Assembly (NCBI RefSeq): GCF_003034965.1
Contig: NZ_PZKE01000015.1
Coordinates: 1 to 64,000 of the forward strand
Source of the DNA: Fuscovulum blasticum DSM 2131
Lineage (GTDB): Bacteria; Pseudomonadota; Alphaproteobacteria; Rhodobacterales; Rhodobacteraceae
Length of the DNA: 64,000 bases
Reading direction: 5' to 3'
Position 1 is the first letter of the stretch. The number at the start of each line of letters is the position of its first letter. Positions 1-64,000 of the stretch are shown in pieces. Below the pieces are notes generated by a model, which saw only the letters and a list, made by a program, of their open reading frames with translations, was not told where the DNA came from and did not search any database. Position numbers and translations under genes: made by a program.

Positions 1-1469
1 ACACGTCGTTCGGTCAGAGCCGCCTCATGGCCTGTGCAGAGCTAGTGCGCTCACTCTACCCAGACGCTGAAATCATCATCGCGGGCGATCAGCACGGCGA
101 CCCGATGCGTGGTCCAGATGCGGCGCGGAAGGCCGCTGCTGCGGTGCAGGGAACCTGTGTCCTGCCGCCTAATGCTGGTGAGGACTGGGACGACATCCTA
201 AGACTTCGGGGCGCTGAGGCGGTGCGCGAGGCTCTGTGTCCTGTGGCACTGGACGGCGAAGTTCTTATGCCGGGGGAGGGTGTCGAGCGTCACGCCATTG
301 TAGTGGATAACAACGGTAAGCCCATTTGGAATATGACAAACGCGATAACCGTCCTTTCCACGCATTATGACTGGCGCAAGGTTTTCGGCTTTAACAAACT
401 TACGGGCAAGCGTGTCGTGTTTCGCGCCCTGCCTGGCAGCGGAGAGAAGATCAACGGTTGGCGTGACCTTATGGATGACGACTATATTGCCGTCCAAGCG
501 TGGTTTAACCGAAACGCCTATCCCCGCGCGACTGCCGATATAACCGTCAACGCTGTCCGTGCCGTGTCGCATGCGTTCTCGTTTGACCCTTTGACTGACT
601 ACCTTGGTGCGCTGCGATGGGATGGAAAGCCACGTATCGACACATGGCTGATCGACTATCTAGGGGTCCAGGATGGGCCGCAGCGCCGTGCCTATGGGCG
701 CAAATGGCTAATCTCTGCAGTTGCTCGCGCCTATCAACCCGGATGCAAGGCAGACTACATGCTTGTCCTTGAGGGCGAACAAGGCTTGCGGAAGTCTAGT
801 GTTATGCGGGTGCTCACCGGTAGCGCTTGGTTTTCGGACAACCTGCCTCCGATGGGAACAAAGGATGCGTCAGAACATCTGGCAGGACGCTGGATAATCG
901 AAGTTGCCGAACTAGACTCGATGAGTAGGGCTGGCATTGAGACGGCTAAGGCGTTCATTACACGGCAGACCGAATCGTTCCGCCCTGCATATGGCCGAGA
1001 AACTATCAGCCAACACCGGCGCTGCGTTTTCGTGGGCACGACGAACCGCGATAATTGGCTAAATGATTCCTCTGGTGGTCGCCGTTTCTGGCCGGTCCGC
1101 GTTGGGCACATAAATATTGAGCTTGTGACCCGTGACCGCGACCAGATTTGGGCTGAGGCAGTTGCGGCTTATCGGTCGGGTGAGCGCTGGTGGCTTGAAG
1201 GTGAAATCGAGGCATTGGCGCGGCAAGATCAAGCAGAGCGACTCAACACGGACCCGTGGCAGCCAGACATTGCGGGTTACTTGAGCGGCAAGGCGCACGT
1301 CGCGATTGCTGACATCTTGTGGGAATGCCTGATGATAGAGAAGGCCAAGCGCACCCGTGGGGATAGCTCTAGGGTGACGGTAGTTCTGCAAAGCCTCGGC
1401 TGGCGGCGCGATGGTCAGTTCACCTCGGGGACGAATAAAGGTCAGGCGCGATATGCGCCTGCCCACTAA
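1..1469 (+). CDS. VapE-like virulence-associated E family ATPase, 5'-truncated by window edge
   Basis: The frame is open to the first base, so the gene begins outside the window; the ATG at 27 is internal. The first visible residues (YPDAEIIIAGD) look like the end of a toprim-like primase region. The VapE core follows, with a P-loop-like GEQGLRKSS around residue 250, a KDASEHLAGRW/EVAELD block, and GTTNRDNWLNDSSGGRRFWP, which resembles the sensor and arginine-finger segment of the family. VapE proteins are encoded by prophages, satellites and plasmids and are thought to act as primase/helicase-type replication ATPases. Lower GC and a neighbouring recombinase support a mobile origin. Function is inferred from the family; the partner primase is not visible. 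Confidence 0.85.
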   Translation, partial: TSFGQSRLMACAELVRSLYPDAEIIIAGDQHGDPMRGPDAARKAAAAVQGTCVLPPNAGEDWDDILRLRGAEAVREALCPVALDGEVLMPGEGVERHAIVVDNNGKPIWNMTNAITVLSTHYDWRKVFGFNKLTGKRVVFRALPGSGEKINGWRDLMDDDYIAVQAWFNRNAYPRATADITVNAVRAVSHAFSFDPLTDYLGALRWDGKPRIDTWLIDYLGVQDGPQRRAYGRKWLISAVARAYQPGCKADYMLVLEGEQGLRKSSVMRVLTGSAWFSDNLPPMGTKDASEHLAGRWIIEVAELDSMSRAGIETAKAFITRQTESFRPAYGRETISQHRRCVFVGTTNRDNWLNDSSGGRRFWPVRVGHINIELVTRDRDQIWAEAVAAYRSGERWWLEGEIEALARQDQAERLNTDPWQPDIAGYLSGKAHVAIADILWECLMIEKAKRTRGDSSRVTVVLQSLGWRRDGQFTSGTNKGQARYAPAH

Positions 1470-1475
1470 GCGTAA

Positions 1476-1624
1476 GTAGACGGGTAGACAGAGTAGTGAC
1501 GGTAGCTTGCAACTTATAAAGCAGCTAGAAATATGCCTAGCCCAGCAAAAGAAACAAAGCAAGTGTCTACTCTGTCTACCCAATCTGCCAAGTATTTGGT
1601 TTAATTGGGACTTCGCGGTAGACA
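1476..1624. repeat. GTAGAC repeat cluster with a 15-bp inverted repeat
   Basis: GTAGAC occurs five times within 150 bases: forward at 1476, 1484 and 1618, and reverse (GTCTAC) at about 1565 and 1575. Two copies sit in a perfect 15-bp inverted repeat, GGGTAGACAGAGTAG at 1482-1496 and its complement at 1567-1581, separated by 70 bases. The arrangement resembles iterons or multiple binding sites just after a replication-type ATPase. Confidence 0.6.
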
Positions 1625-1806
1625 ACTAATGTTGCCTAACTCAAGACGACAACGAATTCGGCAATCCGAATATCTGCGTTTGATCGAAAACCCAACACTG
1701 CCTCAGCAATCCCCTATCATCAGAAAATAACTACCCATCGCGGACTGCGCCTTTTCGCCCGTGGGAAGGATATATCGTCTTTATCCACGTCAATGCAGGT
1801 GTGCAT

Positions 1807-1857
1807 CACTGAATGCAGTGTATCCGTCATTCTGGAAATTTATCCCTGAATGCAGGG
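1807..1857. promoter_or_regulatory. pair of related 14-bp palindromes, candidate operators
   Basis: CACTGAATGCAGTG (1807-1820) and CCCTGAATGCAGGG (1844-1857) are each dyad-symmetric around AATG and share the form CNCTGAATGCAGNG, with centres 37 bases apart. A third AATGCAG word lies at 1792. Repetition of the same symmetric word suggests a protein-binding site. The flanking genes are convergent, so ordinary promoter control is not obvious. Confidence 0.4.
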
Positions 1858-1870
1858 TAACGTTGGCTCG

Positions 1871-2167
1871 TTAACCACATTTGAACAAGGCGATATTTTT
1901 AGACGGAACGTAGACTATTCCATTTTGAGGCTGCGCGTCCATTCTTCGCGAAAGGAATGTAGCCTTTCCGCCGCAAACTTCCGCAGCCTTCACTTGGGCG
2001 GCATTGATCTGAGCTTGTTGTTGCGCTTCCGATCCATATGCGAACGTGTCGCCATAGAGTTGAATCTCAACCGTATTGCCGTTATAGGCGTGCACAGCGG
2101 AATCAGTCGAGACATTGCAAGCTGATAAAATAGCGGTTGCCGCGATGAGTAGAGTTGCTTTTCTCAT
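1871..2167 (-). CDS. small putative lipoprotein
   Basis: This is a 98-residue protein with a lipoprotein signal: MRKA, then a hydrophobic core, then a lipobox ending ILSAC with the Cys at residue 17. The mature part is short and includes a QQQAQINAAQVKAAEVC segment. A TTGAGGAT ribosome-binding sequence precedes the ATG. The gene diverges from the serine recombinase and belongs to the low-GC element. I do not recognise a family. Location in the envelope is inferred from the signal; function is unknown. Cargo or a superinfection-exclusion-type protein are possibilities without direct support. Confidence 0.75.
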   Translation of the reverse strand: MRKATLLIAATAILSACNVSTDSAVHAYNGNTVEIQLYGDTFAYGSEAQQQAQINAAQVKAAEVCGGKATFLSRRMDAQPQNGIVYVPSKNIALFKCG

Positions 2168-2233
2168 ATGATCCTCAATGGCTTTCTGTCCTCACGTTGC
2201 CGTGAATTCGTGCCCAATGCAAGCAAAACGGTC

Positions 2234-2279
2234 TTGCAAGTGTGCCGCCCATGAACATATAAATACTCTACGGACGTAG
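2234..2279 (+). promoter_or_regulatory. recombinase promoter with palindrome at the probable start site
   Basis: TTGCAA (2234-2239), an 18-base spacer and TATAAA (2258-2263) form a good sigma70-like promoter ending about 27 bases before the recombinase ATG. A perfect dyad CTACG-GA-CGTAG (2268-2279) lies over the expected transcription start and reaches the ribosome-binding site, a suitable position for repression. Confidence 0.5.
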
Positions 2280-2290
2280 GGAGTTTATAC

Positions 2291-2953
2291 ATGCGGTTTG
2301 TCACCTATCTTCGGGTCTCGACGGAACGGCAAGGGCAGAGCGGTCTCGGGCTTGAAGCCCAGCGCAAGGCGGTTGCCGACTATGTGTCGGGAAAGGGTAC
2401 AATTGCAGCAGAGTATGTGGAGGTCGAGAGCGGCAAGCGGGCTGATCGTCCACAACTTGCCTACGCCTTGGCAGAAGCCAAGCGGCTTGGGGCGATCCTG
2501 CTCATTGCCAAGCTGGACAGACTTGCGCGCAATGTCGCATTCATTGCCAACCTTCTGGAGGGGGGCGTTGAGATCGCGGCGGCTGACATGCCGCAGGCCA
2601 ACCGCTTCCTCCTGCACGTCATGGCGGCTGTGGCAGAACATGAAGCGCAAGCCATATCAGACCGCACCCGCGCGGCTCTGGCAGCGGCAAAGGCTCGTGG
2701 TGTGGCGCTGGGCTGGTCAATTCCCGGAAGACGGGAAGAACAGCTCAAGGCCGCACGGAAGGGAGCTGCTGTGCGGGTTGCCAAGGCAGATCGCCATGCT
2801 GAAACGGTGCGTCCGCTGATCGAGCAGATGAAGCGGCAAGGCATGGCTTTGCGCCATATCGCAACCGAACTGAACGCCCGGAACGTCAAAACAGCGCGAG
2901 GCGGTGCCTGGCATGCCATGACGGTTCGGAACTTGCTTCAGCGGGCGGCCTGA
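2291..2953 (+). CDS. serine recombinase (resolvase/invertase family)
   Basis: This 220-residue protein has the resolvase N-terminal domain at about 1-140. YLRVSTERQ carries the nucleophilic Ser10, and LIAKLDRLARNVAF and EHEAQAISDRTRAALAAAKARG match the conserved core and E-helix. The C-terminal 45 residues (RHIATELNARNVKTARGG) are a helix-turn-helix of the recombinase type. The length fits small resolvases and invertases rather than large serine integrases. GGGAG before the ATG fixes the start. It may resolve, invert or mobilise the element; no tyrosine integrase is visible in the window. Its 3' end overlaps the antisense small ORF by 16 bases. Confidence 0.9.
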   Translation: MRFVTYLRVSTERQGQSGLGLEAQRKAVADYVSGKGTIAAEYVEVESGKRADRPQLAYALAEAKRLGAILLIAKLDRLARNVAFIANLLEGGVEIAAADMPQANRFLLHVMAAVAEHEAQAISDRTRAALAAAKARGVALGWSIPGRREEQLKAARKGAAVRVAKADRHAETVRPLIEQMKRQGMALRHIATELNARNVKTARGGAWHAMTVRNLLQRAA

Positions 2954-3117
2954 TCTTCCAAGGCTTTTACGCGCGCCTGTAGTTCTTCGATGGCGTCTGC
3001 GGCAGCTTCTAGCGCCTTTTGTATGAAGTAAGGCTGTTCGAAACCGCCAGTTGCCCCTTGAGGATTCGCGTCTTTCGCATAGTGCCGCAAGTCGCCTAGC
3101 GGTGTGTTGCTGAGCAT
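2938..3117 (-). CDS. small hypothetical protein (59 aa) antisense to the recombinase end
   Basis: The ATG at 3117 is preceded by a strong GGGAGGAT ribosome-binding site with about six bases of spacing. The product begins MLSNTPLGDLRHYAKDANP and ends in a helical AIEELQARVKALEDQAAR segment with heptad-like Leu/Val spacing, so a short coiled coil is likely. It overlaps the last 16 bases of the recombinase on the other strand. Small helical proteins of this kind are common in temperate phages, but I recognise no named family. Coding status rests on the ribosome-binding site and sensible composition. Confidence 0.5.
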   Translation of the reverse strand: MLSNTPLGDLRHYAKDANPQGATGGFEQPYFIQKALEAAADAIEELQARVKALEDQAAR

Positions 3118-3340
3118 ATCAGATCCTCCCGTTGCCCTAGCAGTTTGTATGGGATCTGGGGGTCTGTCATCTCATTTTACGTCTGGCAGCTTCAGCGGGC
3201 AGCAGGCGCGTTCTGGCAGGTTTCAGCGTGAAGGGAGATTTTCACTCGGCAGCGATACAGCCGAGTGGAGGTGCGTGCGGACGTATCGAGCACGGTTGGC
3301 GAGTAAAAATGTGCCCCAGTTGTGCCCCCGCAAAATGAAG

Positions 3341-3368
3341 AAGGGGTCAGCTTTTCAGCTAACCCCTT
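3341..3368 (-). terminator. probable terminator behind tRNA-Asn
   Basis: A hairpin with arms AAGGGGTCAGCT and AGCTAACCCCTT (one mismatch) and a TTTC loop lies just downstream of the tRNA 3' end. On the minus strand it is followed by a T-rich run. It also marks the boundary with the accessory element. Confidence 0.55.
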
Positions 3369-3376
3369 GATCTTGA

Positions 3377-3451
3377 TGGCTCCGGCGGTAGGGATCGAAC
3401 CTACGACCAATTGATTAACAGTCAACTGCTCTACCGCTGAGCTACGCCGGA
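3377..3451 (-). tRNA. tRNA-Asn (GTT)
   Basis: This is a complete cloverleaf read on the minus strand: acceptor TCCGGCG paired with CGCCGGA, a D-arm with AGCTCAGCGGTAGAGC, anticodon loop CTGTTAA with GTT, a T-arm with GGTTCGATCC, discriminator G and an encoded CCA. The low-GC element adjoins its 3' end. tRNA 3' ends are frequent attachment sites, so this is the likely attB/attL. Confidence 0.97.
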
Positions 3452-3532
3452 ACACCGGGGGCCGTATAGCAAGGGTCTGCGGGGGCGGCAAGGGGCAAAA
3501 AGGCGGAAATTTCGCTTCTTCGGCGACAGGAA

Positions 3533-4420
3533 TCAGCGCAGGAGGAACCGGGCTTCCGGGGTGGGGGACGGGACGGCAGAGATCCGGATTCTTTCATCCA
3601 GATCAATCAGATGCGCCAGCGCATTGCGGGCGGCGGCCGGGTGCAGGTGGGGGGGCGTGTCGCGGTAGACGATCGCCACGATCTCGGGCAGGGTGGCGGC
3701 ACCTGCGGCGAGGGCGGCCAGAATCTGCGTTTCCCGGTCGCGGCGATGGGCGGCCAGTTCGGCAAGGCGGGCGGCGGGGTTTTCGACCGGGGCGCCATGG
3801 GTGGGCAGCAGGCGGCGCCACTGGGTTTCGGCCAGCCGGGCAAGGCTCGCAAGATAGGCGCCCATGTCGCCGTCGGGCGGCGAGACCAGGCTTGGCGCCC
3901 AGCCCATCACCAGATCGCCGGAAAACAGCACATCCTCCCAGGCGAAGCACAGATGTTCGGCCATGTGGCCGGGGGTGTGCCAGGCGGTCAGGGCCCAGTC
4001 CGGGCCACGCAGGGTTTCTCCGTGGCGCAGGTGCAGGTCGGGGCGGAAGGCATGGTCAACCCCTTCGCCGCCTGTCAGGCCGGCCTGTGCCAGCGCCTGC
4101 ATCCGGGGGCTGCGGCCGCTGCCGGCTTGGCCGTAGCCCAGGACCGGCGCCCCGGTTGCGGCGGCCAGCCCCGGGGCCAGTGCGGAATGGTCAAGGTGCG
4201 GGTGGGTGACCAGGATGGCGGATACTTCCTCGGCGGGGTCAAGCGCGGCCAGAATCGCCGTCAGATGGGCCAGATCGTCCGGGCCGGGGTCAATGACCGC
4301 GACCCGGCCCGAACCGACGATCCAGGTGGTGGTGCCGGGCCCGGTCATGGGTGAGGCGTTGGCCGCCGTCACGCCCCGCAGGCGGCCGGGGGCTGTGCCC
4401 TTTCCTTCTGGCGCGGCCAT
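3533..4420 (-). CDS. MBL-fold metallo-hydrolase
   Basis: This metallo-beta-lactamase-fold protein has about 295 residues. It shows NASPMTGPGTTTWIVGSGRVAVIDPG at the start of the fold and the zinc motif THPHLDHSAL. Further ligands are in WHTPGHMAEHLCF and FSGDLVMGW, followed by LPTHGAPV. The C-terminal region (RETQILAALAAGAATLPEIVAIVYRD) matches the winged-helix tail of LACTB2-like hydrolases. I chose the ATG at 4420 because homologous text begins just upstream of the GTTTWIVG strand; longer frames run into the divergent kinase. The substrate is unknown. Its start codon overlaps the alternative kinase start in a CCATGG. Confidence 0.85.
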   Translation of the reverse strand: MAAPEGKGTAPGRLRGVTAANASPMTGPGTTTWIVGSGRVAVIDPGPDDLAHLTAILAALDPAEEVSAILVTHPHLDHSALAPGLAAATGAPVLGYGQAGSGRSPRMQALAQAGLTGGEGVDHAFRPDLHLRHGETLRGPDWALTAWHTPGHMAEHLCFAWEDVLFSGDLVMGWAPSLVSPPDGDMGAYLASLARLAETQWRRLLPTHGAPVENPAARLAELAAHRRDRETQILAALAAGAATLPEIVAIVYRDTPPHLHPAAARNALAHLIDLDERIRISAVPSPTPEARFLLR

Positions 4421-4436
4421 GGCTAGCTTTCCCGTC

Positions 4437-5759
4437 ATGTTCCGTCTCAAACGCTTCCTGCCCCGGGGCCTGTTCGGCCGCGCCGCCCTGATCCTGATCG
4501 TGCCCATCGTCACGATCCAGCTTGTCGTGTCCACCGCCTTCATCCAGCGGCATTTCGAAGGTGTGACCCGCCAGATGACCGAGGGTGTGGCGATCGACCT
4601 GGCCTTCGTGCTGGATGAATTCGCGGCCGGGGCGACACCTGCGGCGGCGCTGGCCTGGGCCGAGCGGGTTGCGGGGCCGCTGGAAATTACCCTTCGGTTT
4701 CCGGCCGGACCGGAGGCCCCCCAAACCGACCGGCGCGCCTTCTATGATGTGTCGGGGCGTGCGATCATCGAGACGCTCCATGCCAAGCTGCCAAGCCTGC
4801 AGGCGGCCGATGTGACGGATGCCGAGCGTATGGTGCGGCTGCGCTTTGCCACACCGCATGGCGATCTGGTGGCCGAGCTGTCGCGGCGGCGCATGTCGGC
4901 GACGAATCCGCATCAGTTGCTGGTGCTGATGGTGTTCGCTTCGGTGCTGATGACGGTGGTGGCCTATTTCTTCCTGCGCAACCAGTTGCGGCCCATTGCG
5001 CGGCTGGCCAAGGCTGCCGAGGCATTCGGTCGGGGCGAAAAAGTGCCCTACCGGCCGCGCGGCGCGCTGGAAGTGCGGGCGGCAGGGCAGTCCTTTCTGG
5101 ACATGCGCGCCCGGATCGAGCGGCAGATCGAGCAGCGGACGCTGATGCTGTCGGGCGTCAGCCATGATCTGCGCACGCCGCTGACGCGGATGCGGCTGTC
5201 CCTGTCGATGCTGCCCGAGGATGAGGAGACAGCGGCCCTGCAGGCCGATGTCACCCAGATGGAGCGGCTGGTGGATGAGTTTCTGGCCTTCGTGCGGGGC
5301 GATGCCACCGAAGGGGCCGAAGAGGCCGATCCGCTGGCCCTGGCGCGATCGGTTGTCGAGGCCTCGGTGCGGGGCGGCGGTCAGGTGGCGCTTTTGCCGC
5401 CGGCACGGGTGCTTCCTCGGGTGCGGATGCGGCCACAGGCGGTGGCGCGGGCGCTGGAGAACCTGATCGGCAACGGTCTGCGGCATGGCAACCGGGTCGA
5501 GGTCAGCGTTCAGCGGGTTGCCGGAGAACTGGTGTTCAGCGTCGAGGACAACGGTCCGGGCATCCCCGAGGACCGGCGCGAAGAGGCGATGCGGCCCTTC
5601 ACCCGGCTTGAGGCGGCGCGCGATCCGAACCGGGGCGGCGGCGTGGGGTTGGGCCTGTCCATCGCGGCCGACGTGGCGATGAGCCATGGCGGCGCCCTGC
5701 GTCTGGGGCGGTCAGAACGGCTGGGCGGGCTGCGGGCTGAACTGGCCGTCGCGGCCTGA
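4437..5759 (+). CDS. EnvZ-like sensor histidine kinase
   Basis: This is an approximately 440-residue membrane kinase. A first membrane helix (ALILIVPIVTIQLVV) is followed by a periplasmic loop, a second helix (LLVLMVFASVLMTVVAYFFL) and a HAMP segment. The H-box is SGVSHDLRTPLTRMRLSLS (His about 243), the N-box LENLIGNGLRHG and the G-boxes VEDNGPGIP and GGVGLGLSIA. Architecture and length match EnvZ/OmpR-type osmosensors of alphaproteobacteria. The start at 4437 gives the usual MFRLKRFLP N-terminus; ATG 4419 is an alternative. No response regulator is adjacent, so its partner lies elsewhere. Confidence 0.9.
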   Translation: MFRLKRFLPRGLFGRAALILIVPIVTIQLVVSTAFIQRHFEGVTRQMTEGVAIDLAFVLDEFAAGATPAAALAWAERVAGPLEITLRFPAGPEAPQTDRRAFYDVSGRAIIETLHAKLPSLQAADVTDAERMVRLRFATPHGDLVAELSRRRMSATNPHQLLVLMVFASVLMTVVAYFFLRNQLRPIARLAKAAEAFGRGEKVPYRPRGALEVRAAGQSFLDMRARIERQIEQRTLMLSGVSHDLRTPLTRMRLSLSMLPEDEETAALQADVTQMERLVDEFLAFVRGDATEGAEEADPLALARSVVEASVRGGGQVALLPPARVLPRVRMRPQAVARALENLIGNGLRHGNRVEVSVQRVAGELVFSVEDNGPGIPEDRREEAMRPFTRLEAARDPNRGGGVGLGLSIAADVAMSHGGALRLGRSERLGGLRAELAVAA

Positions 5760-5774
5760 CGCCTTCCGTCAGGC
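5754..5774 (+). terminator. hairpin at the kinase stop codon
   Basis: A perfect 8-bp stem GCCTGACG/CGTCAGGC with a CCTTC loop contains the kinase stop codon in its left arm. No U-tract follows, so termination may be weak. Confidence 0.35.
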
Positions 5775-5827
5775 GCGATCGGTGTCTGCAAAGCCGTTTC
5801 GGGACGGGCTTTCCGCCCGCTGCGGCA

Positions 5828-6310
5828 CTACTTCGATTGTCCCATCACGATGACCCAATGCAGCTTGCTGTCGGGCGCATCGCTGACCGCGATTCCCACA
5901 CCGATGTCGCGGGTGGCCGACATCAGGATATTGTCCTTGTGCTTGGGCGAATTCATCCACCATTCCACCGCGCGGGCCGGGGTGGCAAAGCCGCGGCCGG
6001 TGTTCTCGGTGGCAGTTCTGAACCGATAGCCCGCCTTGCGAAGGCGGTTTTGCAGCTTGCTGCCATCCGAGGAAACATGGCTGATGGATTGTCGGGCGGC
6101 GTTGTCACAGGCGTGCCCCTGCGCCGCCTTGCCAAGCGCCGCGTTCAGCTTCAGCGCCGGCAGCCCCGCCCGGGCCCGCTGGGCATTGACACCGGCGACC
6201 ACCTCGGATTGCAGGTCGGCGGAATTGGCGGGTTTGGTACAGGCAAGCGCGGGCAGCGCCACGGTTGCCGCAAGGCACAGGGCGGCGGCAAGGAAGAACG
6301 GGCGCGTCAT
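5828..6310 (-). CDS. secreted CAP (SCP/PR-1) domain protein
   Basis: This 160-residue protein has a clear Sec signal peptide (MTRPFFLAAALCLAATVALPALA). A single CAP domain follows: VVAGVNAQRARAGLPAL, then HACDNAARQSISH, then GYRFRTATENTGRGF, AVEWWMNSPKHKDNIL and GVGIAV. Bacterial single-CAP proteins are exported and of mostly unknown function. GGAG eight bases before the ATG at 6310 supports this start over a longer frame. It is a stand-alone gene, convergent with the kinase. Confidence 0.9.
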   Translation of the reverse strand: MTRPFFLAAALCLAATVALPALACTKPANSADLQSEVVAGVNAQRARAGLPALKLNAALGKAAQGHACDNAARQSISHVSSDGSKLQNRLRKAGYRFRTATENTGRGFATPARAVEWWMNSPKHKDNILMSATRDIGVGIAVSDAPDSKLHWVIVMGQSK

Positions 6311-6415
6311 GGGCAAGCTCCGGCAGGGATCAGTCAATTCATCCCAGGGTAGAGCTTTCTTAGGGCAAGGGCACGGAAAACATGTGACATTTCCGTGATG
6401 CCTCCGCAAGTTTGC

Positions 6416-7054
6416 CTAGAAGGACCGGCCGTCGGGCGAAATCACATTTCCTTCTGCGGCGGTGGCATCTTCGGCATCATGGGTGACCAGAACCGCGGGC
6501 AGGCTGCGGGCGCGGATGGTCTGGAACACGAAACTGCGGATCTGCGCGCGGCGGTCTGCGTCAAGACGGGAAAAGGGTTCGTCCAGCAGGATGGCCTTTG
6601 GTTCGGCCAGCAGCGTTCTCAGCAGGGCGACGCGGGCGCGTTCGCCGCCCGACAGGGTCTCCGGGTCGCGGCGTCCGAATCCGGCCAGCCCGGCCTCTGC
6701 CAGCGCGGCCTCGATCCGGGCGGCCCGGCCCGGCAGGCCACGGGGCAGGGCGAAGGCCAGATTGCCCGCCACCGACAGATGCGGAAACAGCAGAGTGTCC
6801 TGAAACAGGATGCCGATGCGCCGGTCCCGGGTGGGCAGGGCGGTGACATCGCGACCGTCCAGCAGGATGCGGCCCCGCAGGGTGAAGGCCGGATCAAGCG
6901 TGCCGATCAGCGCCGCCAGCAGGGTGGATTTGCCCGAGCCGGACGGCCCCATGATGGTCAGCACCTCGCCCGGTGCGACATGGGTGTCGATCCGCACCAG
7001 CGGCGTGCCCGCGCGGTCGATCTGCACCCCTTGCAGGGAAAGGCCCGGTGTCAT
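6416..7054 (-). CDS. ynjD: ABC transporter ATP-binding protein, YnjD-like
   Basis: The 212-residue ATPase has Walker A GPSGSGKST near residue 38, a Q-loop in GILFQDTLLFPHLS, signature LSGGERARVALLRTLL and Walker B KAILLDEPFSRLD. The H-loop is VLVTHD. Its ATG overlaps the permease stop (ATGA). Together with the next two genes it has the E. coli ynjBCD layout, whose substrate is not established. The small single-domain ATPase also resembles ThiQ. The symbol rests on gene order and a ynjF-like neighbour. Confidence 0.8.
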   Translation of the reverse strand: MTPGLSLQGVQIDRAGTPLVRIDTHVAPGEVLTIMGPSGSGKSTLLAALIGTLDPAFTLRGRILLDGRDVTALPTRDRRIGILFQDTLLFPHLSVAGNLAFALPRGLPGRAARIEAALAEAGLAGFGRRDPETLSGGERARVALLRTLLAEPKAILLDEPFSRLDADRRAQIRSFVFQTIRARSLPAVLVTHDAEDATAAEGNVISPDGRSF

Positions 7055-8703
7055 GCGGCCATCCCCCGGCGGTTGCGATAGAGCAGGGCAGGCCCCAGCA
7101 GCGCCAGCGCGAAGACCAGCGCCGGCAGCGCCATTTGCAGCAGCGCATAGACGCCGATCAGGCGGCGGTTCCCCCCCGATGACAGCGAGACCGCCTCGGT
7201 CGTCAGCGTGGCGATGCGGCCGCCCGACAGCAGCAGCGTGGCCAGATATTGCCCGACCGAGACCGCGAAGCCCACTGCAAAGGCCGTCAGCAGCGGGCGC
7301 AGCAGCAGCGGCAGGCGAATGGCCCAGAGGCTGCGGCCCGGGCTGGCGCCAAGGCTGGCGGCCAGCGTGGCAAAGCGCGGGTCCAGCGCCCGCCAGGCCG
7401 GAGCAAGCGAAAGGAAGACATAGGGCAGCACGAAGACCAGATGCCCGGCCAGCGTGGCGGCAAACCCGCCGGCGCCCAGCTCCAGTGCCAGCCGGTGCAG
7501 GCCGGGCAGGAAGGTGATCTGCGGCACGATCAGCGGCAGCCAGAGCAGCCACAGCGCCGGGGCGGACGGGCGCAGCCGGAAGCGGTGCTCGGCCTCAAGG
7601 CAGGCGATGGCAAGGATCAGCGCAAGGCCGGCGCTGCCAAGGGCCAGACCCAGGGTGTTGCCGGTGATCGGGCCAAGGGTCGGCGCGGCCCTGGCCCATG
7701 TCGCCAGCGACAGGCTTTCGGGCAGGGCCGCCGGAAAGCGCCACAACCCGGCGACGGACCACAGGGCAAGGCCGGCAAGCCCCGCGATCAGCCCGGCCGT
7801 AACGGCGGCGCCACCGGCCAGCGCCAACAGGCGGGCGGGGGCATCAAGGCCCGGCAGGCGCAGGCCGGCGGTGGCCATTCCGGTCAGGCCGTGGCGGGCC
7901 GCGATCTCGGCCCCGCGCCACAGGGCAAGGGCGGCCAGCACCAGCACCAGTTGCAATGCGGCCCCGGCGGCAGCCGTGCCACGCTGCGCCAGCGAGGCTT
8001 CGGTCATCCAGCCGGCAACCTGCACCGACAGCGGCGGCGGCAGGTTGGGGCCAAGGATCATGCCCATCTCTACCGAGGTCATGGCATAGGCCAGCACGGC
8101 ATAGACTGGCAGGCGAAGCTGGCGGTAAAGCGGCGGCAGTACGGTGAAGGCGAAGGCGGCGGTCTGGCCATAGCCCAGCGTCTGCGCCAGCGTCAGCCGC
8201 GACGGGGCGGCGATCTGTGGCCAGGCGGCCAGCGCCATCAGCAGAAGGAAGGGCACCTCCTTGGCGACAAGGCCAAGGGTCAGCGACAGGCCGGCAGGAT
8301 CGTTCAGGATCAGCAGGTCGGGGGCTTGGCTCCAGCCGGTGGCCCAGGGCGACAGGGCGCGGGCGATCCAGCCCGAGGGCGCGATCAGGAAGGCCAGCCC
8401 AAGGGCCGCGGCGGCGTGCGGCACCGACAAGAGCGGCGACAACAGCCGCAGCAGGGCGGCAAAGGCGCGGGTGCCGCGCAGGGTGGCCAGGATAAGCAGG
8501 GTGATCGCCAGCGCCAGCGTGGTTGAGGCAAGGCCTGTGGTCAGCGACAACATGACCGCGCGCGGCAGGCCGGGCCAAGCCAGCAGCGCGGACAGCGCCC
8601 CGGGGGCCAGCGCGGGGCCAAGCGTGGCCGCCAGCCCCGCCGCCACCGGCACCGCCATCAGCGCCAGCGTCAGGCCCGGAACGGCGCGCAGCAGGCGCGT
8701 CAA
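7051..8703 (-). CDS. ynjC: ABC transporter double-domain permease, YnjC-like
   Basis: This approximately 550-residue protein consists of two fused permease halves, each with about six membrane helices. The EAA-type loops are SRLTLAQTLGYGQTAAF (first half) and FATLAASLGASPGRSLWAIRLP (second half). Such fused permeases occur in the iron, thiamine and ynj families. The start is a TTG at 8703 that overlaps the ynjB stop as TTGA, and its own stop overlaps ynjD as ATGA, so all three are translationally coupled. It sits in the inner membrane. The substrate is not known. Confidence 0.8.
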   Translation of the reverse strand: MTRLLRAVPGLTLALMAVPVAAGLAATLGPALAPGALSALLAWPGLPRAVMLSLTTGLASTTLALAITLLILATLRGTRAFAALLRLLSPLLSVPHAAAALGLAFLIAPSGWIARALSPWATGWSQAPDLLILNDPAGLSLTLGLVAKEVPFLLLMALAAWPQIAAPSRLTLAQTLGYGQTAAFAFTVLPPLYRQLRLPVYAVLAYAMTSVEMGMILGPNLPPPLSVQVAGWMTEASLAQRGTAAAGAALQLVLVLAALALWRGAEIAARHGLTGMATAGLRLPGLDAPARLLALAGGAAVTAGLIAGLAGLALWSVAGLWRFPAALPESLSLATWARAAPTLGPITGNTLGLALGSAGLALILAIACLEAEHRFRLRPSAPALWLLWLPLIVPQITFLPGLHRLALELGAGGFAATLAGHLVFVLPYVFLSLAPAWRALDPRFATLAASLGASPGRSLWAIRLPLLLRPLLTAFAVGFAVSVGQYLATLLLSGGRIATLTTEAVSLSSGGNRRLIGVYALLQMALPALVFALALLGPALLYRNRRGMAA

Positions 8704-9914
8704 TCGCCGCTTCCGTAAAGCGCCGTCCAGTCGTCCGCCAGGGCCGTGGCCCAACTGGCGTGGGGCTCCAGCAGCGCCGGGCCGATCTTGTCGGGCGGCA
8801 GGGTGGCAAGGCCAAGGTCAAGCATGGCAAAGCGGGCGCGGTCTTCCTCGGTCAGGGCCGCAAGGTTCAGGACGGTCTGGAACCCCAGCACCGTGGCATC
8901 CTGCGCACGGGCCTGGACTTCCGGTGAAAGAAGAAGATTCGCAATGACTTGCGCCCCTTCCTTCGCACCTGAGTTGAAGGGAATCGCCACAAATGAGGCA
9001 TTGCCGATGGTGCCCCCCTTCAGCGTGTAGGTCCGGATCGTGTCCGGCAAGGTGCCGGCGGCGATTTCGGCGCTGGCCCGGCCGGGGTTGAAGGCGAAAG
9101 AGATGTCGATCTCGCCATCGGCCAGAAGCTGGCCAAGGGCGGCCTCGTTCTCGGGGTAGGCGCGGCCCTCACGCCAGAGCGCATCGCGCACGGTGGCCAG
9201 GAAATCACGCAGCGGGGCGACCCGGCGGCGGAAGGTGGCAGGGTTCGCCGGGCGTTGCAGGACCGAAGGGTCGGGCATGGTGCCATACAGCACCTGTTTG
9301 AGGAAGGTCACGCCCAGATAATCGGGCGGCTTGGGAAAGGTGAAGCGGCCGGGATTGGCCAGAATCCAGTCCTTCAGCTCCTCGATCGTGCGGGGCGGGT
9401 CGGTCAGGCGGGCGCTGTCGTATTCGAACACCAGTTGCGCCATGGCCCAGGGGGATTCGTAGCCTTCGGTCGGCAGGGTGAAATCGGTCATCACCGCTGG
9501 CTTGCCGGCCATGTCGACCAGTGGCCAGTTCGGCAGGTTTTCAACGAAAGGGCCGTAAAGCAGCCCCTCGCGCTTCATGGCGGCGAAATTCTCGCCATTG
9601 ATCCAGATAAGATCGACCGAGCCGCCCGTGGTCTTGCCGGCATCACGTTCGGCCAGAACGGCGGCCACGCTGTCGGCGGTCGAGGCGATCTTGACCTGAT
9701 TCAGCGTCACACCGTAGCGCTCCAGCGCCAGTTCGCCGACCCAGGTGATGAAGTCATTGATCTTGGGATCGCCGCCCCAGGCGTGCCACCAGACGGTCTG
9801 TCCGCGGGCGATGTCGGTGATGCCGTCCCATTCCACAACGGCGCGGGCGGCGCGTGGCAGGGCGGGCAGGGCGGCGCTGGCCAGCATCAGCCGGGAAAAG
9901 GTGCGGCGGTCCAT
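8700..9914 (-). CDS. ynjB: ABC transporter substrate-binding protein, YnjB-like
   Basis: This 404-residue extracytoplasmic protein carries a twin-arginine-containing signal (MDRRTFSRLMLASAALPALPRAARA), so Tat export is plausible. The mature part includes GQTVWWHAWGGDPKINDFI, DLIWINGENFAAMKREGLLYGPF and a C-terminal GSVD-like binding-protein fold. AAGGAG sits seven bases before the ATG at 9914. It leads the ynjBCD operon. The family (DUF4850/YnjB-type, extracellular solute-binding family 1) has no agreed ligand. Confidence 0.8.
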   Translation of the reverse strand: MDRRTFSRLMLASAALPALPRAARAVVEWDGITDIARGQTVWWHAWGGDPKINDFITWVGELALERYGVTLNQVKIASTADSVAAVLAERDAGKTTGGSVDLIWINGENFAAMKREGLLYGPFVENLPNWPLVDMAGKPAVMTDFTLPTEGYESPWAMAQLVFEYDSARLTDPPRTIEELKDWILANPGRFTFPKPPDYLGVTFLKQVLYGTMPDPSVLQRPANPATFRRRVAPLRDFLATVRDALWREGRAYPENEAALGQLLADGEIDISFAFNPGRASAEIAAGTLPDTIRTYTLKGGTIGNASFVAIPFNSGAKEGAQVIANLLLSPEVQARAQDATVLGFQTVLNLAALTEEDRARFAMLDLGLATLPPDKIGPALLEPHASWATALADDWTALYGSGD

Positions 9915-9941
9915 CGGGGTCTCCTTCGGGCAAGCGGCCGG

Positions 9942-9960
9942 TTGGCGGGCGGCCCGCCAA
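9942..9960 (-). other. leader hairpin upstream of ynjB
   Basis: A perfect 8-bp stem TTGGCGGG/CCCGCCAA with a 3-base loop lies 27 bases upstream of the ynjB start, in the 112-base gap to the divergent ynjF. It could be a leader structure. No known riboswitch consensus (TPP or cobalamin) is recognisable. Confidence 0.3.
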
Positions 9961-10026
9961 GGGTTACGAAGGCGGGGGGCGGCTGTGCAACCGGAATGTG
10001 CCGCAGCCAGAGGGAAAGGCCAACAC

Positions 10027-10635
10027 ATGTTCGACACAGCCCTGCGCCGGATCATCGACCCGCCGCTGAACCGCGCCGGGCGGACGCTGGCCGCACGGGG
10101 CTGGGGCGCCGACCGGATCACGCTGGCCGGGCTTGGCCTTGGGCTGGCGGCGGCCGCGCTGATCGCGGCGGGCGCCCCGACCGGGCTGGCGCTGCTGCCC
10201 TTGCTGGCGGGGCGGCTGGCCGACGGGCTGGACGGGGCGGTGGCGCGGGCCCACGGCAAGACCGATTTCGGCGGCTATCTCGACATTGCCTGCGATTTCG
10301 CCCTTTACGCGGCTGTTCCGCTGGCCTTCGCCCTGCGCGCGCCTGACGAAAACGCGGTGCCTGCGGCCTTTCTTCTGGCAACCTTCTACATCAACGCGGC
10401 CAGTTTCCTGGGCTTTGCCACCATGGCCGCCAAACGCGGCCTTGAGACCACGGCGCAGGGCGAAAAGTCGCTGTATTACGCGGCCGGCCTGCTGGAGGGC
10501 GGCGAGACCATCGCCTTTTTCGTCCTGCTCTGCCTGTGGCCGGCGGCCTTTCCGGCCGGGGCCTGGGTCTTTGGCGGCCTCTGTCTGGTGACGGCCACCG
10601 CCCGCATCCTGAACGCGCGGCGCCTGCTGGGCTGA
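10027..10635 (+). CDS. ynjF: CDP-alcohol phosphatidyltransferase family protein, YnjF-like
   Basis: The 202-residue membrane protein has the family signature around residues 65-90: LADGLDGAVARAHGKTDFG, then GYLDIACDF. The Asp residues that bind the metal and CDP-alcohol are all present, although the AR-to-G spacing is one residue shorter than the textbook motif. About six membrane helices are predicted by eye. The gene diverges from ynjBCD, matching the ynjB-C-D/ynjF association in E. coli. The alcohol acceptor and product lipid are unknown. AGGGAAAGGCC precedes the ATG at 10027. Confidence 0.8.
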   Translation: MFDTALRRIIDPPLNRAGRTLAARGWGADRITLAGLGLGLAAAALIAAGAPTGLALLPLLAGRLADGLDGAVARAHGKTDFGGYLDIACDFALYAAVPLAFALRAPDENAVPAAFLLATFYINAASFLGFATMAAKRGLETTAQGEKSLYYAAGLLEGGETIAFFVLLCLWPAAFPAGAWVFGGLCLVTATARILNARRLLG

Positions 10636-10713
10636 ACGCCGCTTTTCCGCACAGGCCTGCCTCACCGCACAGCCGATGCGCGGTTCGGTGCGCAGGCTTT
10701 GCCTGACCTGCCC

Positions 10714-10742
10714 TTGCAGCCCCCGAACCGCATCACTAAGAC
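10714..10742 (+). promoter_or_regulatory. candidate clpP promoter
   Basis: TTGCAG (10714-10719), a 17-base spacer and TAAGAC (10737-10742) lie 50 bases upstream of clpP. The CCCTTG context around the -35 is also compatible with an alphaproteobacterial heat-shock sigma promoter, but the -10 does not clearly decide. Confidence 0.35.
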
Positions 10743-10791
10743 TCTGGCAATGTTCCGGCGATAACCCTGACGGCGATGAGAGGCAGGACCG

Positions 10792-11424
10792 ATGCGCGAT
10801 CCGATCGACACCTACATGAATACCCTTGTCCCGATGGTGGTTGAGCAGACCAGCCGCGGCGAACGGGCCTATGACATCTATTCGCGGCTCCTGAAGGAGC
10901 GGATCATCTTCCTGGCCGGCCCCGTGCATGACGGCATGTCGTCGCTGATCTGCGCGCAGTTGCTGTTTCTTGAGGCGGAGAATCCGTCGAAGGAAATCGC
11001 CATGTACATCAACAGCCCCGGCGGCGTGGTGACCAGCGGCCTGTCGATCTATGACACGATGCAGTACATCCGGCCCAAGGTTTCGACGCTGGTGATCGGG
11101 CAGGCGGCCTCGATGGGCAGCCTGCTGCTGACCGCGGGCGAAAAGGGGATGCGCTTCAGCCTGCCCAACAGCCGGATCATGGTGCACCAGCCGTCGGGCG
11201 GCTATCAGGGCCAGGCGACCGACATCATGATTCACGCGCAGGAAACGCTGAAACTGAAGCGCCGCCTGAACGAAATCTATGTGCGCCACACCGGCAACAG
11301 CTATGAAACCGTGGAAGCGGCGCTGGAGCGTGACAACTTCATGTCTGCCGAGGATGCCAAGGCCTGGGGCCTGATCGACGACATCCTGGAAAACCGCGGC
11401 AAGGCGGACGACACCGCGAAGTAA
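10792..11424 (+). CDS. clpP: ATP-dependent Clp protease proteolytic subunit
   Basis: The 210-residue serine protease forms the tetradecameric chamber of ClpXP. The catalytic triad is Ser107 ([11 protein letters not shown]), His132 (MVHQPSGG) and Asp181 ([12 protein letters not shown]). The N-terminus ([33 protein letters not shown], shown here only in its role as the usual opening) has no long propeptide, as in other alphaproteobacteria. GAGAGGCAGGA precedes the ATG. It lies directly before clpX, separated by a hairpin that may attenuate transcription between the two. Confidence 0.98.
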
Positions 11425-11430
11425 GACTTA

Positions 11431-11457
11431 CCCCCGGTCGGGCGGTCCGGCCGGGGG
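11431..11457 (+). terminator. hairpin between clpP and clpX
   Basis: The stem is 11 bp with one G-T pair (CCCCCGGTCGG/CCGGCCGGGGG) and a GCGGT loop, starting seven bases after the clpP stop. The tail is only moderately T-rich (GCGATTTGG), so partial termination is likely. Confidence 0.55.
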
Positions 11458-11527
11458 GCGATTTGGCGTTGTGAAGGTCGGGGGCTTGGCCTAGACTTTT
11501 GCGGAAGACACCGGCAGAGGGCGACGG

Positions 11528-12790
11528 ATGGCAACGAATACGGGCGACAGCAAGAACACGCTTTACTGCTCGTTCTGCGGCAAGAGCCAGCACGAGGTCC
11601 GCAAGCTGATTGCGGGCCCGACCGTGTTCATCTGCGACGAATGTGTCGAGCTGTGCATGGACATCATCCGGGAAGAGACCAAGACCAGCGGTCTCAAGTC
11701 CGGTGACGGCGTGCCGACCCCGCGCGAGATCTGCAAGGTGCTGGACGATTATGTCATCGGCCAGGACCATGCCAAGCGCGTGCTCGCGGTGGCGGTGCAC
11801 AACCACTACAAGCGGCTGAACCATTCGTCCAAGACGGATGTGGAACTGTCGAAGTCGAACATCCTGCTGATCGGCCCCACCGGCACCGGCAAGACGCTGC
11901 TGGCGCAGACGCTGGCCCGCATCCTGGACGTGCCCTTCACCATGGCCGATGCCACCACGCTGACCGAGGCCGGCTATGTGGGCGAGGATGTCGAGAACAT
12001 CATCCTGAAGCTGCTTCAGGCCAGCGAATACAACGTGGAACGGGCGCAGCGCGGCATCGTCTATATCGACGAGGTCGACAAGATCACCCGCAAGTCGGAC
12101 AACCCGTCGATCACCCGCGACGTGTCGGGCGAAGGCGTGCAGCAGGCGCTGCTGAAAATCATGGAAGGCACCGTTGCCAGCGTGCCCCCGCAGGGCGGAC
12201 GCAAGCATCCGCAGCAGGAATTCCTGCAGGTCGATACCACGAACATCCTGTTCATCTGCGGCGGCGCCTTTGCCGGTCTGGAGAAGATCATCGCGCAGCG
12301 CAACAAGGGCGGCGGAATCGGCTTCAAGGCCGAGGTGAAAGATCCAGACGCGCGCGGTGTGGGCGAGCTTTTCCGCGAACTGGAGCCGGAAGACCTGCTG
12401 AAATTCGGCCTGATCCCCGAATTCGTCGGCCGCCTGCCGGTGATCGCCACGCTGACCGATCTGGACGAAGCGGCGCTGGTCACCATCCTGACCGAGCCGA
12501 AGAACGCGCTGGTCAAGCAATACCAGCGCCTGTTCGAGATCGAGGGCGTCAAGCTGACCTTCTCGGCCGATGCGCTGATCGCCATCGCGAAGCGCGCGAT
12601 CAAGCGCAAGACCGGCGCACGCGGCCTGCGGTCGATCATGGAGGATATCCTGCTGGATACCATGTTCGAACTGCCCGGCATGAACGATGTGTCGGAAGTC
12701 GTGGTGAATGATGAGGCGGTGAACAACGGCGCCAAGCCGCTGTGGGTTCACACCGAGACAAAGAAGAAGGAACCGGCGGCGGCGGGCTGA
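11528..12790 (+). CDS. clpX: ATP-dependent Clp protease ATP-binding subunit ClpX
   Basis: This 420-residue AAA+ unfoldase recognises and feeds substrates to ClpP. The N-terminal zinc-binding domain has [18 protein letters not shown] and CDECVELC. Walker A GPTGTGKT is at 116-123, Walker B is [10 protein letters not shown], and pore-loop residues lie in [10 protein letters not shown]. The C-terminal domain contains [13 protein letters not shown] and [18 protein letters not shown]. The length matches the family. It is in the same orientation as clpP and is followed by a strong terminator. Confidence 0.98.
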
Positions 12791-12824
12791 GGCCCGGCTT
12801 GCGCGCCCCTGCACAGGTTTGAAG

Positions 12825-12848
12825 AACGCCGCCCCACCGGGCGGCGTT
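12825..12848 (+). terminator. rho-independent terminator after clpX
   Basis: A perfect 10-bp stem AACGCCGCCC/GGGCGGCGTT with a CACC loop is followed by TTTGCATTTG. Confidence 0.8.
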
Positions 12849-12873
12849 TGCATTTGCGCCAGAGGAGGCCCCC

Positions 12874-13263
12874 TTGACCAACCCCATCCGCCGCATCACC
12901 ACCGGCTCCACCTGGGAACCAACCATCGGCTATGCCCGCGCCGTGGTGGCACCTCCCTTCGTCTTCGTCTCGGGCACCACCGGCACCGACCATGCCACCG
13001 GCACCATTCCCGAAGGCGTGGTCGAGCAATGCGCGCTGGCGCTGAAGATCATCGGGGCGGCGCTGGACAAGGCGGGGGCCGGATTCGCCGATGTGGTGAA
13101 AGTGACCTATGTGCTGCCCGACCGGGCGGATTTCGAACCCTGCTGGCCGCTGCTGGCCGCCACCTTTGGCGCCAACCCGCCGGCGGCGATGATGATCGAA
13201 GCCGGGCTGATCGACCCGCGCCACCGGATCGAGATCGAGGTGACCGCCCGCCTGCCGGGCTGA
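12874..13263 (+). CDS. RidA (YjgF/YER057c/UK114) family protein
   Basis: The 129-residue single-domain protein has the family pattern RAVVAPPFVFVSGTTG, then VVEQCALALKIIGAALDKAGAGFADVVKVT and HRIEIEVTARLPG. The substrate-contacting Arg of true RidA enamine/imine deaminases (in the PARSCV segment) is replaced: here the text is NPPAAMMIEAGL. A different ligand or activity within the Rid superfamily is therefore likely. The start is TTG at 12874 behind a strong AGAGGAGG; no ATG fits. Confidence 0.9.
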   Translation: MTNPIRRITTGSTWEPTIGYARAVVAPPFVFVSGTTGTDHATGTIPEGVVEQCALALKIIGAALDKAGAGFADVVKVTYVLPDRADFEPCWPLLAATFGANPPAAMMIEAGLIDPRHRIEIEVTARLPG

Positions 13264-13337
13264 AACCGGCCAGAACCGGCGGGCGCCCTCCCGGCCACTC
13301 TTGCGGGCGGCCTTGGGGCTGGGTCGCGCTGCATGTC

Positions 13338-13387
13338 CTTTCATCTGTCCTCAAATATCCCGGGGGTGCGGGGGCTGGCCCCCGCCC
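13338..13387 (-). repeat. dispersed intergenic repeat, copy 1 (reverse)
   Basis: Read on the minus strand this is a GGGGGC..GCCCCC hairpin, then CACCCCCGGGATATTTGAGG and ACAGATGAAAG. The same layout recurs at 25325, 52516 and 55648. This copy lies in the 216-base gap between the RidA-like gene and the NDUFA12 gene. Confidence 0.65.
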
Positions 13388-13479
13388 AAGGGCGCAAGAT
13401 CACCCATTGGTGCGGTTGCAAGTGCTGGACCTTGGCGCTGCAATCCGGCATAGGAAAAGGGATCAAGACGGAGGCCCCG

Positions 13480-13854
13480 ATGTATTTCCTCAAGCGCCTG
13501 CTCACCTGGTGGAACAGCCAGACGCTGGGCACCCAGATCTTCACCGCGCGCAAGGGCGTGAAGGTGGGCGAGGATGACCAGGGCAACCGCTATTACGCCA
13601 CCCGGGACGGGCAGCGCCGCTGGGTGATCTATGCCGGCGAAATGGAAGCCAGCCGCGTGCCGCCGGATTGGCACGGCTGGCTGCACCACACCTGGGACCA
13701 GCCGCCGACCAAGGCGCCGCTGACCCACAAGCCCTGGGAAGCCCCGCATCAGGAAAACCTGTCGGGCAGCGACCTGGCCTATGCGCCCCCCGGCTCGATC
13801 CGCCGCGCCGCGCCGGTTGCGCGCCGCGATTATGAGGCCTGGCAGCCGGAATGA
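13480..13854 (+). CDS. NADH:ubiquinone oxidoreductase NDUFA12-family accessory subunit
   Basis: The 124-residue protein has the NDUFA12/B17.2 signature: [49 protein letters not shown] and a Pro-rich tail with [13 protein letters not shown]. In alphaproteobacteria this is a supernumerary subunit of respiratory complex I on the matrix-equivalent (cytoplasmic) side, encoded away from the nuo operon as here. ACGGAGG precedes the ATG at 13480. Its stop overlaps mlaD as ATGA. Confidence 0.93.
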
Positions 13855-14324
13855 GCCATCAGACGGCAGAGGTTCTGGCCGGGGCAGGTGTGCTGGCCGT
13901 CGCTGCGGCTTTCGCCTTCTATGCGGCGCAGGGCGCGGGGCTGACCAGTCGCGATGGCGGCAGCTATCCGCTGCACGCCAGCTTTCGCTCGGTCGAGGGG
14001 ATCAGTGTCGGCTCCGACGTGCGGATGGCGGGCGTAAAGGTCGGCACCATCACCGGCCTGACGTTGAACCCGCAAACCTTCATGGCCGACGCGGCCTTTG
14101 CGATCGACAAGCGCATCCTGCTGCCGGAAGACAGCGCGATCCTGATCTCCTCGGAAGGGCTGCTGGGCGGCAACTTTGTCGAGATCATGCCGGGCGGCGC
14201 AGTCGAAACGCTGCAGCCGGGGGCCGAGATCGAGGACACGCAGGGCGCGGTCAGCCTGATCACGCTGCTGATGAAATTCGTCGGCGGCGACAAGGCCGAC
14301 AGCAGCGGAACCGCCACGCCATGA
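13851..14324 (+). CDS. mlaD: MlaD/MCE-family phospholipid transport protein
   Basis: The 157-residue protein has one N-terminal membrane anchor ([21 protein letters not shown] region). A single MCE domain follows: [32 protein letters not shown], then [16 protein letters not shown]. It is the periplasmic substrate-binding part of the Mla system for outer-membrane lipid asymmetry. The ATPase and permease genes are not in this window; in Rhodobacterales mlaD is often detached as here. It is coupled at both ends by ATGA overlaps. Confidence 0.9.
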
Positions 14325-14755
14325 GGCGGGCGGCTCTGCTGGCGGTGGTGCTGTCCGGGGCCGCGATGCCGGCCGCCGCGCAGGGCTATGCCGATGCCCA
14401 GGGCGGGGTGGTGCGCTGGCTGGACAAGCTGACCGGCGAGACGGGCGATCTGGAACTTCAACGTGGCCAGTCCGCATCTAACGGACGGCTGACGGTGCAA
14501 CTGGACGATTGCCGCTACCCCGAGGAAAACCCCGCCGCCGAGGCCGAGGCGCATCTGACCATCATGGACAGCTCGCGCGAAGCGCCGGTGTTCACGGGCT
14601 GGATGCTGGCCTCGACTCCGGCGCTGTCGGCGATGGATCACCCGCGCTACGATGTCTGGGTGCTGCGCTGCATCGTGCCGGGCTATACCCCGCCCGAAGT
14701 GGTTGAAACGCCGCCGGAAGACGACGCCGCCACCTCGGAAGGCGAGGGGCAGTAA
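14321..14755 (+). CDS. DUF2155 domain-containing exported protein
   Basis: The 144-residue protein has a signal peptide ([21 protein letters not shown]). The DUF2155 core is VRWLDKLTGETGDLELQRGQ, LTVQLDDCRYPEEN and FTGWMLASTPALSAMDHPRYDVWVLRC, with the two Cys residues possibly disulfide-linked in the periplasm. The acidic tail is PPEDDAATSEGEGQ. It is coupled to mlaD by ATGA, suggesting an envelope role. Its last 73 bases overlap the convergent aat gene. Confidence 0.88.
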   Translation: MRRAALLAVVLSGAAMPAAAQGYADAQGGVVRWLDKLTGETGDLELQRGQSASNGRLTVQLDDCRYPEENPAAEAEAHLTIMDSSREAPVFTGWMLASTPALSAMDHPRYDVWVLRCIVPGYTPPEVVETPPEDDAATSEGEGQ

Positions 14756-15348
14756 CCCGGCGGGGCAAAATCCGCCCCCTGTTGCAACGCCCGCGCCAGC
14801 CTGCGGTGATAGACCTCGCGCGGGATTTCCACCGCGCCAAGCGAGGCCAGGTGCGGCGTCAGGAACTGGGTGTCGAACAGGGTGAAGCCGCCGGCCTGCA
14901 GCCGGTGCACCGTCCAGGCCAGCGCCAGTTTTGACGCATCTGTCCGGCGCGAGAACATCGATTCGCCAAAGAAGGCCGCCCCCAGCACCACGCCATAGAC
15001 GCCCCCCACCAGATCGGGGCCGTCCCAGACCTCGATGCTGTGGGCAAAACCGCGACGGTGCAGGTCAAGATACAGCGCCAGGATGCGGTCGCTGATCCAG
15101 GTCTCCTCGCGGTCGGCGCAGCCGCGCACCACCGCCTCGAAATCGGTATCGGCACGGACCTGCCACTGGGCCCGCCGGATGCGCTGCGCCAGAGACCGCG
15201 AGATGTGGAAGCCGTCCAGCGGCAGGATACCCCGCTGGCGCGGGTCCAGCCAATGCACCTGCGGATCGTCGCGCGACTGCGCCATGGGAAAGATGCCCAT
15301 GGCATAGCCGCGCAGCAGGTGGTCCGGGGTCAGGAGCGCGGCGTCCAT
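14683..15348 (-). CDS. aat: leucyl/phenylalanyl-tRNA--protein transferase
   Basis: The approximately 221-residue enzyme transfers Leu/Phe from tRNA to N-terminal Lys/Arg in the N-degron pathway feeding ClpAP. Typical blocks are LLRGYAMGIFPMAQSRDDP, WLDPRQRGILPLDGFHISRSL, YLDLHRRGFAHSIEVWD and YGVVLGAAFFGESMFSRR, followed by TLFDTQFLTPHLASLGA. The start at 15348 gives the standard MDAALLTPDHLLRGYA. The Ser/Gly-rich C-terminal tail is encoded inside the DUF2155 gene on the other strand, a 73-base convergent overlap. Confidence 0.93.
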   Translation of the reverse strand: MDAALLTPDHLLRGYAMGIFPMAQSRDDPQVHWLDPRQRGILPLDGFHISRSLAQRIRRAQWQVRADTDFEAVVRGCADREETWISDRILALYLDLHRRGFAHSIEVWDGPDLVGGVYGVVLGAAFFGESMFSRRTDASKLALAWTVHRLQAGGFTLFDTQFLTPHLASLGAVEIPREVYHRRLARALQQGADFAPPGYCPSPSEVAASSSGGVSTTSGGV

Positions 15349-15530
15349 CAGGCCCCGCCCACTACGGGGGCGGGGGGCCGATGCGCGGCACAACCGAAGC
15401 GGCGCAAAGCAGGACACATGGCGAACCCCCGAACGATTGCCCGCAGTGTGCGGGCGTTCCGGTCTTGGTGCTAACATGCGCCGGGGCCGGGGGTGAAGCC
15501 CCGCCACCGCCAGACGCGGCCCCGAAAAGC

Positions 15531-15564
15531 CCTGCGCCCGCCCCTTTGGTGGGGCGGGCGCAGG
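15531..15564 (-). terminator. rho-independent terminator after accC
   Basis: A perfect 14-bp stem CCTGCGCCCGCCCC/GGGGCGGGCGCAGG with a 6-base loop lies 23 bases after the accC stop. On the minus strand it is followed by GCTTTTCGG. Confidence 0.8.
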
Positions 15565-15586
15565 CATTGCGGTCCTCAGGGCCGGA

Positions 15587-16933
<1,347 letters not shown>

Positions 16934-16943
16934 CCTGGCGCCC

Positions 16944-17435
16944 TTATTCGATGATCATCAGGGGGGCGCCGTATTCGACCGGCTGGCCGTCTTCCACCAG
17001 GATGCGCTTGACGATCCCCGACCGCGTGGCCGGGATGTGGTTCATCGTCTTCATCGCCTCGATGATCAGAAGCGTCTCGCCTTCGGCCACCTTGGCGCCG
17101 ACGGTGACAAAGGTCGCCGCGCCGGGTTCGGGGGCCAGGTAGATGGTGCCGACCATGGGCGAGGTGACCGCACCCGGGTGCTGGCTGGGATCTTCCGGCG
17201 CAGCGACGGCGGGCGCCGCGGCCACCGGGGCCGCACCGGCCGGGGCGGGGGCGGCGGCATAGACCGGCGCGGGGGCCGCGGCGATCACGGTCGCCTGCTT
17301 CACCACACGCACCGACAGGCTGTCATCCTCGCCGTATTCGCGCTTCACCTCGATCTCGGTCAGCTCGTTCTTGTTCAGAAGCTCTGCAAGGGCCGCGATG
17401 AAGGCCACGTCCGTGTCGGGGGTCTGTTTGCTCAT
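16944..17435 (-). CDS. accB: acetyl-CoA carboxylase biotin carboxyl carrier protein
   Basis: The 163-residue protein has an N-terminal helix ([20 protein letters not shown]) and an Ala/Pro-rich flexible linker at about 60-95. The biotinyl domain contains [14 protein letters not shown] and EAMKTMN, with Lys129 as the biotin site. The ATG at 17435 behind AGAGGAC is preferred to an upstream in-frame start. It is the first gene of the accBC operon; the promoter and a leader hairpin are visible upstream. Confidence 0.97.
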
Positions 17436-17475
17436 GCCGTCCTCTGTTGACGTTCCTGCTGTCCTGAACACCGAT

Positions 17476-17538
17476 CCGCCCCATGCGGGGCGGCTGTCAG
17501 GGCTGACCGCTTATAGGACAGCCAGAGCAGGGTGAAAA
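17476..17538 (-). promoter_or_regulatory. accBC promoter and 5'-leader hairpin
   Basis: On the minus strand TTTTCA (17538-17533), a 17-base spacer and TATAAG (17515-17510) form a sigma70-like promoter. The predicted transcript then carries a perfect 7-bp hairpin CCGCCCC/GGGGCGG with a 4-base loop (17476-17493), about 40 bases before the accB ATG. Confidence 0.5.
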
Positions 17539-17619
17539 GCGCCCAAAGCCGCCGCCGCTTTTCTGGGCAATCCGTCGCAGCGGCGCGGCCGTCTCGACAG
17601 ATTCGACCGGCGCACAAAA

Positions 17620-17635
17620 TTTACCGTTTGATAAA
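17620..17635 (+). promoter_or_regulatory. degenerate RutR-like dyad upstream of preT
   Basis: TTTACCGTTTGATAAA is an imperfect dyad in an AT-rich patch 56 bases before preT. By eye it agrees with about 10 of 14 positions of the E. coli RutR consensus TTGACCA-NN-TGGTCAA. It probably overlaps the preT promoter. The resemblance is weak alone and gains weight only from the pathway context. Confidence 0.3.
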
Positions 17636-17690
17636 ATAAAAATCTGTGAGACGCTTCCTCCAAGCCATAAGCCAGGGAGGCAAGACCCCG

Positions 17691-19010
17691 ATGCCGAACA
17701 GCCAGCTCACGCCCGGAATCGTTCCGGGACGTCTGCCCGCAACTGCCTATGACAGGAACTTTGACGATCATCTGCCCGCGCTGGATGCGCATGAGGCGCG
17801 GGTGGCGGCGGATCGCTGCTACTTCTGCCATGATGCGCCCTGCGTGACGGCCTGTCCCACCGACATCGACATCCCGCTGTTCATCCGCCAGATCGCCACC
17901 GGCACGCCCGAAGCGGCCGCCCGCACGATCTGGACGCAGAACATCCTGGGCGGCATGTGCGCCCGCGTCTGTCCGACCGAAACCCTGTGCGAAGAGGCCT
18001 GCGTACGCCAGACCGCCGAAGGCAAGCCGGTCGAGATCGGACTGCTGCAACGCCACGCCACCGATGTGGCGATGGCCAGCAACCGCCATCCGTTTTCCCG
18101 CGGCCCCGCGACCGGCAAGTCGGTTGCGGTGGTGGGGGCGGGGCCGGCGGGTCTGGCCTGCGCGCATCGTCTGGCCATGAAGGGCCATGAGGTGACGGTG
18201 TTCGAGCGGCGGCCCAAGCCGGGTGGGCTGAACGAATATGGCATCGCCAGCTACAAGGCCGCCGGCGGCTTTGCCGCGCGCGAGGTGGACTGGCTGCTGC
18301 AGATCGGCGGCATCACGGTGAAATGCGGCGTCGAACTGGGGCGCGACCTGACGCTGGCCGACCTGCAGCGCGATTTTGACGCGGTGTTCCTTGGCATCGG
18401 CCTGCAAGGCGTGAACGCACTGCGCGCCGAGGGCGAGGATCTGCCCGGCGTGGCCAATGCGGTGGATTTCATCGCCGACCTGCGCCAGTCGTCTGACCTG
18501 TCGAAACTGCCGGTGGGCCGCGATGTCGTGGTGATCGGCGGCGGCATGACTGCGGTGGATGCGGCGGTGCAGTCCAAACTGCTGGGCGCCGAGACTGTGA
18601 CCATCGTCTATCGCCGTGGCCCCGAAAAGATGGCGGCCTCGGGCTATGAGCAGGACCATGCGCTGCAGGCGGGCGTGCGGATCATCCACAACGCGGCCCC
18701 TTTCCGCGTCACCGGAAACGGCCGGGTCGAGGCGGTGGATTTCGCCTATACCGAAGACGGGCCGGACGGGCTGAAGCTCCTGGACGAAGGCTTTACCCTG
18801 AAGGCCGATCAGGTGTTCAAGGCCATCGGCCAGACGCTGACCGGCGTGCCCGAAGGGGTGATGGTCGCAGGCGGCAAGATCGCGGCAACGCCGGCAAGGG
18901 TCTGGGCGGGCGGCGATTGTGCGGCGGGCGGCGAAGACCTGACAGTGACCGCCGTGGCCGAAGGCCGCGATGCCGCCGAGGCGATCCACGCCTTTCTGAC
19001 AGGCGCGTGA
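17691..19010 (+). CDS. preT: NAD-dependent dihydropyrimidine dehydrogenase subunit PreT
   Basis: The 439-residue FAD/iron-sulfur subunit passes electrons between NADH and PreA for uracil/thymine reduction. The N-terminal [4Fe-4S] domain has CYFCHDAPCVTACPTDIDIP and CARVCPTETLCEEAC. The FAD-binding GAGPAGLACAHRLAMKGHEV follows near residue 145, and a second nucleotide motif VVIGGGMTAVDAAVQ near 280. ATG 17691 with GGGAGG nine bases upstream is preferred to the ATG at 17646. It is co-oriented with dedA and preA. The GltD-like fold alone would be ambiguous; preA and hydA nearby fix the pathway. Confidence 0.93.
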   Translation: MPNSQLTPGIVPGRLPATAYDRNFDDHLPALDAHEARVAADRCYFCHDAPCVTACPTDIDIPLFIRQIATGTPEAAARTIWTQNILGGMCARVCPTETLCEEACVRQTAEGKPVEIGLLQRHATDVAMASNRHPFSRGPATGKSVAVVGAGPAGLACAHRLAMKGHEVTVFERRPKPGGLNEYGIASYKAAGGFAAREVDWLLQIGGITVKCGVELGRDLTLADLQRDFDAVFLGIGLQGVNALRAEGEDLPGVANAVDFIADLRQSSDLSKLPVGRDVVVIGGGMTAVDAAVQSKLLGAETVTIVYRRGPEKMAASGYEQDHALQAGVRIIHNAAPFRVTGNGRVEAVDFAYTEDGPDGLKLLDEGFTLKADQVFKAIGQTLTGVPEGVMVAGGKIAATPARVWAGGDCAAGGEDLTVTAVAEGRDAAEAIHAFLTGA

Positions 19011-19076
19011 TGGGCGCGCTTTCTTCTTGCACCCCGGCCCGGCCTGACCCAGATCAGGCCGCAGGCAGGAGCGGAC

Positions 19077-19610
19077 ATGCAGGGCTGGATCGACACCGTC
19101 ATCGCGTTCATCGAACGCCATCACGCCTGGGCGCCCTGGATCATGGTGATCTTTGCCGCGGCCGAGACGACGGCCTTTCTGTCGATCCTGATTCCCTCGA
19201 CGGCGGTTCTGGTTGCCATGGGCGCGCTGGCCGCCACCGGGGCCATCGACTTTCTGTCGCTCTGGCTGGGCGCCAGCATCGGCGCGCTGATCGGATCGAC
19301 CTTCTCGTTCTGGCTGGGCCTGCGCTACGGCAGCACGGTGCTGACGATGCGGCCGCTGTCGCAACATCCCGAAATGGTCGCGAAAGCCCGCACCGCCTTT
19401 ACCCGCTATGGGCCGGTCACGGTGTTCGTGGGCCATTTCGTGACCGTGTTTCGCCCTGTCGTCTTTCTGATGGCCGGGATGAGCGGCATGACCCTGACCC
19501 GCTTTGCCTTCTGGAACACGCTGGGCGCCGTGGCCTGGGCGTTCCTGATTCCCAAGATGGGCGAATTCGGCGGCGACATCCTGGGCTGGCTCTGGTCCTA
19601 TCTGGGCTGA
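19077..19610 (+). CDS. DedA family membrane protein
   Basis: The 177-residue SNARE-associated/DedA-family protein has about four to five membrane segments. Visible blocks are FLSILIPSTAVLVAMGALAATG, LGASIGALIGSTFSFWLG, the conserved arginine motif GHFVTVFRPVVFLMAGM and a C-terminal WAFLIPKMGEFGG. DedA proteins are linked to lipid-carrier flipping and membrane homeostasis. Its place between preT and preA is unusual, and a direct role in pyrimidine breakdown is not implied by the family. An A/G-rich ribosome-binding sequence (GGCAGGAGCGGAC) precedes the ATG. Confidence 0.9.
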   Translation: MQGWIDTVIAFIERHHAWAPWIMVIFAAAETTAFLSILIPSTAVLVAMGALAATGAIDFLSLWLGASIGALIGSTFSFWLGLRYGSTVLTMRPLSQHPEMVAKARTAFTRYGPVTVFVGHFVTVFRPVVFLMAGMSGMTLTRFAFWNTLGAVAWAFLIPKMGEFGGDILGWLWSYLG

Positions 19611-19670
19611 CCGCCGCGCTCCGCGCCCTTTTTCCGCATCCTCTCCCAGCCCTTTGCAAGGAGGCCCGTC

Positions 19671-20975
19671 ATGGCTGACCTGACGTCCAGTTTCATCGGC
19701 ATCAAGTCCCCCAATCCGTTCTGGCTGGCCTCGGCGCCGCCGACGGACAAGGAATACAACGTCGTCCGCGCCTTTCAGGCCGGCTGGGGCGGCGTGGTGT
19801 GGAAGACCCTCGGGTCAGAGGGGCCGCCGGTCGTCAACGTCTCCGGTCCGCGCTATGGTGCGGTCTGGGGGGCGGACCGCCGCCTTCTGGGGCTGAACAA
19901 CATCGAACTGATCACCGACCGCCCGCTTGAGGTGAACCTGCAAGAGATCAAGTCGGTCAAACGCGCCTGGAAGGACCGGGCGCTGGTGATCAGCCTGATG
20001 GTGCCCTGCGATGAAGACTCGTGGAAGGACATCCTCAAGCGCATCGAGGATACCGAGGCCGATGGCGTGGAGCTGAACTTCGGCTGCCCGCATGGCATGG
20101 CCGAACGCGGCATGGGGTCTGCCGTGGGGCAGGTGCCCGAATACATCGAGATGGTGACACGCTGGGTCAAGAAGCACAGCCGGATGCCCTGCATCGTCAA
20201 GCTGACGCCGAACATCAGCGACATCCGCCGCCCGGCCGAGGCCGCCAAACGCGGCGGGGCGGATGCGGTGTCGCTGATCAACACGATCAACTCGATCACC
20301 AGCGTCAATCTGGATGATTTCAGCCCCGAGCCGATGATCGACGGCAAGGGCACCCATGGCGGCTATTGCGGCCCGGCGGTGAAGCCGATCGCGCTGAACA
20401 TGGTGGCCGAGATTGCCCGCAACGCCGAAACCCATGGCCTGCCGATTTCGGGCATCGGCGGGGTCACCACCTGGCGCGATGCGGCGGAATTCATGGCGCT
20501 GGGGGCGGGCAACGTGCAGGTCTGCACGGCGGCGATGACCTATGGCTTCAAGATCGTGCAGGAAATGATCTCGGGCCTGTCGGACTATATGGATCGCAAG
20601 GGCTTCACCTCGACCGCAGATCTGGTGGGCCGTGCGGTGCCGAACGTGACCGACTGGCAGTATCTGAACCTGAACTATGTCACCAAGGCGCAGATCAGCC
20701 AGGCCGACTGCATCCAGTGCGGGCGCTGCTATGCCGCCTGCGAAGACACCAGCCACCAAGCCATTGCCATGTCGCCCGACCGTGTGTTCACGGTGAAGGA
20801 CGAGGAATGTGTCGCCTGCAACCTGTGCGTCAACGTCTGCCCGGTCGAGAACTGCATCACCATGGTGCCCATGCAGAAGGGCGTCGTCGATCCGCGGACG
20901 GGGCGCAAGGTTGGCGATTATGCAAACTGGACGACACACCCCAACAACCCGATGTCGGTGAAGGCCGCCGAATAG
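19671..20975 (+). CDS. preA: NAD-dependent dihydropyrimidine dehydrogenase subunit PreA
   Basis: The 434-residue subunit reduces uracil/thymine. The FMN-binding dihydroorotate dehydrogenase-like barrel starts with SFIGIKSPNPFWLASAPPTD. The active-site segment is ELNFGCPHGMAERGMG and the phosphate-binding region is GIGGVTTWRDAAEF. Two C-terminal ferredoxin-type clusters follow: CIQCGRCYAACED and CVACNLCVNVCPVENC. CAAGGAGG precedes the ATG. It acts with PreT in the first step of the reductive pathway; HydA and the amidase encoded downstream on the same strand do steps two and three. Confidence 0.95.
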   Translation: MADLTSSFIGIKSPNPFWLASAPPTDKEYNVVRAFQAGWGGVVWKTLGSEGPPVVNVSGPRYGAVWGADRRLLGLNNIELITDRPLEVNLQEIKSVKRAWKDRALVISLMVPCDEDSWKDILKRIEDTEADGVELNFGCPHGMAERGMGSAVGQVPEYIEMVTRWVKKHSRMPCIVKLTPNISDIRRPAEAAKRGGADAVSLINTINSITSVNLDDFSPEPMIDGKGTHGGYCGPAVKPIALNMVAEIARNAETHGLPISGIGGVTTWRDAAEFMALGAGNVQVCTAAMTYGFKIVQEMISGLSDYMDRKGFTSTADLVGRAVPNVTDWQYLNLNYVTKAQISQADCIQCGRCYAACEDTSHQAIAMSPDRVFTVKDEECVACNLCVNVCPVENCITMVPMQKGVVDPRTGRKVGDYANWTTHPNNPMSVKAAE

Positions 20976-20989
20976 GGCCACGCCCGAAG

Positions 20990-21053
20990 GTCCGGGCGGA
21001 AACGCCTGCCCGGACATTGGGTCAATCCCGGGCGCCCGGCCAGTCTGGCCGGG
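20990..21053. terminator. two hairpins between preA and a convergent gene
   Basis: GTCCGGGC/GCCCGGAC (20990-21015) follows the preA stop. CCCGGCCAG/CTGGCCGGG (21035-21053) abuts the stop of the convergent hypothetical gene. Together they look like a bidirectional termination region, although U-tracts are short. Confidence 0.5.
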
Positions 21054-21359
21054 TTACGGCACGGGGTCGTTCAGCGGGTTCAGCCCGGCGGCCAGCGATG
21101 CCATGAGATAGGCGCGCTGCGCCGCCTCGGCCCGCGCCCGGGCCATTTCGATCTGGTAATTGTCTTCCGTCAGGCCGGTGGCGGCCTTGGTCGTGTCGGA
21201 CGCCGGGGCAACCGGGCGCCCGGTTTCAGGGGCCGTCGCCGGTTCAGCCCGCGCGCCGCCCCGCACCGCGATGGCGGCGCTGTTTGACTGTCCTGCCGTC
21301 AGATGCGGCGATGTTCCCAACGTCAGCACCGTTGGCCGGACGGATGAGATCGGTCCCAT
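21054..21359 (-). CDS. hypothetical protein (101 aa)
   Basis: The product begins MGPISSVRPTVLTLGTSPHLTAGQ. It has a Pro/Ala-rich low-complexity middle and ends in an amphipathic helix, YQIEMARARAEAAQRAYLMASLAAGLNPLNDPVP, split here at no motif of known function. I recognise no family. A GGAAAGGCGACGGAA sequence precedes the ATG. It is supported by its position in an otherwise empty gap and by sensible helical composition; there is no signal peptide. Confidence 0.6.
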   Translation of the reverse strand: MGPISSVRPTVLTLGTSPHLTAGQSNSAAIAVRGGARAEPATAPETGRPVAPASDTTKAATGLTEDNYQIEMARARAEAAQRAYLMASLAAGLNPLNDPVP

Positions 21360-21452
21360 TTCCGTCGCCTTTCCAAGGGTTGCTCCCCACTGCGCCGATC
21401 CTAGCGCGAAGGGGGCGGCCTTCCCACCGCAAAGCCCGTAAAATCCGAAGGA

Positions 21453-22061
21453 TCAACCGGGGCTCAGCATCCGGCGGAACAGCGTGTCCAGAAAGGGGCC
21501 GGCTTCGGCAAAGGGATCATGGCCAGGCCCCAGAACGGCGCGGACCTGAAAGTCGAAGTCGGCATAATGCTGGGTCAGCGCCCAGACCGAAAAGATCAGA
21601 TGCACCGGATCGACACGCGCCAGGCGGCCCTGATCCATCCAGCCTGCCAGAACGGCGGCCTTTTCATCGACCAGCGCCTTCAGATCACCCTCAAGGGCCT
21701 CGCGGATGCGGGGGCCGCCCTGAAGGATTTCATTGGCGAAAAGCCGGCTTTCGCGGGGAAAGTCGCGGGACAGGTCCAGCTTGCGCCGCACATAGGCCAG
21801 AACCTCGGTGACCGGCTCGCCCTCCGGGTTCAGCGCGCGCAGCGGATCAAGCCAGGTGTCCAGCAGGCCGGTCAGAAGGGTGCGGTGCACCTCTTCCTTC
21901 GAGGCGAAGTAGTACAGCAGGTTCGGCTTGGACAGGCCGGCGACCTCGGCGATCTGGTCCACCGTTGCGCCACGGAAGCCTTGCGCCGAAAACACGTCAA
22001 GCGCGGCTTCCAGGATGGCTTCTCGGTTCTTGCGCTGAATGCGGCTGCGCTGCACGGTCAT
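21453..22061 (-). CDS. TetR family transcriptional regulator, RutR-like
   Basis: The 202-residue repressor has an N-terminal HTH (REAILEAALDVFSAQGFRGATVDQIAEVAGLSKPNLLYYFASKEEV; read as a TetR DNA-binding domain). Its C-terminal part (LFANEILQGGPRIREALEGDLKALVDEK, VDPVHLIFSVWALTQHYADF) resembles the RutR ligand domain. GGAAAGGA places the start at 22061 rather than at 22085 or 22130. It is one of two RutR-like paralogues in the pyrimidine island. Pyrimidine sensing is inferred from RutR and from location. It is co-oriented with the UPF0303 gene and the other regulator. Confidence 0.85.
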   Translation of the reverse strand: MTVQRSRIQRKNREAILEAALDVFSAQGFRGATVDQIAEVAGLSKPNLLYYFASKEEVHRTLLTGLLDTWLDPLRALNPEGEPVTEVLAYVRRKLDLSRDFPRESRLFANEILQGGPRIREALEGDLKALVDEKAAVLAGWMDQGRLARVDPVHLIFSVWALTQHYADFDFQVRAVLGPGHDPFAEAGPFLDTLFRRMLSPG

Positions 22062-22126
22062 CGGCTTTCCTTTCCGGTCCCGCATGTTAGCGCGGGTGTC
22101 GGGCGGGGGCAAATGCGGGGCTTCGG

Positions 22127-22582
22127 TCACAGGGACGCCAGCGCATCCTCAAGGGCCGCAACGGCCAGACGATGATCCTCCACCTGCGGCAGGCCCGAGA
22201 CGGTAAGGCAGGCCACCACGCCGGTGCCCGCCACCCGGATCGGCACCGCACCGCCATGGTCGGCATAGTCGGCCATGTCCAGCCCGTGCTTGGCCAGCGT
22301 TTCGTTCTTGGCGCGGTTGCGCAGGCCGACCAGCAGCGAGGGCACCTGGAACAGCAGCGCCGTGGCCGACTTGCGCGCGACCCACAGGTCGTTCAGCGGC
22401 GCCGCGCCGGGCAGGGCGGCGTGGAACAGCACCCGGTCGGCGGTGCGGATGTCGATGACAATGGGCAGCGCCCCGGCCAGCCCGCGCCGGACCAGATCCT
22501 GCCCCAGCGCCAGCGCGACCGTTTCGTCGAAACGGGGGAAGATCAGGCGATCATAATCGGCTTCGATGGTTTCGGGCTGCAT
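22127..22582 (-). CDS. heme-degrading/UPF0303 (GlcG/HbpS-like) family protein
   Basis: The 151-residue protein matches UPF0303: an N-terminal FDETVALALGQDLVRRG, VIDIRTADRVLFHAALPGAAPLNDLWVARKSATAL, a middle AKHGLDMADYADHGGAVPIRV and GTGVVACLTVSGLPQVEDHRLAVAAL. Members share the HbpS/GlcG fold; some bind heme, but activity is generally unproven. It lies 65 bases upstream of the TetR gene on the same strand. A link to pyrimidine use is only positional. Confidence 0.82.
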   Translation of the reverse strand: MQPETIEADYDRLIFPRFDETVALALGQDLVRRGLAGALPIVIDIRTADRVLFHAALPGAAPLNDLWVARKSATALLFQVPSLLVGLRNRAKNETLAKHGLDMADYADHGGAVPIRVAGTGVVACLTVSGLPQVEDHRLAVAALEDALASL

Positions 22583-22601
22583 CCGGGGCGTGTCCTGTCG
22601 G

Positions 22602-23174
22602 TTATTTCAGCGTGACCGGCTGGGTGAAGCTGGCACGCTGGTCACTGTGCCGGTCGCGGAAGGTGAATTCCAGTTGATAGTCGCCCGCCGGGGCGTCGGT
22701 CAGGTTCACCACCAGCGTTGCGCCGAATTCGCGCGCCTTGCCGCGCGCCTGATGGGTCAGCGCCATGAAATCCGGCGCCTCGACCAGAACGCCGCCCGCC
22801 GTGTCAAGGATGCGCAGGTCAACGGCAAAACCGATCTCGAACCGGCCGTCGCCAAGGTCGCCATACCCGTAGCCTTGCGGTTCGGCATAAAGGAAGATGT
22901 CCTCGCCGCGCGCATAGACGGTATCGGGGCGGGGATCATAGACGCCGAACCCGCCCGAAGCCGCGGCGGTGGGCAGCGCCTGCCGGAAATGCAGCGGCTG
23001 CGCGGCCCAGGCGGCCTCTTGCAACTGGTCCTGCGCGGCGGTCAGGGCCGCCGCATCGCCCCCCGCGGCCGCAGCCTCCAGCGCAGCGGCGGCATCGGCC
23101 ACCGGGCCGGCCTGGGCGGGCAGGGCAAGGGCAAGCGAAAGGGCGGCAAGGCTGGCAAGAGCGGGAAAACGCAT
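22602..23174 (-). CDS. exported hypothetical protein
   Basis: The 190-residue protein has a clear Sec signal peptide (MRFPALASLAALSLALALPAQAG) and an Ala-rich helical stretch. A beta-rich C-terminal part follows (FGVYDPRPDTVYARGEDIFLYAEP, FEIGFAVDLRILD, GDYQLEFTFRDRHSDQRASF), suggesting an immunoglobulin-like or similar sandwich. No enzyme motif is visible. Homologues are seen in Rhodobacterales as uncharacterised periplasmic proteins, as far as I recall. It sits between the UPF0303 gene and the second TetR gene. Function unknown. Confidence 0.75.
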   Translation of the reverse strand: MRFPALASLAALSLALALPAQAGPVADAAAALEAAAAGGDAAALTAAQDQLQEAAWAAQPLHFRQALPTAAASGGFGVYDPRPDTVYARGEDIFLYAEPQGYGYGDLGDGRFEIGFAVDLRILDTAGGVLVEAPDFMALTHQARGKAREFGATLVVNLTDAPAGDYQLEFTFRDRHSDQRASFTQPVTLK

Positions 23175-23274
23175 GGCTGAAAATCCTGTCTGTGGCGGGC
23201 GGGCCGCCGGTTCAAAAGAAGATCAGCGTAACAGAGACGGGGCATTTGGGAAGGCCGGACTCCCGACCCTGCCC

Positions 23275-23928
23275 TCAGGCGCCGCTCAACCCGATGCCGC
23301 GCAGGATGATGGCCTTCACGCTGTCGGTCGCGGCCTGCCATTGCCGGTCATTCAGCGGCTTGCCGCCGTTCAGCGTTTCGATCTGGTGGCCGAAATCGGC
23401 ATAGTGCTGGGTGGTGGCCCAGATCATGTACAGCAGGTGGCGCGGGTCGATGGGGGCCATCTGGCCCTGGTCGATCCAGCGGCGGATGGCGGTGATGCGG
23501 CCCTCGGTCCAGTCGCGCAGCGTGGTTTCCAGATAGTCCTGGATCACCGGCGCGCCGTGCATCACCTCGCTGGCCCAGACCTTGGACCCGAAGGGATGTT
23601 CGCGCGAGATGCGCATCTTCGCCTCGATATAGGCGCCAATGCCGCTGGCCGGGTCGGGGGCATTGTCGAAACTGTCGGCGGCACGCAGCCAGATCTGGAA
23701 GATGTCCTCGACCACACGGCGGTAAAGCTCCTCCTTGGTGGCGAAATAGTAATGCAGGTTGGCCTTGGGCAGGCCCGCCATATCGGCGATCAACTGCATG
23801 GTGGCCCCGCCGAACCCGGCCTCGGCAAACACCTTTTCCGCGGCGCGCAGGATCAACTGCTCGTTCTCGCGCCTTATATCGGTGCGACGGCTGCCCCTTG
23901 TGCGTGTTTTCTGTGCAGAGTCATCCAT
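23275..23928 (-). CDS. rutR: RutR-family TetR regulator of pyrimidine catabolism
   Basis: The 217-residue protein has a TetR HTH (LILRAAEKVFAEAGFGGATMQLIADMAGLPKANLHYYF). Its ligand domain is RutR-like: RISREHPFGSKVWASEVMHGAPVI, DWTEGRITAIRRWIDQGQMAPIDPRHLLYMIWATTQHYADF. It diverges from the amidase-hydA-transporter operon across a 136-base gap that contains two near-consensus RutR operators. It is therefore the best candidate for the local repressor or regulator responding to uracil/thymine. A weak ribosome-binding sequence leaves the exact start less certain. Confidence 0.87.
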   Translation of the reverse strand: MDDSAQKTRTRGSRRTDIRRENEQLILRAAEKVFAEAGFGGATMQLIADMAGLPKANLHYYFATKEELYRRVVEDIFQIWLRAADSFDNAPDPASGIGAYIEAKMRISREHPFGSKVWASEVMHGAPVIQDYLETTLRDWTEGRITAIRRWIDQGQMAPIDPRHLLYMIWATTQHYADFGHQIETLNGGKPLNDRQWQAATDSVKAIILRGIGLSGA

Positions 23929-23948
23929 CGGCAGGTTGGGGAAATTTG

Positions 23949-23998
23949 TTGACCGGCTGGTCAGGTTGTGGTGCGCTTCGCCTTGACCATACGGTCAG
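23949..23998. promoter_or_regulatory. two RutR-type operators
   Basis: TTGACCGGCTGGTCAG (23949-23964) and TTGACCATACGGTCAG (23983-23998) both have the form TTGACC-N4-GGTCAG, centres 34 bases apart. The published E. coli RutR consensus TTGACCA-NN-TGGTCAA differs from each at two or three positions. They lie between the divergent rutR-like gene and the pyrimidine operon, close enough to control both. Confidence 0.75.
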
Positions 23999-24064
23999 GA
24001 CAAGATTCGCCGCAAGCATGGTCGGAACGGGCCCGTCAGAGGCCCCGCGACAGGGAGACGCCAG

Positions 24065-25315
24065 ATGGCCGCACCAGGTGAGAACCTGAAGATCAATTCC
24101 GCACGGCTGTGGGACAGCCTCATGGAAATGGCCCTGATCGGCCCCGGCATCGCGGGGGGATGCAACCGCCAGACCCTGACCGATGCCGACAGCGAGGGCC
24201 GCCACCTGTTCCAGCGCTGGTGTCAGGCGGCGGGCATGACCATGGGCGTGGACAGCATGGGCAACATGTTCGCCACCCGTCCCGGCACCGACCCCGACGC
24301 CCTGCCGGTCTATATGGGCAGCCATCTGGACACCCAGCCCACGGGCGGGAAATACGATGGCGTTCTGGGTGTTCTGGGCGCGCTTGAGGCGGTGCGGACG
24401 ATGAACGATCTGGGCATCCGCACCCGGCATCCGGTTGCCATCGTGAACTGGACGAACGAGGAAGGCGCCCGCTTCGCGCCCGCCATGCTGGCCAGCGGCG
24501 TTTTCGCCGGCATCCATACCGAAGACTATGCCAAGGCCCGCCGCGATCTGGACGGCAAGGTCTTTGGCGAGGAACTGGCCCGCATCGGCTGGGTGGGCGA
24601 GGAAAAGGTCGGCGCGCGCAAGATGCACGCCTATTTCGAGCTGCACATCGAACAGGGCCCGATCCTTGAGGCCGAAGGCAAGGACATCGGCGTCGTCACC
24701 CATTGCCAGGGGCTGTGGTGGCTGGAATTCACCCTCACCGGCCGCGAGGCGCATACCGGCAGCACGCCGATGAACCTGCGGGTGAACGCCGGCCTTGCCA
24801 TGGCGCGCATCTTCGAAATGGTGCAGGCCGTGGCGATGGAGAACCAGCCCAATGCCGTGGGCGGGGTGGGGCAGGTGACCTTTGCCCCGAACAGCCGCAA
24901 CGTGCTGCCGGGCAAGGTGGTGTTCACCGTGGACATCCGCACCGTCGATCAGGCCAAGCTGGATCGGATGCGCGCGAAGATCGAGGCCGAGGCGGCGGCG
25001 ATCTGCGAGGCGTTGGGTGTAGGCTGCGCGGTCGAGGCGGTGGGCCATTTCGACCCCGTGACCTTTACCCCCGATCTGGTGACGAAGGTCCGGTCTGCGG
25101 CGGAAAAGCTGGGCTACAGCCACATGGACATCGTATCTGGCGCGGGGCATGACGCCTGCTGGACGGCCCGCGTCGCCCCAACCACCATGATCATGTGCCC
25201 CTGCGTGGGCGGCCTCAGCCATAACGAGGCCGAGACCATCTTCCCGGAATGGGCCGCCGCTGGGGCGGACGTGCTGCTTCATGCGGTGCTGGACACGGCA
25301 GAGGTGATTGCGTGA
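24065..25315 (+). CDS. M20-type amidase, probable N-carbamoyl-beta-alanine amidohydrolase
   Basis: The 416-residue zinc-dependent hydrolase belongs to the hydantoinase/carbamoylase branch of peptidase M20. Metal and catalytic motifs are MGSHLDTQPTGGKYDG, NWTNEEGARFAPAM and AYFELHIEQGPILE; a dimerisation domain is followed by SGAGHDACW and CPCVGGLSHNE. Family members hydrolyse N-carbamoyl amino acids or allantoate. Position directly before dihydropyrimidinase and behind RutR operators indicates beta-ureidopropionase activity, the third step of reductive pyrimidine degradation. CAGGGAGACGCCAG precedes the ATG. Confidence 0.88.
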   Translation: MAAPGENLKINSARLWDSLMEMALIGPGIAGGCNRQTLTDADSEGRHLFQRWCQAAGMTMGVDSMGNMFATRPGTDPDALPVYMGSHLDTQPTGGKYDGVLGVLGALEAVRTMNDLGIRTRHPVAIVNWTNEEGARFAPAMLASGVFAGIHTEDYAKARRDLDGKVFGEELARIGWVGEEKVGARKMHAYFELHIEQGPILEAEGKDIGVVTHCQGLWWLEFTLTGREAHTGSTPMNLRVNAGLAMARIFEMVQAVAMENQPNAVGGVGQVTFAPNSRNVLPGKVVFTVDIRTVDQAKLDRMRAKIEAEAAAICEALGVGCAVEAVGHFDPVTFTPDLVTKVRSAAEKLGYSHMDIVSGAGHDACWTARVAPTTMIMCPCVGGLSHNEAETIFPEWAAAGADVLLHAVLDTAEVIA

Positions 25316-25324
25316 CGGAGGCGC

Positions 25325-25374
25325 CGGGGGCCGTCTGCCCCCGGACCCCCGAGGGTATTTGAGCCAACTGGAAG
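25325..25374 (+). repeat. dispersed intergenic repeat, copy 2
   Basis: A hairpin CGGGGGC..GCCCCCG is followed by GACCCCCGAGGGTATTTGAG and CAACTGGAAG, matching the layout of the copies at 13338, 52516 and 55648. It fills most of the 87-base gap between the amidase and hydA. Confidence 0.6.
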
Positions 25375-25402
25375 CAGGCTGCGGCCTGTTGGGGAGCGGG
25401 AA

Positions 25403-26854
25403 ATGAGCACTGTCATCAAGAACGGCACCATCGTCACCGCCGATCTGACCTACAAATCCGATGTGCTGGTCGAGGATGGCCAGATCATCGCCATCGGCCA
25501 CGGGCTGAAGGGCGATACGGTGCTGGATGCGACGGGCTGCTATGTCATGCCGGGCGGGATCGACCCGCATACGCATCTGGAAATGCCCTTCATGGGCACC
25601 TATTCGGCCGATGATTTCGACAGCGGCACCCGCGCGGCGCTGGCGGGGGGCACCACGATGGTGGTGGATTTCGCGCTGCCGTCGCCGGGGCAAGGGCTGC
25701 TGGACGCGCTGAAGATCTGGGACAACAAGACCGCCCGGGCGCATTGCGACTACAGCTTCCACATGGCGGTGACATGGTGGGGCGAGCAGGTCTTTGACGA
25801 GATGAAGGCCGTGACCGAGCGCGGAATCAACACCTTCAAGCACTTCATGGCCTACAAGGGGGCCCTGATGGTGAACGATGACGAGATGTTCGCCAGCTTC
25901 CGCCGCTGTGCCGAACTTGGGGCGATTCCGTTGGTCCATGCCGAGAACGGCGATCTGGTGGCGGAAATGTCGGCCAAGCTGCTGGCCGAGGGCAATACCG
26001 GCCCCGAGGCCCATGCCTACAGCCGCCCCAGCCAGGTGGAAGGCGAGGCGACCAACCGCGCGATCATGATCGCGGATATGGCGGGCGTACCGCTGTACGT
26101 CGTGCATACGTCGTGCGAAGAGGCACACGAGGCGATCCGCCGGGCAAAGATGAACGGCAAGCGGGTCTGGGGCGAGCCGCTGATCCAGCACCTGACGCTG
26201 GACGAGAGCGAATACTTCAACCCCGACTGGGACCATGCCGCGCGGCGGGTGATGAGCCCGCCTTTCCGCGACAAGCGCCATCAGGACAGCCTTTGGGCGG
26301 GGCTTGCCAGCGGCACGCTGTCCTGCGTCGCCACCGACCATTGCGCCTTTACCACCGAACAGAAGCGGTTCGGCGTCGGCAACTTCACCAAGATCCCGAA
26401 CGGCACCGGCGGGCTTGAGGACCGGATGCCGATGCTGTGGACCTATGGCGTGAACACCGGGCGGATCACGATGAACGAATTCGTCGCCGTCACCTCGACC
26501 AATATCGCCAAGATCATGAACTGCTACCCGAAGAAGGGCGCGGTTCTGGTGGGGGCGGACGCCGATCTGGTGGTCTGGGACCCCGAGAAGGAAAAGACCA
26601 TCAGCGCCAAAGCCCAGCAATCGGCCATCGACTACAATGTGTTCGAGGGCAAGACGGTCAAGGGCCTGCCGCGCTATGTGATGAGCCGGGGCCATGTGGC
26701 GGTGACGGACGGCGCGCTGACCAGTGTCGAGGGGCATGGCAAGTTCGTCGCCCGCGCGCCGGGCACCCCGGTCGGCAAGGCGCTGTCCACCTGGAAGGCG
26801 CTGACCAACCCGCGGCCGGTGGCGCGCGCGGGTATTCCGGCAAGCGGGGTATGA
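25403..26854 (+). CDS. hydA: dihydropyrimidinase
   Basis: The 483-residue cyclic amidohydrolase opens dihydrouracil/dihydrothymine. The metal-binding motif is GGIDPHTHLEMPFMG. The carboxylated Lys lies in NTFKHFMAYKGALM, metal-binding His residues in VHAENGD and VVHTSCEEAHEAI, and the metal Asp in CVATDHCAF. The length is standard for D-hydantoinase/dihydropyrimidinase. GGGGAGCGGGAA precedes the ATG. Its stop overlaps the start of a 36-residue ORF as TGATG, and the pyrimidine transporter genes follow. Confidence 0.96.
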   Translation: MSTVIKNGTIVTADLTYKSDVLVEDGQIIAIGHGLKGDTVLDATGCYVMPGGIDPHTHLEMPFMGTYSADDFDSGTRAALAGGTTMVVDFALPSPGQGLLDALKIWDNKTARAHCDYSFHMAVTWWGEQVFDEMKAVTERGINTFKHFMAYKGALMVNDDEMFASFRRCAELGAIPLVHAENGDLVAEMSAKLLAEGNTGPEAHAYSRPSQVEGEATNRAIMIADMAGVPLYVVHTSCEEAHEAIRRAKMNGKRVWGEPLIQHLTLDESEYFNPDWDHAARRVMSPPFRDKRHQDSLWAGLASGTLSCVATDHCAFTTEQKRFGVGNFTKIPNGTGGLEDRMPMLWTYGVNTGRITMNEFVAVTSTNIAKIMNCYPKKGAVLVGADADLVVWDPEKEKTISAKAQQSAIDYNVFEGKTVKGLPRYVMSRGHVAVTDGALTSVEGHGKFVARAPGTPVGKALSTWKALTNPRPVARAGIPASGV

Positions 26855-26964
26855 TGGCGACGCTGGCCGAACAGGCCGGGATCGACGGGCGGCTGACGGC
26901 GGCGGTCGCGGCGTGGGTCATGTATCGGGACAGGGCGGCCGGGGCCGTTGGGGGACAGGAATGA
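26854..26964 (+). CDS. small coupled ORF (36 aa) between hydA and the transporter
   Basis: The ATG overlaps the hydA stop as TGATG, and the TGA stop overlaps the next ATG as ATGA, so the ORF fits exactly into the operon. The product starts MATLAEQAGIDGRLTAAVAA and contains WVMYRDRAAG; an amphipathic helix is likely. I recognise no family. It may be a real small protein or a device that carries ribosomes from hydA to the ATPase gene. The double coupling is the main evidence. Confidence 0.5.
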   Translation: MATLAEQAGIDGRLTAAVAAWVMYRDRAAGAVGGQE

Positions 26965-27758
26965 AGGATACCATCAACCTCGGCCAGCCGGTGATTGCGG
27001 CGCAGGGGCTGAATCTGGTCTTCCAGACCAATGACGGGCCGGTTCACGCGTTGAAGGACGTGGACCTGACCATCGGCAAGGGCGAATTCGTCAGCTTCAT
27101 CGGCCCCTCGGGCTGTGGCAAGACCACCTTCCTGCGCTGCATCGCGGCGCTGGAACATCCGACCGGCGGCAGCCTGACCGTGAATGGCATGACCCCCGAC
27201 GAGGCGCGGCGCAAGCGGGCCTATGGCTATGTGTTCCAGGCGGCGGGGCTGTATCCGTGGCGCACCATCGCCGGCAATATCAAGCTGCCGCTGGAGATCA
27301 TGGGCTTCCCCCGGGCCGAACAGGAAGCCCGGGTCGAACGGGTGCTGGATCTGGTCGACCTGAAGGGTTTTGGCAAGAAATTCCCCTGGCAATTGTCGGG
27401 CGGGATGCAGCAACGCGCCAGCATCGCCCGCGCGCTGGCCTTTGATGCCGACATCCTGCTGATGGACGAACCCTTCGGCGCGCTGGACGAGATCGTCCGC
27501 GACCGGCTGAACGAAGAGCTGCTCAAGCTCTGGGCGCGGACCGGCAAGACCATCGGCTTCGTCACCCATTCCATTCCCGAGGCGGTCTATCTGTCCACCA
27601 AGATCGTGGTCATGTCGCCGCGTCCGGGCCGCATCACCGATGTGATCGACAGCCCCTTGCCAAGGGAGCGGCCGCTGGACATCCGCGATACGCCCGAATT
27701 CATTGCCATCGCGCATCGGGTGCGCGAAGGGCTGCGCGCGGGCCATTCCTATGACTGA
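26961..27758 (+). CDS. ABC transporter ATP-binding protein (pyrimidine-type)
   Basis: The 265-residue nitrate/sulfonate/thiamine-precursor-type ATPase has Walker A GPSGCGKTT near residue 50. The Q-loop is YVFQAAGLYPWRT, the signature LSGGMQQRASIARAL, Walker B ILLMDEPFGALDE and the H-loop FVTHSIPEAV. The start at 26961 overlaps the small ORF stop, with GGGGGACAGGA upstream. It energises the two permeases that follow. Co-transcription with amidase and hydA suggests uptake of a pyrimidine or catabolic intermediate. Confidence 0.9.
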   Translation: MKDTINLGQPVIAAQGLNLVFQTNDGPVHALKDVDLTIGKGEFVSFIGPSGCGKTTFLRCIAALEHPTGGSLTVNGMTPDEARRKRAYGYVFQAAGLYPWRTIAGNIKLPLEIMGFPRAEQEARVERVLDLVDLKGFGKKFPWQLSGGMQQRASIARALAFDADILLMDEPFGALDEIVRDRLNEELLKLWARTGKTIGFVTHSIPEAVYLSTKIVVMSPRPGRITDVIDSPLPRERPLDIRDTPEFIAIAHRVREGLRAGHSYD

Positions 27759-27773
27759 CCGCGGGGGCCGGGC

Positions 27774-28640
27774 ATGAACCGCGTGTTGCCGATCCTGACG
27801 GTTGTCGCGGCCATCGTGGTGCTGTGGTATGGCGCGGCGGTGGCGATGAACCGGGCCTGGGTTCTGGATCAGGCCGCGCGGGCGGGGACCGAACCGCCCG
27901 CCTTCGGCCAGATGGTCGTCGCCACCATGACACAGGAACGCCCCGTGCTGCCCGCGCCGCATCAGGTGGTGGCCGAGCTGTGGAAGGGCGTCGCCGGGCA
28001 GGCGATCACCTCGAAGCGCAGTCTGGTCTATCACGGCTGGATCACCCTGTCGGCCACGCTTCTGGGCTTTGCCATCGGCACGGCGGCGGGCATCGCGCTG
28101 GCGGTGGGCATCGTCCATAACCGCGCCATGGACATGAGCGTGCTGCCCTGGGCGATTGCCAGCCAGACCATCCCGATCCTGGCCATCGCGCCGATGTTCA
28201 TCGTGGTGATGAACAGCATGGGGGTGCAGGGGCTGGTGCCCAAGGCCATCATCTCGGCCTATCTGTCGTTCTTCCCGGTGGTGGTGGGCATGGTCAAGGG
28301 GTTGCGCGCGCCCGATGCGATGCAGCTTGACCTGCTGCGCACCTATAACGCCGGGGGCGCGGCGGTGCTGGGCAAGCTGCGGCTGCCGGCCTCGATGCCC
28401 TATCTTTTCGCCTCGCTCAAGGTCGGGGCGGCGGCGGCCCTGGTGGGGGCCATCGTGGGCGAACTGCCGACCGGCGCCGTGGCGGGGCTTGGCGCGCGGC
28501 TTTTGTCGGGCAGCTATTATGGCCAGACCATCCAGATCTGGGCGGCGCTGTTCGCGGCGGCCATCGTGGCGGCCGGGCTGGTGGCGGTGATCGGGCTGGT
28601 CGAGCGGGTGACGCTGCGGCGGATGGGGATGGCACGATGA
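27774..28640 (+). CDS. ABC transporter permease 1 (pyrimidine-type)
   Basis: The 288-residue inner-membrane permease has an N-terminal helix, a periplasmic stretch (MNRAWVLDQAARAGTEPP) and about five further helices. The BPD-transp-1 EAA-like loop is GLRAPDAMQLDLLRTYNAGGAAVLGKLRLPASMPYLFASLKVG. It is followed by an ATGA overlap with a second, different permease, so the channel is a heterodimer. Membership of the SsuC/TauC/ThiX-type permeases agrees with the NMT1/THI5-like binding protein downstream. Confidence 0.9.
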   Translation: MNRVLPILTVVAAIVVLWYGAAVAMNRAWVLDQAARAGTEPPAFGQMVVATMTQERPVLPAPHQVVAELWKGVAGQAITSKRSLVYHGWITLSATLLGFAIGTAAGIALAVGIVHNRAMDMSVLPWAIASQTIPILAIAPMFIVVMNSMGVQGLVPKAIISAYLSFFPVVVGMVKGLRAPDAMQLDLLRTYNAGGAAVLGKLRLPASMPYLFASLKVGAAAALVGAIVGELPTGAVAGLGARLLSGSYYGQTIQIWAALFAAAIVAAGLVAVIGLVERVTLRRMGMAR

Positions 28641-29551
28641 AGAACGCTTCGGCCTTCGACTGGACCCTGACGGGGATCGTCATCGCCGCGCTTGTCGCGG
28701 GCTGGATTTATGATCCCCGGCTGGGCACGGTCCTGTCGATCTGGCTGGGCGCCTGGGCGGTCAACGCGATGATCGCGCGGGGCAGGGGCCCCTTGCCGCG
28801 CTGGCTGGTGCCGGCGCTGTTCGGGGTGACGCTGCTGGTGCTGTGGGAACTGGTGGTGCGGCTCTTCGCCGTGTCTCCGGTCATTCTGCCCGCGCCTTCG
28901 GCGATTGCCGCGCGGATTGCGGGCAGCGGCCCCACGCTCTGGGCCGATTTCGTGCAGACCGGCCTGAAAGGCGCGCTGACCGGCTGGCTGATCGGCTGCG
29001 CCGCCGCCGTGGCGGCAGCCATCGCGGTGGACCGCAGCCCCTTCCTGCAACGCGGCCTGCTGCCGGTGGGCAATTTCGTGGCCGCGCTGCCCATCGTGGG
29101 CATCGCGCCGATCATGGTGATGTGGTTCGGCTTCGACTGGCAGTCCAAGGCCGCCGTCGTGGTGGTCATGGTGTTCTTCCCGGTGCTGGTGAACATGGTT
29201 GCGGGCCTGAAGGCGACCGATGCCATGCAGCGCGACCAGATGGCCACCTGGCACGCCAGCTATTGGCAGACGCTGTGGAAACTGCGGTTCCCCGCGGCGC
29301 TGCCCTTCCTGTTCAACGGGCTGAAGATCGCCACCACGCTGGCGCTGATCGGCGCCATCGTTGCCGAGTTCTTCGGCAGCCCCATCGTTGGCATGGGGTT
29401 CCGCATCAACGCCTCGATCGGGCAGCTTGCGCTGGACATGATCTGGGCCGAGATTGCCGTTGCCGCGGTTGCCGGATCGGCCTTCTATGGGCTGGTCGCA
29501 CAGATCGAGAAGCGGGTGACCTTCTGGCACCCGTCACAGCGTCGTCAATGA
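28637..29551 (+). CDS. ABC transporter permease 2 (pyrimidine-type)
   Basis: The 304-residue permease starts MKNASAFDWTLTG and overlaps the previous stop (ATGA). About six to seven helices are visible. The EAA-type loop is GLKATDAMQRDQMATWHASYWQTLWKLRFPAALPFLFNGLKI, similar to but distinct from permease 1. It pairs with permease 1 and the ATPase. No substrate specificity can be read from the sequence; the operon context suggests pyrimidines or related nitrogen heterocycles. Confidence 0.9.
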   Translation: MKNASAFDWTLTGIVIAALVAGWIYDPRLGTVLSIWLGAWAVNAMIARGRGPLPRWLVPALFGVTLLVLWELVVRLFAVSPVILPAPSAIAARIAGSGPTLWADFVQTGLKGALTGWLIGCAAAVAAAIAVDRSPFLQRGLLPVGNFVAALPIVGIAPIMVMWFGFDWQSKAAVVVVMVFFPVLVNMVAGLKATDAMQRDQMATWHASYWQTLWKLRFPAALPFLFNGLKIATTLALIGAIVAEFFGSPIVGMGFRINASIGQLALDMIWAEIAVAAVAGSAFYGLVAQIEKRVTFWHPSQRRQ

Positions 29552-29591
29552 AAATGGGCCGCAAGACAGGCCTGCAACAGGAGAGGAAGCC

Positions 29592-30575
29592 ATGAAGAAA
29601 GTGATGACGGGGACGTTGCTTGCCGGGCTGCTGGCGGCGGGCGGGGCCTGGGCCGAGGATGTGACCCTGCAGTTGAAATGGGTCACGCAGGCCCAGTTCG
29701 CCGGCTATTATGTGGCCAAGGACAAGGGTTTTTATGAAGAAGAAGGCCTGAACGTCACCATCCTGCCGGGCGGCCCCGATGTGGCCCCGACCCAGGTGAT
29801 CGCCGGCGGCGGTGCCGATGTGGTGGTGGACTGGATGCCGTCCGCCCTGGCTGCCCGCGAAAAGGGGCTGGCGCTGGTGAACATCGCCCAGCCGTTCAAG
29901 TCGTCGGGGATGCAGCTTACCTGTCTCAAGGAATCGGGCGTGACGACGCCGGCCGATTTCAAGGGCAAGACGCTGGGCGTCTGGTTCGGCGGCAACGAAT
30001 ATCCGTTCCTGAACTGGATGGGCAAGCTCGGCCTGAAGACCGACGGTTCGCCCGATGGCGTGACGGTGCTGAAGCAGGGCTTCAACGTCGATCCGCTGCT
30101 GCAAAAGCAGGCCGCCTGCATCTCGACCATGACCTATAACGAATACTGGCAGGTCATCGACGCCGGCATCACGCCCGAGCAACTGGTGAACTTCAACTAC
30201 ACCACCGAAGGCGTGGCGACGCTGGAAGACGGGCTTTACGTCATGGAAGACAAGCTGTCGGATGCGGCCTTCCAGGACAAGATGGTCAAGTTCGTCCGCG
30301 CTTCGATGAAGGGCTGGAAATGGGCGGAAGAGAACCCCGACGAAGCCGCCATGATCGTGCTGGAAAATGACGAGACCGGCGCCCAGACCGAAGCGCATCA
30401 GAAGCGCATGATGGGCGAGGTGGCCAAGCTGACCGCCGGGTCGAACGGCGCGCTGGACGAGGCCGATTATCAGCGCACCGTCGATGCGCTGATGTCGGGC
30501 GGGTCGGATGCCGTCATCACCAAGGCGCCGGAAGGGGCCTGGACCCACGCGATCACCGACAAGGCGCTGCAATAA
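29592..30575 (+). CDS. NMT1/THI5-like ABC substrate-binding protein
   Basis: The 327-residue periplasmic protein has a signal peptide (MKKVMTGTLLAGLLAAGGAWA). The NMT1/THI5 domain opens LQLKWVTQAQFAGYYVAKDKGFYEEEGLNVTILPGG and contains ADVVVDWMPSALAAREKG and KGKTLGVWFGGNEYPFLNWM. The family binds pyrimidine moieties of thiamine biosynthesis and related compounds (ThiY, RibY). Here it closes an operon with amidase, hydA and permeases, so uracil/thymine or a dihydro-derivative is the likely ligand by inference. CAGGAGAGGAAGCC precedes the ATG. A strong terminator follows. Confidence 0.92.
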   Translation: MKKVMTGTLLAGLLAAGGAWAEDVTLQLKWVTQAQFAGYYVAKDKGFYEEEGLNVTILPGGPDVAPTQVIAGGGADVVVDWMPSALAAREKGLALVNIAQPFKSSGMQLTCLKESGVTTPADFKGKTLGVWFGGNEYPFLNWMGKLGLKTDGSPDGVTVLKQGFNVDPLLQKQAACISTMTYNEYWQVIDAGITPEQLVNFNYTTEGVATLEDGLYVMEDKLSDAAFQDKMVKFVRASMKGWKWAEENPDEAAMIVLENDETGAQTEAHQKRMMGEVAKLTAGSNGALDEADYQRTVDALMSGGSDAVITKAPEGAWTHAITDKALQ

Positions 30576-30598
30576 CCGCAGCGGCCTGACCGGACAGC

Positions 30599-30627
30599 CG
30601 CGCCCGGGGGCAACCCCGGGCGCGTTT
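30599..30627 (+). terminator. rho-independent terminator of the pyrimidine operon
   Basis: A perfect 11-bp stem CGCGCCCGGGG/CCCCGGGCGCG with a GCAA tetraloop (30599-30624) is followed by TTTGCGTTTGC, 24 bases after the binding-protein stop. Confidence 0.85.
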
Positions 30628-30690
30628 GCGTTTGCTCAGGCGTTCTTAACCTGTGCCCGCCAGACTGCCGCGCAGTGGCGGGGCGGGCAC

Positions 30691-31104
30691 ATGCAGGGCG
30701 GCATCTGGCGGATCGGTCTGGGCGTTCTTCTTGGCGCGGCGCTGTTGGCGGGGCTGTTCGTGCTGGTCTGGCGCGATGGGCAGCGCGCGCCACCCGCCTG
30801 GCTGCGCGGCCTGCCGGGCCCCGAGGCCGAGGCGGCGTTCTGCCTTGCCGTGGCCGAACGCATCGACGACCGCAGCCGCGGGGCCGATGCCCGGCTGGCG
30901 CGGTTCCTGGATGAGCAGATCCTGTTCTGGCGCGGGCCTGCCGGCAGCGCGCTGGGCGCGGGACGCGCCGCGCTGGCAGCTGAAACCGCCGATCCGACCC
31001 GGCCCGAGGGTCGGGCGCTGTTTCTGGCCTTGCAGGATTGCGCCTGGCGGGCGCTGTCCTTCTACGGCCATCGCTTCCCCTCGATGGAGGAGGGTGGCTT
31101 GTAA
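30691..31104 (+). CDS. membrane-anchored hypothetical protein
   Basis: The 137-residue protein has one N-terminal membrane helix (IWRIGLGVLLGAALLAGLFVLVW). A soluble Ala/Arg-rich part follows, with RGLPGPEAEAAFCLAVAERIDDRS and LFLALQDCAWRALSFYGHRFPSMEEGGL. No family or motif is recognised. The ribosome-binding sequence is weak (GGGCGGG), so the start at 30691 is chosen for the membrane segment. It is the last gene before a regulator with its own palindrome; function unknown. Confidence 0.6.
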   Translation: MQGGIWRIGLGVLLGAALLAGLFVLVWRDGQRAPPAWLRGLPGPEAEAAFCLAVAERIDDRSRGADARLARFLDEQILFWRGPAGSALGAGRAALAAETADPTRPEGRALFLALQDCAWRALSFYGHRFPSMEEGGL

Positions 31105-31110
31105 AGCCCG

Positions 31111-31123
31111 TGTCAATTTGACA
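31111..31123. promoter_or_regulatory. perfect 13-bp palindrome upstream of the XRE regulator
   Basis: TGTCAATTTGACA is dyad-symmetric and lies 25 bases before the XRE/DUF2083 start. An outer GTAAAG...CTTTTAC pair extends the dyad. The position fits autoregulation by the downstream gene. Confidence 0.5.
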
Positions 31124-31148
31124 AACCTTTTACAGGAGGGGCCGCGCC

Positions 31149-32441
31149 ATGCCGATGACCGCCTTGACCGGAACACGGTTGCGCGAACGCCGGCTTGCCG
31201 CCGGGTTGCGGCAGGCCGATCTGGCCGAACGCGCGGCAATTTCGCCGTCCTACCTGAACCTGATCGAACACAACCGCCGCAACGTGACGCCCGAGGTGCT
31301 GGCCCGGCTGGCCGCGGCGCTTGGGATCGAACCGCAGGCGCTGGCCGAAGCCTCGGCCGGGGCGCTGCTGGACGACCTGCGCTCTGCCGCCGCCGCCTTG
31401 CCCGCCGCCGAGGCCGAGGTGGCGCGGGCCGAGGATTTCGCCGGTCGCTTCCCCGGCTGGGCGGCGCTGACCGCCGCGCTGCATGGCCGCAGCGTGGCGT
31501 TGGAGCGCGCGGTTGCCGCGCTGAATGACCGTCTCAGCCATGACCCGCACCTGTCGGCGGCCCTGCATGAACTGTTGTCGGCGCTGGCCGGGGTGCGCGC
31601 CACCGCCGCCATCCTGGCCGAAACGCCCGACCTTGCCGCCGACTGGCGCGACAGGTTCCACCGCAACCTTTATCAGGACAGCGAACGTCTGGCCGAGGGG
31701 GCCGAGGCGCTGGTGGCCTATCTGGACCGATCGGAAGCCGCCGCCGACGAAGGCGTGACCGCCCCGCAGGATGAGGTGGAACTGTGGCTGGCGGCGCGCG
31801 GCTGGCACCTGCCAGAAGTGGAAGGCGGCGATCCCGCCGCGCTGGGGCCGGAGCTGGAGGCGCTGGCCTCGGGCGCGGCGCGGGTGCTGGCGCGGGCGCA
31901 TGTGACGCAAGCGGCGGAAGATGCCGCCGCCCTGCCGCAGCCCGCCTTTGCCCAGGCGCTGGCCGAGGATGGCCCCGATCCGGCCCGCCTTGCCGCCCGC
32001 TTTGGCTGCGGCCTGCTGGCGGCGATGCGGCGGATTGCGCTGCTGCCCGGTGCCAAGGCGGGGCTGGTCACCTGCGATGCCTCGGGCACGCTGTTGTTTC
32101 GCAAACCGGCTGACGGCTTCGCGCTGCCCCGCTTTGGCGCGGCCTGTCCGCTGTGGCCGCTTTATGCCGCCCTTGGCCGCCCCGGCGCCCCGGTCGAGGC
32201 GCTGGTTGCGCCGCCTGGCCCCGACGGGCAGGTGTTCCGCTGTCTGGCCTTTGCCGAAACCCGCCTGCCGCTGGGCTTTGCCGGGCCGGAGCTACGGCTG
32301 GCGGCGATGCTGATCCTGCCAGACCCGGCGCCGCGGGGCACGCGCGCGGTTCTGCCCGTTGGCCCCACCTGCCGCATCTGCCCGCGCGGCGGCTGTCCGG
32401 CCCGCCGCGAACCTTCGATCCTGGGCGAAGCGGCGGCCTGA
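31149..32441 (+). CDS. XRE/DUF2083 transcriptional regulator (short-chain acyl-CoA regulator-like)
   Basis: The 430-residue protein has an N-terminal XRE helix-turn-helix (GLRQADLAERAAISPSYLNLIEHNRRNVTPEVLARLAAALG). It has a long helical middle and a C-terminal DUF2083-type region with RRIALLPGAKAGLVTCDASG, EALVAPPGPDGQVFRCLAFAET and the terminal CRICPRGGCPARREPSIL. Relatives (PccR/ScfR type) regulate propionyl- or acetyl-CoA metabolism. The HExxH motif of the IrrE-like domain often found between these parts is not visible. ACAGGAGGGGC precedes the ATG. Targets are unknown here; a palindrome upstream suggests autoregulation. Confidence 0.82.
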   Translation: MPMTALTGTRLRERRLAAGLRQADLAERAAISPSYLNLIEHNRRNVTPEVLARLAAALGIEPQALAEASAGALLDDLRSAAAALPAAEAEVARAEDFAGRFPGWAALTAALHGRSVALERAVAALNDRLSHDPHLSAALHELLSALAGVRATAAILAETPDLAADWRDRFHRNLYQDSERLAEGAEALVAYLDRSEAAADEGVTAPQDEVELWLAARGWHLPEVEGGDPAALGPELEALASGAARVLARAHVTQAAEDAAALPQPAFAQALAEDGPDPARLAARFGCGLLAAMRRIALLPGAKAGLVTCDASGTLLFRKPADGFALPRFGAACPLWPLYAALGRPGAPVEALVAPPGPDGQVFRCLAFAETRLPLGFAGPELRLAAMLILPDPAPRGTRAVLPVGPTCRICPRGGCPARREPSILGEAAA

Positions 32442-32458
32442 TCTTTTGCCGTCTCAGC

Positions 32459-32502
32459 TTTTGACAGGGGGTTTTGACAGGGGGCGGCTTTCCGCCGATA
32501 CT
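32459..32502 (+). promoter_or_regulatory. promoter with tandemly duplicated -35 region
   Basis: TTTTGACAGGGGG is perfectly repeated head to tail (32459-32471 and 32472-32484). The second TTGACA (32474-32479) has a 17-base spacer to GATACT (32497-32502), giving a strong sigma70-type promoter about 50 bases before the receiver gene. Confidence 0.65.
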
Positions 32503-32553
32503 GGCCGCCTGTTCCGCCGGGTGCGGGGGAACACGGGGGGAGAATCGCACCGC

Positions 32554-32940
32554 ATGGGCCAGCATGTCCTGCTGATCGAGGACGAGCCGAACATTGCCGA
32601 AGCCATCGGCTTCATCCTGTCACGCGACGGCTGGCAGGTGACCCATCTTTCCACAGGGACCGGGGCCGCCGCCACGGCGCAGCGCATCACCCCGGACCTG
32701 ATCATCCTTGACCACATGCTGCCCGATCTGTCGGGGCTGGAGGTGCTGGCGGCGCTGCGGGGCGACCCGTCCACCGCCGCCACGCCGGTGCTGATGCTGA
32801 CCGCCCGTGGCCAGAGCCGCGACCGCGAGGCCGCCGCCCGCGCCGGGGCCGACAGTTTCATGGCCAAGCCCTTTGCCAATGCCGAGATTCTGGCCGAGGT
32901 GCGCGCCCTGGCCGGACGTGCCCCCGTGGCGCGGGGCTGA
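32554..32940 (+). CDS. single-domain response regulator (CheY-like receiver)
   Basis: The 128-residue protein is a receiver domain only. The acidic pocket is IEDEPN, the phospho-acceptor Asp53 lies in LIILDHMLPD, the conserved Thr in LMLTARGQ, and Lys105 in FMAKPFANAE. There is no output domain, so it signals through protein contacts or acts in a phosphorelay. A GGGGGGAGAAT sequence precedes the ATG. It is the first gene of an operon with a small membrane protein and a symporter-kinase. Confidence 0.92.
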   Translation: MGQHVLLIEDEPNIAEAIGFILSRDGWQVTHLSTGTGAAATAQRITPDLIILDHMLPDLSGLEVLAALRGDPSTAATPVLMLTARGQSRDREAAARAGADSFMAKPFANAEILAEVRALAGRAPVARG

Positions 32941-32941
32941 G

Positions 32942-33208
32942 ATGAAAATCCCCCGGCGCCCGATGTTTCTGGGGCGCATCCCCTATCGCCGCCGCCGCCT
33001 GCGCGATGCGGCGCGTCTGTTGCCGCTGTTCGGCCTGTTCTTCCTGCTGCTGCCATTGCTCTGGTCGCCGCCCGGCAACGAAGGGCGGCGGTTTTCCGGC
33101 GATCTGGTCTATCTGTTCGGCCTGTGGGTGGGCATGATCGTGCTGGCCGCCGCCATTGCCCCCGGCCTGTCGCGCCGCGATGGCGAACCGGACGAGGACG
33201 AGGACTGA
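32942..33208 (+). CDS. small membrane protein (88 aa) of a two-component operon
   Basis: The protein has an Arg-rich N-terminus (PRRPMFLGRIPYRRRRLRDAAR), two membrane helices (LLPLFGLFFLLLPLLW and LVYLFGLWVGMIVLAAAIA) and an acidic tail (DGEPDEDED). It starts one base after the receiver stop and ends four bases before the symporter-kinase start. The tight fit suggests it works with that kinase, perhaps as an accessory subunit like those of other sodium:solute symporters. No family recognised. Confidence 0.78.
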   Translation: MKIPRRPMFLGRIPYRRRRLRDAARLLPLFGLFFLLLPLLWSPPGNEGRRFSGDLVYLFGLWVGMIVLAAAIAPGLSRRDGEPDEDED

Positions 33209-33212
33209 CAGG

Positions 33213-35900
33213 ATGCCCTTCAACCTGCTGGTCCTGGCCTGCATCACCTATGTCATCCTGCTGTTCCTGGTGGCCTTTCTGGTGGAAAGCCGGGCGCGGC
33301 GCGGGCGGCTGGGCTGGCTGCGCAGCCCGCTGGTCTATACGCTGTCGCTGTCGATCTACTGCACGGCCTGGACGTTCTATGGCGCGGTCGGTTACGCGGC
33401 CCGCTCCGGGCTGGAGTATCTGACCATCTACTTCGGCCCGACGCTGGTGTTCATCGGCTGGTGGTGGGTGCTGCGCAAGCTGGTGCGGATCGGCCGGCAG
33501 CACCGGGTAACCTCCATCGCAGACCTGATCTCGGCCCGCTTCGGCAAGTCGAACCTGCTGGGCGTGATCGTCACGCTGATGGCGGTGGTGGCGACCACGC
33601 CCTATATCGCGCTGCAACTGCAATCGGTGGTGCTGTCCTTTGGCGTCTTTGCCGAACACGCGCCCGACGGATCGGCGCCGCTGGGGGCGGACCCCACGGC
33701 CATCTGGGTGGCGGCGGGGCTGGCGCTGTTCACCATCCTGTTCGGCACCCGCAATCTGGACGCCAAGGAACAGCACCACGGCATCGTCACCGCCATCGCG
33801 GTCGAGGCGGTGGTCAAGCTCTTCGCGCTGATCGCGGTGGGCATCTTCGTGGTCTGGGGGCTGGCGGGCGGCGTCTCGGGCATGATGCAGCGCATCGACG
33901 CCTCGGCCATCACCGGCTGGGCCATGAACCCCGGCCGCTGGACCGGGCTGATCCTGCTGGCGGGCGTGGCGGTGATCTGCCTGCCGCGCATGTTCCACGT
34001 TCTGGTGGTGGAAAACTACGACGAAGGCCACCTGGCCCGCGCAAGCTGGGCCTTTCCCGCCTATCTGATGCTGATGAGCCTGTTCATCGTGCCCATCGCC
34101 GTGATGGGGATGGAGCGGCTTCCCGCCGGATCGAACCCCGACATGTTCGTCCTGACCCTGCCCCTGACCGAAGGTCAGGGCGCGCTGGCGATGCTGGCCT
34201 TTCTGGGCGGGTTTTCCTCGGCCACCTCGATGGTGATCGTCGAGGCGATCGCGCTGGCCACCATGGTGTCGAACCACATCGTCCTGCCGGTCTGGCTGCG
34301 GCTGCGCCCGGCGGGGGCCATCTCCGAAGACGTGCGGGCGGTGGTGCTGAACGCGCGGCGGGTGTCCATCGGTGTCGTGCTGGCGATGGGCTATGGCTAT
34401 TACCATGTGTCGGGCGGCTCGGCCGCGCTGGCCTCGATCGGGCTGATCGCCTTTGCCGGGGTGGCGCAGTTCCTGCCGGCGATGATCGGCGGCATCTTCT
34501 GGCGCGGCGCCACCCGGGTTGGCGCCATTGCCGGGCTGATCGTGGGCTTTGCCGTCTGGGCCTATGCGCTGTTCCTGCCATCCTTCGGCCCCGATGCGGT
34601 GTTTCCGGCGGGTCTTCTGGCCGATGGTCCCGCCGGCATCGGCTGGCTGCGGCCGCAGGCGCTGTTCGGCAGCGACGGGATGGACCCGCTGATCCACGCG
34701 CTGTTCTGGTCGCTGTTCCTGAACGGCACCGCCTTCTTCCTGGGGTCGGTCGTCACCTTCCCCGGCCCGGTGGAACGCTTGCAGGGGGCGGCCTTCGTCA
34801 ATGTCTTCGAAGGCCCGCTGCGCCCGCGCGGCCTGGGCGGCGGCCATGTCGAACCCGAGGCGCTGCTGGTCATGGCGCAGCACATCCTGGGCGACGAAGC
34901 CGCCCAGACCTTGTTTGAAGAGGCCGCCCGCGCGCAGGGCAAGCGCCAGTCGATCCTGCCCGACCCGACGCCCGCATTCGTGTCGGATCTTGAACAGCGG
35001 CTGTCCGGTTCGGTCGGGGCGGCCACGGCCCATGCGATGATCGCCAATGTCACCGGGCAGGGCACGGTCACGGTGGATGACCTGATGACGGTGGCGCGCG
35101 AAAGCGCGCAACTGATGGAATATTCCGCCCAACTGGAAAACCAGCGTGAGGAACTGGCCCGCACCGCCACCGCCTTGCGCGAGGCGAATGACAAGCTGAC
35201 CCAGCTTTCGGTGCAGAAGGACGCCTTCCTGAGCCAGATCAGCCATGAACTGCGCACGCCGATGACCTCGATCCGGGCGTTTTCCGAGATCTTGGCCGAG
35301 GGTGACCTGCCGCCCGCGATGGTGGCGCGCAGCGGCCGCATCATTCAGGACGAATCGCGCCGCCTGACCCGGTTGCTGGATGATCTTCTGGACCTGTCGG
35401 TGCTGGAAAGCGGCAAGGTGCAACTGACGCTGGGCCTGGCCAACCTGCGCGAGATGATCGACCGTTCGATCCAGGCGGCGGAACAGGTCAAGCCCGAGAC
35501 CCGCTTCGTGATCCTGCGCGATCTGGCGGCGGAAAGCCTGTTCCTGCGCACCGATGCCGACCGGCTGACGCAGGTCTTCATCAACCTCATCTCGAACGCG
35601 CGGAAATACTGCGATGCGCCGCAGCCGGAAATCCGCATCGCGGTCAAGATGAAGGCGGGCCGGGTGCGGATCGACATTGCCGACAACGGCAGCGGAATTC
35701 CCAAGGATGCGCAGGGTCTGATCTTTGAAAAGTTCGGCCGTCTGCCGGGCGAGATGCGGGCCAAGGGCGCTGGGCTTGGTCTGGCGATCTGCCGCGAGAT
35801 CGTGGCCAATCTGGGCGGCACCATCGCCTATCTGCCGGGGCAGGGCGGGGCGGCCTTCCGCATTGTCCTGCCGCTGCGGCTTGAGGCGAAAGCCGCTTAA
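33213..35900 (+). CDS. sodium:solute symporter-fused sensor histidine kinase
   Basis: The 895-residue protein has residues 1 to about 490 forming an SSS-type transporter domain with about 13 helices (SLSIYCTAWTFYGAVGYAARSG, FGGFSSATSMVIVEAIALA region, FLPAMIGGIFWRGATRVGA). A STAC-like linker (about 540-640) and a coiled coil follow. The kinase core has H678 in SQISHELRTPMTS, N-box INLISNARKYCDA, and G-boxes ADNGSGIP and GAGLGLAICREI. The design resembles CbrA/CrbS sensors that couple solute transport to signalling. Its probable partner is the receiver encoded two genes upstream. The solute is unknown. Confidence 0.93.
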   Translation: MPFNLLVLACITYVILLFLVAFLVESRARRGRLGWLRSPLVYTLSLSIYCTAWTFYGAVGYAARSGLEYLTIYFGPTLVFIGWWWVLRKLVRIGRQHRVTSIADLISARFGKSNLLGVIVTLMAVVATTPYIALQLQSVVLSFGVFAEHAPDGSAPLGADPTAIWVAAGLALFTILFGTRNLDAKEQHHGIVTAIAVEAVVKLFALIAVGIFVVWGLAGGVSGMMQRIDASAITGWAMNPGRWTGLILLAGVAVICLPRMFHVLVVENYDEGHLARASWAFPAYLMLMSLFIVPIAVMGMERLPAGSNPDMFVLTLPLTEGQGALAMLAFLGGFSSATSMVIVEAIALATMVSNHIVLPVWLRLRPAGAISEDVRAVVLNARRVSIGVVLAMGYGYYHVSGGSAALASIGLIAFAGVAQFLPAMIGGIFWRGATRVGAIAGLIVGFAVWAYALFLPSFGPDAVFPAGLLADGPAGIGWLRPQALFGSDGMDPLIHALFWSLFLNGTAFFLGSVVTFPGPVERLQGAAFVNVFEGPLRPRGLGGGHVEPEALLVMAQHILGDEAAQTLFEEAARAQGKRQSILPDPTPAFVSDLEQRLSGSVGAATAHAMIANVTGQGTVTVDDLMTVARESAQLMEYSAQLENQREELARTATALREANDKLTQLSVQKDAFLSQISHELRTPMTSIRAFSEILAEGDLPPAMVARSGRIIQDESRRLTRLLDDLLDLSVLESGKVQLTLGLANLREMIDRSIQAAEQVKPETRFVILRDLAAESLFLRTDADRLTQVFINLISNARKYCDAPQPEIRIAVKMKAGRVRIDIADNGSGIPKDAQGLIFEKFGRLPGEMRAKGAGLGLAICREIVANLGGTIAYLPGQGGAAFRIVLPLRLEAKAA

Positions 35901-35979
35901 CCCATTCCTAACGGCGGTGGGGATAACCTGCCGGGGATCGGGGCCGCGCGGGTGGGCCCCGCCTTGCTGGGATTGGCCC

Positions 35980-36978
35980 ATGAATGACATCCTGCGCCGC
36001 AAGGTGACCAGCGGCAGCGCCGCCGAAGGCAGCCCCGGCGCCGATCATGGCTGGCGGCTGGCCTTCGCCCGCGCCGCGCGCGATGGCGTAGGCCTGCTCT
36101 TGACCGTGACCGATCTGCAGATCGCCCGGCGCGGTCTGGCCGAACTGCTGGACCTGCCGCCCGACCGCGCGCTGATCGCGCTGCTGGACGGGCCGGCCGG
36201 CGGGCTGGGGCTGATCGCGCTGTCGCCCGACCTGACCGCCGCCCTGATCGAACGGCAGACCATCGGCCGCGTCGCGCCCCAGTCCCCCGCGCCGCGCCGC
36301 CCGACCCGCACCGATGCCGCCATGGTGACCGGCGTGATCGACCGCGCCCTGATCGAGCTTGAGGCGCTTCTGGCCGATGAGGCCGATCTGCTGTGGGCCG
36401 GCGGCTTTCGCTATGCCTCGTTCCTGGAAGACCCGCGCCCGCTGGGCCTGCTGCTGGAGGATCAGCCCTATCGCGTGCTGCAGCTTGCGGTCAGCATGGC
36501 GGACGGGGCGCGCAGCGGCCATTTGCTGCTGGCATTGCCCGCCGAAGGCCGCGGCCGCCTGCCGGGCGGGGTGCCGGCCGATGGCCCCGCCGGCGAGACG
36601 CCCCCCGAAGGCGCCACCGCCTTTGCGCAGGGCCTGGCCGAAGCGGTTTCAGGGGCCGGGGTCACGCTGGATGCGGTGATCGCCCGGCTGTCGCTGCCCC
36701 TGTCGGCGGTGACGGGCCTTGCCCCCGGCCTTGTGCTGCCGCTGCCCGAGGCCGCGCTGGACCGGATCGCGCTGCAAGGGGGCGATGGCCGGTCGGTCGC
36801 GCGCGCCACGCTGGGCCAGCATCGCGGCCAGCGCGCCCTGCGTCTGGCCGCGCCCGAGGCCGGGCAGGGCGCCGTGGCCGTGATTCCGCCGCCCGGACAG
36901 CGCCCGCAGGACCGGCCGGCGGTCAATGGTCCGGCCTTCGGCGACGGTGCCGATCCGGCCTTTCTGGCAACGGGTTAG
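35980..36978 (+). CDS. FliM/FliN-like SpoA-domain protein
   Basis: The approximately 332-residue protein starts MNDILRRKVTSG, a FliM-like opening. A central region of CheC/FliM-like character includes ALIEREQ-like ERQTIGRV and DRALIELEALLADEADLLW. The C-terminal SpoA domain is ISRLSLPLSAV-like: LSLPLSAVTGLAPGLVLPLPEAALDRI, GRSVARATLGQHRGQRALRL. An extra Pro-rich tail follows. No other flagellar gene is nearby, so it may be a detached motor-switch component or a FliM paralogue. There is no obvious ribosome-binding site; the ATG at 35980 is chosen by similarity. Confidence 0.75.
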   Translation: MNDILRRKVTSGSAAEGSPGADHGWRLAFARAARDGVGLLLTVTDLQIARRGLAELLDLPPDRALIALLDGPAGGLGLIALSPDLTAALIERQTIGRVAPQSPAPRRPTRTDAAMVTGVIDRALIELEALLADEADLLWAGGFRYASFLEDPRPLGLLLEDQPYRVLQLAVSMADGARSGHLLLALPAEGRGRLPGGVPADGPAGETPPEGATAFAQGLAEAVSGAGVTLDAVIARLSLPLSAVTGLAPGLVLPLPEAALDRIALQGGDGRSVARATLGQHRGQRALRLAAPEAGQGAVAVIPPPGQRPQDRPAVNGPAFGDGADPAFLATG

Positions 36979-36982
36979 CGGG

Positions 36983-37423
36983 TCAGCCCGCCGCGCCGCG
37001 CTGGGCGGCCAGCGCCTCGATCTGGCCGCGCAGGGGTTCAAGGTTGTAGCCGAACCGGGCCGGAACCCCGATCAGCTCATCCGCGGGGCGGCTGCCGGCC
37101 TGCGTCAGCGCCCAGACCACCGAACAGCGGTTGCCGCTGGCGCAATAGGCAAAGACCGGCCCGGTGGCCGCCGCCATGGCCTGCGCCTGCGCGGTGACAT
37201 TCTCCATCGTCAGCGCCCCGCCGATCACCGGGTTTGCGACGAAGGTCAGCCCCAGCGCCTCGGCGGCGCGGCGCATTTCGGCGGTGTGCAGATGGGGCGG
37301 GATCTCGCCATCGGGGCGGTTGTCGATCACCATCACATAGCCGGCGGCCTTGATCGCCGGCAGGTCCGACGGTTCGATCTGCGGCGAGACGGCATAGCCG
37401 GGCGTCAACGGGCGAATATCCAT
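36983..37423 (-). CDS. DUF442/TIGR01244 family sulfur transferase or phosphatase
   Basis: The 146-residue protein has the Blh N-terminal-domain fold: MDIRPLTPGYAVSPQIEPSDLPAIKAAGY, VIDNRPDGEIP, VANPVIGGALTMENV and the cysteine loop FAYCASGNRCSVVWAL. The loop resembles the protein tyrosine phosphatase/rhodanese site CxxxxR. In Blh proteins this domain is fused to a persulfide-dioxygenase-like metallo-hydrolase; here the two parts are adjacent separate genes. AAGGA precedes the ATG. A role in sulfide or persulfide metabolism is inferred. Confidence 0.87.
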   Translation of the reverse strand: MDIRPLTPGYAVSPQIEPSDLPAIKAAGYVMVIDNRPDGEIPPHLHTAEMRRAAEALGLTFVANPVIGGALTMENVTAQAQAMAAATGPVFAYCASGNRCSVVWALTQAGSRPADELIGVPARFGYNLEPLRGQIEALAAQRGAAG

Positions 37424-37507
37424 GGGGGCGATCCTTCGGCAAAGGCGGGCGGGACAGGCGGGCGCAGCGACCTTAGCCCCGCGCCGCGGCCAGCGGAAGC
37501 CCCGCCG

Positions 37508-38371
37508 TCACAGCCCGTTGATCGGCACCTTGAGATAGCTTTTGCCGTTCTCCTCGGGCTCGGGCATCTGGCCGGCGCGCATGTTCACCTGCAAGGACGG
37601 GATGATCAGCCGCGGCATGGCCAGCGTGGCATCGCGCGCCTGCCGCAGCGCGATGAAATCTTCGCGCGACTTGCCGGCCCCGATATGGCGGTTCAGCCGC
37701 TTCTGGTCGCCCACCGTGGTTTCCCAGGCATAGTGATCGCGCCCCTCGGCCTTGTAGTCATGGCCGACGAAGATCCGCGTCTGTTCGGGCAGGGACAGGA
37801 TCTTCTGGATCGACTCCCACATGGTTTCGGCGCTGCCACCGGGAAAATCGCAGCGGGCGGTGCCGAAATCGGGCATGAAAAGGGTGTCGCCGACAAAGGC
37901 CGCGTCGCCGATGACATAGGTCAGGCAGGCCGGGGTATGGCCGGGCGTGTGCAGCACATTGGCTCGCATCTGCCCGATCATCAGGCTGTCGCCATCGCGG
38001 AACAGCCGGTCGAACTGGCTGCCGTCGCGCTGGAACCGGGTGCCTTCGTTGAAGATCTTGCCAAAGGTCTCCTGCACCACGGTGATGCGGTCGCCAATGC
38101 CGATCTGTCCGCCCAGCCGTTCCTGGATATAGGGCGCGGCCGACAGGTGGTCGGCGTGGACATGGGTTTCCAGCACCCATTCAAGGGCAAGGTCATTGTC
38201 GCGGATGAAGGCGATCACCGCATCGGCGGACCGGGTGTCGGTGCGCCCCGAGGCATAGTCGAAATCCAGCACGGAATCGATCACCGCACAGGCGCGGCCT
38301 TCGGGGTCGCGCACCAGATAGGTGATCGTGTTGGTGGCTTCGTCGAAGAAGGCGTGAACCGCTGGCGACAT
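37508..38371 (-). CDS. MBL-fold hydrolase, persulfide dioxygenase/Blh-like
   Basis: The 287-residue metallo-beta-lactamase fold has FFDEATNTITYLVRDPEGRACAVIDSVLDFD, the metal motif ETHVHADHLSAAPYI, HTPGHTPACLTYV, GDTLFMPDFGTARCDFPGG and IFVGHDY. These features match the ETHE1/Blh group that oxidises glutathione persulfide. AGTCAGGATAGCAGC precedes the ATG. With the DUF442 gene 84 bases downstream it forms a two-gene sulfur detoxification unit, apparently a split form of Blh. An SqrR-like repressor is encoded 11 kb away. Confidence 0.88.
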   Translation of the reverse strand: MSPAVHAFFDEATNTITYLVRDPEGRACAVIDSVLDFDYASGRTDTRSADAVIAFIRDNDLALEWVLETHVHADHLSAAPYIQERLGGQIGIGDRITVVQETFGKIFNEGTRFQRDGSQFDRLFRDGDSLMIGQMRANVLHTPGHTPACLTYVIGDAAFVGDTLFMPDFGTARCDFPGGSAETMWESIQKILSLPEQTRIFVGHDYKAEGRDHYAWETTVGDQKRLNRHIGAGKSREDFIALRQARDATLAMPRLIIPSLQVNMRAGQMPEPEENGKSYLKVPINGL

Positions 38372-38457
38372 GCTGCTATCCTGACTTTGTGTTCTGACAG
38401 TCTAGGGAAAATCCCGCCCGGTTTCCAGCGGGGGCCGCCGGGCCACGGTTTCCGGCA

Positions 38458-38471
38458 TTGACCTGCGTCAA
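38458..38471. promoter_or_regulatory. FNR/FnrL-type box
   Basis: TTGACCTGCGTCAA is a perfect TTGAC-N4-GTCAA dyad, as bound by FNR/FnrL in Rhodobacterales. It is centred about 60 bases before the DksA-like start and lies in the 153-base gap to the divergent MBL gene. It suggests oxygen control of the DksA-like gene. Confidence 0.6.
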
Positions 38472-38524
38472 GGCGAAAGACCCGGCCAAGGCGCAGGATT
38501 TCGCGGCAAGGGAAGGAGCCCAGA

Positions 38525-38857
38525 ATGACCAAAGCCGCAGACCCCGGCATCGCCGCCCGCAAGGCCGTGATGGAGGCCCGCCTTGCCGATCTCAGGGCCC
38601 GCCTTGCCGCGATTGAGACCGAGCTGGATTCCCATGTCGAGCGCGACTGGGAAGAAGCCGCGGTCGAGCGCGAGGGCGATGAGGTTCTTGAGGCCGCTGG
38701 GGCCTCGGGGCAGGCGGAAATCCGCAGGATCGAGGCGGCGCTTCAGCGCATCGAAGAAGGCGAATACGGCTATTGCGCGAAATGCGGGGCCGAGATCGCC
38801 GCCGAGCGTCTGGATGTCGTGCCGTTCACACCGTTTTGCCGTAGCTGCGCCCCCTGA
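38525..38857 (+). CDS. TraR/DksA-family zinc-finger protein
   Basis: The 110-residue protein has an N-terminal coiled coil (KAVMEARLADLRARLAAIETELDS and AEIRRIEAALQRI region). A C-terminal four-Cys zinc finger follows, GYCAKCGAEIAAERLDVVPFTPFCRSCAP. It is shorter than housekeeping DksA (about 150 residues), as in the small DksA-like proteins that bind the RNA polymerase secondary channel. The coiled-coil tip Asp pair typical of DksA is not evident (DSHVERDW-like text instead). GGAAGGAG precedes the ATG. An FNR-type box upstream suggests low-oxygen induction. Confidence 0.88.
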   Translation: MTKAADPGIAARKAVMEARLADLRARLAAIETELDSHVERDWEEAAVEREGDEVLEAAGASGQAEIRRIEAALQRIEEGEYGYCAKCGAEIAAERLDVVPFTPFCRSCAP

Positions 38858-38891
38858 CCCGGACGCGTGGCGCATGGGAGGAGGAGCGACC

Positions 38892-39122
38892 ATGACCACC
38901 GGAAAAGACCAGGACCCGATCACCCGGCTTGCCGAGGATAGCCTTGACCTTGCGGCGGCGGGGCAGAAAGCCATGATGGATGTGCTGACCGCCGAGATGC
39001 GTCTGTTGGCGGCACTGGTGCCGTCCGCACCGCCCGAGGCGCCCGCGACCGGCGATGACGAGGCCCGGCGCCGGGCCGAAGACGCTGCGATCGAGGATGG
39101 GTTCGACAACATGCCGGTCTGA
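38892..39122 (+). CDS. small hypothetical protein (76 aa)
   Basis: The product is MTTGKDQDPITRLAEDSLDL followed by an Ala/Leu-rich helix (GQKAMMDVLTAEMRLLAALV) and an acidic tail (ARRRAEDAAIEDGFDNMPV). A strong GGAGGAGCGACC precedes the ATG. It follows the DksA-like gene by 34 bases on the same strand and may share its promoter. No family recognised. Confidence 0.7.
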   Translation: MTTGKDQDPITRLAEDSLDLAAAGQKAMMDVLTAEMRLLAALVPSAPPEAPATGDDEARRRAEDAAIEDGFDNMPV

Positions 39123-39228
39123 CATTGCCGGTCTGAAACCGCCGCCGCGCATGGCAACGGGTTGCCAAGAGCCTGTGCTTTCAGGTTAAGTCCTTGTGGA
39201 AAGGCCGAACCCGGCCCCGGGGAGCCGT

Positions 39229-41052
39229 ATGACGGAAGCTGAACCTGCGCTGGTTCGCGAGGAAATTTCTGGCGACGTGCTGGTGCTGTCAATCGACAAC
39301 CCGCCGGCCAACGACCTGTCTCCGCCGGTCCGGGCGGCGCTGTTGCGCGGGCTGACCGGGGCAGGGGCCGGTCGTGCCGTGGTGATCCGGGCCGAAGGCC
39401 GCAACTTCTCGGCCACGACCGCGCTGGACTGCGCCAGCGATGAGAGCGCCCGCCCAACCCTGGGCGAACTGTGCGCCGCGGTTGACCGGCATCCGCAGGC
39501 GGTGGTGATGGCCCTGAACGGGCTGGTGATCGGCGCGGCGGCGGAACTGGCGCTGGCGGCACATGTCCGTGTGGCAAGTCCGCTGACCCGTCTTGCCTTT
39601 GCCGACGTGGGCCTGGGCCTTGTGCCCGGCGCCGGCACAACCCAGCGGCTGCCCCGCCTTGTGGGCACCATCGAGGCCATCGCGCTGTTGCTGCGCGGCC
39701 GTCCGGCAACGGCGACCGAGGCGCTGGAGATCGGGCTGGTTGACCGGGTGGTGGACAGTGCGCTTGAGGCGGCAGCCGTGGCGCAGGGGGCCGCGATGCC
39801 CGGCCCGCGCCCGACCGCGCTGCGCCATGACCGCCAGTCCGACCCGCAGACCCATGCCGCCGCCATTGCCGCCGCCCGCGCCGAGGCGCTGCGTGGCGTG
39901 CTGCCCGCCCCGAAGCGGATCATCGACTGCGTCGAGGCCTCGCTTTACCTGCCCTTCGAGGCCGGCTTGGCGATGGAGGCCGTGGCCCGCGAAGACCTGG
40001 CCGCCACGCCCGAGGCGCAGGGCCTGATGGCCGTTGCCCGGGCCGAACGCCATGCCGCGCGCCTGCCGGCGGCGGTGGCGAAGGTGCGGCCGCGCGAAAT
40101 CACCCATCTGGGCCTGTCCGGCGGCGCGCCGCAATTCGCGACGCTGGCGCTGATGGCGCTGGGGCAGGGGATGCGCGTCAGTTGGTTCGATGCCGACGCC
40201 GCCCGTCTGGACCGTGCGCAAGACTGGATCGCCGCGCGGCAGGATGAGGAAATCCGTCTCCGCCGGCTGACGCCCCTGCAGCGCGATGCTGACCGGTCCC
40301 GCCTGTTTCCGCTTGTCGATGCGGCGTCGCTGGCGTCGGCGCGGCTGGTCATCCATGCGCAGGCCGATGCCGATTTCGCCCGCCTTGCCGCCCGTGGCCC
40401 CTCTGTTCCGCAGCTTGTGCTGGGCGGGGCCGAGGGCGCGCTGGGGCTGGCCCTGTCGCCTTCGGCCCGCAGTTGCGAACTGGCCGTGCCGCCCGACGCC
40501 CCGCCCGGCCCCGTGGCCGCGACCGTGCTGCTGCTGCGCCGGCTTGGCCTGTCTCCGGTGCTGGTGAACGGGCTGCCCGTGGTGGGGCGGCGCGTGTCGG
40601 GGGCGGGCCGGGCGGCGCTGGCCCGGCTGCTGGCACTGGGCGTTCCGCGCGACAGCATCGCCGCCGCTCTGGATGAATTCGGCCAGGCCACCCCGGCGCT
40701 GGCCGATCCCGACCCGGCCCCTGTTGCCGCGCGCGCCATGCCCCGGCCCGAAATCCTGCGGCGCTGGCTGGCCGCCATGGCGAATGAAGGCCTGCGCCTG
40801 CTGGACGCCGGCGTTGCGCGCTGCCCGTCGGACATTGACTGGCTCATGGTGGCCGGCCACGGGATGCCGCGCTGGCGCGGCGGGCCGATGTATCAGGCGT
40901 CTCTTCGGGGCCTTCTGGTGTTGCGGGCCGACCTGCAGCACTGGCGCGACGATGATCCCCTCTGGGCGCCGCATCCGCTGATCGACCATCTGATCGCCGA
41001 AGGCCTGTCGTTGTCAGACCTGAACCGGGCAGAGCTGAACGGGGCAGACTGA
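39229..41052 (+). CDS. degenerate FadJ-like enoyl-CoA hydratase/3-hydroxyacyl-CoA dehydrogenase
   Basis: The 607-residue protein is about 90 residues shorter than FadB/FadJ. The crotonase half has NGLVIGAAAELALAAHVRVA, keeping one catalytic Glu, and ADVGLGLVPGAGTTQRLPRL, where the second Glu is Asp. The dehydrogenase half is heavily altered. The Rossmann glycine motif (GAGxMGxGIA in FadB) reads GLSGGAPQFATLAL, and the catalytic HFFNP segment is absent; VNGLPVVGRRV marks the expected VNxxPGFxxNR site. The frame is intact with normal codon use. It may be a hydratase only or a non-catalytic paralogue. CGGGGAGCCGT supports the ATG at 39229. Confidence 0.8.
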   Translation: MTEAEPALVREEISGDVLVLSIDNPPANDLSPPVRAALLRGLTGAGAGRAVVIRAEGRNFSATTALDCASDESARPTLGELCAAVDRHPQAVVMALNGLVIGAAAELALAAHVRVASPLTRLAFADVGLGLVPGAGTTQRLPRLVGTIEAIALLLRGRPATATEALEIGLVDRVVDSALEAAAVAQGAAMPGPRPTALRHDRQSDPQTHAAAIAAARAEALRGVLPAPKRIIDCVEASLYLPFEAGLAMEAVAREDLAATPEAQGLMAVARAERHAARLPAAVAKVRPREITHLGLSGGAPQFATLALMALGQGMRVSWFDADAARLDRAQDWIAARQDEEIRLRRLTPLQRDADRSRLFPLVDAASLASARLVIHAQADADFARLAARGPSVPQLVLGGAEGALGLALSPSARSCELAVPPDAPPGPVAATVLLLRRLGLSPVLVNGLPVVGRRVSGAGRAALARLLALGVPRDSIAAALDEFGQATPALADPDPAPVAARAMPRPEILRRWLAAMANEGLRLLDAGVARCPSDIDWLMVAGHGMPRWRGGPMYQASLRGLLVLRADLQHWRDDDPLWAPHPLIDHLIAEGLSLSDLNRAELNGAD

Positions 41053-41063
41053 GCTTGCGCGGC

Positions 41064-41279
41064 TCAGCGCAGGAAAAGCCCGGTCACCACCAGCATCAGC
41101 CCCAGCGCCGACAGCGCCAGCGCGCCCATGTTGATGACGACCACGCGCTGCAACTCGGCCCGCATCGCGTCATCCGTCAGGCCGGCGCGGCGGGCCTTCA
41201 GGGCGCGCAGCACGCAATAGACAAGGCCCGCGATGCCGCAAAGGGAAACCAGCGCGCCTGCCCAGACCAGCATCTGCAT
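41064..41279 (-). CDS. small two-helix membrane protein (71 aa)
   Basis: The product begins MQMLVWAGALVSLCGIAGLVYC, followed by a basic cytoplasmic loop (LRALKARRAGLTDDAMRAELQRV) and a second helix (VVINMGALALSALGLMLVVTGLFL). GCAGGAAGGAACGAC precedes the ATG at 41279. It is convergent with the FadJ-like gene, 11 bases apart. Similar small proteins are widespread in Rhodobacterales genomes, but I know no function. Confidence 0.75.
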   Translation of the reverse strand: MQMLVWAGALVSLCGIAGLVYCVLRALKARRAGLTDDAMRAELQRVVVINMGALALSALGLMLVVTGLFLR

Positions 41280-41418
41280 TGTCGTTCCTTCCTGCGGTTG
41301 CGGCGCCCCTTGGCTAACGGCTGCGCACCGCCCGCGCAAGTCTGATGAGGGGGGTTGAATCGCCCCGCCGCGCCGGGCTATCTGACGGCCCGATCACCCC
41401 GAAAGGCAGGATGTTCCC

Positions 41419-41673
41419 ATGGCCGACGCGCCCGACAGCTATTCCATCGCCGCCGACGAACTGCGCCAGTTCATCGAGCGTTACGAGCAGCTTGAGGCCG
41501 AAAAGAAGGACGTGGCCGAACAGCAGAAGGAACTGATGGCCGAGGCCAAGGGTCGTGGCTATGACACCAAGGTTCTGCGCAAGGTCGTGGCGCTGCGCAA
41601 GCGCAAGCCCGACGACATTGCCGAAGAAGAAGCGGTGCTGGAGATGTACAAGACCGCTTTGGGCATGAGCTGA
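41419..41673 (+). CDS. gapR: GapR-family (DUF2312) nucleoid-associated protein
   Basis: The 84-residue protein is a near-canonical GapR: a coiled coil (AADELRQFIERYEQLEAEKKDVAEQQKELMAEAKGRGYDTKVLRKVV) and a basic C-terminal segment ALRKRKPDDIAEEEAVLEMYKTALG. In Caulobacter GapR binds overtwisted AT-rich DNA ahead of replication and transcription and stimulates topoisomerases. GGCAGGA precedes the ATG. It stands alone with a bidirectional hairpin at its end. Confidence 0.95.
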   Translation: MADAPDSYSIAADELRQFIERYEQLEAEKKDVAEQQKELMAEAKGRGYDTKVLRKVVALRKRKPDDIAEEEAVLEMYKTALGMS

Positions 41674-41702
41674 TCCTGCTGATTACCCCGCCGGTCGCCC
41701 TG

Positions 41703-41723
41703 TCGCGCCCGATCAGGGCGCGA
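41703..41723. terminator. bidirectional hairpin between gapR and a convergent gene
   Basis: A perfect 8-bp stem TCGCGCCC/GGGCGCGA with a GATCA loop lies 30 bases after gapR and overlaps the stop codon of the convergent gene. No U-tract is present on the plus strand. Confidence 0.5.
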
Positions 41724-42585
41724 TGAAGGTGACGCCCGGCATCTGCCGGATCAGGGCCACGTCCTCGTAATAGGCGGCGGTGATTTCCTCCACCAGCTCG
41801 GCGGTCCAGCCGGGCAGGTCGATGTTCATCTCGATGCGCTCGGGCAGGGCGTATTTGTCCAGAAACGCCGCCACGATCCGGCGCCGCTGCTGGATCGACG
41901 CCGGCGGATGCGCCACCAGATAGGCCTTCAACTGGGCCAGCCCTTCGGGCGACATGATCGCGGCCAGAAGTTCATCGGTATCCGTCAGCTCGGTGCCATC
42001 GGCATGGCCCGATACCGCCTGCAACACCTCGGGCCAGATCAGCGGCGTGTCCTCATCGCACCAGATGACCAGCGGCACGCCCGGGTTTTGCGCCAGGATC
42101 TGGCGCACCACCAGCGACCAGCGCAGTTCGGCCGGATAGGTGCCGCGGATGAAATCCTCATAGGGGCGGGCGCGCTGCTTTTCGAACAGCGCCGGAACGA
42201 AGGTTGCCGGATTGCGCAGCGCCAGATGGAATTCTGCCTCGTTCTGCGGCAGGATGCGGGTAAAGGCGCGGATGCGTTCGCCCGCGAACGTGTACATCTG
42301 GCCGTTCAGCACCCATTGCGGAAAGCTGAGGAAACTGTCCCAGCTCAGCACAACGCGCGAGGCCTGGTTGTCCTCGACCAGTTGTTCCATGACGATGGTC
42401 TGGATCTCGGCGTCGGACGCCGCCCCCTTCAACTGCACCGCCGTATCGCGCAGCAGCCGGCGATACCGCGTCGGAGCCGGCACCAGGATGCCCTGGGCGG
42501 CCAGCGTCACGCGGTTCTTCAGCAGGCAGCGGATCAGCCGCTCTTCATCGGTGCAATGGGCGCCGAGGTGATAAACAATACGCAT
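41713..42585 (-). CDS. hypothetical protein with sulfotransferase-like fold
   Basis: The approximately 290-residue protein has an N-terminus MRIVYHLGAHCTDEERLIRCLLKNRVTLAAQGILVPAP that follows the strand-loop-helix of sulfotransferases. The usual PAPS-binding HxGxxKTGTT-type loop is changed to HLGAHCTDEE. Later blocks are VVLSWDSFLSFPQWVLNG, FTRILPQNEAEFHLALRNPATFVPALF and VPLVIWCDEDTPLIWP. The activity is uncertain. The ATG at 42585 is preferred to a TTG two codons upstream. It is divergent from an ABC permease. A cell-surface modification role would be a guess. Confidence 0.65.
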   Translation of the reverse strand: MRIVYHLGAHCTDEERLIRCLLKNRVTLAAQGILVPAPTRYRRLLRDTAVQLKGAASDAEIQTIVMEQLVEDNQASRVVLSWDSFLSFPQWVLNGQMYTFAGERIRAFTRILPQNEAEFHLALRNPATFVPALFEKQRARPYEDFIRGTYPAELRWSLVVRQILAQNPGVPLVIWCDEDTPLIWPEVLQAVSGHADGTELTDTDELLAAIMSPEGLAQLKAYLVAHPPASIQQRRRIVAAFLDKYALPERIEMNIDLPGWTAELVEEITAAYYEDVALIRQMPGVTFIAP

Positions 42586-42688
42586 ATTCAAGGAACGGGC
42601 TCGACTCTTTCTGTTCGGCGGATGCAGGCCGCGCCGGACTATACGGGCTTTTCTTTACAGGGAAACCGGATTCGGCTAACCCGCATTT

Positions 42689-44365
42689 ATGTCCGACCAA
42701 AATACTCAACAGCCAGCCGCGGCCCTGCGGCGCCGGTCCTTCGCATCGCTGCTGCCGGACCTGTGGAGCGTGGGGGCCGCGCTGATTGCGGTGCTGGTGC
42801 TGGCGCCGGTGGTCTCGGTCGTCTGGATCGCCTTCCACCCGACCGAAAACATCTGGCCGCATCTGATGGCCAGCGTCTTGCCCCGCTATCTGACCACCAC
42901 GCTGATCCTGATGCTGTCGGTGGCGGTGCTGACCGCCGCCATGGGCACGGGCGCGGCCTGGCTGGTGTCGATGTATCGCTTTCCGGGCCGCAACTGGCTG
43001 GATTTCGCGCTGTTCTTCCCGCTGGCGATTCCGGCCTATGTCGGCGCCTATGCCATTGTCGATCTGCTGGATTACGCGGGTCCGGTGCAATCGGCGCTGC
43101 GGCAGGCGATGGGCTGGACCAGCGCCCGCGACTACTGGTTCCCGCAGACCCGTTCGCTCTGGGGGGCGGCGCTGGTGCTGTCGGCGGCCTTTTACCCCTA
43201 TGTCTATCTGCTGGCCCGGGCGGCCTTTCGCGAACAGTCGGGCTGCACCTATGAGGTGGCCCGCGCCTTGGGGCAAGGGCCCTGGGGCCTGTTCGCGCGG
43301 GTTGGCCTGCCGATGGCGCGGCCCGCCATTGCCGTGGGCATGTCGCTGGCACTGATGGAGACGGTGGCCGATTACGGCACCGTGCATCACTTCGGGGTGC
43401 AGACCCTGACCACCGGCATTTTCACCACCTGGCTGGATGGCGGCAATGCCGGCGGCGCGGCGCAGATCGCCGGTGTGGTGCTGACGCTGATCCTGGTTCT
43501 TGTCACGCTGGAGCGGCTGTCGCGCCGCAACGCCCGCTTTCACCGCCTGTCCCGCGCCCAACGCCCGATCGAGCGCCAGCCGCTGACCGGCCTGCGCGGG
43601 CTGGCGGCGCTGGCGGCCTGCCTTGTGCCCTTCACGCTGGGCTTCGTGCTGCCGGTCGCGGTCATGGCCTACCATTCGGCACAGGCCCCGGCGCAATGGC
43701 TGGCGCCCGGTCTGTTCAAGGCGCTGGTCAACACCCTGGTCGCCGGCGGCGGCGCGGCGCTGGTCACGGTGACGCTGGCGCTGCTGCTGGTCTATGGCCT
43801 GCGGCTTTCGGCGCATCCGGCCGGCCGCATCGTGCTGCCGCTGACCACGCTGGGCTATGCCACCCCCGGCGCGGTGCTGGCGGTGGGCCTGCTGTTGCCG
43901 CTGGCGGCGCTGGACCATCGCCTTGCCGACGGGATCGAGGCGCTGACCGGCCACGATCCCGGCCTGCTGATCACCGGCACCGCCTTCGCACTGGGCCTGG
44001 CCTATGTGGTGCGGTTCTTCGGCGTGGCGCAGGGGGCGGTCGAAACCGCCTTCGGCCGGGTCTCGCCTTCGCTTCCGCTGGCGGCCCGGTCGCTGGGCCG
44101 CAGCCCCGGCGGCACGCTGATCGCGGTCTATCTGCCGATGATGCGCGGCTCGGTCCTGACGGCGCTGCTGGTTGTCTTCGTCGATTGCGTCAAGGAACTG
44201 CCCGCGACGCTGCTGCTGCGGCCATTCAATTACAACACCCTGGCCACGCGCGTCTTCGAACTGGCCTCGCTGGAGCGCCTGTCCGAAGCCGCCCCCGCCG
44301 CGCTTTTGGTCATGGCCGTGGGGCTGGTCGCGGTGATCCCCATCGCACGTTCCGGGCAGACCTGA
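42689..44365 (+). CDS. iron(III)-type ABC transporter double permease (FbpB-like)
   Basis: The 558-residue protein contains two permease halves of about six helices. The EAA loops are REQSGCTYEVARALGQGPWGLFARVGLPMARPA and FGRVSPSLPLAARSLGRSPGGTLIAVYLPMMRGS. Other blocks typical of FbpB/SfuB are LIAVLVLAPVVSVVWIAFHP, METVADYGTVHHFGVQTLTTGIF and DCVKELPATLLLRPFNYNTLATRVFE. No binding protein or ATPase gene is adjacent. Ferric iron uptake is inferred from family resemblance. The ribosome-binding site is weak. Confidence 0.87.
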   Translation: MSDQNTQQPAAALRRRSFASLLPDLWSVGAALIAVLVLAPVVSVVWIAFHPTENIWPHLMASVLPRYLTTTLILMLSVAVLTAAMGTGAAWLVSMYRFPGRNWLDFALFFPLAIPAYVGAYAIVDLLDYAGPVQSALRQAMGWTSARDYWFPQTRSLWGAALVLSAAFYPYVYLLARAAFREQSGCTYEVARALGQGPWGLFARVGLPMARPAIAVGMSLALMETVADYGTVHHFGVQTLTTGIFTTWLDGGNAGGAAQIAGVVLTLILVLVTLERLSRRNARFHRLSRAQRPIERQPLTGLRGLAALAACLVPFTLGFVLPVAVMAYHSAQAPAQWLAPGLFKALVNTLVAGGGAALVTVTLALLLVYGLRLSAHPAGRIVLPLTTLGYATPGAVLAVGLLLPLAALDHRLADGIEALTGHDPGLLITGTAFALGLAYVVRFFGVAQGAVETAFGRVSPSLPLAARSLGRSPGGTLIAVYLPMMRGSVLTALLVVFVDCVKELPATLLLRPFNYNTLATRVFELASLERLSEAAPAALLVMAVGLVAVIPIARSGQT

Positions 44366-44416
44366 CACCCCGACGCTTGCACCCCCCCGCCCGCCTGCGC
44401 TAAACAGCCCCCGTGT

Positions 44417-44492
44417 GCCCCTATAGCTCAGCTGGTAGAGCATCTGATTTGTAATCAGGGGGTCGGGGGTTCAAGTCCCTCTGGGGGCACCA
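44417..44492 (+). tRNA. tRNA-Thr (TGT)
   Basis: The cloverleaf has acceptor GCCCCTA pairing with TGGGGGC (one G-T), a D-arm TAGCTCAGCTGGTAGAGC, anticodon loop TTTGTAA with TGT, T-arm GGGGGTTCAAGTCCCTC, discriminator A and an encoded CCA. Confidence 0.97.
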
Positions 44493-44614
44493 GATTTCAA
44501 CCCAAACCTTCCCTTGACCGGCGCATCCTGCGGTGGAACGCTGCACGGGCGCCGATGGTGCGCCCCTACGTCAGCCGCGCGGCCAAGCTGCCGCCCCAAC
44601 CGGGAGACCGACCG

Positions 44615-45430
44615 ATGTGTGACGCTTGCCTGATCGACTCTGTCAAAGCCTCGATGCTCAGCCGCCGCGCGCTGTTTGCCGGGGCGGCCGCCACCACCGC
44701 CGCGGTGGTGGCCTCGGGGCTGACCGCGGCCCGGCCCGCGCTGGCGCAGGCCGCCGGCCGGGTGGTGGACCTGACCCACGCCTATGACGGCAGCTTTCCC
44801 ACCTTCGACGGCGTTCCTGGCATCCTTTACGAACCGGCGGTCAAGTTCGCCGACTCGGGCTATCAGCTCTGGAAGCTGACGATCTACGAACACACCGGCA
44901 CCCATATCGACGCGCCGCTGCATTTCACCGCCGATGGCACCTCGGTCGCCGATCTGGCGCCCGAGCGGCTGGTCTGCCCGCTGTGCATCATCGACATCAG
45001 TGCCAAGGCGAAGGACGACGCCAATGCCACGGTCGCGCCCGAGGACATCGAGGCCTGGGTGTCTGCCCATGGCGAGATTCCCGCCGGGGCGCTGGTGGCG
45101 TTTCATTCCGGCTGGGCGGCCAAGGTGGGCAGCCCCGAATTCCGCAACACCCCGGATGGCAAGTTCGCCTTCCCCGGCTTTTCCAAGGCGGCGACCGACC
45201 TGCTGGCCACGCTGGACGTGGCCGCGATCGGGGTGGATACCCTGTCGCTGGACCCCGGAAATTCCGCCGATTTCGCGGTGCACAACAGTTGGCTGCCCGG
45301 GGGCCGGTTCGGGATCGAGAATCTGGCGAACCTGGATCAGTTGCCGCCCGCCGGCGCCACGGCCTTTGTCGGCGCCCCCAAGCACAAGGGCGGCACCGGC
45401 GGCCCGGCCCGCGTGCTGGCGGTGGTCTGA
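44615..45430 (+). CDS. cyclase family (kynurenine formamidase-like) exported protein
   Basis: The 271-residue protein begins MCDACLIDSVKASMLSRRALFAGAAAT, a twin-arginine signal that probably uses Tat. The cyclase-family core is VVDLTHAYDGSFPTFDGVP, the metal motif EHTGTHIDAPLHF and FHSGWAAKVGSP, then IGVDTLSLDPG and HNSWLPGGRFGIENLANL. These proteins hydrolyse N-formylkynurenine or related cyclic amides. The CGGGAGACCGACCG sequence supports the ATG at 44615. Its stop overlaps the next start as TGATG. The true substrate is unknown. Confidence 0.88.
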   Translation: MCDACLIDSVKASMLSRRALFAGAAATTAAVVASGLTAARPALAQAAGRVVDLTHAYDGSFPTFDGVPGILYEPAVKFADSGYQLWKLTIYEHTGTHIDAPLHFTADGTSVADLAPERLVCPLCIIDISAKAKDDANATVAPEDIEAWVSAHGEIPAGALVAFHSGWAAKVGSPEFRNTPDGKFAFPGFSKAATDLLATLDVAAIGVDTLSLDPGNSADFAVHNSWLPGGRFGIENLANLDQLPPAGATAFVGAPKHKGGTGGPARVLAVV

Positions 45431-45825
45431 TGGGCACCGTTCCCCTGCTGACGGACGAGACGGCCGCACCCGAGGCCCGCGCCGTTTTCGACGACATCCG
45501 GGCGAAACGGCGGACCGATTACGTCAACAACTTCTGGCGCGCGCTGGCCAATGATCCGCCGCTGTTGCAGGCCACCTGGGACCGGCTTCAGCAGGTCATG
45601 GCCCCGGGCGCGCTGGACCCGCTGGTGAAGGAGATGGTCTATATCGCCGTCTCGGTGGCGAACGGCTGTTCCTATTGCATCCACAGCCACACCGCCGCGG
45701 CCCGTGCCAAAGGCATGACGCCCGAGATGCACGCCGAGCTTCTGGCGGTTGTCGGGATGGCGGCGCAGACCAATGCGCTGGTCCATGCGCTTCAGGTCGA
45801 GGTGGACGCGCGGTTCAAGGCATAG
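45430..45825 (+). CDS. carboxymuconolactone decarboxylase/AhpD-like protein
   Basis: The 131-residue alkylhydroperoxidase-like protein has the redox motif NGCSYCIHSHTAAARAKGM (CxxC with a downstream His). Flanking helices are MAPGALDPLVKEMVYIAVSVA and MTPEMHAELLAVVGMAAQTNALVHAL. It is translationally coupled to the cyclase-family gene (TGATG), so the two may act together, for example in turnover of an oxidised aromatic compound; that link is inference. Confidence 0.9.
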   Translation: MGTVPLLTDETAAPEARAVFDDIRAKRRTDYVNNFWRALANDPPLLQATWDRLQQVMAPGALDPLVKEMVYIAVSVANGCSYCIHSHTAAARAKGMTPEMHAELLAVVGMAAQTNALVHALQVEVDARFKA

Positions 45826-45941
45826 GGCGGGGGCAGCCATACCCTGACGGCATGGCCGAATTGCTGCGGGCGCACTATCGCGCATTGCTGCGCTGCGGCA
45901 GGATGCGGAAAGGGGGGGACATCCTGACCAAAGGGTATCCC

Positions 45942-46121
45942 ATGTTCACGTCCACCAGACCGAATGCCTTGTGGCGCCGCCTTGTCGCGCTGGCCGAATC
46001 CCGGCCCGATGTGCGGGCGCTGAACCGGCTAAATGCCACCACGGACGAAGACCTTTCCGCCCGCGGGCTGACCCGCGTGGGCGAGGTTCATCGCATCATG
46101 GGGGCCAGATTCTACATCTGA
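45942..46121 (+). CDS. DUF1127 small protein
   Basis: The 59-residue product MFTSTRPNALWRRLVALAES continues to ALNRLNATTDEDLSARGLTRVGEVHRIMGARFYI. The last part fits the DUF1127 pattern of an Arg-rich C-terminal helix (LxxLxDxDLxxxGLTR). DUF1127 proteins in alphaproteobacteria affect RNA turnover and phosphate or growth-phase physiology. AAAGGGTATCCC precedes the ATG. Stand-alone gene. Confidence 0.8.
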   Translation: MFTSTRPNALWRRLVALAESRPDVRALNRLNATTDEDLSARGLTRVGEVHRIMGARFYI

Positions 46122-46182
46122 GACCTGCCCTTTGCGCGCCGCCGCAACTTCGATAGGTTGGCGCGCGAAACAGGGGGGCAGG

Positions 46183-46986
46183 ATGGCAAGGGAACCAAGC
46201 GGGCTGACGCGCGCGACCAGTGATCAGGTGTCGAAGATCCTGGACGGACCGCCCACGATGGAGCGGTTGAATGCCGCGCTGCGGCTGCTGGCCAAGTGGC
46301 GGTCAATGGTGCTGGCCAACACGCATGAGGCCCATGCCGGCTCTACCGTGCTTGCGGGGCCGTTTGCCGGGATGGCCTTTCCCGTGCCCTCGGCCGAAGG
46401 CGGGCGGGCGCCGCGCCTTCTGGGCAGCTACGAGGCCAGTCTTGTGCCCGTGTTCGAAACCATCATCGCGCGGGCCTATCCCCTGGTCGTCAACATCGGT
46501 TCGGCCGAAGGATATTATGCCGTGGGTCTGGCCCGCCGGATGCCGCAGACGCGGGTGCTGGCGCGTGACATCGACCTGAACGCGCAGGCCCTGTGCCGCA
46601 CCCTGGCCGCGGCCAATGGCGTGGCGGACCGGGTCGAGGTGGGCGGCGAGGTCACCGCCGCCGATCTGGCGATCTGCGCCGACCAGCCGACCGTCGTGCT
46701 GTGCGACATCGAGGGGGCCGAAGACAGCCTGCTGGACCCGGTGGCCGCCCCCGGCCTGGCCGCCGCCGACATTCTGGTGGAACTGCACCCCAGAAACCGC
46801 CCCGGCCTGGCCGACCGGATCGAGGCGCGGTTTCAGGCCAGCCACCGGATCACCCGCTTCGGCCGCAGCTTCACCGCCACGCCGCTGCCGCCCTGGACCG
46901 AAACCCTGAATGATCTGGACAGGTTGCTGCTGATCTGGGAATGGCGGGCCTCGCCAACGCCCTGGCTGTGGATGGAACGGAAATGA
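46183..46986 (+). CDS. FkbM-like SAM-dependent methyltransferase
   Basis: The 267-residue protein has a Rossmann SAM-binding motif VVNIGSAEGYYAVGLARRMP, acidic residue RDIDLNAQAL, a middle VVLCDIEGAEDSLLDP and ADILVELHPRNRPGL, in the order expected for FkbM-type methyltransferases. GGGGGGCAGG precedes the ATG at 46183. It is the first gene of a three-gene operon coupled by ATGA to a glycosyltransferase and then a dehydrogenase, suggesting modification of a glycan. Acceptor unknown. Confidence 0.8.
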   Translation: MAREPSGLTRATSDQVSKILDGPPTMERLNAALRLLAKWRSMVLANTHEAHAGSTVLAGPFAGMAFPVPSAEGGRAPRLLGSYEASLVPVFETIIARAYPLVVNIGSAEGYYAVGLARRMPQTRVLARDIDLNAQALCRTLAAANGVADRVEVGGEVTAADLAICADQPTVVLCDIEGAEDSLLDPVAAPGLAAADILVELHPRNRPGLADRIEARFQASHRITRFGRSFTATPLPPWTETLNDLDRLLLIWEWRASPTPWLWMERK

Positions 46987-48650
46987 CCAAACCGCTGGCC
47001 AATGCCGCGATCTATTTTGCGCTCGATGGCTATGATCCGGCCGCCAAGGGCATCAACGGCCGCCGTGTCGCGGGCGAAAGCTTCCTGAACGGCTATCTCG
47101 ACCATGCCCATGCCGATGAGGTGGTCAGCCTGACCCACGGCCTTCGCGATGCGCGGCATTTCAGTGCGATCGTTGCCCGGCGGGCGGGCCACCGGCGCGT
47201 GCGCAGCGTGATGCTGGACCGCGCGCAAGAGATCGCGCCGCTCGACGTGCTCAGCTATCCCAGCCCCGCGATTGGCCGGGAATGCTGGCGCCGGTCGGAA
47301 TACGGATCGGCGGCCTATGCCATTTGCGGCGTCACCCATACCATCGCGACCCGCCTGTTCATGCAGTCGATGGTCGAGATGCGGACCGCGCCGCAGATGC
47401 CCTGGGATGCGGTGATCTGCACCTCGCGCTCGGCGCTGGATGCGCTGACCCTGCAGATGGACCTGATCGACCAGAACCTTGCCGCCCGGTTCCGGGGCAC
47501 CGCCCCGCCGCGGCCGCTGATGCCGATCATTCCGCTGGGCATCACCTGCGACGACTTTGCCCGCAATCCTGCCGCCGGGGCGGCGCTGCGGCACCGGCTG
47601 GGCATCGGCAAGGACGACATCGCCTGCGCCATCGTGGCCCGGCTTTCCGTGGCGGAAAAATTCGATCCGCTGCCGCTGTTCATCGCGCTGTCCCGCGCCC
47701 AGGCCGAGGTCGGGCGCCGGTTCCACCTAATGCTCTACGGCAAGTTCGGCGACGCCCGGTCGCGTGAGGTCTTTTTGCGCGGGGCCGCCACCCTGATGCC
47801 TGGCGTCGGCTTCCATGTCATCGACGGCTCGGTCGCCGAGGACCGTCTGGCCACGCTGTCGGGCGCCGACATCTTCCTGTTTCCCATCGACAATGTGCAG
47901 GAAACCTTCGGCCTTGCCCCGGTCGAGGCCATGGCCGCCGGCCTGCCGCTGATCGTCACCGACTGGGACGGCATGAAGGATACCGTTCCGCCCGAGGTCG
48001 GCATCCGCGTGCCCACCGAAATGCCGCCACAGGGGGTATCGGCCCGCCTGGGCCGCCGCCTTTACGGCGAAACCGACAGCTATCCGCAGTTCTGCACCCA
48101 GCTTTCGGCGCTGACCCGGGTGGATCTTGGCGCGCTGGTCCGGGCGCTGGTGCAACTGGGCAGCGATCCGGCGCTGCGGGCGCGGATGGGGGCGGCGGGG
48201 CAGGCCCGCGCCCGCGCCGTGTACGACTGGGCCGCGGTCCTGCCGCAGATGCAGGCGCTGTGGGGGGAACAGGCGGCGATGGTTGCCCATGCGCGCGCCA
48301 CGGGGCAGGGCGAACCGCCGGTCCCGGCCCACCAGTTTCCGCCGCTGCCGCTGCCGGGCCTGTATTTCCGCAGCTTCCCCACGCGGGTGGCCCGCGACCC
48401 CGGCCGCCGGTTCGTGGCCTTGCCCGCCGACGACCTGCCCGCGCCGGAGGCGCTGCTGGACCTGCGCAATTATGAGGCCGCGAACCGCCTGATCGAGCCG
48501 CGGTCGCAGATCACGGCCACCCTTGCAGCCTTGCGGCAGGCCGGCCCCCAGGGGGCCACGCCCGACGATCTGGTGGCGGCAACCGCCATTCCGCTGGCCA
48601 GCGTCTGGCGCTGCCTGTTCTGGCTGATGAAATACGGGCTGGCGGAATGA
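46983..48650 (+). CDS. GT-B glycosyltransferase with C-terminal winged-helix-like extension
   Basis: The 555-residue protein has residues 1 to about 430 with a GT-B fold. Visible blocks are IPLGITCDDFARNP, ACAIVARLSVAEKFDPLPLF, HLMLYGKFGDARSREVF, GADIFLFPIDNVQETFGLAPVEAMAAGLPLIVTDWDGMKD. The last contains the E-x7-E nucleotide-sugar motif of family GT4. The C-terminal 120 residues are unusual and end ITATLAALRQAGPQGATPDDLVAATAIPLASVWRCLFWLMKYGL, which reads like a winged helix-turn-helix. The start overlaps the methyltransferase stop (ATGA). The sugar and acceptor are unknown. Confidence 0.82.
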   Translation: MTKPLANAAIYFALDGYDPAAKGINGRRVAGESFLNGYLDHAHADEVVSLTHGLRDARHFSAIVARRAGHRRVRSVMLDRAQEIAPLDVLSYPSPAIGRECWRRSEYGSAAYAICGVTHTIATRLFMQSMVEMRTAPQMPWDAVICTSRSALDALTLQMDLIDQNLAARFRGTAPPRPLMPIIPLGITCDDFARNPAAGAALRHRLGIGKDDIACAIVARLSVAEKFDPLPLFIALSRAQAEVGRRFHLMLYGKFGDARSREVFLRGAATLMPGVGFHVIDGSVAEDRLATLSGADIFLFPIDNVQETFGLAPVEAMAAGLPLIVTDWDGMKDTVPPEVGIRVPTEMPPQGVSARLGRRLYGETDSYPQFCTQLSALTRVDLGALVRALVQLGSDPALRARMGAAGQARARAVYDWAAVLPQMQALWGEQAAMVAHARATGQGEPPVPAHQFPPLPLPGLYFRSFPTRVARDPGRRFVALPADDLPAPEALLDLRNYEAANRLIEPRSQITATLAALRQAGPQGATPDDLVAATAIPLASVWRCLFWLMKYGLAE

Positions 48651-49396
48651 CCGGCACGCCGTCTCCCCGCAGCATCCTGATCACCGGCGCCGGCAGCGGC
48701 ATCGGTCGCGCCACGGCGCGCGCCTTTCTGGCCGCCGGCTGGCGCGTGGCGCTGATGGGCCGCCGCGCCGCCGCCCTGCAGGAAACCGCCGCCGGGGCGC
48801 CCGCGCTGATCCTGCCCGGCGATGTGGGCATCGCGGGTGATGTTGACGCCGCCTTCGCCCGCCTTGCCGCCGACTGGGGCCGGCTGGATGTGCTGTTCAA
48901 CAACGCCGGCATCGCGCTGCCGGGCCGCCCGATCGACGAAATCGCGGTCGAGGACTGGCTGACGCTGTGCCAGACCAATATCACCGGCATGTTCCTCTGC
49001 GCCCGCGCCGCCTTTGGCCTGATGCGCCGGCAGGGCCCGCAGGGCGGCCGGATCATCAACAACGGATCAATCAGCGCGCACGCGCCGCGGCCCGGTTCGG
49101 CGCCCTATACCATGTCGAAACATGCCGTCACCGGCCTGACGAAAACGCTGGCGCTGGACGGGCGCCGCTTCGGCATCGCCTGCGGCCAGATCGACATCGG
49201 CAATGCCGCCACCGATATGGCCGCCGCCTTTCCCAAGGGCGTGCCGCAGGCCGATGGCAGCCTGCGCGCCGAGCCGGTCTTCGATTTGGATCACGTCGCT
49301 GCGGCGGTGCTGCATATGGCCAGCCTGCCGGCCGACACCAACATTCCGTTTCTGACGATCATGGCGCGCGACATGCCCTGGCTGGGCCGCGGCTAG
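48647..49396 (+). CDS. short-chain dehydrogenase/reductase
   Basis: The 249-residue SDR has a nucleotide motif TGAGSGIGRATARAF at the N-terminus, then RLDVLFNNAGIAL, catalytic Ser in NNGSISAHAPRPGS and Tyr/Lys in YTMSKHAVTGL. Glu/Arg following the first beta-alpha unit (MGRRAAAL) suggests NADPH preference. The ATGA overlap with the glycosyltransferase makes it the third gene of the operon. Substrate unknown. Confidence 0.9.
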   Translation: MTGTPSPRSILITGAGSGIGRATARAFLAAGWRVALMGRRAAALQETAAGAPALILPGDVGIAGDVDAAFARLAADWGRLDVLFNNAGIALPGRPIDEIAVEDWLTLCQTNITGMFLCARAAFGLMRRQGPQGGRIINNGSISAHAPRPGSAPYTMSKHAVTGLTKTLALDGRRFGIACGQIDIGNAATDMAAAFPKGVPQADGSLRAEPVFDLDHVAAAVLHMASLPADTNIPFLTIMARDMPWLGRG

Positions 49397-49411
49397 GGGG
49401 CCTCAGGCCCC
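49395..49411. terminator. bidirectional hairpin between SDR and sqrR-like gene
   Basis: A perfect 7-bp stem GGGGGCC/GGCCCCC with a TCA loop covers the stop codons of both convergent genes. Confidence 0.45.
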
Positions 49412-49756
49412 CGGCTTGCAGAACATGTCATAGACCAGGGTGATGGTGCGCAGCACCTTTGGGTCCTGGATCGAATAATAGATCGCCTTGCCATCCCGCC
49501 GGGTGGCCACCAGCCCCTCAAGCCGCAGCCGTGCCAGTTGCTGGCTGACCGCCGCCTGACGCGAGTCGAGCAGATGCTCCAGTTCGGTCACCGATTTTTC
49601 GCCCGAAGACAGGTGGCACAGGATCATCAGCCGCCCCTCATGCGCCAGCGCCTTGAGAAAGCCCGCGGCGGCGGTGGCCTGTCGCAGCATCTGGTCGGCG
49701 GGCAGGGTGCCACAGGCTTCGTCGTCACTGATACGGTCGGGCTGAAGGGAGTTCAT
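49403..49756 (-). CDS. sqrR: ArsR-family persulfide-sensing repressor, SqrR/BigR-like
   Basis: The 117-residue winged-helix repressor has AGFLKALAHEGRLMILCHLSSGEKSVTELEHLLDSRQAAVSQQLARLRLEGLVATRRDGKAIYYSI as its core. Cysteines are at 15, 47 and 113. The spacing equals that of Rhodobacter capsulatus SqrR Cys9, Cys41 and Cys107, shifted by six; in SqrR Cys41 and Cys107 form the polysulfide link. Metal-binding CxC motifs of ArsR are absent. A reactive-sulfur sensor is therefore likely. GTG and TTG codons just upstream are alternative starts. A dyad before the gene is a candidate operator. Confidence 0.85.
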   Translation of the reverse strand: MNSLQPDRISDDEACGTLPADQMLRQATAAAGFLKALAHEGRLMILCHLSSGEKSVTELEHLLDSRQAAVSQQLARLRLEGLVATRRDGKAIYYSIQDPKVLRTITLVYDMFCKPGA

Positions 49757-49769
49757 CACCAAACGCCTC

Positions 49770-49790
49770 TGAATATGTGCGACCGATTCA
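49770..49790. promoter_or_regulatory. candidate operator of the sqrR-like gene
   Basis: TGAAT and ATTCA form a perfect 5-bp inverted repeat around an 11-base spacer, 14 bases upstream of the sqrR-like start and 115 bases before the divergent PHP gene. The position suits autoregulation. Similarity to known SqrR sites is not established here. Confidence 0.35.
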
Positions 49791-49904
49791 TAGCACGAAG
49801 AGGTTGCCCATGCGAGAGCGGCCTTGCCGCGACGGGGCCGGGCGGGGCAAGGTTCGCCGCAAAGCCGGGCGCCCGCAGAATCGCCCGGTCATGAGGGAGA
49901 TAGC

Positions 49905-50861
49905 ATGATCCGTCCATCCGCCTTTACCGCGCCCGGCCGTTTCTGGCGTGGCAACCTTCACACCCATTCGACCCGCTCCGATGGCGTGCTGTCCCCGCAG
50001 GAGGTGTGCCGCCGCTACCGCGACGAAGGCTATGATTTCCTGGCCCTGACCGACCATTTCATCGGCATGTATGACTATCCGCTGGTCGATACCACGCCGT
50101 TCCGCAGCGAAGGCTTCACCACGCTGCTGGGGGCCGAGCTTCATTCGGGCGCGCAGAAGAACGGCGAGCTGTGGCATATCCTTGCAGTCGGCCTGCCGCT
50201 GGATTTCGCGCCGCCCACGACCACCAGCTTCATCGCCGATCCGGGGCAGGAGACCGGCCCCGAAATCGCCGCCCGGGCCGTGGCGGCGGGGGCCTTTGTC
50301 GCCATCGCGCATCCGCAATGGTCGGGGCTGACGCTGGAAGACGCCCGCAGCATCACCGCCGCCCATGCGGTGGAAATCTACAACCACGGCTGCGCCGCCG
50401 GCTGCGACCGGCCTGATGGCGCCGGTATCGCCGACCTCTTGCTGACCGAGGGGCGCAAGCTCTCGCTCATCGCCACCGATGACGCGCATTTCTCGGAGCC
50501 CGACCATTTCGGCGGCTGGGTCATGGTGAAGGCCACCGAGAACACGCCCGAAGCACTGCTGGCGGCGCTGAAGCGCGGCGATTTCTATTCCTCGCAGGGC
50601 CCAGAAATCCGCGACATCCGGGTCGAGGGCAACAAGGCCATCGTCGAATGTTCGGCGGCGGTGTCGGTGGTTGCCATGGGCTGGGGCACCGGCGCCAAGG
50701 GCGTGCATGGCCAGTCGATGACGCGGGCCGAAGTGCCGCTTGACCGGCTGCTGGGCAGCCCCTGGCTGCGCATCTCGGTGATCGACGCCGCCGGTCGCCG
50801 GGCCTGGTCGAACCCGATCTGGCGCGAGGAAGGGCCGAACCCGCGCCGCGCGCAGGGTTAG
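49905..50861 (+). CDS. PHP-domain phosphoesterase family protein
   Basis: The 318-residue protein has PHP metal motifs in order: GNLHTHSTRSDGVLSP, FLALTDHFIGMYDYP, LLGAELHSG, FVAIAHPQWSGLTLED, VEIYNHGCA and LIATDDAHFSEPDHFGG. PHP proteins hydrolyse phosphoesters with a trinuclear metal site; many stand-alone members are uncharacterised. The C-terminal third (SVVAMGWGTGAKGVHG onward) looks beta-rich. GAGGGAGATAGC precedes the ATG at 49905. It is divergent from the sqrR-like gene and has its own terminator. Confidence 0.88.
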   Translation: MIRPSAFTAPGRFWRGNLHTHSTRSDGVLSPQEVCRRYRDEGYDFLALTDHFIGMYDYPLVDTTPFRSEGFTTLLGAELHSGAQKNGELWHILAVGLPLDFAPPTTTSFIADPGQETGPEIAARAVAAGAFVAIAHPQWSGLTLEDARSITAAHAVEIYNHGCAAGCDRPDGAGIADLLLTEGRKLSLIATDDAHFSEPDHFGGWVMVKATENTPEALLAALKRGDFYSSQGPEIRDIRVEGNKAIVECSAAVSVVAMGWGTGAKGVHGQSMTRAEVPLDRLLGSPWLRISVIDAAGRRAWSNPIWREEGPNPRRAQG

Positions 50862-50869
50862 GGCAACTC

Positions 50870-50892
50870 GGGCGGCCGAAAGGCCGCCCTTT
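50870..50892 (+). terminator. rho-independent terminator after the PHP gene
   Basis: A perfect 8-bp stem GGGCGGCC/GGCCGCCC with a GAAA tetraloop is followed by TTTGCG, nine bases after the stop. Confidence 0.75.
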
Positions 50893-50913
50893 GCGCAGGC
50901 TGTCGGGCGGGCG

Positions 50914-51534
50914 TCAGCCCAGCGGCGCGATCAGCGCCTTCAGGGCCGCAAGCGGGTCGTCGGCGCCCCAGATTTCCTCGCCGATCCCGAAGAAATCGGT
51001 GACCGGCCCGAATTCGGCAACCAGTTCTGCCGTCAGCCCGCCTTCGGCGATGACCGGCACCTCGATCATCTCGGACCACCACTGGAACAGGTCGAAGGCC
51101 GCCTGTTCGCCCTTATCCAGCCCTGTGGTGCCGATCGGGCCGAAGGCCACATAATCCGCCGCCGCCTCGCCCGCGCTGATGCCTTCGTGCCGGGTCGGGC
51201 CGCAGAAGGCGCCGACGATGGCATCCGGCCCCAGATCCTTGCGCGCCGCCCGCACCGACCGCGCGCCGTCGGTCAGGTGAACCCCGTCCAGCCCGTGCCG
51301 TTCGGCCAGCAGGACATGCCGTTCGATCACCACCGCCACATCGCGGGCATGGGCGATTTCACGGCAGGCATCCGCCGCGCGACCCAGATCGTCGGTGTCC
51401 TTCGTGGCCAGCGCCAGCCGCAGGCAGGCGATTTCAACCGCATCCATCACCCGCGCCAGCCGGTCGGGAAAGACCTCAAGATCCAGCACGGGCGGCGTGA
51501 TCAGGGTGATCTGGGGGCGGTCGGCTTCGGCCAT
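50914..51534 (-). CDS. thiamine phosphate synthase (ThiE/TenI-like) family protein
   Basis: The approximately 206-residue TIM barrel has LITPPVLDLEVFPDRLARVMDAV at strand 1, VVIERHVLLAERHGLDGVHLTDGARSV, AFCGPTRHEGISAGEAAADYVAFGPIGTTGLDKGE and VPVIAEGGLTAELVAEF. These match the ThiE/TenI fold and phosphate-binding loops. Clear ThiE active-site residues are only partly conserved, so a TenI-like or divergent role is possible. GGAGCCGAAATC supports the start at 51534. No thiamine riboswitch is visible upstream. Confidence 0.82.
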   Translation of the reverse strand: MAEADRPQITLITPPVLDLEVFPDRLARVMDAVEIACLRLALATKDTDDLGRAADACREIAHARDVAVVIERHVLLAERHGLDGVHLTDGARSVRAARKDLGPDAIVGAFCGPTRHEGISAGEAAADYVAFGPIGTTGLDKGEQAAFDLFQWWSEMIEVPVIAEGGLTAELVAEFGPVTDFFGIGEEIWGADDPLAALKALIAPLG

Positions 51535-51680
51535 GATTTCGGCTCCGGCAAGGGGTTTCGCGCCCCTCCTAGCAGCCTTTCCGCGGCTTGACCACGGGGC
51601 CGCAATGCCTTGCCCGCCGGGCGGTGCCGGTCTATCACCCGGCTTTCCGTGACCGCCGGCGTCCAGCAAAAGGGAAAGCC

Positions 51681-52436
51681 ATGATCGACCCCGTCTTCAT
51701 CCTGGTCCGTCCGCAGATGGGCGAGAACATCGGCGGGGCCGCGCGGGCGATGCTGAACTTCGGGCTGGACCGGATGCGGATCGTCGATCCGCGCGACGGC
51801 TGGCCCAACCCGCGCGCCGCCGCCACCGCCAGCGGCGCCGGTGTCGTGCTGGACCGGGCGGGGCTGTTTCCCGATGTGGCCGGGGCCGTGGCCGACTGCG
51901 ACTTCGTGTTCGCGACCACGGCGCGCGGGCGCGAGCTGGTCAAGGAAATCGTCACCCCCGAACGCGCCATGGCCATGGCGCGGGCCCTGGTGGCCGAGGG
52001 CAAGAAGGTGGGGTTCCTGTTCGGCCCCGAACGGGCCGGGCTTGAGAACGAAGACCTGGTTCATGCCAATGTCATCGTCACCGTGCCGGTGAACCCCGAA
52101 TTCTATTCGCTGAACCTGGCGCAATGCGCGCTGTTGCTGGCCTATGAATGGCGCCGGCAGGGGGTGGCGGTGCCCGAGTCGGTGCTGGGTCTGGCGCGGA
52201 CCGACATGGCGACCCGGGTCGAGGTTGAACGGCTGGGCGACCATTTCGAAGACCGGCTTGAGGCAGCGGGCTTCTTCTTCCCGCCCGACAAGGCGCCGGG
52301 CATGAAGATCAACCTGCGAAACATGTGGGGCCGTCTGGGCCTGACCCGTGCCGAGGTGCAGACGCTGCACGGCATGTTGCGCCAGATCGCCTGGAAGCTG
52401 AAGCGCCAGGGCGAAACCGACGATCCCGAAGGGTGA
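51681..52436 (+). CDS. trmJ: tRNA (cytidine/uridine-2'-O-)-methyltransferase TrmJ-like
   Basis: The 251-residue SPOUT methyltransferase has FILVRPQMGENIGGAARAMLNFGLDRMRIVDPRDGWPN at the N-terminus. The knot motifs are GFLFGPERAGLENEDL and ANVIVTVPVNPEFYSLNLAQCALLLAYEW. The C-terminal helical tail contains LTRAEVQTLHGMLRQIAWKL. The family methylates position 32 of tRNA anticodon loops. AAAAGGGAAAGCC precedes the ATG at 51681. It is divergent from the ThiE-like gene and followed by a strong hairpin. Confidence 0.93.
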   Translation: MIDPVFILVRPQMGENIGGAARAMLNFGLDRMRIVDPRDGWPNPRAAATASGAGVVLDRAGLFPDVAGAVADCDFVFATTARGRELVKEIVTPERAMAMARALVAEGKKVGFLFGPERAGLENEDLVHANVIVTVPVNPEFYSLNLAQCALLLAYEWRRQGVAVPESVLGLARTDMATRVEVERLGDHFEDRLEAAGFFFPPDKAPGMKINLRNMWGRLGLTRAEVQTLHGMLRQIAWKLKRQGETDDPEG

Positions 52437-52443
52437 ACCGGGC

Positions 52444-52474
52444 CTTGCGGCGCGGCGCGAAGCCGCGCCGCAAG
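52444..52474 (+). terminator. strong hairpin terminator after trmJ
   Basis: A perfect 13-bp stem CTTGCGGCGCGGC/GCCGCGCCGCAAG with a 5-base loop starts eight bases after the trmJ stop. The downstream tail is short in T (CCATCTGCCTTG). Confidence 0.65.
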
Positions 52475-52515
52475 CCATCTGCCTTGTCGTCGCGGGTTCC
52501 CGCTCCTCCTCGGGC

Positions 52516-52567
52516 GGCGGGGGCGCTGCCCCCGCAGACCCCCGGGTTATTTTCGGACAGATGAAAG
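52516..52567 (+). repeat. dispersed intergenic repeat, copy 3
   Basis: GGGGGCGC..GCCCCC, then CAGACCCCCGGGTTATTTTC and GGACAGATGAAAG. This copy and copy 1 share the same ACAGATGAAAG end exactly. It lies between trmJ and murD, pointing toward murD. Confidence 0.65.
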
Positions 52568-52664
52568 CGGCGGCGGGTTTGGCCCTGATCGGGGCGATGC
52601 CCCTTTCCCTTTGCGGGCCGCTCCCCTATCCCTTGGCGCGGTAAGGGCAGCGAAGGGGCGTGGC

Positions 52665-54061
52665 ATGATCCCGGTCATCGGTTTCCAAGGGCAGAAGGTG
52701 GCCGTTCTGGGGCTTGGCCGGTCCGGTCTGGCCACGGCGCGCGCCTTGCAGGCGGGCGGCGCGCTGCCGCTTCTGTGGGATGACAGCCCCGAAGCCCGCG
52801 CCAAGGCCGAGGACGAGGGCTTTGCCCTGACCGACCTGACCCGCCAGTCCGCGCTGGACGGCGTGGCCGCGCTGATCACCAGCCCCGGCATCCCGCATCT
52901 TTACCCCGCGCCGAACCGGGTGATCGCCCGCGCGCTGGAACTGGGCGTGCCGGTGGACAATGACATCGGCCTGTTCTTCCGCAGTTGGGCCACGCCCGAA
53001 TGGGACAATTTCGAACAGGTGCCCAAGGCGGTGACGGTGACCGGCTCGAACGGCAAGTCCACCACCACGGCGCTGATCCACCATATCCTGCAGGTGGCGG
53101 GGCGGCCCTGCCAGATGGCGGGCAATATCGGCAAGGGGGTGCTGTCGATCGACCCCGCGCAGGATGGCGAGGTGGTGGTGCTGGAACTGTCCAGCTACCA
53201 GACCGACCTGGCCCGGGCGCTGACGCCGGATGTGGCCGTCTTCACCAACCTCTCGCCCGACCATCTTGACCGTCACAACGGCATGGGCGGCTATTTCGCG
53301 GCCAAGCGCCGGCTGTTCGCCGAAGGCGGGCCGGACCGCTGTGTCGTGGGCGTGGATGAGGTCGAGGGCCAGTTTCTGGCCAACCAGATGGGGCAGGGGC
53401 CGGGCGACGACCGGGTGATCCGGGTGTCTTCGGGCCAGAAGCTGGAAGGGTTCGGCTGGTCGGTCTTTGCCCGCAAGGGGTTTCTGGCCGAATGGCGCAA
53501 GGGCCGGCAGATGGCCAGCATCGACCTGCGCGAGGTGAAGGGCCTGCCCGGGGCGCATAACCACCAGAATGCCTGTGCCGCCTATGCCGCCTGCCGCAGC
53601 CTGGGGCTGGCGCCCAAGCTGATCGAACAGGCGCTGCACAGCTTTGCCGGCCTGCCGCACCGCAGCCAGTTGGTGGCCGAAAAGGATGGCGTGCGCTACA
53701 TCAACGACAGCAAGGCGACCAATGTGGACAGCGCCGCCAAGGCCCTTCAGGCCTTTCCGCGCATCCGCTGGATCGCCGGGGGCCTGGGCAAGGACGGCGG
53801 CATCGCCGCGCTGGCGCCCTGTCTGCCGGCGGTGGTGAAGGCCTATCTGATTGGCCATTCGGCGCGCGACTTCGCCCTGCAGATCGGCGACACCCCGCAT
53901 GAGATCTGCGAAACGATGGACCGCGCGGTGGCCCGCGCCGCCGAAGAGGCGCAGCCGGGCGAGGTGGTCTTGCTGGCCCCGGCGGCGGCCAGCTTCGACC
54001 AGTATCCCAACTTCGAAAAGCGCGGCGAGCATTTCACCGCGCTGGTGCAGGCCCGTCTCGG

Positions 54062-54065
<4 letters not shown>
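52665..54065 (+). CDS. murD: UDP-N-acetylmuramoyl-L-alanine--D-glutamate ligase
   Basis: The 466-residue Mur ligase adds D-Glu to UDP-MurNAc-L-Ala. The N-terminal Rossmann segment is [17 protein letters not shown]. The ATP loop is [18 protein letters not shown], central motifs are [11 protein letters not shown] and [12 protein letters not shown], and the C-terminal domain has [27 protein letters not shown]. The start at 52665 gives [16 protein letters not shown]. It opens the division/cell-wall cluster seen in the window and overlaps the following methyltransferase gene (GTGA). Confidence 0.97.
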
Positions 54066-55752
<1,687 letters not shown>

Positions 55753-55820
55753 TTAGACTTTGCGGCACGGACCCGGGGAAAACATCCGGGCCAGAGGCAG
55801 AAGTTCGAGGCGGTATTCCC

Positions 55821-56984
55821 ATGACTGAGATGGTCTATGGCTCTTCTCCGGCTGCGGTGCGCGAGCCGGTTTTGCCGCGCTGGTGGCGCACGATCGACAA
55901 ATGGTCGCTGACTTCGGTCTTCGTGCTGTTCGGGATCGGGCTTCTGCTGGGGCTTGCCGCCTCGGTGCCGCTGGCCAGCCGCAACGGGCTTGAACCCTAT
56001 TTCTACGTCCAGAAACAGGCGATCTTCGGCATCATGGGCCTGTCGGTCATGGTGGGCGTGTCGATGCTGTCGCCGGCCATCGTGCGCCGGCTGGGGATCG
56101 TGGGCTTTGCGGCCGCGCTGGTGATGGTGATGCTGCTGCCGCTGGTCGGCCAGGACCACGGCAAGGGCGCCGTGCGCTGGCTGTCGCTGGGCGGCTTCTC
56201 GCTGCAACCGTCCGAATTCCTGAAGCCCGGCTTCGTGATCGTCACCGCCTGGCTGATCGCCGCCGCGCAAGACATCAACGGCCCGCCGGGCCGGCTGATC
56301 TCGTTCGGGCTGATGACCTTCGTCGTAGGCTTTCTGGCCCTGCAACCCGACTTCGGCCAGTCGGCTCTGGTCGTCTTTGCCTGGGGTGTGATCTATTTCG
56401 TCGGCGGCGCCTCGATCGTGCTGATCCTTGGCATCGGCGGGCTGGTCGGGCTGGCCGGCTTCATCGCCTATGGCGCCTCCGAACACTTTGCCCGCCGGAT
56501 CGACGGCTTCCTGTCGCCCGATGTGGACCCGCGCACCCAGCTTGGCTATGCCGCCAACGCCATTCAGGAAGGCGGCTTCTTCGGCGTGGGCGTGGGCGAG
56601 GGGCAGGTGAAGTGGTCGCTGCCCGATGCCCATACCGACTTCATCATCGCCGTCGCGGCCGAGGAATACGGCCTGATCCTGGTGCTGATGATCCTGGGCC
56701 TGTTCGGCGTGGTCGTGGTGCGGTCGCTGATGCGGCTGATGTCCGAGAATGACCCCTTCACCCGGCTGGCCGGGTCGGGGCTGGCCTGCGTCTTCGGCGT
56801 GCAGGCGATGATCAACATGGGTGTTGCCGTGCGGCTGCTGCCCGCCAAGGGGATGACGCTGCCCTTCGTCAGCTACGGCGGGTCGTCGCTGATCGCGGCG
56901 GGGCTGACGGTTGGGATGCTGCTGGCGCTGACGCGGTCGCGGCCGCGCGACCGCATGGCGGAACTGTTCGGGAGGCGGCGCTGA
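55821..56984 (+). CDS. ftsW: peptidoglycan glycosyltransferase FtsW
   Basis: The 387-residue SEDS-family membrane enzyme has about ten helices. Characteristic blocks are [38 protein letters not shown], the catalytic-loop region [59 protein letters not shown] and [16 protein letters not shown]. It polymerises septal peptidoglycan with its partner FtsI. GAGGCGG precedes the ATG. Its stop overlaps murG as TGATG. Confidence 0.97.
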
Positions 56985-58114
56985 TGGCCGGCACGGACAC
57001 TGGAACTGACAAGGGTTCGGACAAGGGCAAGCTGCTGCTGATCGCCGCCGGCGGCACCGGCGGGCACATGTTCCCCGCGCAGGCGCTGGCCGAGGCGATG
57101 CTGGCGCGCGGCTGGCGGGTGAAACTGTCTACTGATGACCGGGGCGCGCGCTATGCCGGCGGCTTTCCGGCGGCGGTGCAGGTTGAAAAGGTGGGCTCTG
57201 CCACCTTTGCCCGTGGCGGGATCGGCGCGAAACTGGCGGTGCCCTTCCGCATTGCCGGCGGTGTGCTGGGGGCCGTGCTGGCCCTTCTGCGCGACAAGCC
57301 CGCCGTCGTGGTGGGCTTTGGCGGCTATCCCACGATTCCGGCGCTGTCGGCGGCCTTCCTGCTGCGGCGGCCGCGCATGATCCATGAACAGAACGGCATC
57401 CTGGGCCGGGTGAACCAGCTTTTCGCCCCGCGCGTCGACCGCGTGGCCTGCGGCACCTGGCCGACCGTGCTGCCCGACGGGGTGGAAGGCATCCCGACCG
57501 GCAACCCCGTGCGCGCCACCGTGCGCGAACGCGCCGCCGCGCCCTATATCCCGCCGGGCGATTACCCGATGTCGGTGGTGGTGATCGGCGGCAGCCAGGG
57601 CGCGCGCATCCTGTCGGATGTGGTGCCCGCCGCCTTTGCCCTGCTGTCTGACACCCTGCGTGCCAACCTGCGCGTGGCCCATCAGGCCCGGGATGAGGAT
57701 GCCGAACGCGCCGCCGCCGCCTATGCCGCGGCGGGCATCCATGCCGAGATCGCGCCCTTCTTCACCGACATTCCCCGCCGCCTGTCCGAGGCGCAACTGG
57801 TGATCAGCCGGTCCGGCGCCTCGTCGGTGGCCGACATCTCGGTGATCGGCCGCCCGTCGATCCTGATCCCCTATGCCGCCGCCACCGGCGACCACCAGAC
57901 CGCCAATGCCCGGGGCCTGGCCGAGGCGGGGGCCGCCGTGGTGATCCCGGAAAAGCTGCTTGACCCTGCCACGCTGGCGGGCCACATGGCCGCGATCCTT
58001 GACGCACCCCAGGCGGCCGAGACCATGGCGCAGAACGCGCTGGCCCAGGGGCGCCCCGATGCGACCGAACGCCTGGTCGCCCTTGTCGAAGACCTTGCCG
58101 GAGATCTTGCATGA
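56984..58114 (+). CDS. murG: UDP-GlcNAc--lipid I N-acetylglucosaminyltransferase
   Basis: The 376-residue GT28 enzyme makes lipid II at the inner face of the membrane. The N-terminal glycine loop is [20 protein letters not shown]. Acceptor-domain blocks are [37 protein letters not shown]. Donor-domain blocks are [15 protein letters not shown] and [35 protein letters not shown]. It is coupled to ftsW (TGATG) and murC (ATGA). Confidence 0.97.
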
Positions 58115-59535
58115 ACGCCGCCACCAAACTGCCGCTGGAATTGGGGCCCATCCATTTTGTCGGCATCGGCGGCATCGGCATGTCGGGCATCGCCGAAGTG
58201 CTGATCACGCTGGGCTACCGGGTGCAGGGATCGGATGCCAAGGCATCGAAGATCACCGACCGGCTGGTGAAACTGGGCGCCACCTTCTTCGAAGGCCAGC
58301 GGGCCGAGAACATCGGCGAAGCCGCGGTGGTGGTGATCTCCAGCGCCATCAAGAAGGGCAACCCCGAGCTTGAGGAAGCCCGCCGCAAGAAGCTGCCGGT
58401 CGTCCGCCGCGCCGAAATGCTGGCCGAACTGATGCGCCTGCGTTCGAACATCGCCGTGGCGGGAACCCATGGCAAGACCACCACCACCACCATGGTCGCC
58501 ACTCTGCTGGACAAGGGCGGCTTCGATCCGACCGTGATCAACGGCGGCGTGATCCATGCCTATGGCAGCAACGCCCGCGCCGGGGCGGGCGAATGGATGG
58601 TGGTCGAGGCCGATGAAAGCGACGGCAGCTTCAACCGCCTGCCGGCGACCATCGCCATCGTCACCAACATCGACCCCGAGCATATGGAGCATTGGGGCAC
58701 CATCGAGAACCTGCGCAAAGGCTTTCTCGATTTCGTCTCGAACATCCCGTTCTACGGCCTTGCCGTCTGCTGCACCGATCACCCCGAGGTGCAGGCGCTG
58801 GTCGGCCGCGTCACCGACCGCCGGGTGGTGACCTTCGGCTTCAACGCCCAGGCCGACATCCGCGCCGTGAACCTGACCTTCGACGGCGCCACCTCGAAAT
58901 TCGACATCCTGTTGCAGAACGAAGGCGCGGACTCCCGCATCGAAGGCTGCAGCCTGCCGATGCCGGGCCAGCACAACGTCTCGAACGCGCTGGCCGCCGT
59001 GGCGGTGGCCCGCCATCTGGGCATGAAGCGCGACGAGATCCGCGAGGCGCTGGCGGGCTTCGCCGGCGTCAACCGCCGCTTCACCAAGGTGGCCGAGGTG
59101 AACGGCGTCGCCATCATCGACGATTACGGCCATCATCCGGTGGAAATCGCCGCCGTGCTGAAGGCCGCCCGTCAGGCGGTGTCGGGCACGCCGGGCGCAC
59201 GGGTGATCGCGGTCCACCAGCCGCACCGCTACAGCCGCCTGTCGAACCTGTTCGACGATTTCTGCACCTGTTTCAACGAAGCCGATGTCGTCGGCATCGC
59301 CGAGGTCTATGCCGCGGGCGAAGACCCGATCCCCGGCGCCAGCCGCGACGATCTGGTTGCCGGGCTGATTGCCCATGGCCACCGCCACGCCCGCGCCGTG
59401 ATTGATGAACCCGATCTGGCCCGGCTGTTCCGCGAACAGGCCCGCCCGGGTGACATCTTCGTCTGTCTGGGCGCAGGCACCATCAGCGCCTGGGCCAATG
59501 CCCTGCCGGCCCGGCTGATCGGACAGGCCGCATGA
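58111..59535 (+). CDS. murC: UDP-N-acetylmuramate--L-alanine ligase
   Basis: The 474-residue Mur ligase has an N-terminal Rossmann segment [18 protein letters not shown] and an ATP loop [18 protein letters not shown]. Central motifs are [14 protein letters not shown] and [12 protein letters not shown], and the C-terminal domain has [17 protein letters not shown] and [13 protein letters not shown]. It adds L-Ala to UDP-MurNAc. It overlaps murG upstream and the first DUF2484 gene downstream, both as ATGA. Confidence 0.98.
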
Positions 59536-59804
59536 GCGGCCCCGCCTTCACCGCCTGCCTTTGGGTGATCGCCGCTGCCGCCACCGCCCTGCTGCCGATG
59601 CGGGCGCAGATGCTGCCCGGTCTGGTGCTGCTGATCGCCGCGCCCGGTCTGGTTGGCTGGATCGGCGTCGTGCATGGCTGGCTCTGGACCGTGCCGGCGG
59701 TGCTGGCCTTTGTCTCGATGTTCCGCCGCCCGCTGGCTTACCTGCTGCATCGCCTGACCGGCTGGCCGCCCCTGCGCCCGCAAGGGCCGGAGGGCCGGGC
59801 ATGA
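59532..59804 (+). CDS. DUF2484 small membrane protein, copy 1
   Basis: The 90-residue protein has about three membrane helices: [46 protein letters not shown] and [15 protein letters not shown], ending in a basic Pro-rich tail. It matches DUF2484, a family located between murC and murB in Rhodobacterales. It is coupled by ATGA to murC and to a second DUF2484 gene. A role in wall synthesis or division is inferred only from position. Confidence 0.85.
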
Positions 59805-60037
59805 TCGCGCCGCTGACGCTTGCCTGCCTCTGGCTGATCGCGGCGAATGTGATCGCGATGCTGCCCTCGCGCGATCACCACTGGCGGGCCGCTTACGCGC
59901 TGATCGTCGTGGGCATCCCGCTCTTGGGCTGGGTCACCTGGCAGGCCGGTCCGGTCTGGGGGCTGATCCTTCTGGGCGCCGGCGCCAGCATCCTGCGCTG
60001 GCCGCTGATCCACCTGCTCCGCCGGATGCGCGGCTAG
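59801..60037 (+). CDS. DUF2484 small membrane protein, copy 2
   Basis: The 78-residue paralogue of the preceding gene shares the frame [22 protein letters not shown], then [35 protein letters not shown] with LHLLRRM-type ending. The shared L-x-x-A-C-L-W-x-I-A-A opening and the RxP-L-x-x-L-L-x-R ending indicate tandem duplication. It starts inside the previous stop (ATGA). Function unknown. Confidence 0.83.
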
Positions 60038-60089
60038 GGCAGGGTGGCCCGGCCTTGCCCGGGCGGGGCAACCCGTCTACCACAGCGCC

Positions 60090-61013
60090 ATGACCCAGCT
60101 TCCCACCCCCCGCGGCGCCCTGACGCCCAACCGTCCCCTGTCCGATCTGACCTGGCTGCGTGTCGGCGGGCCGGCCGACTGGCTGTTCCAGCCCGCGGAT
60201 GAAGACGATCTGGCCGCCTTCCTGCGTGACCTTGATCCTGCGATTGCCGTCTTTCCCATGGGCGTCGGGTCGAACCTGATCGTGCGCGATGGCGGCATCC
60301 GCGCGGTGGTGATCCGGCTTGGCCGCGGCTTCAACGGCATTTCGGTCGAGGGCGAGGCCGTCACCGCCGGGGCGGCGGCGCTGGATTCCCATGTCGCCCG
60401 CCGTGCCGCCGAAGCGGGCCGCGACCTGACCTTCCTGCGCACCATTCCCGGCAGTATCGGCGGCGCGGTGCGGATGAACGCGGGCTGCTACGGGCAGTAT
60501 GTGGCCGATGTGCTGGACAGTATCCGCATCGTCACCCGGCAGGGCCGCATCGAGACGCTGCCCGCCTCGGCGCTGAACCTGCGCTACCGCCAGTCCGACC
60601 TGCCCGAAGGGGCGGTGATCATCGGCGCCACCTTCCGCGCGCCCGCCGGCGACCCCGCCGCGCTGGCCGCCCGGATGGACGAACAACTGGCCCGCCGCGA
60701 TGCCAGCCAGCCCACGAAAGACCGTTCCGCCGGCTCCACCTTCCGCAATCCGGCCGGGTTTTCCAGCACCGGCAGGGCCGATGACACGCATGAACTGAAG
60801 GCGTGGAAGGTGATCGAGAACGCCGGGATGCGCGGTGCCATGCGGGGGGGCGCGCAGATGTCGCCGATGCACGCCAACTTCCTGATCAACACCGGGGGGG
60901 CAACGGCCGCCGATCTGGAAGATCTTGGCGAGGAAGTGCGAAAAAAGGTTTTCCAAAACAGCGGCATCACGTTAGAGTGGGAAATCATGCGCGTCGGAGA
61001 ACGCGCGACATAA
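60090..61013 (+). CDS. murB: UDP-N-acetylenolpyruvoylglucosamine reductase
   Basis: The 307-residue FAD enzyme reduces enolpyruvyl-UDP-GlcNAc to UDP-MurNAc. FAD-binding blocks are [37 protein letters not shown] and [22 protein letters not shown]. The catalytic Ser lies in [11 protein letters not shown] and the closing segment is [23 protein letters not shown] with a terminal Glu region [11 protein letters not shown]. The ATG at 60090 gives the usual length. It is in the cluster between DUF2484 and ddl. Confidence 0.97.
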
Positions 61014-61047
61014 GACTGAGGGGCGCAAAGCCCCCGTGAGGCAGTAA

Positions 61048-61965
61048 ATGGCGGCGGGATCGGGCAGATTTCCCCGCGTGGCGGTTTTGAAAGGTGGCAT
61101 GTCCGCCGAGCGCGAGGTTTCCCTCGTCTCGGGCCGTGAATGCGCCAAGGCGTTGCGCGAGGCCGGGTATGAGGTGGTCGAGGTCGATGCGGGCCGCGAT
61201 CTTCCTGATGTGCTTTCGGCGATGAAGCCGGATGTCGTGTTCAACGCGCTGCATGGCCGCTGGGGCGAAGACGGCTGCGTGCAGGGCATCCTGGAATGGC
61301 TGCACATCCCCTATACCAATTCCGGCGTGCTGGCTTCGGCCCTGGCGATGGACAAGCAGCGCACCAAGGAAATCTACCGGGCCGAAGGCCTGCCGGTGGC
61401 CGACAGCGTGGTCGCCACGCGCGAGGCAGTGGAAGCGGGCCATGTCCTGCCGCCGCCCTATGTGGTCAAGCCGTTCAACGAAGGCTCGTCGGTCGGCGTC
61501 TATATCATTCATCCCGGCTCGAACGCGCCGCGGCTGGCGTCGTCCATGCCCGCGCGGGTGATGGTGGAAACCTATGCGCCGGGCCGCGAACTCAGCATCT
61601 CGGTGATGGGCGACCGCGCCCTGGCGGTGACCGACATCATCACTGACGGCTGGTATGACTACGATGCGAAATACAAGCCGGGGGGCAGCCGGCATCAACT
61701 GCCCGCGAACATGCCCGCCGAGATCACCGAGGCCTGCCTTGACTATGCGCTGCGCGCGCACAAGGCGCTTGGCTGCCGGGGTCTCAGCCGCACCGACATC
61801 CGCTGGGATGATACCCGCGGTCTGGACGGGCTGATCCTGCTGGAAACCAACACCCAGCCGGGCATGACGCCCACGTCGCTGGCGCCCGAACAGGCGGCCT
61901 TCTGCGGAATTTCCTTCCCGCAGCTTTGCGACTGGATCGTGAGGGACGCGTCATGCGATCGCTGA
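61048..61965 (+). CDS. ddl: D-alanine--D-alanine ligase
   Basis: The 305-residue ATP-grasp ligase makes D-Ala-D-Ala. Conserved blocks are RVAVLKGGMSAEREVSLVSGREC, VFNALHGRWGEDGCVQGILEWLHIPYTNSGVLASALAMDK, VKPFNEGSSVGVYI and RTDIRWDDT with LILLETNTQPGMTPTSLAPEQA. GTGAGGCAGTAA precedes the ATG. Its last 13 bases overlap ftsQ. Confidence 0.97.
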   Translation: MAAGSGRFPRVAVLKGGMSAEREVSLVSGRECAKALREAGYEVVEVDAGRDLPDVLSAMKPDVVFNALHGRWGEDGCVQGILEWLHIPYTNSGVLASALAMDKQRTKEIYRAEGLPVADSVVATREAVEAGHVLPPPYVVKPFNEGSSVGVYIIHPGSNAPRLASSMPARVMVETYAPGRELSISVMGDRALAVTDIITDGWYDYDAKYKPGGSRHQLPANMPAEITEACLDYALRAHKALGCRGLSRTDIRWDDTRGLDGLILLETNTQPGMTPTSLAPEQAAFCGISFPQLCDWIVRDASCDR

Positions 61966-63122
61966 GCGCGCCGCGTCGCCACGATTTCGAACCGCCGCTG
62001 AGCGCGCCGCGCCGCATGGCCGAGCCGCCGATGACCGCCACGCGCCCGGCCTATGCCGCGCCCGCCGCTGCCGCGACCCCGCGTCATGCGGTCGAACCGC
62101 CGGTGACGGCGCCGCGCCGCATGGCCGATGCCCAGCCCCAGCCCCAGTCGCAACCCCAGCCCCGCCGGCCCGAAGCGCCGGCGGCTGCGCCTTTTGCAGC
62201 CGCCCCCTTCACCGCCGCCGCGCGCCCGGTGCCTGCTGCGGCGGTGGCGCCCGCCCCGATGGCGCGGCGCGACCCGGCCCCCAGCCGCTGGGCCTACCGG
62301 CTTCAGCGCATCATGCTGACGCCGCATCTGCGCGCGCTGCTGCGCTTCGGCCTGCCCAGCTTCGTGGTGCTGGCCGCCGTTGGCCTCTACCTGTCCGACG
62401 ATGCCCGCCGGGGCGCCATCGTTCAGGTCTTCACCGACATCCGCCAGAAATTCGAACACCGCCCCGAATTCATGGTCACGCTGGCCTCGGTCGAAGGCTG
62501 CTCGAAAGACCTGGCCGAGGCCGTCCGGGCCCGCCTGGGGCTGAACCTGCCGCAATCGTCCTTCGATCTTGACCTTGCGGCCATCCGCAGCCGGATCGAG
62601 GAACTGGATGCGGTGAAATCGGCCGAACTGCGGGTGCGCAGCGGCGGTATCCTGCAGGTGCTGGTCACGGAACGCGAGCCGGTCGCCGTCTGGCGCACCG
62701 CCGAAGGCCTGACACTGGTTGATGACACCGGCCATCGCGTGGCCGGGCTTTATGCCCGCAGCGACCGCCCCGACCTGCCGCTGATCGCGGGGCAGGGGGC
62801 CGACCGCGCCACCGCCGAAGCCCTGCAGATCTTTGCCGCCGCAGGCCCCCTGCTGCCGCGCGTGCGCGGCCTGACGCGCATGGGCGAACGCCGCTGGGAT
62901 CTGGTGCTGGACCGCGACCAGCGCATCCTTCTGCCCGCCGAACACCCGGTCCGCGCGCTGGAACGCCTGCTGGCGCTGGACCATGCGCAAGACATCCTGT
63001 CGCGCGATCTTGTGGCGCTTGACCTGCGCCTTGACAGCCGCCCGACCCTTCGCCTCACCCCCTATGCGCTGACGGAACTGCGCCGCAGCAAAGGCCTTAA
63101 AACCGTGGAGACCGACCTGTGA
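61953..63122 (+). CDS. ftsQ: cell division protein FtsQ with extended repetitive N-terminus
   Basis: The 389-residue protein has residues 1 to about 115 as a cytoplasmic Pro/Ala/Arg-rich region. It carries three near-repeats of the form EPP(L/V)(S/T)APRRMA and a run of PQ pairs. A membrane helix (FGLPSFVVLAAVGLYL) follows, then a POTRA domain (HRPEFMVTLASVEGCSKDLAEAVRA) and a beta domain (ELRVRSGGILQVLVTEREPVAVWR). It links FtsBL to the divisome. GAGGGACGCGTC supports the start at 61953. It overlaps ftsA as GTGA. Confidence 0.93.
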   Translation: MRSLSAPRRHDFEPPLSAPRRMAEPPMTATRPAYAAPAAAATPRHAVEPPVTAPRRMADAQPQPQSQPQPRRPEAPAAAPFAAAPFTAAARPVPAAAVAPAPMARRDPAPSRWAYRLQRIMLTPHLRALLRFGLPSFVVLAAVGLYLSDDARRGAIVQVFTDIRQKFEHRPEFMVTLASVEGCSKDLAEAVRARLGLNLPQSSFDLDLAAIRSRIEELDAVKSAELRVRSGGILQVLVTEREPVAVWRTAEGLTLVDDTGHRVAGLYARSDRPDLPLIAGQGADRATAEALQIFAAAGPLLPRVRGLTRMGERRWDLVLDRDQRILLPAEHPVRALERLLALDHAQDILSRDLVALDLRLDSRPTLRLTPYALTELRRSKGLKTVETDL

Positions 63123-64000
63123 CCGACCTCTACCAGACCCAACGCGCCATGCGGAACATGCGCCGGGCTGCGATGCAGCGGGGCGTCATTGCCATTCTCG
63201 ACGTGGGCACCTCCAAGATTGCCTGCCTGATCCTTCGCTTCGACGGCGAGGCGCGGCTGCGCGAACAGGATGGCGTCGGCCCGATGGCCGGCCAAAGCCA
63301 GTTCCGCATCATCGGCGCCGCGACCACCCGGTCGCGCGGTGTCCGCTTCGGCGAAATCTCGGTGATGAACGAAACCGAAAGCGCGGTCCGCACGGCAGTT
63401 CAGGCGGCGCAGAAGATGGCCAATGTCCGCGTTGACCATGTGATCGCCTGCTTCTCGGGCGCCGAACCGCGCAGCTATGGTCTGGCCGGCGACACCGACC
63501 TCGCCGACAACGTGGTGACCGAACAGGACGTGGCCCGCGTGCTGGCCGCCTGCGACGTGCCCGATCTGGGGCATGGCCGCGAGGTGCTGCACGCCCAGCC
63601 GGTCAACTTCGCGCTGGACCACCGCACCGGCCTTGGCGATCCGCGCGGCCAGATCGGCAACCGTCTGGCCTGCGACATGCACCTTGTCTCGGTCGACGGA
63701 TCTGTGATCCAGAACCTGCTTTACGCCATCAAGCGCTGCGATCTGGAACTGGCCGGCATCGCCTCCTCGGCCTATGTCTCGGCCATTTCCTCGCTGGTCG
63801 AGGACGAACAGGAACTGGGCGCGGCCTGCATCGACATGGGTGGCGGCGCGACCGGCGTGTCGATCTTCATGAAGAAGCACATGATCTATACCGACAGCGT
63901 CCGCATGGGCGGTGATCATGTCACCTCGGATATTTCCAAGGGTCTGCAAATCCCGCTCAGCACGGCCGAGCGGATCAAGACCCGCCATGGCGGCCTGTTC
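63119..64000 (+). CDS. ftsA: cell division protein FtsA, 3'-truncated by window edge
   Basis: The GTG start overlaps the ftsQ stop (GTGA); the frame stays open for 294 codons to the last base. The actin-like fold has the phosphate-1 loop AILDVGTSKIACLI, the 1C domain with GAATTRSRGVRFGEI and RTAVQAAQKMANVRVDHVIACFSG. The second ATP motif is CIDMGGGATGVSIF, then GGDHVTSDISKGLQIPLSTAE. FtsA tethers FtsZ to the membrane. The C-terminal amphipathic helix and ftsZ would lie beyond the window. Confidence 0.96.
   Translation, partial: MTDLYQTQRAMRNMRRAAMQRGVIAILDVGTSKIACLILRFDGEARLREQDGVGPMAGQSQFRIIGAATTRSRGVRFGEISVMNETESAVRTAVQAAQKMANVRVDHVIACFSGAEPRSYGLAGDTDLADNVVTEQDVARVLAACDVPDLGHGREVLHAQPVNFALDHRTGLGDPRGQIGNRLACDMHLVSVDGSVIQNLLYAIKRCDLELAGIASSAYVSAISSLVEDEQELGAACIDMGGGATGVSIFMKKHMIYTDSVRMGGDHVTSDISKGLQIPLSTAERIKTRHGGLF

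Follow-up and report, generated by a model that had tools for sequence, protein, structure and literature searches.

Paired RutR-type dyads at the head of a reductive pyrimidine operon and a predicted pyrimidine and nucleoside regulon in Fuscovulum blasticum

In Fuscovulum blasticum DSM 2131, two neighbouring dyads most probably constitute a tandem operator for RutR-type TetR repressors. They are placed in the divergent region between a repressor gene and the operon for the reductive breakdown of pyrimidines; repression would be relieved by uracil, and the same type of control would extend to preT-preA and to nucleoside operons. This reading is built on comparative sequence analysis of the window (the whole stretch of DNA analysed, 64,000 nucleotides, positions 1 to 64,000 of contig NZ_PZKE01000015.1), of the remaining genome and of related loci.

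Results

The dyad pair and its setting

Dyad 1, proximal to tetR2 (23949-23964, TTGACCGGCTGGTCAG), begins 21 bp from the start of tetR2 (23928), on its upstream side, and dyad 2, proximal to the amidase gene (23983-23998, TTGACCATACGGTCAG), begins 82 bp ahead of the amidase start (24065), no strand being assigned to either. By direct reading of the sequence each dyad displayed two mismatches with respect to TTGACCANNTGGTCAA, the distance from start to start was 34 bp, and both fell inside the 136 bp that separate tetR2, on the minus strand, from the amidase gene, on the plus strand. With up to three mismatches allowed, seven dyad matches were obtained in the window vs. 0.84 expected, a number reached in 0/100 shuffles. 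The sequence TTGACCNNNNGGTCAG appeared exactly three times in the 3.59-Mb genome (69 contigs), corresponding to the two dyads of the window and to one copy upstream of deoC. A weak match at position 63432 of the window falls within an open reading frame, presumably ftsA.

The minus-strand run comprises tetR2, a small gene without profile match, an HbpS-like gene and tetR1, and the plus-strand run that starts from the dyads includes the amidase, dihydropyrimidinase and ABC transporter genes; preT, a DedA-like gene and preA are located upstream, also on the plus strand. Placed as it is in a region of divergent promoters, the pair may act on the regulator genes as well, and its reading as two copies for one operon was weighed against this location. 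No sigma-70-like promoter or terminator was found in a search between the tetR2 and amidase genes, so the geometry of repression is a guess.

Genes of the locus and their regulators

The set of genes for the reductive pathway is present together. The first step corresponds to a preT-like dihydropyrimidine dehydrogenase subunit (17646-19010, plus strand), named by context, with GltD-type matches under the cut-offs and an in-frame ATG at 17691, and to the preA subunit (19671-20975, plus strand; NF006183, 720 bits vs. a cut-off of 335). The second step corresponds to the dihydropyrimidinase hydA (25403-26854, plus strand; TIGR02033, 595 bits vs. a cut-off of 393) and the third to an M20 hydrolase of the N-carbamoyl-beta-alanine amidohydrolase type (24065-25315, plus strand), close to PDB 8c46 (E 1.4e-219). 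The ABC transporter, composed of an ATPase, two permeases and an NMT1/THI5-like binding protein, is encoded at 26955-30575 (plus strand). A DedA/VTT-domain membrane protein (19077-19610, plus strand), encoded between preT and preA, appeared in 4/80 loci of the best 80 of 587 amidase matches. Between the two tetR genes, a small protein is encoded at 22602-23174 (minus strand; without a match in Pfam or NCBIfam at E ≤ 0.001) and an HbpS-like protein at 22127-22582 (minus strand; PF03928), the gene of the latter being found in 3/80 of the same loci, plus genomes G007 and G033. A search of this genome with E. coli RutA, of the oxidative Rut pathway, detected no homologue at E ≤ 1e-40. The neighbours named in the first-pass annotation (two RutR-like TetR genes, dihydropyrimidinase, amidase and PreA) were all recovered, and the PreT-like protein was retained by context.

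TetR1 (21453-22061, minus strand) is a candidate RutR orthologue with 54% identity to E. coli RutR (95/177 aligned); its start was taken as ATG, an alternative GTG being possible at 22130. TetR2 (23275-23928, minus strand) is a RutR-like paralogue with 38% identity (79/209 aligned). Both proteins presented the Pfam domains TetR_N and TetR_C_3, and the two share 69 of 175 aligned residues and have similar recognition helices. The residues of RutR that contact uracil, given as W77, Y97, W167, Q171 and Q179 in the part of PMC10891134 that was available, were kept (5/5) in both TetR1 and TetR2. A 16-bp dyad near the regulator gene, a feature used here to judge RutR membership, was likewise present. 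The NCBIfam RutR cut-offs (368 for TIGR03613 and 230 for NF011584) were not reached by TetR1 (229.8 and 215.7, respectively) nor by TetR2 (202.2 and 169.7, respectively), and both proteins are therefore called RutR-like instead of RutR. In a midpoint-rooted tree of 126 sequences, the 25 labelled TetR2, by best match, formed one clade (support 1.0), and E. coli RutR grouped with the 100 labelled TetR1 (support 0.74).

Conservation of the dyads

Loci for comparison were the best 80 of 587 matches from an amidase scan of species genomes, mostly from Rhodobacterales and Rhizobiales. Among these best 80 of 587, a RutR-like gene and a dihydropyrimidinase gene were each present in 79/80, the ABC ATPase in 75/80, the binding protein in 70/80, preA in 60/80 and preT in 54/80, several loci stopping at a contig end. 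In the 13 loci with TetR2 beside the amidase (the window and 12 others), 22 of 32 columns were invariant in the dyads vs. 5 of 131 outside them, and the central ATAC of dyad 2 was found in 10 of the 13 aligned loci. The pattern YT[GT]ACCN4GGT[AC]AR gave 86 matches in the 1,473,635 bp of the best 80 of 587 loci, and all of them (86/86) were located upstream of the amidase and/or a rutR-like gene, at a distance of no more than 500 bp. Conservation in the same place was observed in Rhodobacterales and also in Rhizobiaceae, where the dyad takes the variant form TTTACCN4GGTCAA; the genome sets overlap (G010/L009, G005/L083 and G004/L046) and related strains do not count as independent. A chance origin of the dyads was rejected on this conservation footprint. 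The two near-consensus dyads that the first-pass annotation had proposed at 23949-23998 are thus borne out by the two mismatches of each copy, by the excess of matches in the window and by the concentration of invariant columns within them.

The pair goes with TetR2

When the best 80 of 587 loci were sorted by the RutR-like gene nearest to the amidase, 15 were of TetR2 type, 64 of TetR1 type and one was without such a gene. With up to three mismatches allowed, two dyads were present in all TetR2-type loci (15/15), at a spacing of 33 bp in eight and 34 bp in seven. For the TetR1-type loci, the 500 bp beside the TetR gene nearest to the amidase contained a pair in 0/64, one strict site in 54/64 and none in 10/64. 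A search over whole loci yielded 17 pairs, which comprised the 15 of TetR2 type, a pair in L087 that was not close to any query gene, and a pair in L088. The last, a TetR1-type locus, displayed at 6456-6504 a pair 33 bp apart before the amidase, with the distal copy worn to three mismatches; this worn pair without an adjoining TetR2, as in G007, may reflect a loss of TetR2. Family genomes carrying both TetR2 and the pair were G000, G002, G010, G011, G022 and G033, the second copy of G022 being at three mismatches. Besides L088, two exceptions were found: G020 has a TetR2-like gene, 65% identical, and one dyad, and G007 has no TetR2, one good dyad and one worn. At the level of sequence, the pair is associated with TetR2.

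Three of the TetR2-type loci (L018, L019 and L024) have the pair upstream of TetR2, with the amidase at a distance of 2-4 kb. The next gene on the plus strand in L018 and L019 encodes an omega-aminotransferase (AptA equivalog, above cut-off), and in L018 it is followed by a methylmalonate-semialdehyde dehydrogenase gene. Both enzymes are expected to act on beta-alanine or 3-aminoisobutyrate. An AptA gene between operator and amidase, which takes the operon beyond beta-alanine, was noted in L018, L019 and L034.

The position of each dyad beside a different gene start, 21 bp from that of tetR2 and 82 bp from that of the amidase, also fits two separate operators, dyad 1 being autoregulatory for tetR2 and dyad 2 serving the catabolic genes, possibly mainly under TetR1. 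The amidase-proximal dyad is the intact one in G007, which lacks TetR2, and again the better one in L088, and TetR1-type loci mostly get by on one dyad (54/64). However, a spacing of 33 or 34 bp in 15/15 TetR2-type loci, those with the aminotransferase gene first included, is more constant than independent operators need, and the losses seen are two only; we hold such a division of labour to be conceivable, although somewhat doubtful.

A variant dyad before preT

A variant dyad is located upstream of preT (17620-17635, no strand assigned, TTTACCGTTTGATAAA). It differs from TTGACCN4GGTCAA at 3 of 12 positions and is the single match of TTTAYCN4GRTAAA in this genome. A strict scan gave no site before preT and a relaxed scan gave 3/44. 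With A/T-rich half-sites allowed, as in Rhizobiaceae, the preT dyad appeared at one mismatch in 44/44 loci whose upstream sequence was long enough; the four patterns that make up this family had been picked after the copy of the window was seen. The controls for this dyad gave 2/880 in shuffles, which keep base composition only, and 0/279 in upstream windows of preA, hydA, the ABC ATPase and the binding protein. The very sequence TTTACCGTTTGATAAA stands before preT here and in 33 loci of the best 80 of 587. In 18/30 of the family genomes with preA, the contig of preA carried the strict variant pattern 1.4-2.1 kb upstream of the gene, and in 12/30 the pattern was missing there. An initial picture of preT-preA without a dyad was dropped after the wider search found the variant.

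Afifella (L085) carries TTGACCAATTGGTCGA before preT and two Pleomorphomonas loci carry an intermediate form, which suggests that all these copies belong to one site family. We infer that TetR1 reads the preT dyad, which could instead belong to another regulator.

Single sites before nucleoside operons

The first-pass annotation had suggested a genome-wide site search. For the core TGACCNNNNGGTCA it returned 22 places in the whole genome vs. three for the reversed control pattern; 17 of the 22 were inside open reading frames and five were intergenic, as delimited by our own codon-position G+C filter and not by annotation. All five intergenic copies precede operons for pyrimidine or nucleoside catabolism. 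They are the two dyads of the window and three single copies, located before deoC and an aldehyde dehydrogenase gene (L089, contig C9), before cdd-deoA-deoB (L090, contig C14) and before a BMP-type (PF02608) ABC transporter (L091, contig C3). The least clear core site (L259) was checked and lies inside an aminotransferase gene. Another core dyad (L258, C10:112517), probably due to chance, is within a gene whose product joins a polysaccharide-deacetylase domain to an OHCU-decarboxylase domain, as found in ureide breakdown.

Isolated matches can arise as noise, given 22 copies of the core across the genome with 17 located within genes, and on this ground the dyads of the window might be regarded as chance palindromes or as sites of an unrelated regulator. 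Their deep conservation, their fixed spacing and the absence of such sites elsewhere in related loci argue against this explanation and make it highly improbable.

A strict site was present in 33/120 upstream regions (amidase, deoC, cdd and bmp; the 30 best genomes for each, own genome included), vs. 0/120 coding windows; 200 rounds of shuffling produced no such case. By gene, within the same 30 best genomes each, it was found for the amidase in 16/30, deoC in 8/30, cdd in 4/30 and bmp in 5/30; the sites of the nucleoside operons were patchy across these genomes, and one deoC site (G018) sits 10 bp inside the extrapolated start. The strict dyad was absent from the 300 bp upstream of the amidase in 14/30 genomes. 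The set of 120 regions consists of the 30 best loci per search, and the amidases of G012 and G033, outside it, were examined apart.

Sites before nucleoside operons were also found in seven family genomes with a TetR1-type match alone (G003, G007, G018, G025, G028, G030 and G034), indicating that TetR2 is not needed for these sites. In G003 all three nucleoside sites were present and no amidase was detected at E ≤ 1e-60, in an assembly of about 390 contigs. Two family genomes (G023 and G026) had neither a RutR-like match nor a site; this support is drawn from the family level, G036, G039 and G050 being class-level genomes left outside it, of which G036 and G050 carry RutR-like genes.

The occurrence of nucleoside sites in these seven genomes, the link of the pair to TetR2, the variant preT dyad in Rhizobiaceae loci showing TetR1 only and the limited likeness of the two proteins (69/175 aligned residues) would also suit two insulated repressors. 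TetR2 alone would then use the pair, and TetR1 would serve preT and the nucleoside operons, each responding to a different ligand, e.g., uracil vs. thymine or a dihydropyrimidine. Nevertheless, the common core of both dyad types together with the similar recognition helices makes cross-binding likely, and the five pocket residues are identical in TetR1 and TetR2; we consider this insulation unlikely.

Discussion

The tandem operator that we favour for RutR-type repressors can be put as a scheme. Without uracil, the two 16-bp dyads, at a spacing of 34 bp or roughly 3.2 helical turns, would be occupied by repressor dimers, which would keep both promoters shut. Uracil, or thymine, would enter the conserved pocket and the repressor would leave, allowing production of the enzymes of the last two steps of the reductive pathway and of the transporter. 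The variant dyad would provide a like control of preT-preA, and hence of the first step, and the single copies before deoC, cdd-deoA-deoB and the BMP-type ABC transporter would widen the set, which would then span from nucleoside uptake to beta-alanine. The sites with their positions and conservation, the link of the pair to TetR2 and the kept pocket are seen in the sequence itself. Binding, repression, the role of uracil as inducer, cooperation between the dyads and a shared use of them by TetR1 and TetR2 are the parts of this scheme that we infer.

More tentatively, some alphaproteobacteria might possess a widespread TetR1 acting through single dyads, at the pyd operon, at preT and at some nucleoside operons, to which an added TetR2 would have brought the paired dyad that stands in front of the pyd operon. 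The common pocket and core could then grade the response from nucleosides to beta-alanine, and the pair could act as a sharper or differently tuned switch. We offer this picture as a possibility that we would not yet back.

The first-pass annotation had described two RutR operators controlling one reductive operon. It had overlooked the variant dyad at 17620-17635 and the location of the pair in a divergent promoter region, and its picture was incomplete with respect to the roles suggested here for the two RutR-like paralogues, the link of the pair with TetR2 and the sites for nucleoside catabolism. A pair of palindromes is in this way turned into a small regulon that can be tested. It brings together dyads of three related classes (paired, single and A/T-rich variant) and two candidate sensors that are paralogues, and takes in five operons predicted in a single genome. 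These operons span nucleoside uptake, deamination, phosphorolysis, sugar breakdown and the reductive uracil pathway. In addition, the locus exemplifies, in Rhodobacterales and Rhizobiales, a repressor paralogue accompanied by an operator arrangement of its own.

Neither RutR nor its dyad is new, and RutR-like control of the reductive pathway is already known from PydR, the repressor of this pathway in Pseudomonas putida (Hidese et al. 2012, J Biochem 152:341, as cited in PMC7332683). The contrast of a conserved regulator and site with a different regulated pathway, which the first-pass annotation had put forward, is therefore not new in itself. The RutR-type site before the reductive operon stands, given its conservation in the same place, the five uracil contacts and the lack of a RutA homologue at E ≤ 1e-40. 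A word resembling PydR in a Roseobacter paper (PMC11481893) proved to be the name of a plasmid. The open-access literature searched yielded no RutR regulon with a dihydropyrimidinase, and RutR did not appear in nucleoside papers among the matches listed. Papers naming both RutR and deoC concerned, by their titles, E. coli regulation or riboswitches. Among the matches listed, neither the association of the pair with a RutR paralogue nor the preT dyad was found described, the queries not having been aimed at either as such.

A study of Proteobacteria from 2016 described, in the portion of PMC5343134 available, RutR regulons under the label of pyrimidine catabolism; they covered 68 genomes from 13 taxonomic groups, and the RutR motif showed substitutions particular to individual taxa. 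The assignment of RutR to pyrimidine catabolism in the available text is shared with the regulon proposed here, and those regulons may already include predictions of the nucleoside targets and of the preT dyad.

The system of F. blasticum resembles that of E. coli RutR in the TetR_N and TetR_C_3 domains of TetR1 and TetR2, in the five uracil contacts kept and in the presence of a dyad in a divergent region between regulator and catabolic genes. The rutA-rutR region of E. coli holds TGGACTAAACGGTCAA, as read by eye, although the strict core pattern has no match there. RutR of E. coli controls the oxidative Rut operon and a single dyad was seen, whereas F. blasticum, in which no RutA was found at E ≤ 1e-40, presents the reductive pathway, two RutR-like paralogues and a pair of dyads.
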